A stretch of DNA of 25,881 bases from a virus: IMG/VR virus record IMGVR_UViG_3300032307_000340, positions 1-25,881 of that record. One strand, written 5' to 3'. The position numbers and the translations under genes were made by a program. Positions 1 to 25,881 of the stretch are shown piece by piece. Numbering within the stretch: the stretch's first letter is position 1; every line of letters starts with the position of its first letter. The notes beneath the pieces are model-generated. The model saw only the letters and a list, made by a program, of their open reading frames with translations. It made no database searches and was not told the origin of the DNA.

Positions 1-9
1 AGTACTAGT

Positions 10-86
10 CGGAGTGTGGCGCAGTCTGGTAGCGCACCTGGTTTGGGACCAGGGGGTCCAAGGTTCGAATCCTTGTACTCCGACCA
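10..86 (+). tRNA. tRNA-Pro (TGG)
   Basis: Complete cloverleaf. The 7-bp acceptor CGGAGTG pairs with TACTCCG with one G-U. The anticodon stem CCTGG/CCAGG encloses loop TTTGGGA, giving anticodon TGG. The T loop is TTCGAAT and the CCA end is encoded at 84-86. It is the first of a run of phage tRNAs. Confidence 0.95.
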
Positions 87-294
87 AAGAACGTTCTGTC
101 TAATCAACAGATACTGTGACCCGCAGGATGAGAAGTACAGTGATATGTACGGGTGGTAGTCTTTAAACCAAAAGGCCGTTGGCAATACGAGAACGGAACC
201 TGTCGGGGAGAGGGTGGAGGCCGTGTGTGATGGTATTAGTGTAAAGACTAATGCTTGATGCGGTATAATTACCTCCGGGGTTCGCAGAGCATAT
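87..294 (+). other. Structured spacer in the tRNA cluster, no gene seen
   Basis: No credible reading frame or tRNA was found in these 208 bases. They are not featureless. A stem GTATTAGT (233-240) pairs with ACTAATGC (247-254) over a 6-nt loop, and TCTGT/ACAGA and ACCCG/CGGGT can form smaller stems upstream. A TATAAT lies at 264-269, about 26 bases before tRNA-Ala, but has no clear -35. It could be a processed spacer or an unrecognised small RNA. Confidence 0.4.
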
Positions 295-369
295 GGGCTG
301 TTGGTATAGTTGGGAACACAGTAGCTTTGCAAGCTTCAATCCCCGGTTCGATCCCGGGACGGTCCACCA
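295..369 (+). tRNA. tRNA-Ala (TGC)
   Basis: The acceptor GGGCTGT pairs with ACGGTCC. It includes G3-U70, the identity element read by alanyl-tRNA synthetase. The anticodon loop TTTGCAA gives TGC. The T stem CCCGG/CCGGG is perfect and CCA is encoded at 367-369. The D stem and the anticodon stem each carry one mismatch. Confidence 0.9.
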
Positions 370-375
370 AACAAT

Positions 376-449
376 GCGGGGTTCGTATAGTGGTAATACC
401 TTAGCCTTCCAAGCTAATGCTGAGAGTTCGATTCTCTTACCCCGCTCCA
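376..449 (+). tRNA. tRNA-Gly (TCC)
   Basis: The acceptor GCGGGGT pairs with ACCCCGC. The anticodon stem TTAGC/GCTAA encloses loop CTTCCAA, giving TCC. The T loop is TTCGATT and CCA is encoded at 447-449. A second glycine tRNA with anticodon GCC lies at 3386. Confidence 0.95.
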
Positions 450-666
450 AATAACCCGGCATCCCATAGCCGTTAGTAAATGGGGGTTAATTGCTTTATC
501 CATAATAAGCACGGTGCATTGGATCTACCGCAAGGTTCTCTTTAGGAACGACTTGAGAAATCACAAAGTCAGGGACGCTAACCTGTCTAAATAGAAAAGT
601 ACGTGGACAGAGTAGACAGCTCAGTTTAGGGCCTATGTGGTGTAGGTAGCTAGACACTTTATAAAT
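450..666 (+). other. Non-coding stretch between tRNA-Gly and a tRNA-like RNA
   Basis: No gene was found in these 217 bases. Several small stems can be drawn: CCCAT/ATGGG near 460-490, GACTT/AAGTC near 550-570, and CTGTCT/AGACAG near 580-620. The stretch may be a leader or spacer processed with the flanking RNAs. An intron interrupting the tRNA-like element downstream was considered but cannot be supported. Confidence 0.35.
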
Positions 667-782
667 GCTCTTTGAAGTTTAACTACACTGGAGAACGCGA
701 GTTAGGTACTAAGTCGACTAACTACCGAAAGCGCCAGGAAGATACGGAGTTAGACAGTTTGGTTCGATTCCAACAGAGAGCA
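667..782 (+). ncRNA. tRNA-like RNA without a recognisable anticodon arm
   Basis: The ends pair as a 7-bp acceptor stem, GCTCTTT (667-673) with AGAGAGC (775-781), with one G-U. A T arm is present at 758-774 with loop TTCGATT and four of five stem pairs. A D-arm-like stem GTTT/GAAC follows the 5' end. About 60 bases sit where an anticodon arm of 17 should be, and no 5-bp stem with a 7-base loop could be found there. Instead CTAACT pairs with AGTTAG, extended by CCG/CGG. CCA is not encoded (ACCT follows), unlike every true tRNA here. It may be a tRNA mimic, comparable in position to the stable non-tRNA RNAs of the T4 tRNA cluster, or a decayed or interrupted tRNA. Confidence 0.5.
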
Positions 783-797
783 CCTATAAAGTTTTAT

Positions 798-872
798 TCC
801 AGAGTAGCACAGCGGTAGTGCAGTTGACTGTTAATCAATTGGTCGTAGGTTCGATCCCTGCCTCTGGAGCCA
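798..872 (+). tRNA. tRNA-Asn (GTT)
   Basis: The acceptor TCCAGAG pairs with CTCTGGA. The anticodon stem GTTGA/TCAAT encloses loop CTGTTAA, giving GTT. The T loop is TTCGATC and CCA is encoded at 870-872. It ends 16 bases before the next reading frame. Confidence 0.95.
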
Positions 873-888
873 ATTTAAAAAGGTAGTT

Positions 889-1383
889 ATGGCTACAATA
901 TATTTAGATATGGATGGTGTGGTTGCTGACTTTGATAAGAAGGCAGAAGAAATTATTGGCTATAGTCATCCTCCTTATACTAGATTTCCTAGTAAGGATT
1001 GGGAGAAGCTATTAGACTATCAACGTTTTTATCGAGATCTTCCCTTATGCAAAGATGCTAAACACCTTGTAACAACAGTGTTACATCTAGCACATAATAA
1101 AGGAATGGACGTTAAGTTTTTATCTGCACTGCCAAGAGACAACGATTTTCCTTGGGCGGCTTATGATAAAGTATTGTGGGCACAGGAACATTTTCCTGGC
1201 ATTCCAGTTTGGATTGGTCCATACAGTGACGACAAACAGCAACGTTCAAAGCCAGGCGAAGTTTTAATTGATGATAGAAAAGTTAATATTGAACAATGGC
1301 AATCCAAAGGCGGTTTTGCTATACTACACACTGGCGATGTTGAAGCCAGTTTAACTGCATTGAGATCGTTTTTAAATGATTAA
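889..1383 (+). CDS. HAD-family 5'(3')-deoxyribonucleotidase-like phosphatase
   Basis: The 164-residue product starts with the HAD motif I DMDGV, where Asp7 would be the nucleophile and Asp9 the acid/base. The family's second motif is probably the Ser in LSAL near residue 99, and the acidic motif IDDRK near residue 148 would bind Mg2+. Length and layout fit the small deoxyribonucleotidases often found in phages, which remove phosphate from dNMPs; substrate choice is inferred. A ribosome site AAAAAGG lies 6 bases before the ATG. The gene follows tRNA-Asn directly and its end overlaps the next gene by 8 bases. Confidence 0.75.
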   Translation: MATIYLDMDGVVADFDKKAEEIIGYSHPPYTRFPSKDWEKLLDYQRFYRDLPLCKDAKHLVTTVLHLAHNKGMDVKFLSALPRDNDFPWAAYDKVLWAQEHFPGIPVWIGPYSDDKQQRSKPGEVLIDDRKVNIEQWQSKGGFAILHTGDVEASLTALRSFLND

Positions 1384-1582
1384 AATTGAAATTTGCTCAA
1401 TTAACGATGAAAAAGCAGGTCGCAGACCTAGGGTACATGGTGACTTTTTATTTTGGCAAATGAAGAATAGAAATGTTAAATGTACAATGAGCCACGATAA
1501 AATGTGTGTGTTCTTTGAAGAAGAAGAAGAATTTGAAAAATTTAAGGCTACGTGGAATATGCCATTTAGACGTTTATACTGA
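1376..1582 (+). CDS. Hypothetical small protein with acidic C-terminal stretch
   Basis: A 68-residue protein whose start lies inside the end of the HAD gene (8-base overlap), so translation is probably coupled. I do not recognise it with confidence. The C-terminal part (FFEEEEEFEKF...TW) follows the same rhythm of aromatic, acidic cluster and closing Trp seen in the seven small genes at 16996-18837. It may be a distant relative of that family, but this rests only on that pattern. Confidence 0.65.
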   Translation: MIKIEICSINDEKAGRRPRVHGDFLFWQMKNRNVKCTMSHDKMCVFFEEEEEFEKFKATWNMPFRRLY

Positions 1583-1591
1583 GGATAAAAA

Positions 1592-1861
1592 ATGAAAGTT
1601 AAAGCAAGTCATATATTATGTGAAACACTAAGTGAAGCTGAATTGGTTAAAACACAACTAACTTCACAAGAAGATTTTGCCTGCATTGCTAGACAAAAAA
1701 GTCGTTGTCCAAGTAGTGCCCGTGGTGGCGACTTGGGTGAGTTTGGTCCTGGCATGATGGTCAAACCTTTTGAAGATGCAACATTTGCTCTTAAGGTTGG
1801 CGAAATCAGTTCACCAGTACAAACGCAGTTTGGATATCATATTATCCAACGCACAGGTTAA
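1592..1861 (+). CDS. Parvulin-type peptidyl-prolyl isomerase
   Basis: The 89-residue protein is a single parvulin domain, close in length to E. coli PpiC. Family blocks are in order: KASHILC near the start, FACIARQKSRCPSS in the middle, GGDLGEFGPGMM near residues 45-55, FGYHIIQ at the end. Parvulins isomerise prolyl peptide bonds and assist folding. With no signal peptide it should act in the cytoplasm. GAGG lies 7 bases before the ATG. The stop falls 6 bases before tRNA-fMet. A parvulin in a phage is uncommon and fits the other protein quality-control genes here (ClpP-like protease, tmRNA). Confidence 0.9.
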   Translation: MKVKASHILCETLSEAELVKTQLTSQEDFACIARQKSRCPSSARGGDLGEFGPGMMVKPFEDATFALKVGEISSPVQTQFGYHIIQRTG

Positions 1862-1866
1862 TCTAT

Positions 1867-1942
1867 CGCGGGGAGGGTCCGGTCACCAGCGAGGTCTCAT
1901 AAGCCTTTGCCATCCTTGGTTCAAATCCAAGTCCCGCAACCA
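1867..1942 (+). tRNA. Initiator-like tRNA-Met (CAT)
   Basis: The anticodon loop is CTCATAA, giving CAT. The acceptor CGCGGGG faces TCCCGCA, so position 1:72 is an unpaired C-A, the hallmark of bacterial initiator tRNA. CCA is encoded at 1940-1942 and the T arm CTTGG-TTCAAAT-CCAAG is perfect. It is atypical elsewhere. The usual three G-C pairs of the anticodon stem are G-C, G-C, U-G. The stem can extend to 7 bp (GCGAGGT/GCCTTTGC), and the D arm shows only a 3-bp GGT/ACC stem. It could be a modified initiator tRNA or one losing function. Confidence 0.8.
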
Positions 1943-1959
1943 TTTTTAATGAGGATATT

Positions 1960-2382
1960 ATGTTAGAGTGTTTAATTGTAGGTGATAGTATTGCAGTAGG
2001 GTTGTCCAACGTTCGAAAAGAATGCGTGTCTTATTCCAAAGGCGGTATTAACAGCAAGCAATGGGTTAACACAAACATTCAAAATACTCCATTACAAGCA
2101 AAGTCTGTTATTATCAGTTTGGGATCAAATGATCACAAATATGTAAAGACTTTGGACGAGTTGCGTACAATTCGTCAATTAACAAAAGCTGACAGAGTGT
2201 ATTGGGTACTGCCAGCAGGCAATCATCCAAAAAGCAATATCAAAATTGAAGATATTCAAGCAATCGTACAACAAGTAGCAAAAGAAAATGGTGACATAGT
2301 TTTACCAATTACACGATTGCAAACAGATGGCATACACCCTAGTTGGGCAGGCTATAAAGATCTTGCAGATAGATCTAAGTAA
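1960..2382 (+). CDS. SGNH/GDSL-family hydrolase
   Basis: The 140-residue protein carries the SGNH blocks. Block I is VGDSIAVGL, with Ser10 as nucleophile. A Gly lies in the GGIN segment for block II. Block III is SLGSND (Asn in the oxyanion hole), and block V is DGIHPSWAGY with the catalytic Asp and His near residues 124-127. Such enzymes remove acyl or acetyl groups from sugars, lipids or peptidoglycan; the substrate cannot be read here. There is no signal peptide. At 140 residues it is near the minimum for the fold. GAGG lies 7 bases before the ATG, and the gene sits between tRNA-fMet and tRNA-Val. Confidence 0.8.
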   Translation: MLECLIVGDSIAVGLSNVRKECVSYSKGGINSKQWVNTNIQNTPLQAKSVIISLGSNDHKYVKTLDELRTIRQLTKADRVYWVLPAGNHPKSNIKIEDIQAIVQQVAKENGDIVLPITRLQTDGIHPSWAGYKDLADRSK

Positions 2383-2389
2383 AGAATTT

Positions 2390-2465
2390 GGGTCCTTAGC
2401 TCAGTTGGTAGAGCAACGCCTTTACACGGCGAAGGTCGGCGGTTCGAGACCGTCAGGACCTACCA
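2390..2465 (+). tRNA. tRNA-Val (TAC)
   Basis: The acceptor GGGTCCT pairs with AGGACCT (1:72 is G-U). The anticodon loop TTTACAC gives TAC. The T arm GGCGG-TTCGAGA-CCGTC is intact and CCA is encoded at 2463-2465. It starts 7 bases after the SGNH gene. Confidence 0.95.
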
Positions 2466-2471
2466 AATTAT

Positions 2472-2500
2472 TTGACAAACATTTCTAAAGGCAGTATAAT
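2472..2500 (+). promoter_or_regulatory. Sigma70-type promoter for a probably leaderless transcript
   Basis: TTGACA (2472-2477) and TATAAT (2495-2500) are both perfect, with a 17-base spacer. The expected start of transcription, 6-8 bases after the -10, coincides with the ATG at 2507. The phosphoribosyltransferase mRNA would therefore have no leader and no Shine-Dalgarno site. Confidence 0.85.
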
Positions 2501-2969
2501 TACTACATGACTAAAGAAGATTATCCGTTACCAGCAAGATCAATTGGCTATGATGAAATGATGCAGTATTGTGATGCATTGATGGAAAAAGTGGCCAAAT
2601 ACAATCCAGATGAAATTATTGGCGTGGCTAGAAGCGGTATGCCATTTGCTACATTCATTGCTCAAAAATTGAATTTAGATTTAGGCTACTACAATCCTAA
2701 ACATGGACATTTTGTTCCTGCAAAAAGCACCAGCAAAAGAATCGTGTTTATCGATGAAAACTTTGTAAGTGGTGGCACTCAAAAACAAATTCATAGTTTT
2801 ATGAAAGAGCACAATCCAACTATTGAGTACACTCTTGGTTGTGTAATGCTTGATTTATTTTGTCCAGACAAGGCTTGTTTGTATGGAAAAATGTTAGATT
2901 TTTGGGCTGATGATATGGCTTGTTTCTTTAAGCCAATCTCAATTGAAGAACGTGGCGTAAGGTTTAGAG

Positions 2970-3461
<492 letters not shown>

Positions 3462-3471
3462 AGTAACACGG

Positions 3472-3509
3472 CCCTGAACATAGTATATAATACTTGCTTC
3501 AGGGTTTTT
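3472..3509 (+). terminator. Intrinsic terminator after tRNA-Gly
   Basis: CCCTGAA (3472-3478) pairs with TTCAGGG (3498-3504), followed at once by TTTTT (3505-3509). The 19-base loop is long and AT-rich. It closes the first rightward unit. Confidence 0.7.
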
Positions 3510-3553
3510 CATTAAACTAGCAGTTTTCTTGCTTTAGGTATAAGTAAGATTAT

Positions 3554-3997
3554 ATGCTAAGTTTAATACAAGACATCACTAATCCAATTTTAGAATACAT
3601 CAAGGACGACCCAGTTCGCCCAGAGTTATCTGTTGATTTTAGAATTGGCAAGCATAAATTTGTAAGTACTCTTGTAGAAAATGATAAACCTAAGGCTATC
3701 GTTTGCGTTAGCCTACACGATTTTGTTCCTAGTTCAGTTAGTGAACTGACTTTGGAATCGAATGTTCCAACCACAGCAATTTTTTATACCATCTGGAGTT
3801 ACGCTCCTGGTGCTGGTGTTGAACTCTTACGTGAGACCGTGAGTCAAATCAAGCAAACATTCCCAACCATAACAAGATTCGTTACCCTAAGTCCTAAAAC
3901 AGAAATGGCTCGTCGTTTCCATTTAAAGAACGGTGCAGTAGTATTTCGTGAAAATGAAGAAACAGTCAATTACGAGTATATTAGCGTAAGCGTTTAA
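3554..3997 (+). CDS. Uncharacterised protein, possibly GNAT-like
   Basis: A 147-residue protein I do not recognise firmly. The second half, with TAIFYTIWSY, a helix rich in charged residues, then ITRFVTLSPKTEMARRFHLKNGAVVF, resembles the end of N-acetyltransferase folds. There a strand is followed by a helix that packs the acyl-CoA and a closing 'NGA' turn. No clear acetyl-CoA loop (Q/RxxGxG/A) is visible; APGAGVELL is the nearest. It stands alone between a terminator and the ahpC promoter, with only a weak ribosome site. Confidence 0.6.
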   Translation: MLSLIQDITNPILEYIKDDPVRPELSVDFRIGKHKFVSTLVENDKPKAIVCVSLHDFVPSSVSELTLESNVPTTAIFYTIWSYAPGAGVELLRETVSQIKQTFPTITRFVTLSPKTEMARRFHLKNGAVVFRENEETVNYEYISVSV

Positions 3998-4048
3998 TTC
4001 TTTATTAATTTCTTTAATGAAGATCATTGAAAAATAAAATAGCAAAAA

Positions 4049-4073
4049 CCTATTAATTTGCTTGATTAATAGG
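4049..4073 (+). promoter_or_regulatory. 9-bp dyad overlapping the ahpC -35 element (putative operator)
   Basis: CCTATTAAT (4049-4057) and ATTAATAGG (4065-4073) are perfect inverted arms with a 7-base gap. The right arm covers the end of the -35 hexamer. There is no T run after it, so it is unlikely to be a terminator. A bound regulator would block or recruit polymerase. Confidence 0.5.
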
Positions 4074-4090
4074 ATAATTACATGTATAAT
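4062..4090 (+). promoter_or_regulatory. Sigma70-type promoter for ahpCF
   Basis: TTGATT (4062-4067) and TATAAT (4085-4090) are separated by 17 bases. The start would be near 4097, where TAGAAC-TTTT-GTTCTA (4098-4113) can form a small hairpin at the very 5' end of the message. The leader to the ATG at 4151 is about 54 bases and ends in AAAGGAG. Confidence 0.65.
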
Positions 4091-4150
4091 AAATGTATAG
4101 AACTTTTGTTCTAAATTTATGTTGACACATTACACACAAAGGAGAAGTAT

Positions 4151-4714
4151 ATGTCATTGATTAACAAACCAGTACCAGAGTTTAAAACTCAAGCATTCCA
4201 CAACGGCAAGTTCGTTGAAGTTTCAAATGAAACCCTAAAAGGAAAATGGAATGTACTTATTTTTATGCCTGCCGCATTTACATTCAACTGCCCTACAGAA
4301 ATTGAAGATGCCGCAGAAAACTATGCAGAGTTTCAAAAGATGGGTGCAGAAGTTTACATTGTAACTACTGACACACACTTTAGCCACAAAGTATGGCATG
4401 AGACAAGTCCAGCAGTAGGTAAGGCACAGTTCCCACTAGTTGGTGACCCAACACACACTCTAACACGTGGTTTTGGTGTACACATCGACGAAGAAGGTCT
4501 AGCACTTCGCGGCACATTCATTATCAATCCAGAAGGTCATGTTAAGACTGCTGAAGTTCACAGCAACGAAATCGCTCGTGATGTAAGTGAAACACTTCGC
4601 AAGTTGAAGGCAGCACAGTACACCGCCGCTAACCCAGGTCAAGTTTGCCCTGCTAAGTGGAAAGAAGGTGCCGCCACATTGACACCAAGTTTGGATCTAG
4701 TAGGTAAGATCTAA
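4151..4714 (+). CDS. ahpC: Alkyl hydroperoxide reductase subunit C (2-Cys peroxiredoxin)
   Basis: The product is 187 residues, the same length as E. coli AhpC and aligning end to end from MSLIN to LDLVGKI. The peroxidatic Cys47 lies in FTFNCPTE and the resolving Cys166 in VCPAKW. The enzyme reduces H2O2, organic peroxides and peroxynitrite in the cytoplasm and is recycled by AhpF, encoded next. The ribosome site AAAGGAG is strong and the promoter dedicated. The closeness to bacterial AhpC suggests acquisition from a host. Peroxiredoxin in a phage is unusual. With the superoxide dismutase at 23554 it gives a superoxide-to-water pathway. Confidence 0.97.
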   Translation: MSLINKPVPEFKTQAFHNGKFVEVSNETLKGKWNVLIFMPAAFTFNCPTEIEDAAENYAEFQKMGAEVYIVTTDTHFSHKVWHETSPAVGKAQFPLVGDPTHTLTRGFGVHIDEEGLALRGTFIINPEGHVKTAEVHSNEIARDVSETLRKLKAAQYTAANPGQVCPAKWKEGAATLTPSLDLVGKI

Positions 4715-4723
4715 GGAGTAAAA

Positions 4724-6241
4724 ATGACATTAGACGCAAACATTAAAGCTCAGCTCGAGCAGTATCTTGCCTTGATGGAAGGTCCTGTGACTATTACTAC
4801 CTGGACTGACAACAGTAGCACCAGCACAGACATGATCGATTTACTGAACGAGATTGCGTCTATGTCAAGTCTAGTAACAGTTGAACCTGGCGCATTGGAT
4901 GGTACCCGCAGTCCTTCATTTAGAGTTGGAGAACGCATAGCGTTTGCCGGTATTCCAATGGGTCATGAGTTCACCAGTTTGATTATGGCTTTGCTACAAG
5001 TAAGTGGACGTAAGCCAAAAGTAGACGACAAAGTTATTGACCAAATCAAGAATATTCGAGGTGACTACACATTCACTACTTACATTAGCCTAAGCTGCCA
5101 CAACTGTCCAGATGTTGTTCAAGCACTTAATATTATGAGTGTATTGAATCCTGGCATCAAGCACACTATGGTAGACGGTGCAGCCTTCCAAGACGAAGTA
5201 ACTGCTAAGAACATTCTAGCAGTTCCTTATGTTGAGCTTAACGGCAAAGCATTTGGTAGTGGTCGTATGACCTTAGAAGAAATTCTAGCCAAGATGGGCA
5301 GTCAAGCAGATGTAAGTGACATTGATGGTAAGGAGTACGATGTACTTGTTATTGGTGGTGGGCCAGCAGGTGCTAGTGCGGCAGTATATGCGGCACGTAA
5401 AGGTATCCGCACAGGCATTGTTGCTGAACGATTTGGTGGGCAGGTTATGGACACAATGGGTATCGAAAACCTTATTGGTACCAAGTACACAGAAGGTCCT
5501 AAACTAGTCGCACAACTTGAAGAACACGTTAAAGAATACGCAGTTGATGTTATGAACTTACAACGTGCCAAGAGTATTGCTAAGAAAGACATGATTGAAG
5601 TTGAATTAGAGTCTGGCGCCAAATTAAAGTCTAAAACTGTTATTATTAGCACAGGTGCTCGCTGGAGAAATTTGGGCGTTCCTGGCGAAGCTGAATTTAA
5701 GAACAAGGGCGTAGCCTATTGTCCACATTGTGATGGACCACTGTTCAAAGGCAAGCACGTGGCAGTTATTGGCGGTGGCAATAGTGGTGTAGAAGCCGCC
5801 ATTGACCTTGCAGGCATTGTTGGGCATGTGACTGTATTTGAGTTTATGCCAGAACTCAAAGCAGATGCTGTACTTCAAAAACGTCTATATAGTTTGCCAA
5901 ATGTAACTGTACACAAAAATGTACAGGTAAAAGAAATTACAGGTGCAGATAAAGTAAACGGTATCAAGTATGTTGAGCGTGATACTAACACTGAACAACA
6001 TCTTGAACTTGAAGGAGTGTTCATACAAATTGGTCTTGTTCCTAACACAGACTGGATTGGTGATAGAATTGAACGCACTCGATTTGGTGAACTAGTAGTT
6101 GATACGCATGGTCGTACAGACATGCCTGGTGTATTTGCCGCAGGTGATTGTACTAATACACCTTACAAGCAAATCATTATCAGCATGGGCAGTGGTGCTA
6201 ATGCGGCATTAGGTGCTTTTGATTACATCATTCGTAACTAA
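4724..6241 (+). CDS. ahpF: Alkyl hydroperoxide reductase subunit F
   Basis: At 505 residues it is full length for AhpF. The N-terminal double thioredoxin-like domain carries Cys125/Cys128 in LSCHNCPD. The FAD-binding motif [12 protein letters not shown] lies near 208-220, the active-site disulfide Cys333/Cys336 in YCPHCDGP, and the NADH-binding motif [12 protein letters not shown] near 345-357. Electrons pass from NADH through FAD and both disulfides to AhpC. The start is 10 bases after the ahpC stop, with AAGGAG overlapping that stop, so the pair is co-transcribed. All redox cysteines are present, so it should be functional. Confidence 0.97.
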
Positions 6242-6264
6242 ATACTTGTCAGGAGGACACAACC

Positions 6265-6423
6265 ATGAAACAGAAAAAACTTTTAGTTGAACTGTACAAG
6301 GCTTGCGTCGACCATAACGCCAAGAAGATTGCAGAGCTTCGTAAAGAAGAGTTCCAGAAAATCTTGAAACGAAAGGCCGAAGGCAAACCGTTTACACACA
6401 AATGGACTTTGGTAAGAATCTAA
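6265..6423 (+). CDS. Small basic helical protein in the ahpCF unit
   Basis: A 52-residue frame with an excellent ribosome site, AGGAGG at 6251-6256, 8 bases before the ATG. The product is Lys/Glu-rich, predicted helical ([10 protein letters not shown], then [22 protein letters not shown]) and ends [12 protein letters not shown] recognise no domain. It starts 24 bases after ahpF and is probably the last gene of that unit, because the hairpin at 6453-6503 follows. Confidence 0.8.
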
Positions 6424-6452
6424 TGTAACACAACTGTAACATTTAGATCAGT

Positions 6453-6503
6453 AATAGAGCGATAAATATTAGCACGATGCTAAAAACTTATCGCTCTATT
6501 TTT
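6453..6503 (+). promoter_or_regulatory. Long hairpin with T run that encloses the start codon of the next gene
   Basis: AATAGAGCGATAA (6453-6465) pairs perfectly over 13 bp with TTATCGCTCTATT (6488-6500). Inside it TTAGCA (6469-6474) pairs with TGCTAA (6478-6483). A TTTTT run spans 6499-6503. The ATG at 6477-6479 lies at the tip of the inner stem. The element could end the ahpCF transcript, hide the start codon of the phosphatase gene, or both. Confidence 0.65.
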
Positions 6504-7232
6504 ATATCTGATGTACACTTAGGAACTAGAGATAGTCAAGCAGATAGACTTAATAATTTTCTTAAACACAATACATGCGAAACACTTTATCTCGTTGGAG
6601 ATATATTAGATGTTTGGCGCATACAACAAAACAAATGGCGTTGGAAGCAAAGTCACACCAATGTTGTAAGACGTATACTTGGACACGCTAAACGTGGCAC
6701 ACGAGTAATCTACGTAGCAGGCAATCATGATGAATTCTTAAGACCCTTAATGCCTTATGGTATTAACTTTGGTAATGTAGAGATTGTAAATCAATTTGAA
6801 CACATAGGTGTTGATACTAAACACTATCTAGTCACACACGGAGATCTGTTCGATGGCATTACTCGTCTTGCTCCGTGGTTAGCATTCCTTGGCGACAAAG
6901 CCTATGACTTTATACTATCTGCCAACAGCAAGTTTAATTGGCTACGTCATCGCATGGGCTTTGGCTACTGGAGTTTAAGCAAATATCTTAAAGCACGGGT
7001 TAAGAAGGCAGTAGACTTTATATTTCAGTTTGAAAAGAATCTAGTTGCTTACTGTAAGAAGCGTGGCTTTGATGGAGTAATATGCGGACACATACATCAC
7101 GCAGAAATTAAAGAAATAGATGGCGTAATCTATATGAATGACGGCGACTGGGTAGAATCTTGTACAGCACTTGTAGAGCATCATGATGGTCGCTGGGAAA
7201 TCGTAACATGGACGAGGGAAAGTGATCAATGA
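6477..7232 (+). CDS. LpxH-like metallophosphoesterase (UDP-2,3-diacylglucosamine pyrophosphatase family)
   Basis: The 251-residue protein shows all calcineurin-like metal motifs: Asp12-x-His14 in SDVHLG, GDILD (41-45), GNHDE (82-86), THGD (120-123) and GHIHH (204-208). Spacing and a 'W(R)' after GDxxD resemble the LpxH/COG2908 group, which in Gram-negative hosts cleaves UDP-diacylglucosamine in lipid A synthesis. Activity on that substrate is not provable here. The start must be near 6477 because motif I begins at residue 11. That ATG lacks a ribosome site and lies within a hairpin. The end overlaps the glycosyltransferase gene by 4 bases (ATGA), suggesting a joint role in surface glycolipid change. 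Confidence 0.85.
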   Translation: MLKTYRSIFISDVHLGTRDSQADRLNNFLKHNTCETLYLVGDILDVWRIQQNKWRWKQSHTNVVRRILGHAKRGTRVIYVAGNHDEFLRPLMPYGINFGNVEIVNQFEHIGVDTKHYLVTHGDLFDGITRLAPWLAFLGDKAYDFILSANSKFNWLRHRMGFGYWSLSKYLKARVKKAVDFIFQFEKNLVAYCKKRGFDGVICGHIHHAEIKEIDGVIYMNDGDWVESCTALVEHHDGRWEIVTWTRESDQ

Positions 7233-7939
7233 AACTCAGTGAAAAAATTACCATCGTAGTTCCTTGTAAAAATGAAGAGAATTACATAGCGCATCTGTTA
7301 ATGCACCTACGCCAGCAAGGCATAGGCAAAACTAGAATTATTATTGCAGATTGTTCTACAGACAAAACACGAGAAGTTATAGAGATAATGAAAGGTGAGT
7401 TGAATGTAGAAGTTATCGAAGGCGGACCTGTATCTCTTGCAAAGAACCGTGGTGCCAAATTAGTTACCACCCCCTACATTCTTTTCATTGACAGCGATGT
7501 ACGTTTCTTCAAAGATACTGTTATACAAGATGCAGTCCGTGAAATAGAAACACATAATTTAGATTTAATTGGTCTGAACGCTCGTTGCTATGACAAAAAC
7601 ATTGTGGCACAAATTGGATTTAGTATTTTTAATATAATAAACAATGTTCTAAAGTACTTTAGTCCGTTTGCTGTTGGGGCATTTATGCTGACCCGCAGAG
7701 ATCGTTTTGAAGAATACGGAGGCTTTCCTGAAAAGTTTTCCACAAGCGAAGATTTCTTCTTGTCCCGTCAATACAGCCCTAAAAAGTTTAGAATACTTAA
7801 TCATCACTTTGGACAGGACAGTAGACGTTTTAAAAAGATGGGATACTTTGGTATGGCGGCATATCTCATTAAGAACTTCATTAACCGCAATAACAAAGAG
7901 TATTGGGATAATTTAGATTCATCTAAGTATTGGAGTTGA
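7229..7939 (+). CDS. Family 2 glycosyltransferase
   Basis: The 236-residue protein has the GT-A fold signature. ITIVVPCKNEE opens the nucleotide-binding domain, IIIADCSTDKT follows at about residue 38, and the metal-binding DSD sits in LFIDSDVRF near residue 87. A later SEDFFLSRQ resembles the catalytic ED motif. A hydrophobic stretch near 127-150 (IGFSIFNIINN...FSPFAVGAFML) may anchor it to the membrane. It would transfer a sugar from a nucleotide donor. AGGGAAAG precedes the ATG, which overlaps the LpxH-like gene by 4 bases. A host-surface modification role (for example blocking other phages) is inference. Confidence 0.88.
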   Translation: MKLSEKITIVVPCKNEENYIAHLLMHLRQQGIGKTRIIIADCSTDKTREVIEIMKGELNVEVIEGGPVSLAKNRGAKLVTTPYILFIDSDVRFFKDTVIQDAVREIETHNLDLIGLNARCYDKNIVAQIGFSIFNIINNVLKYFSPFAVGAFMLTRRDRFEEYGGFPEKFSTSEDFFLSRQYSPKKFRILNHHFGQDSRRFKKMGYFGMAAYLIKNFINRNNKEYWDNLDSSKYWS

Positions 7940-8100
7940 AATCGGGTACAAGATAAGGTATCGCTGGAATTCGTAACCAGCATCTAACACTAGACATCTT
8001 TAATGATTTTCAGTATGTATTTTATGGTAGTTTTCCCGTATAATGTTTATAAGTACTAATGCAAGACAAGTACTTATTTTGTTAACAAAGGAGAATTACT
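7940..8100 (+). promoter_or_regulatory. Leader and promoter region of pqqA
   Basis: A TATAAT lies at 8039-8044 with no good -35. Just after it AAGTACT (8051-8057) pairs with AGTACTT (8069-8075) to form a 7-bp hairpin at about the 5' end of the message. AAAGGAG (8087-8093) lies 7 bases before the ATG at 8101. Upstream, GCTGG/CCAGC near 7964-7982 forms a small stem after the glycosyltransferase gene. Confidence 0.55.
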
Positions 8101-8172
8101 ATGTGGACTAAACCAGAAGCAACAGAAATGCGTTTCGGTTTCGAAGTTACAATGTACGTAGCGAACCGTTAA
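8101..8172 (+). CDS. pqqA: PqqA, pyrroloquinoline quinone precursor peptide
   Basis: The 23-residue product begins MWTKP and ends GFEVTMYVANR. Length, the opening MWxKP and the Glu15-x-x-x-Tyr19 pair match the enterobacterial type of PqqA, which is also 23 residues. In known PQQ synthesis PqqE, with PqqD as carrier, cross-links that Glu and Tyr, after which the peptide is trimmed and oxidised to the redox cofactor PQQ. AAAGGAG precedes the ATG by 7 bases, a promoter-like region lies upstream and a strong terminator follows, so it is expressed alone. No pqqB, C, D or E lies in the window, so maturation would use host enzymes. Confidence 0.9.
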   Translation: MWTKPEATEMRFGFEVTMYVANR

Positions 8173-8189
8173 TATCAAATAGTAAGTCT

Positions 8190-8219
8190 AAAACCGTTGT
8201 ATTTTTACAACGGTTTTTT
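8190..8219 (+). terminator. Strong intrinsic terminator after pqqA
   Basis: AAACCGTTGTA (8191-8201) pairs over 11 bp with TACAACGGTTT (8206-8216) around a TTTT loop, and T residues run to 8219. It isolates pqqA as a single-gene transcript. Confidence 0.9.
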
Positions 8220-8224
8220 ATTGG

Positions 8225-8254
8225 TTGACAAAACCAGAATACTGATGTTATACT
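8225..8254 (+). promoter_or_regulatory. Sigma70-type promoter for the small zinc-protein block
   Basis: TTGACA (8225-8230) and TATACT (8249-8254) are separated by 18 bases, or 17 if TTATAC is the -10. The start would be near 8261, giving a leader of about 25 bases with GAAAGG before the ATG at 8286. Confidence 0.75.
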
Positions 8255-8285
8255 GTTAGCATAGCAGATAAAGAAAGGTTAACTA

Positions 8286-8621
8286 ATGGAAGCGTTAAAA
8301 GAAATAACAGATTGGGGCGATCACAAAGCACCAAATCACACATATCTTTTGGACGGCACCACTTTGGTTGCTTACATTAAGCAAGGAGAGAAAGAACCTT
8401 TCTTTTTTAAAAACGGTATCAAAAATTTTAGCAAGAGTGGACGCAAGTTTGTTAAAGCAGACAAACAACTATTTGGCTCAACTGCAAAAAGCAATTTGAT
8501 TGAGGTTAACGGATCCAAAGGTAATGTTTACTTTGTGGATAAAGAAACAAAAACTTGTACATGTCCTGGATTTACTTTCCGTGGCACGTGCAAACACATA
8601 GGAGAAGTTTGTGGTAACTAG
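8286..8621 (+). CDS. SWIM zinc-finger-like protein
   Basis: The 111-residue protein ends in a SWIM-type motif: Cys91-x-Cys93, then Cys102-x-His104 in the segment CTCPGFTFRGTCKH. The preceding strand VYFVDKETKT fits the usual lead-in. SWIM fingers bind DNA or proteins. The N-terminal 60 residues resemble nothing I know. It heads a compact block of small genes and overlaps the next gene by 11 bases. The role is unknown. Confidence 0.75.
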   Translation: MEALKEITDWGDHKAPNHTYLLDGTTLVAYIKQGEKEPFFFKNGIKNFSKSGRKFVKADKQLFGSTAKSNLIEVNGSKGNVYFVDKETKTCTCPGFTFRGTCKHIGEVCGN

Positions 8622-8832
8622 AATTCGTGAAGTAGTAGTAACAAATAAATGTCAATGTCGCCTATGTGAAGACATTATTGAAAGTAAGAACAGGCACGAC
8701 TTCGTTCGTTGTAAGTGCGGAGAAATTTTTACCGATGGCGGTAAATCTTACATTCGTCGTGGTGCCAGTGATCTTAACAACATAATTGATATGAGTGAAA
8801 CTTATGAAGAAGAATATGAAAGTGAATGGTAA
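8611..8832 (+). CDS. Small zinc-ribbon-like protein (DUF7695-like)
   Basis: A 73-residue protein with Cys16-x-x-Cys19 (CRLC) and Cys34-x-Cys36 (CKCG), joined by IIESKNRHDF and followed by DGGKSYIRRG. This order is familiar from a small conserved family seen in phages and bacteria whose function is not known. The start is GTG, supported by GGAG at 8601-8604, 6 bases upstream; no ATG precedes the motif. The tail is strongly acidic (EEEYESEW). Confidence 0.75.
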   Translation: MVTRIREVVVTNKCQCRLCEDIIESKNRHDFVRCKCGEIFTDGGKSYIRRGASDLNNIIDMSETYEEEYESEW

Positions 8833-8841
8833 TAATTAAGG

Positions 8842-9066
8842 ATGTATAAAGTAATAGGAAAAGAAGAAACCTTTAAGGTTCTTACACTGGCTGAAGCAAT
8901 GAATCTTGCTAAACATATGAATGAGTTTGTAACTATCAAAGGTTTAGAATTTGAGATAGTGGGTAAGTTTGGTGTAGACTCAGTGGAAAATGGTAAGACC
9001 CCAGATGGTGTTGCTTATACGTGGAATAAAACATCACGCATTGGCGCAACGAAAAGACGACAATGA
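8842..9066 (+). CDS. Conserved phage protein of unknown function
   Basis: A 74-residue protein. The central part (LAEAMNLAKHMNEFVTIKG, then EFEIVGKFGVDS) and the end (GKTPDGVAYTWNKTSRIG) have the look of a small protein common in T4-like phages, but I can assign no role. AAGG lies immediately before the ATG, too close for a normal ribosome site, so a start at the internal Met20 is possible. The gene ends in an ATGA overlap with the next. Confidence 0.65.
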   Translation: MYKVIGKEETFKVLTLAEAMNLAKHMNEFVTIKGLEFEIVGKFGVDSVENGKTPDGVAYTWNKTSRIGATKRRQ

Positions 9067-9290
9067 TAGATTCTATTGTACCAATTACAACATTTGATCG
9101 CAGTTTCACTGGAGTGATGCCAACTGGTAGTATAGGCAGGGGTGTTGTACATCAAGAAACTGTACAAGTAACTGCCTATCCAGACGGTGCCACAGTTACA
9201 CGAATCTATCACAACAGTATTGAAGTTTACGATAATCGGGGAGTTGTAACTAAACACAATCTTCCTAATCAAATAGATATAATGGTCTAG
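9063..9290 (+). CDS. Hypothetical protein
   Basis: A 75-residue, mostly beta-type protein with no motif I recognise. Repeated turns such as PDGATVTRIYHNSIEVYDNRG suggest a small beta sheet. It overlaps the preceding gene by 4 bases (ATGA) and the following gene starts 10 bases later, so it belongs to the same unit. Confidence 0.6.
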   Translation: MIDSIVPITTFDRSFTGVMPTGSIGRGVVHQETVQVTAYPDGATVTRIYHNSIEVYDNRGVVTKHNLPNQIDIMV

Positions 9291-9299
9291 GAGAATATT

Positions 9300-9770
9300 A
9301 TGCCTTGGATTGAAAACGTAGCGGCTGATGATATCCCAAAAAGATTCCATCATGAAGCCGGAGAGAATAGTATGCTGATCAGCATTACTGATCCTGCTAG
9401 CTGGCGTCCTACTCCTGCCCATAAGTTCAAAGAGATTCATAACTTTGAATTTTTGGATGTAGAGGAAAAAGATCAAGTTTTGGAAGAAGCAATGAAGTGC
9501 AGTCAAGAGCAAGCCAACGAACTTGTCCGTTTGCTACAACACGCATTGGAAAATCGAATGAATGTTGTGGTACACTGCTTTGCTGGCATCTGCCGGTCTG
9601 GAGCAGTTTGTGAAGTTGGTGTAATGTTGGGCTTCCAAGACACTGGTCGCTTTCGCAGTCCAAACCTTTTGGTTAAACACCGCATGATGAAGGCTCTGGG
9701 TTGGACTTATGATGCAGATGAAAAACCTAATATTGACGATTGGCGAACTATGAGACCCATTGGGGACTGA
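9300..9770 (+). CDS. Tyrosine/dual-specificity phosphatase-like protein
   Basis: The 156-residue protein carries the HCx5RS signature of cysteine-based phosphatases in VVVHCFAGICRSGA. Cys93 would be the nucleophile and Arg99 would bind phosphate. An upstream Asp (for example in FLDVEE) could be the general acid but is not certain. Compact family members act on phosphotyrosine, phosphoserine/threonine, RNA caps or inositol phosphates. AGGAG lies 8 bases before the ATG. It is the last gene of its block, followed by the promoter of the tRNA-like RNA. Confidence 0.8.
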   Translation: MPWIENVAADDIPKRFHHEAGENSMLISITDPASWRPTPAHKFKEIHNFEFLDVEEKDQVLEEAMKCSQEQANELVRLLQHALENRMNVVVHCFAGICRSGAVCEVGVMLGFQDTGRFRSPNLLVKHRMMKALGWTYDADEKPNIDDWRTMRPIGD

Positions 9771-9784
9771 TTTTATCAATATGG

Positions 9785-9812
9785 TTGACAAAGTTCTAAA
9801 AGGTAGTATAAT
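9785..9812 (+). promoter_or_regulatory. Sigma70-type promoter placed exactly before a tRNA-like RNA
   Basis: TTGACA (9785-9790) and TATAAT (9807-9812) are both perfect, with a 16-base spacer. The expected start is about 9819-9820, the first base of the closing stem of the RNA at 9820-9926. Confidence 0.8.
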
Positions 9813-9819
9813 TATATAT

Positions 9820-9926
9820 GTGGCCGTGAGCAAATAGGAAAAGCTCCAAGCTCGCTGGGAAGCGATGCTATGGGTCGGGCAACGTCTTAGACAACGCCCT
9901 TGGAGGTTCAAACCCTCCCGGCCACA
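9820..9926 (+). ncRNA. tRNA-like RNA with a GNRA hairpin in place of an anticodon arm
   Basis: GTGGCCG (9820-9826) pairs perfectly with CGGCCAC (9919-9925). A D-like stem GAGC/GCTC follows, and a perfect T arm GGAGG-TTCAAAC-CCTCC precedes the 3' strand. In the anticodon position TCGCT-GGGA-AGCGA forms a 5-bp stem with a GNRA tetraloop, extended by AGC/GCT. A fourth arm GGGC...GCCC carries an AAC/AAC internal loop and GTC-TTA-GAC at its tip. No 7-base anticodon loop was found. CCA is not encoded; ATATTTTT follows. It has its own promoter. It may be a tRNA mimic, with a bacterial Y-RNA-like or T4-type stable RNA as possible parallels. Confidence 0.65.
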
Positions 9927-9953
9927 TATTTTTAACACACACAGGTATTTAAA

Positions 9954-10292
9954 ATGAAAATTTTAGCAATTTTGACCACCATGGTTTTTGCAACAAATGC
10001 TCTAGCCTATGAAGAATCCAATATCCCGTCAGATCAACTGTTTGACTTTACCAAACGCATCACTAGTAGCACACAAGTTAGTATCGAAACTGCCAGTAAT
10101 GTCAAAGAAGCATGTGACAAAAAGGCAATGTCTTACCAAATTAAGCCAAATTATGTTAACCCTATGGCATGTAGCTTTTGGACTAAGAATTATTGCGTGA
10201 TTATTGTTGGAGAGAAGACAAGCCTAGACACTTTAGGGCACGAAATTAGGCATTGTTTTCAAGGGCATTGGCACAAATGGGTATCAAAATAA
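9954..10292 (+). CDS. Secreted HExxH metallopeptidase-like protein
   Basis: The 112-residue protein begins with a clear signal peptide, MKILAILTTMVFATNALA, with cleavage likely after Ala18. Near the C-terminus LGHEIRHCF contains a zincin-type HExxH (His96, Glu97, His100), followed by His105 and His107 that could supply a third ligand. Four cysteines in the mature part could form disulfides. It would act in the periplasm, for example on cell-wall peptides at lysis or on a host envelope protein, but that is inference. It is short for a peptidase and could be a minimal or inactive form. Confidence 0.65.
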   Translation: MKILAILTTMVFATNALAYEESNIPSDQLFDFTKRITSSTQVSIETASNVKEACDKKAMSYQIKPNYVNPMACSFWTKNYCVIIVGEKTSLDTLGHEIRHCFQGHWHKWVSK

Positions 10293-10297
10293 GCTAG

Positions 10298-10332
10298 AAT
10301 TTGACTTAGATTTGGGTAAATATAGTCAAATT
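10298..10332 (+). promoter_or_regulatory. 9-bp inverted repeat upstream of the ClpP-like gene
   Basis: AATTTGACT (10298-10306) pairs with AGTCAAATT (10324-10332) around 17 bases. It ends 13 bases before the ATG at 10346. The left arm holds TTGACT but no -10 lies at the right distance, so a control hairpin or operator is more likely than a promoter. Confidence 0.4.
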
Positions 10333-10345
10333 AACAGCGGAACCT

Positions 10346-10936
10346 ATGAGCAAGTCACAAGCACAAACATCCAATCACGACAGCGAAACACTAATAGACT
10401 TATTCTTACAGGACAAAAGTGTCCATTTCCTAACTGGGGAAATTGAAGATGAGAATATTACCAAAACCATAAAATGGATTGTTTACGAAAATTTTAATTC
10501 GCAAGATCAATCCAAGTTATTAACCCTGTATATCAATAGCACTGGGGGCAGTCTTTACGATGCACTTGCTCTAATTGATATTATGAAAGCCAGCGTTCGT
10601 CCAATTAGAACTATTGCTGTGGGCAGTATCATGAGTGCGGCTTTTTTAATTTTTGTATCAGGAATCAAAGGACACAGAATTGTGTCAGAAAACTGTGGCA
10701 TAATGTGCCACCAATTTAGCGATAGTACCGACGATGCCAAATATCATGACATAAGAGCTGGGCTCAAAGAAGCTGATCTTTGTAATGAAAGAATGCTGTC
10801 AGTATTACGTTCAGCAAGTGGTATGAACAATACCAACATCAAAAAGAAGTTACTCAATTCAACTGATGTTTATCTAACTGCTCAAGAGTTAGTTGATATT
10901 GGGCTAGCTGACAAAATATTAGAAAAAAGAACTTGA
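10346..10936 (+). CDS. ClpP-like serine protease
   Basis: The 196-residue protein has the ClpP fold order. INSTGGSLYDALALIDIM provides the oxyanion Gly pair, GSIMSAAF holds Ser97, IMCHQFS holds His122, and Asp174 in NSTDVYLTAQELVDIGLAD completes the triad. In typical ClpP the serine motif is GxAASMG, so this is a divergent member. It may serve as a head-maturation-type phage protease or as a peptidase working with host ClpX or ClpA. The phage also encodes a tmRNA tag ending YALAA, the kind of degron read by ClpXP, which makes a link worth testing. The stop is at the edge of the next promoter. Confidence 0.85.
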   Translation: MSKSQAQTSNHDSETLIDLFLQDKSVHFLTGEIEDENITKTIKWIVYENFNSQDQSKLLTLYINSTGGSLYDALALIDIMKASVRPIRTIAVGSIMSAAFLIFVSGIKGHRIVSENCGIMCHQFSDSTDDAKYHDIRAGLKEADLCNERMLSVLRSASGMNNTNIKKKLLNSTDVYLTAQELVDIGLADKILEKRT

Positions 10937-10961
10937 CTTCGTTCACTCATTCAGTTATAAT
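10933..10961 (+). promoter_or_regulatory. Sigma70-type promoter of the 260-nt RNA
   Basis: TTGACT (10933-10938) and TATAAT (10956-10961) are separated by 17 bases. The start would be near 10968. The -35 overlaps the stop codon of the ClpP-like gene. Confidence 0.8.
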
Positions 10962-10967
10962 TAAATT

Positions 10968-11225
10968 TGACAGTAAGGGAAACTGAACTGTCCGGCAAGG
11001 TAAAGAGGAGATGAGGAATAGCATACAGTTAACGAGTTAAATCGTTTACTGAACATTGCCCTGATGAGGCTCCGTAACCAAGTGCTCTAGGATAATTCAA
11101 GCGAAAGCTCTGTTCATTGTTACCTAGAAAAATTTGGTTTCTTGTATGTTGAAAGTTGTAAGCGAAGGTTAATCACTGGAACGAATTGTCAATTGCATAT
11201 TGTCCAGCTATTTGCTTACCTTTTT
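10968..11225 (+). ncRNA. Structured non-coding RNA, about 258 nt, family unknown
   Basis: The stretch has no reading frame but has a clean promoter and a terminator-like end. Stems seen: CAGT/ACTG near 10971-10985; CAGTTAACG (11026-11034) with CGTTTACTG (11043-11051), eight of nine pairs; GTAAGCGAA (11158-11166) with TTTGCTTAC (11211-11219), enclosing CTGGA/TCCAG. It does not show the conserved core of RNase P RNA and has no T arm, so it is not tRNA-like. It could be a trans-acting RNA or a long leader of the omega-like gene that starts at 11261. Confidence 0.6.
11158..11225 (+). terminator. Terminator-like hairpin ending the 260-nt RNA
   Basis: A 9-bp stem GTAAGCGAA/TTTGCTTAC (one G-U) is followed by CTTTTT at 11220-11225. 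The long inner part carries a second 5-bp stem (11176-11180 with 11203-11207). If it works only partly, read-through would feed the omega-like gene. Confidence 0.55.
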
Positions 11226-11260
11226 ACTGAACCGTCTTAAACATAACGATAGGTATATAA

Positions 11261-11500
11261 ATGAAATCAAAATTTGAAAGCCGTGGTCCATCTCTTGACA
11301 TGGACTCTTGTGTAGTTAACTCAGGCGGAAATAGATTCAATATGGTTTTAATTGGCGCTGTGCGAGCTAAAGAAATTAAAAGACAGAATTCACATAGTGA
11401 TCGATTTGATCACACGCACCCTGTAGTCACTGCTTTACTAGAAATCCAAGAAGGCAAGATTGGTATGGAACAGCTTGACAAAATTCCTAAGAAAAAGTAA
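11261..11500 (+). CDS. RNA polymerase omega subunit-like protein
   Basis: The 79-residue protein matches the core of RpoZ. GNRFNMVLIGAVRAKEI (23-39) corresponds to the conserved NRFxLVxxAxxRAR helix, and VVTALLEIQEGKI (55-67) to the VxxALxEIxEGxI segment. In bacteria omega clamps the C-terminal tail of beta-prime and aids RNA polymerase assembly and its response to ppGpp. A phage copy could replace host omega and retune the enzyme; that is inference. The N-terminus (DMDSCVVNS) differs from the usual bacterial start. AGG lies before the ATG, downstream of the structured RNA. Confidence 0.85.
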   Translation: MKSKFESRGPSLDMDSCVVNSGGNRFNMVLIGAVRAKEIKRQNSHSDRFDHTHPVVTALLEIQEGKIGMEQLDKIPKKK

Positions 11501-11523
11501 ACTGTAAGAACAAAGGAAACAAC

Positions 11524-12096
11524 ATGAACATCACACTTCGAAAAGCAAGTGCCCTGCAAAATGCTATTGCAGAAGCTATCAAGCAAATTAAAATTCAAAC
11601 ATCAGTTACTATTAACGAGTTTGAAGTGTTAGAAACAAAATTGAATGACGCAAACAAAGAGTTGTTTGCCAACGACAAACGCAGAAGCGATTTGCTAGTA
11701 GCACAATTTAGCATTCGAGGTCTTGTTGGTTCTGCAAATGCAACCAGCGGTGTTGATGCCAAACTAACGCAAGCCGCTTACATTGATAAACGAATTGCAC
11801 AACTAGCAGACATTGTTAGCAGTGACAAACAAACTTCTATTGATGTTATCAAAGGTAAGTTGGAAAAGATCCGCAACCGTAAGGAAGAAAGCCGTGCTAG
11901 CCTGTATGGTCGTGAAGATGATGTAACGACTGCTGTTCAAACTTCTGAACAATTAGATGCAGTGAAGACTTTGGTTCAGGATCTCAAAAAACAAAAACAA
12001 AAACTTAACGATGAAATTCTTGAGTTGAATGTTAGGACCGAAATTGCATTGACTAATGATGTAGTTGATATCCTTAAGAAGGAAAATCTTCTTTGA
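11524..12096 (+). CDS. Coiled-coil protein of unknown function
   Basis: The 190-residue protein is strongly helical, with heptad-like spacing in three stretches (about 8-55, 105-125 and 140-190) rich in Lys, Glu, Leu and Ala. A Gly/Ser-rich turn near 65-80 (RGLVGSANATSGVDAK) could let it fold into a hairpin. I recognise no family. AAAGG lies 8 bases before the ATG. Its TGA overlaps the TTG start of the deaminase gene. Confidence 0.7.
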   Translation: MNITLRKASALQNAIAEAIKQIKIQTSVTINEFEVLETKLNDANKELFANDKRRSDLLVAQFSIRGLVGSANATSGVDAKLTQAAYIDKRIAQLADIVSSDKQTSIDVIKGKLEKIRNRKEESRASLYGREDDVTTAVQTSEQLDAVKTLVQDLKKQKQKLNDEILELNVRTEIALTNDVVDILKKENLL

Positions 12097-12539
12097 TAAA
12101 AGAAAAGTTTTTGCAAGCCTATATGGATGTTGCTGATAGGTTTGCCAAACTTAGTCATGCACGTAGACTTCATGTGGGTGCTATTGTAGTCAAAGATGAT
12201 CGCATCATTAGTATTGGCTATAATGGTATGCCGGCTGGATGGGATAACAACTGCGAAGACATTATCCAACATTCAGACGATACAACTTCTCTAAAAACTA
12301 AACCAGAGGTACTTCATGCGGAAACTAATGCAATCGCTAAACTTGCACGATCGAGTGACAGTGGCTTGGATGCTGATATTTTTATTACTCATGCTCCTTG
12401 TTTAGACTGTGCCAAACTAATATATCAAAGTGGAATTAAAAGAGTATTCTATCGAGATAGCTATCGTAATACTGACGGTATTGCGTTTTTAGAAAAATCC
12501 AATATAACAGTTATTCAAATTGAAAAGGAAGAAAAATGA
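12093..12539 (+). CDS. dCMP deaminase
   Basis: The 148-residue protein has the zinc signature of the family: HAE (His75, Ala76, Glu77) and PCLDC with Cys103 and Cys106. SIGYNGMPAGWDNNCED before it is typical of phage and bacterial dCMP deaminases, which convert dCMP to dUMP for dTMP synthesis. The start is a TTG overlapping the previous stop (TTGA), with GAAGG upstream. It is shorter than T4 gene cd product (193 residues). The role in dNTP balance fits NrdA, NrdB and DHFR in the same window. Confidence 0.93.
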   Translation: MIKEKFLQAYMDVADRFAKLSHARRLHVGAIVVKDDRIISIGYNGMPAGWDNNCEDIIQHSDDTTSLKTKPEVLHAETNAIAKLARSSDSGLDADIFITHAPCLDCAKLIYQSGIKRVFYRDSYRNTDGIAFLEKSNITVIQIEKEEK

Positions 12540-12709
12540 AACCAACATCAAATTATCGTATGAGCGGCATGACCAAAGCGAGTCTAGCTTTGGGTACATT
12601 TAAAGATGCGCATCAAAAAGGCGCATGGAAACGTGCTATGATTCAAGCAGAGTTAGCCGCACAAGTGAAACCTGCTCGTGATAAAGGTAATAGAAAAAAT
12701 AATGATTAA
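12536..12709 (+). CDS. Small basic protein of unknown function
   Basis: A 57-residue frame starting in an ATGA overlap with the deaminase stop, with AAGGAAG upstream. The product is basic, with a predicted helix AHQKGAWKRAMIQAELAAQV and a lysine/asparagine tail. No family is recognised. Position and overlap support translation. Confidence 0.7.
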   Translation: MKPTSNYRMSGMTKASLALGTFKDAHQKGAWKRAMIQAELAAQVKPARDKGNRKNND

Positions 12710-12736
12710 ATAAGTTTATCCACAAAGGTAAACTGA

Positions 12737-12865
12737 TATAATCAGTTGCTAGGGTGAAAGGCCCTACAGGTCTAGACGCAGGACATTGTTGTGGGTGCGT
12801 CAAAAGAGTTGTTTATACAGAATTTGTAAAAACAATATTATGTTAATTTAAGGAAAGAACGTAAA
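12737..12865 (+). promoter_or_regulatory. Promoter and structured leader of the cold-shock gene
   Basis: A TATAAT at 12737-12742 has only a weak -35. The leader would be about 115 bases and contains two clear hairpins, TAGGG/CCCTA (12750-12754 with 12762-12766) and GACGCA/TGCGTC (12775-12780 with 12796-12801). Long folded leaders are known in bacterial cspA genes, where they respond to temperature. AAGGAAAG precedes the ATG. Confidence 0.55.
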
Positions 12866-13069
12866 ATGGTAACAGGAAAAGTAAAATGGTTTAACGATGC
12901 CAAAGGTTTTGGATTCATTACACCGGACAATGGCGGAGCAGACCTTTTTGCTCATTTCTCTCAGATCAATTCAAGTGGTTTCAAAACACTGCAAGAAGGT
13001 CAGAGTGTAAGATTTGAAATCACGATGGGTATGAAAGGTGAGCAGGCTAGTAACATTCAGCCAGCTTAA
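12866..13069 (+). CDS. Cold-shock-domain protein (CspA-like)
   Basis: A 67-residue protein that is one cold-shock domain. [11 protein letters not shown] opens it, KGFGFI is RNP1, and DLFAHFSQI contains RNP2. The order and length match bacterial CspA proteins, which bind single-stranded RNA and DNA and melt RNA structure. It lies directly before the acceptor piece of the tmRNA, with only a few bases between its stop and that RNA, so the two may share a transcript. Confidence 0.93.
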
Positions 13070-13072
13070 AGA

Positions 13073-13137
13073 ATAGTTGTAATCCCTTCAAAGCGAAGGA
13101 CTCTTGGACGCGGGTTCGACTCCCGCCTGGTCCACCA
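13073..13137 (+). ncRNA. ssrA: tmRNA acceptor piece (permuted ssrA, 3' tRNA-like half)
   Basis: CCTTC/GAAGG forms a hairpin at 13085-13099. It is followed by GGACGCGGGTTCGACTCCCG, the conserved tmRNA T-arm region, then CTGGTCC-A-CCA. The 3' strand CTGGTCC (13127-13133) pairs perfectly with GGGCCAG at 13227-13233, which lies downstream instead of upstream. The gene is therefore circularly permuted. The 3:70 pair is G-U, the alanine identity element. The exact 5' end is not certain. Confidence 0.9.
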
Positions 13138-13226
13138 TAAGGAGATTAGTATGAACGACGATTTGACCCACCTAGCAATAGGAGTAGTGGTTGTCTTAGT
13201 AGTTTTTGCGCTAGTACTCTTATGAT
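13138..13226 (+). other. Intervening segment of the permuted tmRNA
   Basis: These 89 bases lie between the CCA end of the acceptor piece and the 5' end of the coding piece. They should be cut out when the precursor matures, probably by RNase P at 13226/13227 and a 3' nuclease at 13137. They are almost wholly filled by a ribosome site and a small reading frame. Confidence 0.8.
13151..13225 (+). CDS. Single-pass membrane peptide inside the tmRNA intervening segment
   Basis: A 24-residue frame starting MNDDLTHLAIG and continuing as one unbroken run of Val, Leu, Ala and Phe to the stop. The charged N-terminus and about 15 hydrophobic residues fit a single membrane helix. AAGGAG at 13139-13144 lies 6 bases before the ATG, and the TGA ends one base before the mature 5' end of the tmRNA coding piece. 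It is too short for ordinary gene finders. The frame, the strong ribosome site and the tight fit make chance unlikely, but translation is unproven. Confidence 0.65.
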   Translation: MNDDLTHLAIGVVVVLVVFALVLL

Positions 13227-13443
13227 GGGCCAGCCATGGTTTCGACAGGGGTAGATAGTAGAGACGGCAACTGAGTAGGCGATGACTCTAAATCAAGCAA
13301 AACTAGTAAATGCAAACGCAAATACAACCGAAGAAGAAGTAATGACTTTCGTCTGGGATCTTCCAGCTAACGAAAGCCGTTACGCTTTAGCAGCCTAAGA
13401 AACTGCACTTCCGGGGCAACTATGCCTTGTCAAATAAAATAGT
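13227..13443 (+). ncRNA. ssrA: tmRNA coding piece (permuted ssrA)
   Basis: GGGCCAG (13227-13233) is the acceptor 5' strand. The D-like segment CATGGTTTCGACAGGGG is typical of tmRNA. A tag frame starts at the resume codon GCA (13312) and ends in TAA at 13396. After the tag, CTGCACTTCCGGGGCA can form the short pseudoknot stem expected in two-piece tmRNAs. A terminator begins at 13444. Together with the acceptor piece it would rescue stalled ribosomes. The mature 3' end of this piece cannot be fixed by eye. Confidence 0.9.
13312..13398 (+). other. tmRNA tag reading frame, 28 residues
   Basis: From the presumed resume codon GCA the frame reads ANANTTEEEV, then MTFVWDLPANESR, then YALAA and TAA. 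The last five residues equal the end of the E. coli tag, which is read by ClpXP and ClpAP with the adaptor SspB helping. The tag is far longer than the usual 8-15 residues. TAGTAAAT directly before GCA resembles the conserved sequence upstream of the resume codon. A later resume codon would shorten the tag. Confidence 0.7.
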
Positions 13444-13470
13444 GAAGGAGCCTTCGGGCTCTTTCTTTTT
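13444..13470 (+). terminator. Intrinsic terminator after tmRNA
   Basis: A 9-bp stem, GAAGGAGCC with GGCTCTTTC, closes on a UUCG tetraloop and is followed by TTTTT at 13466-13470. It ends the CspA-tmRNA region. Confidence 0.9.
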
Positions 13471-13493
13471 GGGTAAATTACCAAATAAAGCTC

Positions 13494-13522
13494 TTGACTT
13501 ATAGATAAAACCATGCTATAAT
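13494..13522 (+). promoter_or_regulatory. Extended -10 promoter for the nuclease pair
   Basis: TTGACT (13494-13499), a 17-base spacer and TATAAT (13517-13522) preceded by TGC, an extended -10. The start would be near 13529, giving a leader of about 26 bases with AAAGG before the ATG at 13555. Confidence 0.85.
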
Positions 13523-13554
13523 ATACACTATAAACACTAACAGAAAGGCACAAA

Positions 13555-13962
13555 ATGGTAGAGCAGACAATTCAAAAAGTTTTGGACTTTTTTGATCTCA
13601 AAGCCAGCATTGTTACCAAACCCTTTAAACACTATGCAGATGTTCCTAGTCGCCATAACGGAATTTATATTCTAAGTGAAGGCGATAATGTTGTCTATGT
13701 AGGCAAAGGTCAAATTAAAAATCGCCAATCTAAACATTGGCAAAAAGCTCATAATGAGCTTAAAGCAGGAACAACTGACACAGACGGTTGGCGTTGGCTA
13801 CGTGAGAACGTAAATATCACTCCAAAAGAATGGACACTTAATTATATCATTCTTCATAAAGAAACTGAACGTAGTGCTGTAGAAGGCGCATTGATTCATT
13901 TGTTGCAACCACTTGCTAACGACGAAACTTTTAAAGACAACGAACGTACCTTGAAAGGTTAA
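13555..13962 (+). CDS. GIY-YIG-like nuclease
   Basis: The 135-residue protein has the fold's marks in order: NGIYIL (35-40), VVYVGKG (46-52), Arg57 in IKNRQSKHW, and the catalytic Glu110 in SAVEGALIHLLQP. These residues in UvrC and homing nucleases cut DNA with Mg2+. It lacks extra DNA-binding domains, so it is a stand-alone catalytic unit. The next gene starts 2 bases after its stop, and the two share one promoter, so they probably work together. A homing role is possible, but the neighbour is not a typical intron or intein host. Confidence 0.75.
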   Translation: MVEQTIQKVLDFFDLKASIVTKPFKHYADVPSRHNGIYILSEGDNVVYVGKGQIKNRQSKHWQKAHNELKAGTTDTDGWRWLRENVNITPKEWTLNYIILHKETERSAVEGALIHLLQPLANDETFKDNERTLKG

Positions 13963-13964
13963 AA

Positions 13965-15191
13965 ATGGTTAACTCAGTTTCACTAATCCAAAAGCCAATG
14001 ACCCGTGCTCAGTTTGTTAACAGCCGTTTTGCTCAAACTGCCAGTAAGTTTGTTTCTATTAAACAACGTATTGAAGACTATTGCACTCGCGTTGACACAG
14101 CCGCTGATGAGCTTGAGATGGCTATCAAAGAGTTTAAGAAAAACAATCCAAAATTGACACACGATCAAATACGTCTTGCTCGTGCGGCAAAGTGTAAACT
14201 GTCCGACCTTCGCATTGACGACACAATGAATCGTCCTTTGCAGTGGCAACACGTTATCAAAATTCTAAGGAATTTTAAACAGACAAAAATCATGGGCATC
14301 AACGTATATGAAGACCCCGCCTTGCCTGGTAAAATGATTGCGTGGGACGGCCAACATACTAGTATTGTGCTTTACATTATCTATGTAATGATCTATGAAC
14401 AGAGTGCTAGTGTTATTGATGTTCCTGTAGTCATTTATGATACACACGACAAAGCAGAGATTCGTGAAAACTTTATTGTTCTTAACAGTGATGAAGGCAA
14501 AGAGCCCTTGAGTCCACTGGCATTGTTTAGCAATATGGTATTTGGTGTGAGACTTGATAATGCAACACGGTTGGATTGGGTACTCGCTAACCAAAAACAA
14601 CTCATGCTTGAAGATGCAGGCTTGTTCCTAACTAGCAAAGACTATGGTGACACCAGTGAACCTGGTGCTATTACACAAGTTGTTGACTTTACAGATGATG
14701 CTGTGCCTCTTAAACACGTTGAGTACTTCTGTAAGTATTGGAAGCGTCGTAAGACTTATGAGGATCGTCGTGTTGAAAACAAAGAAGTTGTTATGTTGTT
14801 CAATCTGTTTAGAGAATTTGACAGTGCAGGCATTGCCCTAACTGACAAGATGATTGAGAAAATGACTGACATTATGTGGACTACATTTGAGTGTGAGTTT
14901 ACTGGCACACGCACATTGAATAAGTTTTGGAAGAAACTACACAGTTCATATCATAATTGGTATCAAAAGGTACATAGTGTTAAGTTTGAACCTACTAAGG
15001 AAAAGTTTGACGAACTGCCTGCAGATGTTAAGGAAACATTGCCCACTTATTATATGATGACGTCAAGTGGTAAGCATCAAGATATTTTTGGAACTACGTT
15101 TTTGATTTTCCAATTGAAGAAGAGTGGTTTTAAACAATCTTTGCCAAAACCACTTAACGAGTTTAAACCAGATACCAAAGACCTTTGGTAA
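13965..15191 (+). CDS. DGQHT/ParB-like domain protein
   Basis: The 408-residue protein has a segment (about 88-175) that reads like the ParB/Srx-like or DGQHR fold. RPLQWQHVIKILRNF comes first, then INVYEDP, then WDGQHTS with Asp128, Gln130 and His131, then VPVVIYD and a following helix with a conserved Asn (VLNSDEG). Such domains bind or hydrolyse nucleotides, cut DNA or sense modified DNA. The C-terminal 200 residues are unfamiliar. It is paired with the GIY-YIG-like gene. The TAA ends at 15191, directly against the stop of the gene on the other strand. Confidence 0.6.
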   Translation: MVNSVSLIQKPMTRAQFVNSRFAQTASKFVSIKQRIEDYCTRVDTAADELEMAIKEFKKNNPKLTHDQIRLARAAKCKLSDLRIDDTMNRPLQWQHVIKILRNFKQTKIMGINVYEDPALPGKMIAWDGQHTSIVLYIIYVMIYEQSASVIDVPVVIYDTHDKAEIRENFIVLNSDEGKEPLSPLALFSNMVFGVRLDNATRLDWVLANQKQLMLEDAGLFLTSKDYGDTSEPGAITQVVDFTDDAVPLKHVEYFCKYWKRRKTYEDRRVENKEVVMLFNLFREFDSAGIALTDKMIEKMTDIMWTTFECEFTGTRTLNKFWKKLHSSYHNWYQKVHSVKFEPTKEKFDELPADVKETLPTYYMMTSSGKHQDIFGTTFLIFQLKKSGFKQSLPKPLNEFKPDTKDLW

Positions 15192-15461
15192 TTAAGGTCC
15201 AGCAACGACATTAACTTGTCCGCTAGTGATTAGGTGACCACAGGAAGCTGTGTCACCTATTCTTGCGACTGGGATTCCGCCAGCATAAACGGTAGCACTC
15301 CCACTCGCAATCAAGCTACCAGCGTGTATTCCTTGTCCATGTGGACTAACTGCATCGCCAATTCGAGCTACAGGAACTCCGCCTGCTAATACTGTAGGCA
15401 TCCCTGACGCTATAAGCCCACCTGCAACATCTCCAATTCGTGATATAGGTTGTGCTGGCAT
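15192..15461 (-). CDS. PAAR-domain spike-tip protein
   Basis: The 89-residue protein is a full PAAR domain. MPAQPISRIGDVAGG opens it, two ARIGD repeats follow (VPVARIGDAVSPHGQ and IPVARIGDTASCGH), with His and Cys residues placed to bind the Zn that stabilises the tip. PAAR proteins sharpen the tail spike of contractile phages and type VI secretion systems. This is the clearest sign that the phage has a contractile tail. It is the last gene of its leftward unit, 2 bases after the hydrophobic protein, with no visible ribosome site, so translation is probably coupled. Confidence 0.93.
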   Translation of the reverse strand: MPAQPISRIGDVAGGLIASGMPTVLAGGVPVARIGDAVSPHGQGIHAGSLIASGSATVYAGGIPVARIGDTASCGHLITSGQVNVVAGP

Positions 15462-15463
15462 AA

Positions 15464-16180
15464 TTAAATCGTTGGTGTTGGTGCAACTCTGCCAGCAATG
15501 CCTGCGGCTTGTTGATTAAGAGCTACTTGGAATATACCAAGTACACTTCTTAAAGCTAATGATCTACTTGGAACATCTACTGATGCATTTACCAGTGTTG
15601 CCATAGTACCAAGGGCAGTTCCTATAATTCCAAGAGAAGAATTAATAAGGGTCAACGGTGCAAAATAGTCAGGGAATCCATTTCCTACATACGCTCCACT
15701 ACCAGTTACTAGTGAACCACTAAGAAATGATGTTGCAGACAATCCTGCGGTTGAAGCGGCGGCGGCTGCTCCTGCGGCTAATCCGGTTAAAGTACCAGTT
15801 ACAGCCATTGCTCCACCTAAAGGATTAGAAGTAACAACTGCGACTGGAGTGCCTGGTGGGGTAGGTTGTGCATTAGCTGTTAATGCTTGCGTTATTACTT
15901 GGTATTGATAAGGATCAAGTAAGTCTTTAACTCTTACTCCTCCAGTAGGTTCAATTACAGTTTGAAGGGCGGTTGCTAAAGAAACTACTGATGATGCGAT
16001 ACCTGCAAGTGCCGCACCAGTAGCATAAAGTTCTAAGCTATTATCTGGTATTGCTAATGTAATGTTAGCATTTGGTATTGTAGTTAATCCAGTAGCAACT
16101 CCTGGACCGCTTTGCACCCCAGTGACTGTGTACGGCGGGAACTGAACAATAAAGTTATTGATTCTTGGAATCGTAGGCAT
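15464..16180 (-). CDS. Ala/Gly/Thr-rich hydrophobic protein next to the PAAR gene
   Basis: A 238-residue protein rich in Ala, Gly, Leu, Thr and Val, with several long uncharged stretches (near 50-75, 120-155 and 175-215) that look membrane-active. Charged residues are rare. I recognise no family. Its place directly upstream of the PAAR gene suggests a tail or spike-associated protein delivered with the tip, or a membrane-perforating component. GAGG lies 8 bases before the ATG, and GATAAATAT just upstream recalls a T4 late promoter but is not a full match. Confidence 0.65.
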   Translation of the reverse strand: MPTIPRINNFIVQFPPYTVTGVQSGPGVATGLTTIPNANITLAIPDNSLELYATGAALAGIASSVVSLATALQTVIEPTGGVRVKDLLDPYQYQVITQALTANAQPTPPGTPVAVVTSNPLGGAMAVTGTLTGLAAGAAAAASTAGLSATSFLSGSLVTGSGAYVGNGFPDYFAPLTLINSSLGIIGTALGTMATLVNASVDVPSRSLALRSVLGIFQVALNQQAAGIAGRVAPTPTI

Positions 16181-16206
16181 TCAAATTATCCTCTTTTGGA
16201 TATTTA

Positions 16207-16506
16207 TCAGCCTACAACTTTAATACCTGTAGTGCCTTCAATGTATTGTTCAGCAGCCTTTTTCATGGTAGGCGTCATTACCATTATGCGCTTTTTGGAT
16301 ATCTGTATTCCACTGTCGTTTTCAGCAGTGATCAACCAAGGAGTCATTCCAACACCTTGTGCTCCGTAGCTCAATGTCATTGGTCTACTTACTGTAATGA
16401 ATGCATCGTCTTCTGCATCTAAACGTGCTATTAGTTCTTCAGCAGTACTGAGCTTAATTGTTACAACATCGCCTGATTTTGCTGGTTTCTTAATTAAAAA
16501 AGTCAT
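16207..16506 (-). CDS. Small Sm-like-fold candidate
   Basis: A 99-residue protein. The core GDVVTIKLSTAEELIARLDAEDDAFITVSRPMTL has the strand-turn-strand rhythm of Sm/LSm proteins, in which an Sm1-like stretch ends in an acidic turn. GVGMTPWLITAEND then ISKKRIMVMTP completes a second beta part. This is resemblance only, not an identified family. Sm proteins form rings that bind RNA. The start lies 17 bases inside the DHFR gene, with GGGA 6 bases upstream. Confidence 0.6.
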   Translation of the reverse strand: MTFLIKKPAKSGDVVTIKLSTAEELIARLDAEDDAFITVSRPMTLSYGAQGVGMTPWLITAENDSGIQISKKRIMVMTPTMKKAAEQYIEGTTGIKVVG

Positions 16507-16999
16507 TTTTTTCCCATATTTCGTAACAAATTTCTACATCATTGTCCACTATATTGTCCTGTACATAATCTAGTGTAAAATGTCTAGTTAAAACAGCTTC
16601 TGGGAATTTGGTGTCACACTCATATTCACCATAGATTCTAGTGATATATACACTGTTACAAAATGGTAAAAATTGACGGTAAATTTCAGCACCACCAATA
16701 ATCCATATGTCCAAGTCAGTTGCTTGCTTTAACTTATTAATTATCGTTTTTGGGTCACCTTGAACCTTGATAGCGAAATCGTCATCTAGTGTTCTAGTAA
16801 CAATAATATTTTCTCTGTTTGGCAAGGGACGTTTAGGTAAACTTAGCCAAGTATTTTTACCCATAACAATCATTGAGCCGTCTGTTAATTCTTTAAAACG
16901 TTTTAGGTCTTCTGATAGGTGTGGCCAAGGCATTGTGCCATCCTTGCCAATTCCCCAATTATCATCCACTGCTACGATTGCGTTAATTCTTCTAGTCAT
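16490..16999 (-). CDS. folA: Dihydrofolate reductase
   Basis: The 169-residue protein has the DHFR order. INAIVAVDDNWGIGKDGTMPWPHL includes the Met20-type loop. LSEDLKRFK has the acidic residue that binds the pteridine, IVMGKNTWLSLP contacts the cofactor, and WIIGGAEIY carries the conserved Gly-Gly pair. It reduces dihydrofolate with NADPH, renewing folate for dTMP synthesis. It overlaps the gene upstream by 4 bases (ATGA) and the one downstream by 17. It lies at the end of the small-gene array in the same transcript. Confidence 0.95.
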   Translation of the reverse strand: MTRRINAIVAVDDNWGIGKDGTMPWPHLSEDLKRFKELTDGSMIVMGKNTWLSLPKRPLPNRENIIVTRTLDDDFAIKVQGDPKTIINKLKQATDLDIWIIGGAEIYRQFLPFCNSVYITRIYGEYECDTKFPEAVLTRHFTLDYVQDNIVDNDVEICYEIWEKNDFFN

Positions 17000-17352
17000 T
17001 TTGATCGAGTGCCTTTCTCACCCCATTTTAATAAAAAATATGAATAATCCCTTGCTTTTAATTTAGCTGTTACAGCAAATGTATGTCCCCAGTTTATATT
17101 GTCTGTATGTCTGTGCCACATAGGAGTTTCAATAGCATTTTCCATCACCCATTTGCCAGCATCACTGTTTTGCCAAGCAATCAATGGCTCGGCGGCATAT
17201 AATACAGGATCTTCAACGTCACCCATATTAAACGTGTGTACAACAGCGTCATGTACCTCATGTACCCTATCTTCTATTTGCATATATTTGTATGTTACCT
17301 TTTTTGGTACTTCTCCTAAATAGCCATTAGTAATGGCTTGTCTATTCATCAT
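16996..17352 (-). CDS. Small-gene array member 7 (C-terminal FLLKWG)
   Basis: A 118-residue protein, the longest of the array. The start, a double ATG, lies 11 bases inside the preceding gene with GGGG upstream. The N-terminal 90 residues (with VPKKVTYKYMQIEDRVHEVHD) are unlike the other members. The C-terminus, TAKLKARDYSYFLLKWGEKG, has the shared signature of aromatic, basic/acidic pair, then F-L-L-K-W-G. Function unknown. Confidence 0.7.
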   Translation of the reverse strand: MMNRQAITNGYLGEVPKKVTYKYMQIEDRVHEVHDAVVHTFNMGDVEDPVLYAAEPLIAWQNSDAGKWVMENAIETPMWHRHTDNINWGHTFAVTAKLKARDYSYFLLKWGEKGTRSK

Positions 17353-17536
17353 GTCGACCCCATGTTAATAAAAACAACATGTGGTCTTTTTCGTTTTCAA
17401 AATAGACAATTCTACTGCCAAAGCCACCTCTTACAAACCATCTGCGTTCGCCTATTCTTTCATTTAGCCAATCAACTATATGCTCAGGCAATGAATTGGC
17501 TACTTCTATTCCGTGATATTCTTTATTAGCAATCAT
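17342..17536 (-). CDS. Small-gene array member 6 (C-terminal FLLTWG)
   Basis: A 64-residue protein, the shortest of the array. ERRWFVRGGFGSRIVYFENEKDHMLFLLTWG shows the shared ending with strand, acidic pair and FLLTWG. The first half contains a short helix (PEHIVDWLNERIG). It overlaps the upstream gene by 4 bases and the downstream gene by 11. Function unknown. Confidence 0.7.
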   Translation of the reverse strand: MIANKEYHGIEVANSLPEHIVDWLNERIGERRWFVRGGFGSRIVYFENEKDHMLFLLTWGRHDE

Positions 17537-17757
17537 GAACTTGCATACCTTAAAGCAAACAATGTAGCGTATTTGTCATCATAAAATTTAAACAATGAAT
17601 GTTTCCCTTCAATAAGGGACCAGTTATCATCAGAATATTTTGCTTGCATATAACTAAAATCAAAATCTATCCCTTGCTTCAAACCTTGTTCTCTAAGTTC
17701 TCGTACAATGTCCATAGTTTTGTTTGCATCAATGCCTGGTATTTTGATTTCTTTCAT
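17533..17757 (-). CDS. Small-gene array member 5 (C-terminal FALRYA)
   Basis: A 74-residue protein. I place the start at the ATG at 17757, which forms an ATGA overlap with the stop of the previous gene. An ATG 24 bases further upstream would add eight residues read within that gene. The ending LFKFYDDKYATLFALRYASS carries the shared signature with Arg-Tyr in place of Lys-Trp. Upstream there is a helix rich in charged residues. Function unknown. Confidence 0.65.
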   Translation of the reverse strand: MKEIKIPGIDANKTMDIVRELREQGLKQGIDFDFSYMQAKYSDDNWSLIEGKHSLFKFYDDKYATLFALRYASS

Positions 17758-18032
17758 GAACCCCATTTCAATAAAAACCATGATGCGTCTTTGGGTAGTT
17801 CAAATACCCAAACCCGTCCCATGTCTTTAAAATCGCCTTGGATATTAGTTGTTACCCATTGATCAATTTCTGAAATCTTCTCATGTGTCATAGGTGCAAG
17901 TTTAACTCGAGTCCATCCAATATCGCACAACAAGTCTGTGAGAATGGTAAAGTCTATTTCCTCTGCCATCTGTTTGCCCGCACGATTGATAATATCTTGT
18001 TCAATACTATCATATTCGTATAACATGCCCAT
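17754..18032 (-). CDS. Small-gene array member 4 (C-terminal FLLKWG)
   Basis: A 92-residue protein ending GRVWVFELPKDASWFLLKWGS, with strand, Pro-Lys-Asp turn and FLLKWG. A middle helix (DFTILTDLLCDIGWTRVKL) and EKISEIDQWVTTNI resemble the helix-strand order seen in other members. The start shares a single base with the end of the gene upstream. Function unknown. Confidence 0.7.
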   Translation of the reverse strand: MGMLYEYDSIEQDIINRAGKQMAEEIDFTILTDLLCDIGWTRVKLAPMTHEKISEIDQWVTTNIQGDFKDMGRVWVFELPKDASWFLLKWGS

Positions 18033-18322
18033 TATGAATACCTCAATACAAACAACAATTGATCTTTGGTGTGCCTAAACCAAAATTTAGCATTGTTAAC
18101 ATACCAACGACTACTAGGAGTCCATACTCCATCCTCAGTAGTTGGTCCAAATGTTTTTACACACCATGCTACCATTTCATCCCACTTGACATGATGTCCG
18201 TAGAATCCCCAACCCATAGGCTGTACCGTATAGTATCTAGCACCATACACACGACCTTCATCTAATACCAATTGATATTCTGGGCCGCCCATTCTATCGG
18301 TTAAAAGTCTTTTCTTTTTCAT
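18032..18322 (-). CDS. Small-gene array member 3 (C-terminal FVLRYS)
   Basis: A 96-residue protein. The end, NAKFWFRHTKDQLLFVLRYS, carries the shared signature. The middle part is rich in Trp, Tyr and Gly (YYTVQPMGWGFYGHHVKWDEMVAW). The start at 18322 overlaps the previous gene by 29 bases; an ATG at 18292, 2 bases after that gene's stop, is equally possible. Function unknown. Confidence 0.65.
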   Translation of the reverse strand: MKKKRLLTDRMGGPEYQLVLDEGRVYGARYYTVQPMGWGFYGHHVKWDEMVAWCVKTFGPTTEDGVWTPSSRWYVNNAKFWFRHTKDQLLFVLRYS

Positions 18323-18587
18323 CTATAATTTCTGAATAACGAAGCAAAAACATTGTGCGTTTAGGTTCACTGTAAAAATCTAAATGTATGTTGTGTACTA
18401 ATTCTTTGTATCCGCCGTCTGGCTTTTTATAATGCACCCATTCTGAATGTTCTCTAACTGTGAATCCCAAACGTTGTTTCATCTTTTCTCTAATGAGCAA
18501 GGTGCTTTTGGACACCGTTTGATCCTTGGTCATTTTGAGTTTGATATCCTCCCACTGGGATAATGATAATTTGATTGCTTTAGACAT
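18294..18587 (-). CDS. Small-gene array member 2 (FLLRYS)
   Basis: A 97-residue protein. LDFYSEPKRTMFLLRYS shows the shared signature, here followed by a 14-residue tail (EIIDEKEKTFNR). The start overlaps the first gene of the array by 8 bases. A basic helix (LLIREKMKQRLGFTVREHSEW) precedes the signature. Function unknown. Confidence 0.68.
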   Translation of the reverse strand: MSKAIKLSLSQWEDIKLKMTKDQTVSKSTLLIREKMKQRLGFTVREHSEWVHYKKPDGGYKELVHNIHLDFYSEPKRTMFLLRYSEIIDEKEKTFNR

Positions 18588-18837
18588 CAGGATATCTCAA
18601 AAGGAATAGCATGTATCTTTTTGGATCAACTATTTCAAAGTCCTCAGATATATTTCCTGAGTTATCAAATTTGAGCTTGATACCAAATTTTTCTTGTAGG
18701 TATTGATAAAATCCAGCATTGCTAATTAAATGCTTTATATTAGGATTTGATTCTAAATAATCATGACGGCATTCACGAATCCTTCGCCAATAAGAATTAC
18801 GTTGCCTCTTGTGTTTGTTATCAATAGATTCCGTCAT
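18580..18837 (-). CDS. Small-gene array member 1 (FLLRYP)
   Basis: An 85-residue protein, first in the array and transcribed from the promoter at 18860-18888. The N-terminus is very basic (KHKRQRNSYWRRIREC), which could bind nucleic acid. The middle has a helix AGFYQYLQEKFGI, and the end FEIVDPKRYMLFLLRYPDV carries the shared signature. No ribosome site is evident. Function unknown. Confidence 0.68.
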   Translation of the reverse strand: MTESIDNKHKRQRNSYWRRIRECRHDYLESNPNIKHLISNAGFYQYLQEKFGIKLKFDNSGNISEDFEIVDPKRYMLFLLRYPDV

Positions 18838-18859
18838 ATCAAATAGTATTTGTAATAAT

Positions 18860-18888
18860 ATTATACATGACAGATAGACTTACGTCAA
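18860..18888 (-). promoter_or_regulatory. Promoter of the small-gene array and folA unit
   Basis: On the minus strand TTGACG (18883-18888) and TATAAT (18860-18865) are separated by 17 bases. The start would be near 18853, leaving a leader of about 16 bases before the ATG at 18837. The -35 overlaps the end of the upstream reading frame. Confidence 0.75.
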
Positions 18889-19364
18889 ATGTTTTTGACC
18901 TTGCTTGGTTTCTTTTTGTAGTAGCGTTTTGGCTTGTCTACTGCGGGAGAATTGTACATCATTTTTTTGGCTTGTTCTGCACGTTCAATAGCCGCATTGA
19001 CTTGTTCTGGAGTAGGATCCAATACATCAAAATCTTCTTGTTGATCTGCTAACACAGGAGCAGTTTGGCTATATGGAAGTTCAATTCCCATTTTACCCAA
19101 ATACTTTTTAGTACTAAACCCTTGTTTGATTTCTCTGTATGCACCAATTGGACCAGTTGCATCTTGGCTCATATTTTCCCAAGTTCTAACTTCCAATAAA
19201 GGTTCTATTGATGATGGTAACTCAACTATGTAAAATTCAATATCTTTACTGTAACCTGCATGTTCTAAGTCAAAAATATCAATTACTTTACCCTTGTGTA
19301 ACTTGCCGTCGCCAATATGGATCCATGCAGTTTCATTCATTTCATACTGTTTTTTAATTTTCAT
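18885..19364 (-). CDS. Conserved-looking phage protein of unknown function
   Basis: A 159-residue protein. The first 75 residues look like a small beta domain (TAWIHIGDGKLHKGKVIDIFDLEH, then DIEFYIVELPSSIEPLLEVRTW). The C-terminal third has an acidic linker, a helix (EQVNAAIERAEQAKKMM) and a very basic tail (KPKRYYKKKPSKVK) that could bind nucleic acid. No family is recognised. It is the third gene of the Bax-inhibitor unit, 6 bases after the DUF3307-like gene. Confidence 0.65.
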   Translation of the reverse strand: MKIKKQYEMNETAWIHIGDGKLHKGKVIDIFDLEHAGYSKDIEFYIVELPSSIEPLLEVRTWENMSQDATGPIGAYREIKQGFSTKKYLGKMGIELPYSQTAPVLADQQEDFDVLDPTPEQVNAAIERAEQAKKMMYNSPAVDKPKRYYKKKPSKVKNI

Positions 19365-19370
19365 ATTTTA

Positions 19371-19751
19371 TCACGTGATGATTAAAAATACCCACGCTGT
19401 AATTCCTATATAAGTCAAATAATGTAATAATTGGTCTAGTCCAATCCAAAACCAGAACGCTCTATCTGAAGGAGTATAATTATACTTGCGTCCAATTTTC
19501 ATTTTGGCCCAATCAATGTGATAGTGCAAGAAAGCATCAACAAATGCCAGTTGTAATATAATAATGACTTGCGGTATAATTGGTAGCAAAATAAATGCTG
19601 TCAGCATACCATGTACAAATGCATGATGTAATCCACCAGAGGCACCATAGATGCCTTTGGTTTCTATCATGTGTTGCGATTGGAATACAAAATCTGCAAG
19701 GAAATGCTTAACTGAAAAAAGTGCTAGTAAAACTAGCAGGGTAAATTCCAT
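19371..19751 (-). CDS. DUF3307-like membrane protein
   Basis: I set the start at the ATG at 19751, giving 126 residues beginning MEFTLLVLLALF. A frame seven residues longer would begin inside the preceding gene, while AAGGAC lies 5 bases before this ATG. VKHFLADFVFQSQHM near the start, GGLHHAFVHGMLTAF, and FVDAFLHYHIDWAKMK are typical of the DUF3307 membrane family found in phages and bacteria. About four membrane helices with conserved His and Asp are visible. The function of the family is unknown to me. Confidence 0.8.
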   Translation of the reverse strand: MEFTLLVLLALFSVKHFLADFVFQSQHMIETKGIYGASGGLHHAFVHGMLTAFILLPIIPQVIIILQLAFVDAFLHYHIDWAKMKIGRKYNYTPSDRAFWFWIGLDQLLHYLTYIGITAWVFLIIT

Positions 19752-19752
19752 G

Positions 19753-20445
19753 TTAGTCCTTGCGACCACCAAATAGTTGTAGCAAACTTAGGAACAGGTT
19801 AATGAAGTCCAAGTACAAGCTCAATGCTCCTGCTACTTCTGCTCTACCATCATTATCCAAACTGACCATCTCACGAATCTTTTGTGTGTCATAAGCGGTA
19901 AGACCTAAAAACACAATTACAGCAATAGCACTAATTACCATTTGCATTACAGTACTACCAATAAAAATATTGATAATGCTGGCAATGATAATAGCAATAA
20001 GACCAATAAACATAAATTGACCAATGCTGTCAAGATTCTTTTTGGTAAAGTATCCATAACCACTCATTACTGCGAACAATACTGCGGCTGACATAAATGC
20101 TGATACAATGCTACCTAAATTGTAAACAACAAAAATTGTAGCAAAGCTCAATCCCATCAGGGCCGCAAAACCATGTAAGAAAATTTGCAAAGCACTCTTG
20201 CTCATCTTTTCCATATTGAAACTAACTGCAAGAATTGCTACCAAGGGTGCAAAAATTACAAGCCACTTCATTGCACCTGTGAAAAAGAATTCCATTAGTG
20301 CGGCGCTGTTGCCAACTAGAAAACTAACAATCATCGATGTAATGACTGCCAATGCCATATGTCCGTAAACACGACCCATAGCACTGTTAATTTGCTGTGC
20401 TGAACGGTAAGTTGACAAACCGCCAGTATAACTCGATCCAAACAT
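19753..20445 (-). CDS. Bax inhibitor-1 / YccA-family membrane protein
   Basis: The 230-residue protein has about seven hydrophobic helices and the family ending, LTAYDTQKIREM then ALSLYLDFINLFLSLLQLFGGRKD. Bacterial relatives YccA and YbhL sit in the inner membrane; YccA inhibits the protease FtsH, and other members leak Ca2+. A phage copy could protect phage membrane proteins from FtsH or delay host death; that is inference. GGAGT precedes the ATG. It heads a three-gene unit with a clear promoter and palindrome. Confidence 0.92.
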   Translation of the reverse strand: MFGSSYTGGLSTYRSAQQINSAMGRVYGHMALAVITSMIVSFLVGNSAALMEFFFTGAMKWLVIFAPLVAILAVSFNMEKMSKSALQIFLHGFAALMGLSFATIFVVYNLGSIVSAFMSAAVLFAVMSGYGYFTKKNLDSIGQFMFIGLIAIIIASIINIFIGSTVMQMVISAIAVIVFLGLTAYDTQKIREMVSLDNDGRAEVAGALSLYLDFINLFLSLLQLFGGRKD

Positions 20446-20471
20446 ACGTTACTCCTTAATTGATAAAATGT

Positions 20472-20487
20472 ATATCTAAGTAGATAT
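20472..20487 (-). promoter_or_regulatory. 7-2-7 palindrome at the start of the Bax-inhibitor transcript
   Basis: ATATCTA and TAGATAT are perfect inverted arms with a 2-base centre. The site lies just after the predicted start of transcription (about 20488), the usual place for a repressor operator. The loop would be too tight for an RNA hairpin of full length. Confidence 0.5.
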
Positions 20488-20494
20488 TTTTGAT

Positions 20495-20523
20495 ATTATA
20501 CAAGATATTTTAGCAAGAGTCAA
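20495..20523 (-). promoter_or_regulatory. Sigma70-type promoter of the Bax-inhibitor unit
   Basis: On the minus strand TTGACT (20518-20523) and TATAAT (20495-20500) are separated by 17 bases. The -35 begins a few bases after the stop of the preceding gene, so the two units are packed end to end. Confidence 0.8.
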
Positions 20524-20525
20524 TA

Positions 20526-20915
20526 CTAAATGTCGCCTGATTTTGCCATTTTGAGTAATAAACTATAGTGCTCGTAGGCTTTCTTAACTGCTGGATATTT
20601 GTTCTTCAAAAGCTGTTCTTCTTCTTTTTGTTCCATTAATGTTTCAAACAAATTGTAATGTCCTTTGTTGTACATATGGTTGAACACTTGATCTTCAAAG
20701 GATGCAATCCTTTCAAGTTCACTTTCAGCAATTTCTACAGTGTATAATGTTTCAGTCTCAATAGTTTGATACAAATTATTAAATTTGTTATAATCATCGT
20801 CATAAGCAAACATTTGTACATTTACCTTAGAATGCCTGTAAGCACGTTTGTTAGTATCTAAAACTCTTACTGCGTGTCTTTTTAAAAACTCATGTGTTTT
20901 ATTCTGTTGGGTCAT
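20526..20915 (-). CDS. Phage protein of unknown function, helical C-terminus
   Basis: I set the start at the ATG at 20915 (129 residues); a TTG two codons upstream is possible. The N-terminus is basic (THEFLKRHAVRVLDTNKRAYRHS). The end, LKNKYPAVKKAYEHYSLLLKMA, resembles the end of the neighbouring gene (EALQKAYNHYKMLEALC), so the two may share a partner or origin. No family is recognised. Confidence 0.65.
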   Translation of the reverse strand: MTQQNKTHEFLKRHAVRVLDTNKRAYRHSKVNVQMFAYDDDYNKFNNLYQTIETETLYTVEIAESELERIASFEDQVFNHMYNKGHYNLFETLMEQKEEEQLLKNKYPAVKKAYEHYSLLLKMAKSGDI

Positions 20916-21360
20916 CTTCAATATCGCATAAAGCTTCTAACATTTTATAATGATTATATGCTTTTTGTAAAGCCTCAAATTTTTTCAATTTCTTTGGATC
21001 AGGTACTAGAATAGCCAAACGCTTTTCCATTGTTTCCATCCAAGATGTTAAACTTTTACCTTTGAGTGTTACATCACCATCAAAGTCAGCATCGCCTTTA
21101 ACCTGTATACTTGGCGTGCTTGTGCCAGTTGCCCAAGTACCGTTGCTAGTCACAAACCCAGTAGCAATATTTGAAGTACCAGTTGTAGTAAATGTATATG
21201 GACTGGTAATACTTGAAACACCCGTGCCAACAATTGTTGAAGTGTACATTGGGGAAGTGATACTTGTTGTTAATGGACTAGTAAGTGTGATAGTGTCCAT
21301 ATTCACATCGTATGTACTATCGTAACCGCCTAGGTCTATTGTGTTATTTTCATTATCCAT
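20899..21360 (-). CDS. Thr/Ser-rich, structural-type phage protein
   Basis: The 153-residue protein has three parts. Residues 20-80 are a low-complexity Thr/Ser/Gly stretch with repeated 'ITSP' steps, as in virion decoration or fibre proteins. Then comes a segment IQVKGDADFDGDVTLKGKSL, and then a helical end (MEKRLAILVPDPKKLKKFEALQKAY). I think it is a virion or accessory protein conserved in T4-like phages, but no function can be named. It overlaps glutaredoxin by 8 bases and the next gene by about 17. Confidence 0.6.
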   Translation of the reverse strand: MDNENNTIDLGGYDSTYDVNMDTITLTSPLTTSITSPMYTSTIVGTGVSSITSPYTFTTTGTSNIATGFVTSNGTWATGTSTPSIQVKGDADFDGDVTLKGKSLTSWMETMEKRLAILVPDPKKLKKFEALQKAYNHYKMLEALCDIEDDPTE

Positions 21361-21595
21361 TTGATGTTCCAGACTCCGTTAAGTGTTTACGCAATTCTTG
21401 GAAACCGCCAATTAATTGCTCACCTAAGAAGATCTGTGGAACAGTTCGAGCTGTGGGAACAGATTCTAATAAATCTTCTCGGGTATACCCCTCGCCAATT
21501 TTTCGCTCCTCAAACTCAATACCTTTTTGCTTCAACAATGCCTTGGCTTGATCACAATATGGGCATTGATTCTTACTCCAAACAATAGCTTTCAT
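21353..21595 (-). CDS. Glutaredoxin
   Basis: The 80-residue protein has the redox motif CPYC (Cys11, Cys14) after a beta strand, the cis-Pro segment TVPQIFLGE near residue 52, and the closing GG in LIGGFQEL. It is a dithiol glutaredoxin of usual length. In T4 the glutaredoxin NrdC reduces ribonucleotide reductase, and the location in the nrdA-nrdB unit points to the same job. Confidence 0.93.
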   Translation of the reverse strand: MKAIVWSKNQCPYCDQAKALLKQKGIEFEERKIGEGYTREDLLESVPTARTVPQIFLGEQLIGGFQELRKHLTESGTSNG

Positions 21596-21607
21596 AATCT
21601 CTTTACT

Positions 21608-21796
21608 TTACGTTAATTTAATTTCTTTAGGTGTCCCAACAACTGATCCTTTACCATATTGAGCTTCACCCAACCGTTTAGCCATTGCACTTGAACTGGC
21701 TTGTGTTGTCGTTTTGATCAACATGGTATTTCCAGAGCTTTGTTTTACTCTAACAGTGAATTCGTACACTTTTAAAAAATCAGTTGCCTTAACCAT
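21608..21796 (-). CDS. Small hypothetical protein
   Basis: A 62-residue protein with an N-terminal beta hairpin pattern (FLKVYEFTVRVKQSSGNTMLIKTTTQA) and a helix (SSSAMAKRLGEAQYG). This resembles small phage proteins seen near nrd genes, but no function is known to me. It sits 20 bases after nrdB and 12 before the glutaredoxin gene. Confidence 0.65.
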   Translation of the reverse strand: MVKATDFLKVYEFTVRVKQSSGNTMLIKTTTQASSSAMAKRLGEAQYGKGSVVGTPKEIKLT

Positions 21797-21815
21797 AGTT
21801 ATTAATCTTTATATG

Positions 21816-22916
21816 TTAAATTGCAGGAAGTGATTCGTAATCGACATTATCACTCATTACACCAATTACATAATTAGTTGACTCACTTTCCTGTAATGCT
21901 GTTTGTTTCTTACTAGTATCACTATGCTTGTTGAACCAAGGAATTGGTGTAGTTTTTGATGCTGGGTTCCAATACTTGATTCCAATGTCCTTTAGTGCTC
22001 CTACTGCTGTGTAATCCACAAAGTCTTTTAGGATGTTAGCATTAAGACCAATCACTGGTCCTTTCTTGAACAAGTAATCTGCCCAAGCCTTTTCTTCTGC
22101 AATAACATCTTTATAAATTTGAATTACTTCTGCTTCGCAGTCACGTGCGGCTTGTGCAAAGCGTGGATCTTCTTTGACCACTTGATTGATCAAGAACGCA
22201 GTCCAGCCTTTGTGCAACAACTCGTCTTGTAGGATCAAACTGATAATGTTACCATTACCAATAAAAATCTTGTTCTCTACCATGGCCAAACTTGTAGCAA
22301 ATGATACCATGAAGCGGAAAGCTTCTAGGCCATATGATGCATGTAGAGCAAGGTAGATTGCTTTTACATGTTCGTATTCATCAATTTGTTCACCAGTTTC
22401 TTTACGGCAATTGATCACATGTAATTTGTCATAGTATGCGCCAATACTTGATGCCATGCTAACAATTTCCTGTGTGTCGTGGATTGTATTGAATACATCT
22501 TTTGGCACATTGTAGATGTTACGAATGATATGGCTGTAACTACGACTATGAATGTTTGTTTCAAAGAATGTCCAGTTATAGACCAACGCTTCTAGTTCTG
22601 GTAGACTTACGACCGGAGTAAAGATTTGACTTGGGCCGCGACCTTGCAAACTGTCAAGAGCAGTTTGCCTAAGCAAGTTACTAGTGAAGATATGTTTAAC
22701 TGCATCGCTGGCTTCCTTAAAATCATTTGCATCTTTACTTAGACTGATTTCTTCTGGAACCCAAAAGAATCCACGTGCTGTCTTTTCAAAGTCTGAAATC
22801 TTGTTGTACTTGACTTCTTCAAATCGTTGAATAGTAACTGGGCCTGCTGGATCCAGAAACATCTTACGGCTTAGGTAGTCTGTTTTTTGTGTTAAGTTGT
22901 ATTGTTGTTTTGACAT
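21816..22916 (-). CDS. nrdB: Class I ribonucleotide reductase, beta (radical) subunit
   Basis: The 366-residue protein carries the diiron set. Asp88 lies in ALDSLQGR, Glu119 and His123 in FFETNIHSRSYSH, Glu198 in GLEAFRF, and Glu232 and His235 in QDELLHK. Tyr127 is the expected radical site. The end NYVIGVMSDNVDYESLPAI resembles the C-terminal tail that docks to NrdA. One oddity: Glu119 and His123 are four residues apart. In E. coli and T4 NrdB the pair is ExxH (SETIHSRSY), so an Asn appears inserted. The gene starts one base after the aldolase ends. Confidence 0.95.
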   Translation of the reverse strand: MSKQQYNLTQKTDYLSRKMFLDPAGPVTIQRFEEVKYNKISDFEKTARGFFWVPEEISLSKDANDFKEASDAVKHIFTSNLLRQTALDSLQGRGPSQIFTPVVSLPELEALVYNWTFFETNIHSRSYSHIIRNIYNVPKDVFNTIHDTQEIVSMASSIGAYYDKLHVINCRKETGEQIDEYEHVKAIYLALHASYGLEAFRFMVSFATSLAMVENKIFIGNGNIISLILQDELLHKGWTAFLINQVVKEDPRFAQAARDCEAEVIQIYKDVIAEEKAWADYLFKKGPVIGLNANILKDFVDYTAVGALKDIGIKYWNPASKTTPIPWFNKHSDTSKKQTALQESESTNYVIGVMSDNVDYESLPAI

Positions 22917-23573
22917 TTAATATTTTCCTGAAGCAAGTACTATCTTGCAAATATGTTCTAATCTTTCAATGTGTTCGTATGCTCTCCACGGACTTGTATC
23001 TATAGCAACCACCCCGTGTCCTTTAATACCCACAATGTCGTAGGCAATATTGCCACGATCATCTAATTCTAACCGATAATGACATTGATCAGCTAGCTCT
23101 TGACTAATTGGAGGTACATCTCCAACATTGGGTGCTACCTTTGTATAACGATTAAGTTCTGGAAATGCAGAACTAATTGTACTTAAATCAATTCCGGCAT
23201 GCATGGCTGCAATACAATAAGTTGGATGTACGTGTACTACTACACGAACATCATTACTATGCTGACCCATTTCACGTTGTAGACCAAAGTGTAACGGCAA
23301 TTCGCCACTAGGCTTTAGATTAGCACTGATATCTGAATAAGGAAGGTCACGCCAATTATAATTAAAAGATGCAGTGCCACTGCCACTTTGAATAGATCTA
23401 TCAATGCTTATCTTTTTAAATTGATCTGGCTGTAGAGTTTGCTTACGTACACCGCTAGGGGTAATGTAAAAGTGATCACGGTCATGATGACGTATTGACA
23501 CGTTACCATCACGACTAGTAATCCAGTTACGCTTGTAAGCGTCTACCATAATGTCACATATCGTTTCTAACAT
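22917..23573 (-). CDS. Class II aldolase/adducin-family protein
   Basis: The 218-residue protein has the family's zinc site: His114 and His116 in VVHVHPTY and His186 in GIKGHGVVA. GNVSIR (24-29) and PSGELPLH hold the phosphate loop and the acidic Glu91. Relatives are fuculose- and ribulose-phosphate aldolases and epimerases and methylthioribulose-phosphate dehydratase. The substrate cannot be fixed by eye. It lies between superoxide dismutase and nrdB, an odd place for carbon metabolism. A role in salvage of deoxy sugars or methylthio compounds is inference. The start overlaps the SOD gene by 20 bases; Met9 is another possible start. Confidence 0.85.
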   Translation of the reverse strand: MLETICDIMVDAYKRNWITSRDGNVSIRHHDRDHFYITPSGVRKQTLQPDQFKKISIDRSIQSGSGTASFNYNWRDLPYSDISANLKPSGELPLHFGLQREMGQHSNDVRVVVHVHPTYCIAAMHAGIDLSTISSAFPELNRYTKVAPNVGDVPPISQELADQCHYRLELDDRGNIAYDIVGIKGHGVVAIDTSPWRAYEHIERLEHICKIVLASGKY

Positions 23574-24102
23574 TTACGTGTTCCCAATTAATAATTTTCC
23601 ATTGATTCTCTAAGTATTTTTTCTTGTCTGCTTGGTAGTCTAATGCCCAAGCATGTTCCCACCAATCAATTAATAATACAATGTCTTTTTTAACTTCATG
23701 ATTCTTGATAGTTTTAATCTTGCCGTCTTTAGCAAGATAGACCCAACCACTGCCTTGTATGCCCATTGCTACTTTGAGAAACTCTTCTTTGAACTTGTCA
23801 AATGACGTATAGTGTTCTTCAATGAATGTTAGTATACCGCCTTTAGGTTTGTTATTACTTGGCTTCTGATATTGTTGAAACAATATGTTGTGTAGGAATA
23901 CGCCTGCTTCATTAAACACAGGATCACCTTCGCCAGCATTATACCGTTTAGCGTAAGTTTTAGCAAGATTGTCGTAATGATACTCTAAGGTTATTTTTGA
24001 AATGGCTGGATCTAAAGCATCCATTTCATAGGGCAGACTTTTAATTTCTAACTTGTCGGGCTTGCCTTCTAGTAAGACGTTTCTAATAAAACTGTAGGTC
24101 AT
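23554..24102 (-). CDS. Fe/Mn-type superoxide dismutase
   Basis: The 182-residue protein aligns with Fe/Mn SODs. LPYEMDALDPAIS then LEYHYDNL holds His42, VFLHNILF holds His71, and DWWEHAWALDY holds Asp146 and His150, giving the full metal set. GSGWVYL and the ending QWKIINW are also typical. Four residues before His71 is Gly, as in Mn enzymes. The second-shell Gln is not obvious, with NHE in its place, so metal use is uncertain. The usual second His after HYG is missing (HYDNL). It removes superoxide in the cytoplasm. It overlaps nrdA by 4 bases (ATGA), so SOD is made together with ribonucleotide reductase. Confidence 0.92.
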   Translation of the reverse strand: MTYSFIRNVLLEGKPDKLEIKSLPYEMDALDPAISKITLEYHYDNLAKTYAKRYNAGEGDPVFNEAGVFLHNILFQQYQKPSNNKPKGGILTFIEEHYTSFDKFKEEFLKVAMGIQGSGWVYLAKDGKIKTIKNHEVKKDIVLLIDWWEHAWALDYQADKKKYLENQWKIINWEHVNVRNDM

Positions 24103-25881
24103 AGCTTACAACTTTCACAGTCACCATCATCGTCAAAGTTAATAGGTTCTAACATAGTAGGAGCATCTTCAGCTTTCATCTTACTACCTGCTTTGTTGAT
24201 CAAACTGTAGTAGAATGTTTTCAATCCCCACATGTGAGCCTGCATCAAGTTCTTCGCAATTAGCGTAGTTGGCACTTTACGATCTGCCCAGTGCGCTGGA
24301 TTGTAGAATGTGTTTGTACTAATTGATTGGTCAACATAGGCTGCTAACACTGCCGCAGTTTTTAAATAACCATCGCAGTCTTTCTGTTCCCACATTAGTT
24401 GATACTTGTTCTTTAACTTGTGATACTCAGGCACAACTTGTGTAAACGAGCCTGCTTTACTTTCCTTAGTGCTAATTAAACTCATAGGCATTTCAATACC
24501 ATTAGTTGAGTTAATAACAACTGAGCTAGACTCTACAGGAGCAATAGCCATTAATGTAGCATTACGAACACCATATTGTTTCATATTGGTTCGCAAGGTT
24601 TCCCAGTCAAGTTCAGGAGCAAAATTAGCCAATTCATTTACACCCTTGGCTCTTAACTCCCACGGGAATGTACCTTGACCGTAACGTGTCTTAGCACTGT
24701 CTAAACACGGACCACGTTCTTTAGCCAACTCAACTGTGGCTTCTGTCAAATAGTAGGCCTGATGCTCCATCCAGCTTTTAACATCTTGCAGAGCATCTTT
24801 CTCGCCATATTGTAATCCACGTTTGGCATGCCAGTAGGCTAGATTAGTAACACCAATACCTAGTGGCTGAATTTCGTCATTGCTTAGTTTACTTTGAATA
24901 CTTAAGAAGTCTTGGTAATCAAGGATATTACACAAACTACGCTGAAGTATACGGCAAGCCCTACGCATATCTTCTGGATTGCGGAAAGCTCCCCAGTTAA
25001 TACTACCCAACGTGCATAAAGCAATACGACCGTCAGGATCATCAAGACGTTTAAAAGGTTTTGTAGGTAATAGAATTTCACAGCAAAGATTACTTTGGTA
25101 AATTGTATGATACTCGGGATCAAACGGTCCTTGGTTCATTACATTGTCAACAAACACAAGATAGATACGTCCTGTATCAGTACGCTCTTTTAAGATGCCA
25201 CTTTTAAATACTTCTTCAGCAGCCATGGTCTTTTTACGTAGGCCCTTTTGTTTTTCGTATTTTACATACAGCTCTTCGAATCGTTCTGTATTTGAATAAA
25301 AGGCTTCGTACAAGTCAGGTACTTCATTAGGATCAAAGAAAGTAATATCTTCTTTATTTTTAAACCTACGCCAAAAGAACGCTGATAGTACAACTCCGTA
25401 GTCCATGTGTCTAACGCGAGTTTCTTCAGTTCCTTGATTGTTCTTAAGCACGATGAGATCATCAAACTGCAAATGCCAAATAGGATAAAAAACTGTAGCA
25501 CTTGCATTGCGAATGCCACCTTGGGAACATGAACGTAAATCACCAAACCACTTCTTCAAAAAAGGAATCATGCCAGTATGCATGATTTCACCGCCGCGGA
25601 TAGGACTGCCTAATGGACGTAAGCGACCAATCTCTAAACCAATGCCAGCACGTTTGCTGGCATACTTGGCCATCATCTCTCCAGAAGCAAATATGCTATC
25701 CAGATCGTCGTCACTGCGGATAAGCACACAACTAGAAAACTGTTTAGTTGGAGTGCCAAGGCCAGCCAACACAGGTGTAGCAAGAGTAAACAAACCATCG
25801 GATGCTGCCTGATAGTATTCTTTAATGTAACGCATCCTTGCACTGTTCGGCTCTTCTTTATGGAATACAGTTGCTGCCGCA
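24099..25881 (-). CDS. nrdA: Class I ribonucleotide reductase, alpha (catalytic) subunit, 5' end outside the window
   Basis: The frame stays open to the window edge, giving at least 593 residues of an expected 750 or so. The ATG at 25835 is internal: 15 further codons in frame precede it. Landmarks: FSSCVLI with the redox Cys, SNLCCEI with the Asn-x-Cys-x-Glu catalytic set, LCTLGSINWGAF, the paired radical-path tyrosines probably in TFYNPAHW and FYYS, and a C-terminal CESCKL whose two Cys pass electrons from glutaredoxin. It reduces ribonucleotides to deoxyribonucleotides with NrdB. It overlaps the SOD gene by 4 bases. Confidence 0.95.
   Translation of the reverse strand, partial: AAATVFHKEEPNSARMRYIKEYYQAASDGLFTLATPVLAGLGTPTKQFSSCVLIRSDDDLDSIFASGEMMAKYASKRAGIGLEIGRLRPLGSPIRGGEIMHTGMIPFLKKWFGDLRSCSQGGIRNASATVFYPIWHLQFDDLIVLKNNQGTEETRVRHMDYGVVLSAFFWRRFKNKEDITFFDPNEVPDLYEAFYSNTERFEELYVKYEKQKGLRKKTMAAEEVFKSGILKERTDTGRIYLVFVDNVMNQGPFDPEYHTIYQSNLCCEILLPTKPFKRLDDPDGRIALCTLGSINWGAFRNPEDMRRACRILQRSLCNILDYQDFLSIQSKLSNDEIQPLGIGVTNLAYWHAKRGLQYGEKDALQDVKSWMEHQAYYLTEATVELAKERGPCLDSAKTRYGQGTFPWELRAKGVNELANFAPELDWETLRTNMKQYGVRNATLMAIAPVESSSVVINSTNGIEMPMSLISTKESKAGSFTQVVPEYHKLKNKYQLMWEQKDCDGYLKTAAVLAAYVDQSISTNTFYNPAHWADRKVPTTLIAKNLMQAHMWGLKTFYYSLINKAGSKMKAEDAPTMLEPINFDDDGDCESCKL

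Follow-up and report, generated by a model that had tools for sequence, protein, structure and literature searches.

The window analysed here, a 25,881-base (25.9-kb) IMG/VR record, is a fragment and not a whole phage genome. It contains a short frame running from ATG to TAA that encodes the 23-residue peptide MWTKPEATEMRFGFEVTMYVANR (Table 1). An earlier sequence-only reading of the window had taken this frame for pqqA, the gene for the PQQ precursor peptide, and the search against PqqA families that it proposed bore out this assignment. The peptide matched the Pfam PqqA model PF08042 with an E value of 1.3e-10 (41.4 bits, cut-off 21.1) and the NCBIfam equivalog model TIGR02107 'PqqA' with an E value of 4.1e-11 (42.5 bits, cut-off 20). 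In addition, a relaxed PqqA DNA pattern matched once in the window and not at all in 100 shuffles. The length of 23 aa is inside the usual PqqA range of about 22–25 residues. The glutamate and tyrosine of PqqA are the residues that are cross-linked by PqqE and become PQQ; as had been claimed, both are in place in the window peptide, four residues apart, as Glu15 and Tyr19. The strong ribosome-binding site described in the same reading was found as AAAGGAG. The terminator was also present, although its stem counts 12 base pairs rather than the 11 reported.

A terminator closes pqqA and the next gene, which encodes a SWIM zinc-finger protein, has its own sigma-70-like promoter. Thus, the simplest reading is that the window pqqA forms a transcription unit by itself. 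No pqqB, pqqC, pqqD or pqqE gene was recognised in the 25.9-kb fragment, either by reading the list of open reading frames or by family scans, which agrees with the claim that none of the modifying enzymes is nearby. The gene had also been called free-standing. It does stand alone, but this is less unusual than had been supposed, as Methylophilaceae scatter extra pqqA copies themselves (PMC4109929).

Table 1. Features of the pqqA locus and of other parts of the window.
Feature	Position	Strand	Basis or remark
Putative pqqA operator (dyad element), TTAATGATTTTCAGTAT	8000-8016	+	Host-trained matrix, 15.6 bits; 101 nt before start codon
−10-like hexamer TATAAT	8039-8044	+	Read from sequence; 39 nt after element start
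Ribosome-binding site AAAGGAG	8087-8093	+	Read from sequence; 7 nt before ATG
pqqA, PQQ precursor peptide	8101-8172	+	PF08042 and TIGR02107, far over cut-offs
Intrinsic terminator, 12-pair stem, 4-base loop, T tail	8190-8217	+	Closes pqqA unit
Sigma-70-like promoter of next gene, TTGACA-18-TATACT	8225-8254	+	11/12 matches
SWIM zinc-finger protein, downstream neighbour	8286-8621	+	Pfam PF04434; outside pqqA unit
Betaproteobacterial permuted (two-piece) tmRNA	13034-13468	+	Rfam RF01850, 111.5 bits; RF04321, 130.6 bits
Complete ahpC-ahpF pair	4151-6241	+	TIGR03137, 310.9 bits; TIGR03140, 764 bits
Cold-shock-like gene	12866-13069		Adjoins tmRNA
Multi-pass membrane protein	19753-20445	−	Resembles Bax-inhibitor-1 type proteins (by eye)
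SOD-like gene	23554-24102	−	

That the window is a fragment of a T4-like phage is supported by its NrdA, which is nearest to the NrdA of T4-like phages, and by a syntenic relative that also bears pqqA (G020). The order of genes in G020 is much like that in the window, with a GDSL protein, pqqA, the phosphatase-like 9300 gene and ClpP, and it continues in the same way through the 11524 and 12093 genes, the 13965 gene and PAAR. A terminator resembling that of the window was found in G020 as well. NrdB of the window is, like NrdA, T4-like, and PAAR is encoded as well. By origin, the window pqqA fits a viral auxiliary metabolic gene, as a metabolic gene acquired from the host and carried by a true virus. 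NrdA at about 90% identity was present in the best 80 IMG/VR contigs. Kinship of NrdA proved a poor guide to pqqA, which was carried by 4 of 50 NrdA relatives of the window, mostly fragments.

The window has six or seven tRNA genes at its left end, and the cold-shock-like gene adjoins its tmRNA. The complete ahpC-ahpF pair and the SOD-like gene make up a phage-borne peroxide and superoxide defence set, and AhpC is encoded within about 1 kb of pqqA in two further phages (G037 and G048). The multi-pass membrane protein has a relative at 41% identity in a 372-kb phage that encodes pmoC (L415:7263-7967, minus strand).

The sequence-only reading had pointed to a PQQ-making, perhaps methylotrophic, host. 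The PqqA sequence, the betaproteobacterial tmRNA and the relatives of the window support this view, and from them we infer that the host was a Methylophilales methylotroph. A strict phage-like peptide pattern was run over 84,980 prokaryote species genomes and matched at least 120 stretches. The 80 that were listed belonged to Methylophilales, including Methylotenera, Methylophilus, Methylobacillus, Methylopumilus and OM43, or to loosely named proteobacterial bins. In 21 of 120 such host loci, pqqB-E genes were near pqqA. We also sampled 150 Methylophilaceae genomes, the family being fixed via Methylophilus methylotrophus (G054). PqqA was found in 149 of these genomes at 1–12 copies each, and PqqE scored over its cut-off in 140, which speaks against a host lacking pqqCDE. 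The peptide most frequent in phages, MWTTPAATEMRFGFEVTMYVMNK, is also encoded without any change in host operons, and the window peptide departs from the operonic PqqA of two host loci (L232 and L282) at a single residue, A21 for C21. AhpF was tried as a host marker and set aside; its best identity was 66% in both the family and the class sample, which is consistent with Methylophilales.

Multiplication of pqqA alone has already been seen on the host chromosome. Methylophilaceae have many pqqA genes and usually one set of the other pqq genes (PMC4109929), and the expression of a free-standing pqqA3 resembles that of the operonic copy, with both going up as PQQ output does (PMC9851590). In addition to single copies scattered over the genome, some Methylophilales, marine ones among them, have pqqA genes in tandem at a spacing of about 200 bp (L225, L228, L284 and genome G051).

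A tblastn search of 50,697 phage records (INPHARED) gave 12 matches, consisting of nine Methylophilales phage isolates (P19250A, Venkman, MEP301, MEP401, MEP402 and four Melnitz phages), an uncultured phage and two records that bear the name Acinetobacter phage. The last two were excluded. One of them, 'Acinetobacter phage MD-2021a' (L008, CAKLQF020000010.1), is bacterial DNA that contains the complete pqqABCDE operon as well as ppk; the other is a second record of that name, CAKLQH020000055.1, which also matches PqqA. Further Methylophilales phages that are listed in the taxonomy, which may be absent from the collection or may lack the gene, gave no match (HIM624-A, MEP431-434 and Venkman EXVC038S). 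None of the isolate or uncultured-phage copies is annotated as pqqA, and the feature under the match is either absent or an unnamed protein. Owing to its small size, the gene had escaped annotation in all of the cultured methylophages checked. The carriers differ widely and include a T4-like Kyanoviridae member, a Zobellviridae member and siphovirus types.

With a DNA pattern, lone pqqA was found in at least 120 IMG/VR contigs, a count that, like the others from our collection scans, is a lower bound and not a prevalence per complete phage genome. All of the copies listed encode a peptide of 22–25 residues, and most have a clear ribosome-binding site. No PqqB, PqqC, PqqD or PqqE homolog was found in the phage pqqA loci examined, and PqqE scored over its cut-off in none of 50 whole pqqA-bearing records. 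Thus, the phage gene is PqqA and not a PQQ operon. A methanotroph-like class, MKWETPxxxDLRFGFEVTMYI, was found in 41 contigs. Two of these, with lengths of 171,592 and 372,173 bases, encode pmoC/AmoC in addition. In these 171-kb and 372-kb pmoC phages (L347 and L358) the lone methanotroph-type pqqA is followed by a GGGCTAATTAGCCC hairpin. The enterobacterial-type pattern gave only two contigs, with Klebsiella-like peptides; in both cases pqqA is no more than about 500 nt from where the sequence stops, probably at a prophage edge.

We found that the phage peptide is under purifying selection. Over 120 distinct phage pqqA sequences pN/pS was 0.19, and variation was highest at third codon positions. 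Several positions of PqqA were specified in the search patterns, and the test with free positions covered 15 and 19 only; among the matches listed, Glu15 and Tyr19 were present in 120 of 120 phage copies. A terminator-like hairpin followed 48 of 129 phage pqqA genes compared to 47 of 1608 other ORF ends (37% vs 3%), an enrichment with an odds ratio of about 20 (p ~1e-32). Such a hairpin also followed 70 of 129 host pqqA copies.

Inspection of the upstream region revealed a conserved block about 100 nt before pqqA in four diverged phages, which recurs in unrelated phages. In hosts this block takes the form of a 17-bp dyad, for example CTAATGA-TTT-TCATTAG; the sequence of the putative pqqA operator is CTCATGATTTTCATGAG, and the window has a single match to the pattern. 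A matrix of 17 columns was trained on host sequences alone and applied with a threshold of 8 bits. It scored above this threshold upstream of 115 of 125 host pqqA genes (92%) and 115 of 155 phage pqqA genes (74%), including 80 of 109 non-redundant phage upstream regions with little similarity to one another outside the element. In the controls, matches were obtained for 6 of 1065 phage ORFs (0.6%), 5 of 691 host ORFs and 25 of 1550 dinucleotide shuffles, the control upstream sets including some false ORFs. For methanotroph-type phages, the host-trained matrix gave 0 of 38. The strict operator pattern was present upstream of 80 of 155 phage pqqA genes, and the remainder of the 1.38 Mb of phage loci contained no further match. 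Exact matches to the pattern numbered 24 in 12 host genomes, 16 of them about 105–125 bp upstream of pqqA, and a reversed control pattern gave 4 matches. About six of the other eight host matches fall within coding frames or at their edges and seem to be fortuitous. Two matches away from pqqA precede an orthologous gene for a small secreted protein (L416:2591-3238 and L417:2651-3331, from G061 and G062), the only repeated target of this kind that we saw.

The median distance from the element to the start codon is about 93 nt in phages compared to about 126 nt in hosts. A TANWWT hexamer was present at the element spacing in 45 of 106 phage copies, as opposed to 19 of 106 at a control offset. 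The TATAAT hexamer of the window was not called by a consensus promoter scan because it is not preceded by a TTGACA-like −35 sequence. Instead, the phage element appears to occupy the position of the −35 box, as is typical of an activator-dependent or repressible promoter. The pqqA operator would be bound by a putative host regulator.

XoxF-type methanol dehydrogenase (MDH) was encoded in 2 of the 50 pqqA-bearing records (G037 and G235), both with an Asp-Tyr-Asp motif that we take to mark the lanthanide XoxF type. In G037, an NrdA relative of the window, the MDH gene (L411, 5119-6984) is about 4 kb from pqqA, and in G235 (L414, 8990-13784) a formate dehydrogenase alpha gene directly follows MDH. 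G037 also encodes PstS, a porin-like protein and a CxxCH protein; together the two phages have several genes for periplasmic functions and C1 oxidation. At 2 of 50 records, pqqA does not as a rule go together with a phage MDH. With MDH in so few pqqA phages, it is chiefly the physiology of the host that would tie phage pqqA to methanol oxidation.

We consider it likely that the phage adds a host-controlled pqqA that would feed PqqD and PqqE, so that PQQ production and methanol oxidation keep up during infection. From the sequence, the selection and the control elements described above we infer transcription of the phage gene, conversion of its peptide by host enzymes and an effect on host metabolism. 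The proposed sequence of events is that a T4-like phage acquired pqqA from a Methylophilales host and retained it as a small, separate transcription unit, which host RNA polymerase and the host pqqA regulator would transcribe during infection. The phage peptide would be bound by host PqqD and cross-linked by host PqqE, and the remaining host Pqq enzymes would process the cross-linked peptide to PQQ. In the PqqA-PqqD-PqqE pathway one PqqA is consumed per PQQ made, so that copy number and expression of the peptide set the substrate supply, and an extra, strongly translated copy would raise that supply or replace what had been lost. Should the phage shut down or degrade the host chromosome, the supply from host pqqA would fall, and phage pqqA, wired to host pqqA control, would restore or raise it. 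PQQ would then load the XoxF/MxaF methanol dehydrogenase, and the energy and carbon supply of the methylotroph would continue while the phage replicates. Cyanophage psbA and similar photosynthesis genes are host-derived and keep host energy metabolism running during infection in a comparable way. However, psbA replaces a labile protein, whereas pqqA would replace a peptide that is consumed one for one.

Several other explanations of the lone gene were weighed. The phage peptide could be a decoy that ties up PqqD/PqqE or yields another product, thereby lowering host PQQ or methanol oxidation. PqqD binds PqqA as a chaperone, and a lone precursor without the enzymes could compete. However, phage peptides identical to operonic host PqqA exist, Glu15 and Tyr19 are invariant across the phage copies listed, and sister phages add their own MDH, which points to more rather than less PQQ; a decoy is therefore very unlikely. 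It is also improbable, if somewhat less so, that the PQQ serves an end other than MDH, such as another PQQ dehydrogenase or protection from oxidants. The ahpC, ahpF and SOD-like genes in the window record and the proximity of AhpC to pqqA in G037 and G048 would fit such an end. Conversely, the pqqA phages infect methanol- or methane-oxidising clades, the enterobacterial-type pattern was confined to two contigs, and MDH is present in two pqqA phages.

Hosts with 1–12 pqqA copies per genome would make pick-up easy, and the gene could be a neutral passenger acquired repeatedly from such multi-copy hosts. The pN/pS of 0.19 already disfavours this explanation. The conserved promoter architecture and terminators, the retention of pqqA in a syntenic but diverged relative, and its presence in unrelated phage types likewise make a passenger highly improbable. 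Finally, the phage might need the element and not the peptide, with many copies titrating the host regulator. The element is indeed common to the host and most phage copies and is almost absent elsewhere in the phage loci. Nevertheless, the coding part is under strong purifying selection, the ribosome-binding site is conserved, terminators are enriched and about one quarter of the phage copies have no scoring element, so that we regard titration as extremely unlikely.

Supply of PqqA to the host pathway thus being our preferred explanation for the window, we also favour, with moderate confidence, a joint group-wide reading. Methylophages as a group may have tapped the host pqqA control circuit, such that one putative host regulator would switch on host and phage pqqA copies together, and supply of a consumable substrate may be a general viral strategy. 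As part of the same reading, lone pqqA would mark out phages whose hosts depend on PQQ to oxidise methane or methanol.

Phage pqqA as such was already known. A viral population from Lake Baikal, VP_266, described in 2020, is T4-like with a predicted Methylophilaceae host and encodes PqqA and methanol dehydrogenase; its authors read PqqA as a help for methanol oxidation (PMC7678222). The window resembles VP_266 in being from a T4-like phage of Methylophilaceae that encodes PqqA. However, VP_266 is a single case with MDH in the same population, whereas here a lone gene was found in at least 120 contigs and in all nine Methylophilales isolates identified. To this are added an operator of the host type, a terminator belonging to the gene itself, an estimate of selection and a second class, of the methanotroph type. 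The extra pqqA copies of Methylophilaceae (PMC4109929; PMC9851590) share with the phage copies the same peptide, the lack of linkage to pqqB-E, the same dyad and often a terminator, but they are chromosomal and differ in the spacing of the element from the start codon given above. The pmoC gene of large freshwater methanotroph phages (PMC7674155) is likewise a lone piece of a C1 oxidation pathway on a phage; it encodes an enzyme subunit, whereas pqqA encodes the substrate of a cofactor pathway. PQQ does not appear in the main text of that paper. Neither is pqqA mentioned in the main texts on Venkman, MEP301 and MEP401/402 or in that of a viral methane gene survey, and the Melnitz main text has PQQ solely as a medium additive, with no pqqA. 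The medium published for OM43 includes PQQ at 1 nM (PMC9004378). In the open-access journal literature searched, we did not find the near-general occurrence in methylophages, the methanotroph class or the shared operator. The generality of phage pqqA and its shared operator therefore appear unreported.

Most viral metabolic genes encode enzymes. In contrast, pqqA encodes the raw material of a cofactor, which predicts that substrate supply limits PQQ during infection. The gene offers a simple sequence marker by which viruses may be assigned to methanol and methane oxidisers, and it connects infection by viruses with the turnover of methanol and methane in lake and coastal marine waters. In addition, the conserved pqqA operator should help to find the factor that regulates PQQ synthesis in Methylophilaceae.

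Follow-up and report, generated by a model that had tools for sequence, protein, structure and literature searches.

A tRNA-Leu-like RNA family without an anticodon loop in large freshwater phages, predicted to accept leucine

The stretch of DNA analysed here (the window) is an IMG/VR virus fragment of 25,881 bases that carries seven tRNA genes and a permuted tmRNA. It also harbors an element of 107 nt (Table 1) that is best explained, with a probability of roughly 0.55, as a non-decoding RNA descended from tRNA-Leu and predicted to be charged with leucine. Comparison with 127 distinct relatives found in virus contigs confirms that the element is a member of a conserved RNA family and not a chance fold.

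A first-pass annotation had proposed a tRNA mimic with perfect acceptor and T stems, a D-like stem, a GGGA-closed hairpin in the anticodon-arm position and a further arm. All of these are present at 9820-9926, and the arms, their covariation and the promoter support its reading as a tRNA mimic with no anticodon and a promoter of its own; the further arm is, more precisely, the long variable arm of a type II tRNA. What that annotation missed is the likeness to tRNA-Leu everywhere outside the anticodon arm, and neither a specific role for the GNRA loop nor its suggestion of a Y RNA was borne out, as described below; the decoy that it proposed is kept as a candidate role.

Table 1. Coordinates of the tRNA-Leu-like element, its parts and its immediate surroundings in the window.
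Feature	Position	Strand	Basis or remark
sigma-70 promoter TTGACA-16 nt-TATAAT	9785..9812	+	12/12 match
tRNA-Leu-like RNA without anticodon (acceptor base 1 to A73)	9820..9926	+	covariance model R1 match, MFE z -2.9
Acceptor stem 5' strand, pairs with 9919-9925	9820..9826	+	7/7 pairs; both-side covariation in 5/7
D arm	9829..9845	+	stem 9829-9831/9843-9845, 11-nt loop; from sequence, invariance in relatives
D-loop bases	A14 9833; A15 9834; G18G19 9837-9838; A20a 9840	+	
Anticodon-arm replacement	9846..9873	+	predicted fold; different capped hairpins here in relatives
Long variable arm GGGC-AAC-GUC-UUA-GAC-AAC-GCCC	9877..9899	+	predicted fold; base stem covaries strongly
U48, partner of A15 (trans-Levitt pair)	9901	+	T in 127/127 elements
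T arm GGAGG-TTCAAAC-CCTCC	9902..9918	+	5/5 pairs; 4/5 covary
Discriminator A73	9926	+	A73 in 127/127; here followed by TAT, not CCA
Small secreted protein, GHEIRHC (HExxH) motif	9954..10292	+	homologue 3' of 45/127 elements

In the window copy the acceptor stem (GTGGCCG/CGGCCAC) pairs at all seven positions and the D stem is the 3-bp AGC/GCT. The arm that stands in for the anticodon arm is built of CCA/TGG, AGC/GCT (with A9870 bulged) and TCGCT/AGCGA, so that a UCGCU-GGGA-AGCGA hairpin, its tetraloop at 9857-9860, sits on a short stem. The predicted minimum free energy is -44.7 kcal/mol vs -33.6 +/- 3.8 for shuffled sequences (z -2.9; 2 out of 200 shuffles fold as well), and covariance model R1 matches positions 9820-9929 at 79.7 bits. 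Measured against a decoding tRNA, the element has the acceptor, D and T stems and the TTCRA T-loop but not the 5-bp anticodon stem with a 7-nt loop and U33, where it carries the GGGA tetraloop instead. Neither ARAGORN nor Rfam RF00005 returned anything at the element, even at E<=10, so the covariance-model check proposed in the first-pass annotation, in which a normal tRNA would have spoken against a mimic, found no such tRNA. Elsewhere in the family, one relative is a borderline RF00005 match (29.7 bits).

Divergent copies were first found by nhmmer on loci fetched via neighbouring proteins, and two pattern scans of virus contigs then raised the family to its 127 distinct sequences. In a covariation alignment of 88 representatives, standard pairs fill 98.7% of pair cells vs 30-49% for slid controls; 14 of the 21 pairs show changes on both sides, with 245 double-change cells vs 67 in shuffles. 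Covarying pairs are found in the acceptor, T, variable-arm and outer anticodon-arm stems, in agreement with RNAalifold, and alignment pair 77-98 at the base of the variable arm appears as GC, AU, CG and UA. Arm architecture is thus kept among relatives, as a conserved mimic would require, whereas the AAC/AAC internal loop and the GGGA loop, which the earlier annotation had singled out, are not. Covariance model R1, which was built from these representatives, gives 74-105 bits for family members and about 46 bits at most for ordinary tRNAs.

Exactly one strong match was found in 31 out of 37 large records, including 13/13 of those of at least 128 kb, a sample that was in part fetched via the RNA itself and contains some near-duplicates of one phage. 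Among records fetched by protein, 15 of 21 carry the RNA, including all five of at least 128 kb. Judged by these sequence records, the RNA has the character of a single-copy core gene in these large freshwater phages and apparently belongs to the regular gene set of an abundant lake-phage group. A blastn search of cultured phages with three queries gave no whole-element match, its weak matches being confined to the T/acceptor end; a pattern scan of a bacterial genome collection gave 8 chance matches, all without a T arm; and a search, run without a positive control, of 150 genomes from the order of a Massilia genome gave no model match at E<=1e-10. No published description of such a family was found in open-licence full texts, a coverage outside which most subscription journals fall.

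The arm replacing the anticodon arm is the variable part of the molecule. Its length ranges from about 11 to 38 nt and its sequence varies as well, the caps including UUCG, UUUG, CUUG, GNRA (GGGA, GUGA, GAGA, GCGA, GUAA, GCAA and GAAA), a CYCAUAG loop, GACCCCCA and GUAACAAAC. By a simple rule, UNCG/UUUG, CUUG or GNRA tetraloops cap about 59 of the 127 arms. Only about 21/127 relatives have a GNRA loop, the rest having UUCG, UUUG, CUUG or larger loops, which argues against a special role for it. Constant stems exchange UUCG for GCAA and UUCG for UUUG, and GNRA loops differ only at N and R, a pattern typical of a structural cap. As far as the alignments tell, the conserved feature is the missing normal anticodon loop, not the GNRA loop itself. 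A canonical anticodon arm in register is possible in 12 of 127 elements vs 415 of 435 ordinary tRNAs, and for the ten of those 12 that were inspected a non-anticodon hairpin fits better. The gene is very probably without a decoding function.

Two variants of the arm were also observed. In L041, L167, L253, L270, L282 and L300 an invariant CYCAUAG end loop sits on covarying stems, and the conserved CAU loop of this subclass may bind something specific. The arms of L248, L250 and L317 carry an AGUA/GAA internal loop below a UUCG cap that resembles the sarcin-ricin (bulged-G) motif.

Outside that arm the resemblance to tRNA-Leu is pervasive. A73, U48, A15, A14, G18 and G19 are present in 127/127 elements and A20a in 126/127. 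The search patterns themselves fixed A14A15, U8 and G18G19 (type A also A20a), so the evidence free of pattern bias is U48, A73, the CCA end and the copies found via protein neighbours or by the model alone; model-only copies outside the search patterns keep the same identity bases, and protein-anchored copies agree. CCA is encoded in 119/127 relatives, the window copy being without it. Among ARAGORN calls at the same loci, the set A14, A15, U48, A20a and A73 is found in 38/39 tRNA-Leu genes vs 36/410 others, a few of the latter being the elements themselves, miscalled. In protein-fetched loci the best ordinary tRNAs reach 38 bits with R1 and are mostly tRNA-Leu; the top two R1 matches in a Massilia genome, at 45.7 and 37.3 bits, are likewise tRNA-Leu. 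We thereby show, by alignment and model scores, that the family is derived from tRNA-Leu and has no anticodon loop.

The determinants of leucine identity in E. coli are A73, A15-U48, G18G19, A20a and D/T-loop contacts; leucylation needs neither the anticodon nor the variable-arm sequence, and removal of the anticodon arm from tRNA-Leu leaves aminoacylation in place, while editing does require that arm (PMC9976931, review). All of these E. coli substrate features (A73, A15-U48, G18G19, A20a and the D/T contacts) are present in the phage RNA. With the determinants kept and the anticodon dropped, the RNA retains what LeuRS is known to read and loses what the ribosome reads. We consider it fairly probable that it is leucylated in the cell, although descent from tRNA-Leu alone could account for some of the identity bases that it has kept.

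Among known RNAs, bacterial tRNA-Leu (type II) is the closest: it shares the A14A15/G18G19/A20a D-loop, U48, the long variable arm, A73 and CCA, and supplies the highest-scoring ordinary RNAs with the family model. Unlike tRNA-Leu, the phage RNA has no anticodon loop, its variable arm is longer and in two parts, its D stem departs from the ordinary one (A10-U25, G11-C24), and a consensus promoter of its own starts at base 1. With tmRNA it shares the look of an aminoacylatable, tRNA-like RNA without an anticodon; it differs in having no tag reading frame and no pseudoknots, complete D and variable arms, and leucine rather than alanine determinants. Identity with tmRNA was rejected: at 107 nt the element has no Rfam tmRNA match, and a separate phage tmRNA is present. 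The latter is a permuted two-piece tmRNA at window positions 13045-13489 (Rfam RF04321, 130.6 bits; tag ANANTTEEEVMTFVWDLPANESRYALAA), seen also in close relatives (L018), while none was found at cut-off in 13 large relatives. B. cereus tRNA-Other is tRNA-shaped, stands outside decoding and is charged without decoding; together with mascRNA it resembles the phage RNA in this respect, but both have another identity and come from other organisms, and neither represents a tRNA-Leu family devoid of an anticodon. A partly tRNA-like module is also found in bacterial Y RNA (YrlA), yet where YrlA has a Ro-binding stem the phage RNA bears a genuine acceptor stem with A73/CCA. The Y-RNA-like factor of the first-pass annotation was dropped, since Rfam gave only chance-level matches at E<=10. 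Plant-virus tRNA-like structures such as TYMV TLS-Val are likewise viral RNAs that imitate tRNA for host synthetases. The phage RNA, unlike TLS-Val, is encoded by a DNA phage as a gene standing on its own, not as a genomic 3' end, and its acceptor arm is a normal one without a pseudoknot; TLS-Val depends on an anticodon mimic (PMC9976931).

Other structured RNAs were seen in related loci. Genes resembling tRNA-Ile(UAU), 90-99 nt in length and with an unusually long, type II-like variable arm, are located at L016 4459-4549, L021 185-276, L047 1616-1707 and L041 948-1046, the last being missed by ARAGORN. L024, a relative of the window, contains a GOLLD RNA with a tRNA-Arg inside (positions 1-449).

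The -10 box of the window promoter ends 7 nt ahead of base 9820 and transcription is thus expected to start at 9819/9820, in line with the earlier claim of a perfect promoter placing the start at the first base. Promoters matching at 10/12 positions or better precede 110/127 relatives vs 20/414 ordinary tRNA genes, nearly all with a spacer of 17 and a -10 box ending 6 nt before base 1. Our best reading of these motifs is that the RNA is strongly transcribed, without a leader, from its own near-consensus promoter. Host sigma-70 RNA polymerase would likely initiate at base 1, in which case RNase P trimming would be unneeded. Host LeuRS, whose recognition relies on A73, the A15-U48 core and the D/T contacts and not on the anticodon, would likely charge the RNA with leucine. 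As it reads no codon, the RNA would stay outside elongation and might occupy or redirect the handling of host leucine tRNA, steps that we infer with less assurance. In the likeliest form of this, the RNA would act as a decoy or competitor towards host proteins with affinity for tRNA-Leu bodies or ends, candidate targets being LeuRS itself or tRNA-attacking defence factors; we adopt this role only tentatively, as a first choice of function.

No neighbour is universal: a radical-SAM island and the HExxH protein each adjoin part of the family. No Leu/Phe-transferase was found in 20 phage records, no FemX-like protein in 13, and no phage LeuRS or peptidyl-tRNA hydrolase in the records searched. 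With neither a universal neighbour nor a phage partner enzyme, the RNA most likely acts through host factors.

A related possibility, which we regard as unlikely, is that the RNA works uncharged, its tRNA-Leu body and 3' end soaking up tRNA-attacking nucleases or 3'-end modifying toxins and so sparing the phage tRNAs. The strong promoter, the single copy, the lack of an anticodon loop to cut and the many tRNAs carried by these phages would fit, as would the findings that defence systems aimed at tRNAs are countered by tRNAs of phages (PMC10264068, PMC11555353) and that antiphage immunity includes toxSAS effectors directed against the 3' CCA ends of tRNAs (PMC11559606). However, a pure decoy does not obviously require that CCA be encoded and the leucine identity set be complete, and this analysis identified no defence factor specific for the tRNA-Leu body.

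It is improbable that the charged RNA serves as a leucine donor, feeding a non-ribosomal transfer (N-terminal tagging by a host Leu/Phe-transferase, or a peptide or aminoacyl ligase) without being spent by translation. An acceptor that is identity-complete yet non-decoding suits such a role, and a pathway to a modified peptide would be consistent with the radical-SAM gene that lies back-to-back with many copies of type B and some of type A. That gene is missing around the window copy, as it is in many relatives, and may belong to a mere variable island, and the searches for Leu/Phe-transferase and FemX-like proteins above count against a donor. The island itself, observed in L194, L206, L242, L283, L349 and others, lies upstream in divergent orientation and contains several radical-SAM, SGNH-like and methyltransferase-like genes.

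Distinctly improbable is a leader acting in cis, in which the element forms the 5' UTR of the gene that follows and its tRNA shape serves mRNA maturation, as a stabiliser or as a processing signal freed by RNase Z/E. A promoter starting at base 1 agrees with it, and in 45/127 copies, that of the window among them, an HExxH homologue starts 22-31 nt beyond the element; in the window its gene probably shares a transcript with the element. Few copies have a terminator-like T-run behind them: five-T runs lie 3' of 21/126 copies vs 19/431 tRNAs, and most copies lack any terminator-like T-run. With the other 82 copies, however, no HExxH homologue was found: a tRNA-Arg(CCU) follows 15 of them and an SNTVEQ gene another 15, and behind the rest lie different ORFs or, within 170 nt, nothing; and neither LeuRS determinants nor capped arms are needed for a mere processing signal. 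The HExxH proteins (window, L047, L073, L264 and others) share a conserved GHExxHC and have no Pfam match over cut-off.

That the element is a decaying or mis-called tRNA-Leu, either a pseudogene or a tRNA with an anticodon-loop insert, is scarcely credible: its descent and the tRNA-Arg(ucg) or undetermined labels that ARAGORN gives to a few relatives would suit this, but it is already contradicted by covariation. Against it stand the compensatory changes, the conserved promoter, the occurrence of one copy in each phage although the lineages have diverged, the genuine tRNA-Leu genes that many of these loci also contain, and the capped arms, which vary widely in length and share no insert boundaries.

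The preferred reading thus remains a non-decoding, leucine-accepting descendant of tRNA-Leu. Phage tRNAs are explained mainly by codon supply or by the replacement of cleaved host tRNAs, and a strongly promoted, non-decoding tRNA-Leu-like gene fits neither. The family points instead to a non-translational use of the aminoacyl-tRNA body by DNA phages, in RNAs that current tRNA finders overlook or mislabel. We speculate, with the odds somewhat against it, that it represents a widespread class of phage RNAs charged by LeuRS but not decoding, through which the phage commandeers the leucine pool or LeuRS outside translation; if so, such an RNA would be a regulator or counter-defence of a sort not described before, and, should it act as a decoy, it would reveal which host tRNA-targeting defence it answers.

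Follow-up and report, generated by a model that had tools for sequence, protein, structure and literature searches.

Runs of small, variable genes located beside genes of nucleotide metabolism occur among the early genes of T4, in the takeover module of SPO1 and in anti-CRISPR loci, where the encoded proteins are mostly unrelated, whereas in the array described here all members share one domain. Expansion of a single small domain within one jumbo phage also has a precedent, i.e., the lineage-specific set of about 35 zinc-ribbon proteins of Bacillus phage G, which is likewise made of many paralogues whose function is guessed, according to the part of the source available to us (PMC7824862). The family presented here differs from that expansion in having a predicted beta-alpha-beta-beta-alpha domain in which Cys makes up 1.7% of residues, and it has no match in phage G; a connector of dual use is not mentioned in the accessible part of that report (PMC7824862). 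Translational coupling of overlapping gene pairs through ATGA or TGATG is well studied, and as described in the available portions of two sources it involves stop/start overlaps of 4 or 1 nt, as do most junctions of our family (PMC6728339, PMC10666635). Unlike in ordinary ATGA coupling, a conserved protein motif here appears to provide the Shine-Dalgarno sequence at successive junctions, whatever gene follows. Paralogue expansion in jumbo phages and ATGA coupling are thus already known, while neither the family nor the reuse of a protein motif as an array connector was found described in the literature searched.

A seven-gene array with a common C-terminal motif

The window (the entire stretch of 25,881 bases analysed here, from an IMG/VR virus record) carries tRNAs and tmRNA and, as judged from translations, genes for ribonucleotide reductase and dihydrofolate reductase (DHFR). 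Positions 16996-18837 of the minus strand are filled by seven consecutive ORFs, each overlapping its neighbour (Table 1), and neighbouring genes belong mainly to nucleotide and DNA metabolism. The first starts of some array ORFs are probably too early; for gene 5, the likelier start by sequence is an ATGA at 17757, with a 4 nt overlap with the preceding stop. Gene 7 is the most widespread and conserved orthologue of the array (54 related loci), and its neighbours in other contigs include ThyA, ThyX and DHFR. It is also the weakest of the seven by the 24-column HMM introduced below, yet both the motif and the common predicted fold are present. DHFR directly follows gene 7 in most relatives but is absent in L007 by tblastn.

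An earlier note on this sequence had described seven tandem, overlapping genes ending in one C-terminal motif, and this is confirmed: the pattern F[LAV]L[KRT][WY] lies within the last 30 residues of 7 of the 178 window ORFs of at least 38 aa, exactly the seven array genes. As to chance occurrence of the motif, a concern voiced in the same note, related loci contain 11,373 non-member ORFs, of which 2 carry it near their end. The small protein at 1376-1582, suspected there to be a distant eighth member, shows Phe at positions -13 and -4 and Trp at 0 (counted from the motif Trp), but reaches only 3.3 bits (E=27) with the 24-column HMM and was rejected.

Table 1 Features of the array and its surroundings, with coordinates in the window. 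The stop codon directly follows the C-terminal end given, unless a tail is noted
Feature	Position	Strand	Length by first start (aa)	C-terminal end	24-column HMM E	dN/dS vs L004	Remarks
DHFR, downstream flank	16490..16999	-					tblastn with DHFR query; one relative's copy matches Pfam DHFR_1
Array gene 7 (P0007)	16996..17352	-	118	YFLLKWG, then 8-residue tail	0.025 (weak)		adjoins DHFR
Array gene 6 (P0006)	17342..17536	-	64	LFLLTWGRHDE	1.6e-8	0.29	near-minimal domain
Array gene 5 (P0005)	17533..17781	-	82	LFALRYASS	2.3e-6	0.22
TAAGG in Leu-Arg codons of gene 5	17548..17552	-					ahead of gene 6 start (ATGA overlap); from sequence
Array gene 4 (P0004)	17754..18032	-	92	WFLLKWGS	4.3e-6	0.32	helical front IEQDIINRAGKQMAEEID
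Array gene 3 (P0003)	18032..18322	-	96	LFVLRYS; KFWFRHTKDQLLFVLRYS	1.4e-5	0.14
GAGGT in Leu-Arg-Tyr codons of gene 3	18040..18044	-					ahead of gene 4 start (TAATG overlap); from sequence
Array gene 2 (P0002)	18294..18587	-	97	MFLLRYSE, 13-residue tail past motif	2.3e-5	0.08	HLDFY group
Array gene 1 (P0001)	18580..18837	-	85	LFLLRYPDV; FEIVDPKRYMLFLLRYPDV	3.3e-4	0.15
Sigma70-like promoter TTGACG-17-TATAAT	18860..18888	-					11/12 match, by consensus only; just upstream of gene 1
Conserved protein, upstream flank	18885..19364	-	159				function not assigned; upstream of array in L002, L004, L007, L008, L011, L012

A large family in environmental phages

A 24-column HMM of the C-terminal region, seeded on the seven array genes and then iterated, revealed a large family, with none of its members in shuffled sequence. 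The expansion by duplication proposed in the earlier note is supported. In the first related loci, the first-round model matched about 107 ORFs at E<0.1 (vs 1 in shuffled copies) and the iterated one 201 at E<0.01 (0 in shuffled copies). At least 580 further ORFs at E<0.01 came from 120 additional loci, again with 0 in shuffles; since these loci were picked by a DNA pattern, the numbers obtained from the pattern search are lower bounds and the member count is no estimate of frequency, and most of the loci held several members besides the matched one. Altogether, the loci examined contained at least 774 members at E<0.01 and shuffled sequence none. Conservation across 780 members reaches 89% for F-13, 95% for F-4, 96% for L-2 and 85% for W0, and in the domain alignment A3 there is little or no variation at W23, F46, F55 and W59. 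That the seven array genes are homologous to one another is, on these profiles, almost certain.

The family resides in environmental phages, often of jumbo size, at 1 to 54 copies per contig, e.g., contigs of 154, 321, 417, 436 and 608 kb hold 46, 36, 54, 42 and 33 copies, respectively, while the cultured Sinorhizobium phage Phosso (469 kb) has about 43 (copies were counted with a longer domain profile, at E<=0.1 for one set and at E<=0.01 for the other). Density in some contigs is approximately one copy per 3-8 kb, the longest uninterrupted run has 13 members, and the median protein length is about 81-85 aa. Twelve of 14 reference phages lacked the family (T4, P-SSM2, HTVC008M, phiKZ, G, CcrColossus, PAU, KVP40, S-PM2, Acj61, phiM12 and pT24), Atu_ph07 gave six weak matches to A3 (best E 3.5e-6) but none to the 24-column HMM on the stretch examined, and SCTP-2 gave two very weak ones. 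A stricter DNA pattern, which itself finds 40 loci vs 126 by the looser one, was without a match among the genomes of 85,000 species of bacteria and archaea.

The family is without a model of its own in Pfam, PHROGs or NCBIfam. In Pfam, none of P0001-P0008 passed the cut-off and the 38 members of A3 produced just two matches, both weak and isolated, NCBIfam had nothing above cut-off, and PHROGs gave weak matches only (phrog_7515 for P0007, E 0.013; 2 of 26 relatives, best 2.4e-4). With P0006, tblastn also gave weak hits in N4-like phages and in one Erwinia phage, which were discarded, as the encoded proteins lacked the motif or shared one helix only.

A predicted compact domain

P0006 and P0007 were modelled with AlphaFold2 from separate alignments, following a suggestion of the earlier note, and both models show the same core. 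The P0006 model (pLDDT 84) consists of beta8-12, alpha18-27, beta33-38, beta41-46 and alpha49-59, and the P0007 model (pLDDT 80) has a corresponding beta-alpha-beta-beta-alpha core. The common domain is accordingly predicted to be ferredoxin-like without the last strand: a complete ferredoxin/RRM fold, with its fourth core strand, is absent from both models, which end at the helix past the third strand. The motif forms the third core strand and the last helix in each of them. As the near-invariant positions (F-13, F-4, L-2 and W0) are spaced and hydrophobic, the motif reads as packed core, and judging by this pattern of conservation it is probably buried in the domain.

The order of strands and helices resembles that of small ferredoxin-like, RRM-like and KH-like domains and of the MscS cytosolic domain, from all of which the family domain differs by the missing strand, Z-scores below 7 and the failure to find any sequence relationship. 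The best PDB neighbours of the two models have Z-scores of 6.8 and 5.8. Weak neighbours of P0007 were MscS cytosolic domains (Z about 5.5), and those of P0006 were a tied mix of V-ATPase, ACT, RRM and KH domains (Z 4 to 6); for the KH chains (Z about 4), no GXXG loop was seen by eye in the A2/A3 consensus. The best matches of P0006 in a viral library were nearly all small proteins of uncultured phages. A PDB sequence search returned only chitobiase (E 0.004), taken as chance. The net charge of members is centred at -1 (5-95%: -7 to +6), and a DNA mimic or a basic nucleic-acid binder was rejected because this is near zero.

Motif codons as a probable ribosome-binding site of the next gene

Genes of the wider family usually stop one residue past the Trp, the tail being a single residue in 85% of coupled members. 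Of 714 unique members, 502 are followed by a start that overlaps their stop (-4 or -1 nt). Where the overlapping start is ATG, the codon for Leu(-2) is TTG in 67% of members (same-gene background 20%) and that for Arg(-1) is AGG in 76% (background 7%). The resulting junction reads TT-GAGGTG-GNN-ATG, from codons TTG AGG TGG NNA TGA, and GAGGTG can pair with the 3' end of 16S rRNA. This hexamer is present at 160 of 384 ATG junctions with a -4 overlap, and at 178 junctions the anti-Shine-Dalgarno match ends 3 nt before the ATG. With the codons for Leu-Arg-Trp-x-stop holding GAGGTG 3 nt ahead of an overlapping ATG, each gene would therefore carry the translation start of the next one. Arrays L207 and L141 have TTGAGGTGG or CTGAGGTGG at most of their internal junctions, and the last member differs.

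The mean longest anti-Shine-Dalgarno match in the 20 nt before the overlap was 4.63; synonymous resampling gave 3.04 +/- 0.05, and 269 coupled pairs made up of non-member ORFs gave 3.58. In 50 members without a downstream ORF it was 3.24 (resampled 3.18), and these retain the residues (aromatic 98%, L 94%, F 86%). Arg(-1) is encoded by AGG in 273 of 365 coupled members vs 1 of 22 without a downstream gene (P=2e-11), the residue itself being basic (Arg/Lys) in 92% of the coupled ones, and the Shine-Dalgarno signal persists among members below 60% identity. On these statistical grounds, we consider it very probable that the motif codons of the wider family serve two purposes.

The array in the window shows such dual use only weakly. 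Two of its six internal junctions have a 5 nt Shine-Dalgarno match derived from the motif (Table 1), AGGTG is found at none, and -4/-1 overlaps are seen for genes 3/4, 4/5 (with the likely start) and 5/6. Neither is it universal, as the genes of Phosso are scattered, fewer than half of them are coupled, and Arg(-1) is not conserved. Its motif is F-K-L-x-W/F, and Arg occupies position -1 in only 8 of 31 members while F(-4) and L(-2) stay, which suggests a largely RNA-level reason for keeping Arg(-1) and a protein-level reason for keeping F, L and W.

Turnover, fronts and selection

The six relatives keep the flanks of the array (the 159-aa gene upstream and DHFR or the next gene downstream), but gene sets and orders between them differ. 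A comparison of gene number among related phages, proposed from the window, thus uncovered differences in both number and order within conserved surroundings. L004, the closest relative, is the exception and shares both the set of seven genes and their order. After the group of gene 4 comes that of gene 5 in the window, but L008 and L011 have other groups there.

Fronts are exchanged as well. A P-loop front (GRxTGKSMYxQYAQ) occurs in L007 and in L011/L012 (E 3e-13) on unrelated C-terminal parts; an origin of this front from RNR, DnaB or UvsX was not retained, the matches being weak only. A helical front resembling that of gene 4 likewise recurs with other back halves, as do an MNSKQRR and a GYPY front. 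Out of 771 pairs of fronts matching at E<1e-5, 705 had the same back half and 21 did not (C-terminal parts matching only at E>0.01), hence swapping is real but infrequent. The idea of a fixed end with differing fronts is supported, but members also have in common a helix upstream of that end, in which a Trp is nearly invariant.

Against L004, dN/dS was 0.08-0.32 in the seven genes and 0.03-0.11 in most flanking genes (0.21 in one alanine-rich neighbour). There is no sign of gene-wide positive selection, all array values being below 0.35 at close range. These low values, higher than those of the flanks, indicate that the array genes are functional and evolve faster than the enzymes that surround them.

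Promoter-like sites

The promoter-like site upstream of gene 1 has a counterpart in L004 (an 11/12 match at the equivalent place, spacing 18), L007, L011 and L012 have a different 10/12 site before the array, and no promoter-like site was found before the array in L002 and L008. Promoter-like sites show no excess over the region as a whole and an 11/12 site lies within 300 nt in only 6 of 51 other arrays, so early expression is something that we infer.

Proposed origin and role of the arrays

Taken together, the explanation that we favour, and hold to be probable rather than secure, is that of a family built on a scaffold domain, joined by a connector of dual use and deployed as an early, host-directed set. 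The array in the window would be one local representative of a large family of small phage proteins with a single domain, in which the C-terminal stretch is probably core strand and helix in the protein and, at the RNA level, also the ribosome-binding site of the next gene. With such a connector, cassettes could enter or leave an array, change places or acquire new fronts while expression is maintained. Exchange of this kind fits the turnover seen between conserved flanks, and we think it somewhat likelier than not that shuffling proceeds through the connector. Transcription of the array is probably early, from a host-type promoter of its own, and the gene products may affect different targets in the host or its defences, for which the common domain would provide the scaffold and the variable surfaces and fronts the binders. 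The chances of such a host-directed role seem to us about even, and the description of the array in the earlier note as an inhibitor or adaptor set is plausible.

Co-translated paralogues could instead assemble into one hetero-oligomer, e.g., via the edge strand that the incomplete ferredoxin-like sheet leaves exposed. Overlapping gene pairs often code for subunits of heteromeric complexes, as stated in the available part of one source (PMC10666635), and the frequent -4/-1 coupling of members agrees with this. We nevertheless regard it as unlikely, as gene number and order vary widely even among close relatives, copies per contig range too broadly for a fixed stoichiometry, and the members of Phosso are scattered.

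In the reading of the earlier note, the fixed end would act as a free docking peptide for a single common partner, and the variable fronts would bind different targets. The usual stop one residue past the Trp, the basic residue at -1 and the existence of front swapping would all suit such a peptide. It is a rather improbable reading, however, for in both models the motif forms the final helix of a compact domain and its conserved positions look like core, while the overlapping start and the Shine-Dalgarno sequence largely explain the exact stop and the Arg; in Phosso, where few genes are coupled, the Arg is mostly missing. We therefore do not favour a free docking end.

Nucleic-acid binding of the RRM or KH type, by which the set would regulate RNAs, draws on the RRM and KH domains among the fold neighbours of P0006 (Z 4-5). 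These are tied with ACT, V-ATPase and other folds, the charge of members is close to neutral and the last RRM strand is missing from both models, making this role doubtful at best. Tandem copies can be homogenised, but a neutral by-product of duplication, with AGG-TGG codons alike through recent homogenisation, is very hard to reconcile with dN/dS well below 1, with array-end members that keep the residues and lose AGG, and with an equal signal in members below 60% identity.

Returning to the scaffold family with its dual-use connector, we tentatively extend it to a cassette system that needs no integrase, a possibility to which we give slightly less than even credence. The last four codons would combine core helix, Shine-Dalgarno sequence and overlapping start, such that any member could follow any other, and large phages might in this way assemble, lengthen and rearrange arrays that can reach dozens of early effectors, with Arg(-1) kept mainly for its codon.

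The family looks to be among the larger unnamed paralogue families of environmental phages. The double use of codons offers a concrete route by which arrays of small genes may grow while each new gene stays translated, and it serves as a warning that a conserved protein motif may be kept partly for reasons of RNA. As Phosso grows on Sinorhizobium meliloti, proteins of the family can be studied in culture, and if they act on host defences, the arrays would constitute a large source of new inhibitors.

Gene 7 relatives and other small proteins of the arrays

Homologs of gene 7, the last gene of the array (16996-17352, minus strand, next to the DHFR gene), share the consensus GDVEDPxxYAAxPLxxWQxSExGKWVMEHAxETPxWH and adjoin a thymidylate synthase, ThyX or DHFR gene in many contigs, frequently as one copy only. 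We consider that this family may have a role of its own in dTMP synthesis. In several members of the wider array family, from related viral loci, the N-terminal part holds a short Walker A loop (GRxTGKS or a similar sequence), with too little space for a complete ATPase domain. A second conserved small protein found within arrays is possibly a distant member of the array family.

Additional gene content

The alanine-rich gene shows lower conservation (72%) than the genes around it (96-98%), and the Bax-inhibitor-1-like gene is 93% identical to its counterpart in L004, the closest relative of the window. Seven tRNA genes are found besides the tmRNA gene, at other positions. The co-occurrence in the window of a peroxiredoxin-like/AhpF-like gene pair and a superoxide dismutase-like gene, as judged from their translations, suggests a phage-borne oxidative-stress set.

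Features of the window and of related viral loci (L)
Feature	Position	Remark
Peroxiredoxin-like gene, then directly thioredoxin-reductase/AhpF-like gene	4151-6241	Translations read by eye
tmRNA gene	13045-13489	Tag ANANTTEEEVMTFVWDLPANESRYALAA; phage contig
PAAR-like protein gene adjoining alanine-rich 238-aa gene	15192-16180	
Bax-inhibitor-1-like membrane protein gene	19753-20445	Assigned by eye from translation
Fe/Mn superoxide-dismutase-like gene	23554-24102	Translations read by eye
Family members with N-terminal Walker A loop	L007 4596-4994; L012 3392-3781; L083 8468-8803; L085 2962-3285; L008 4620-4955	
Conserved small protein within arrays	L011 4845-5129; L008 5465-5791; L012 4902-5183	VVWGRSIGWN...WVVWGTGFHMEP...YATLFEL
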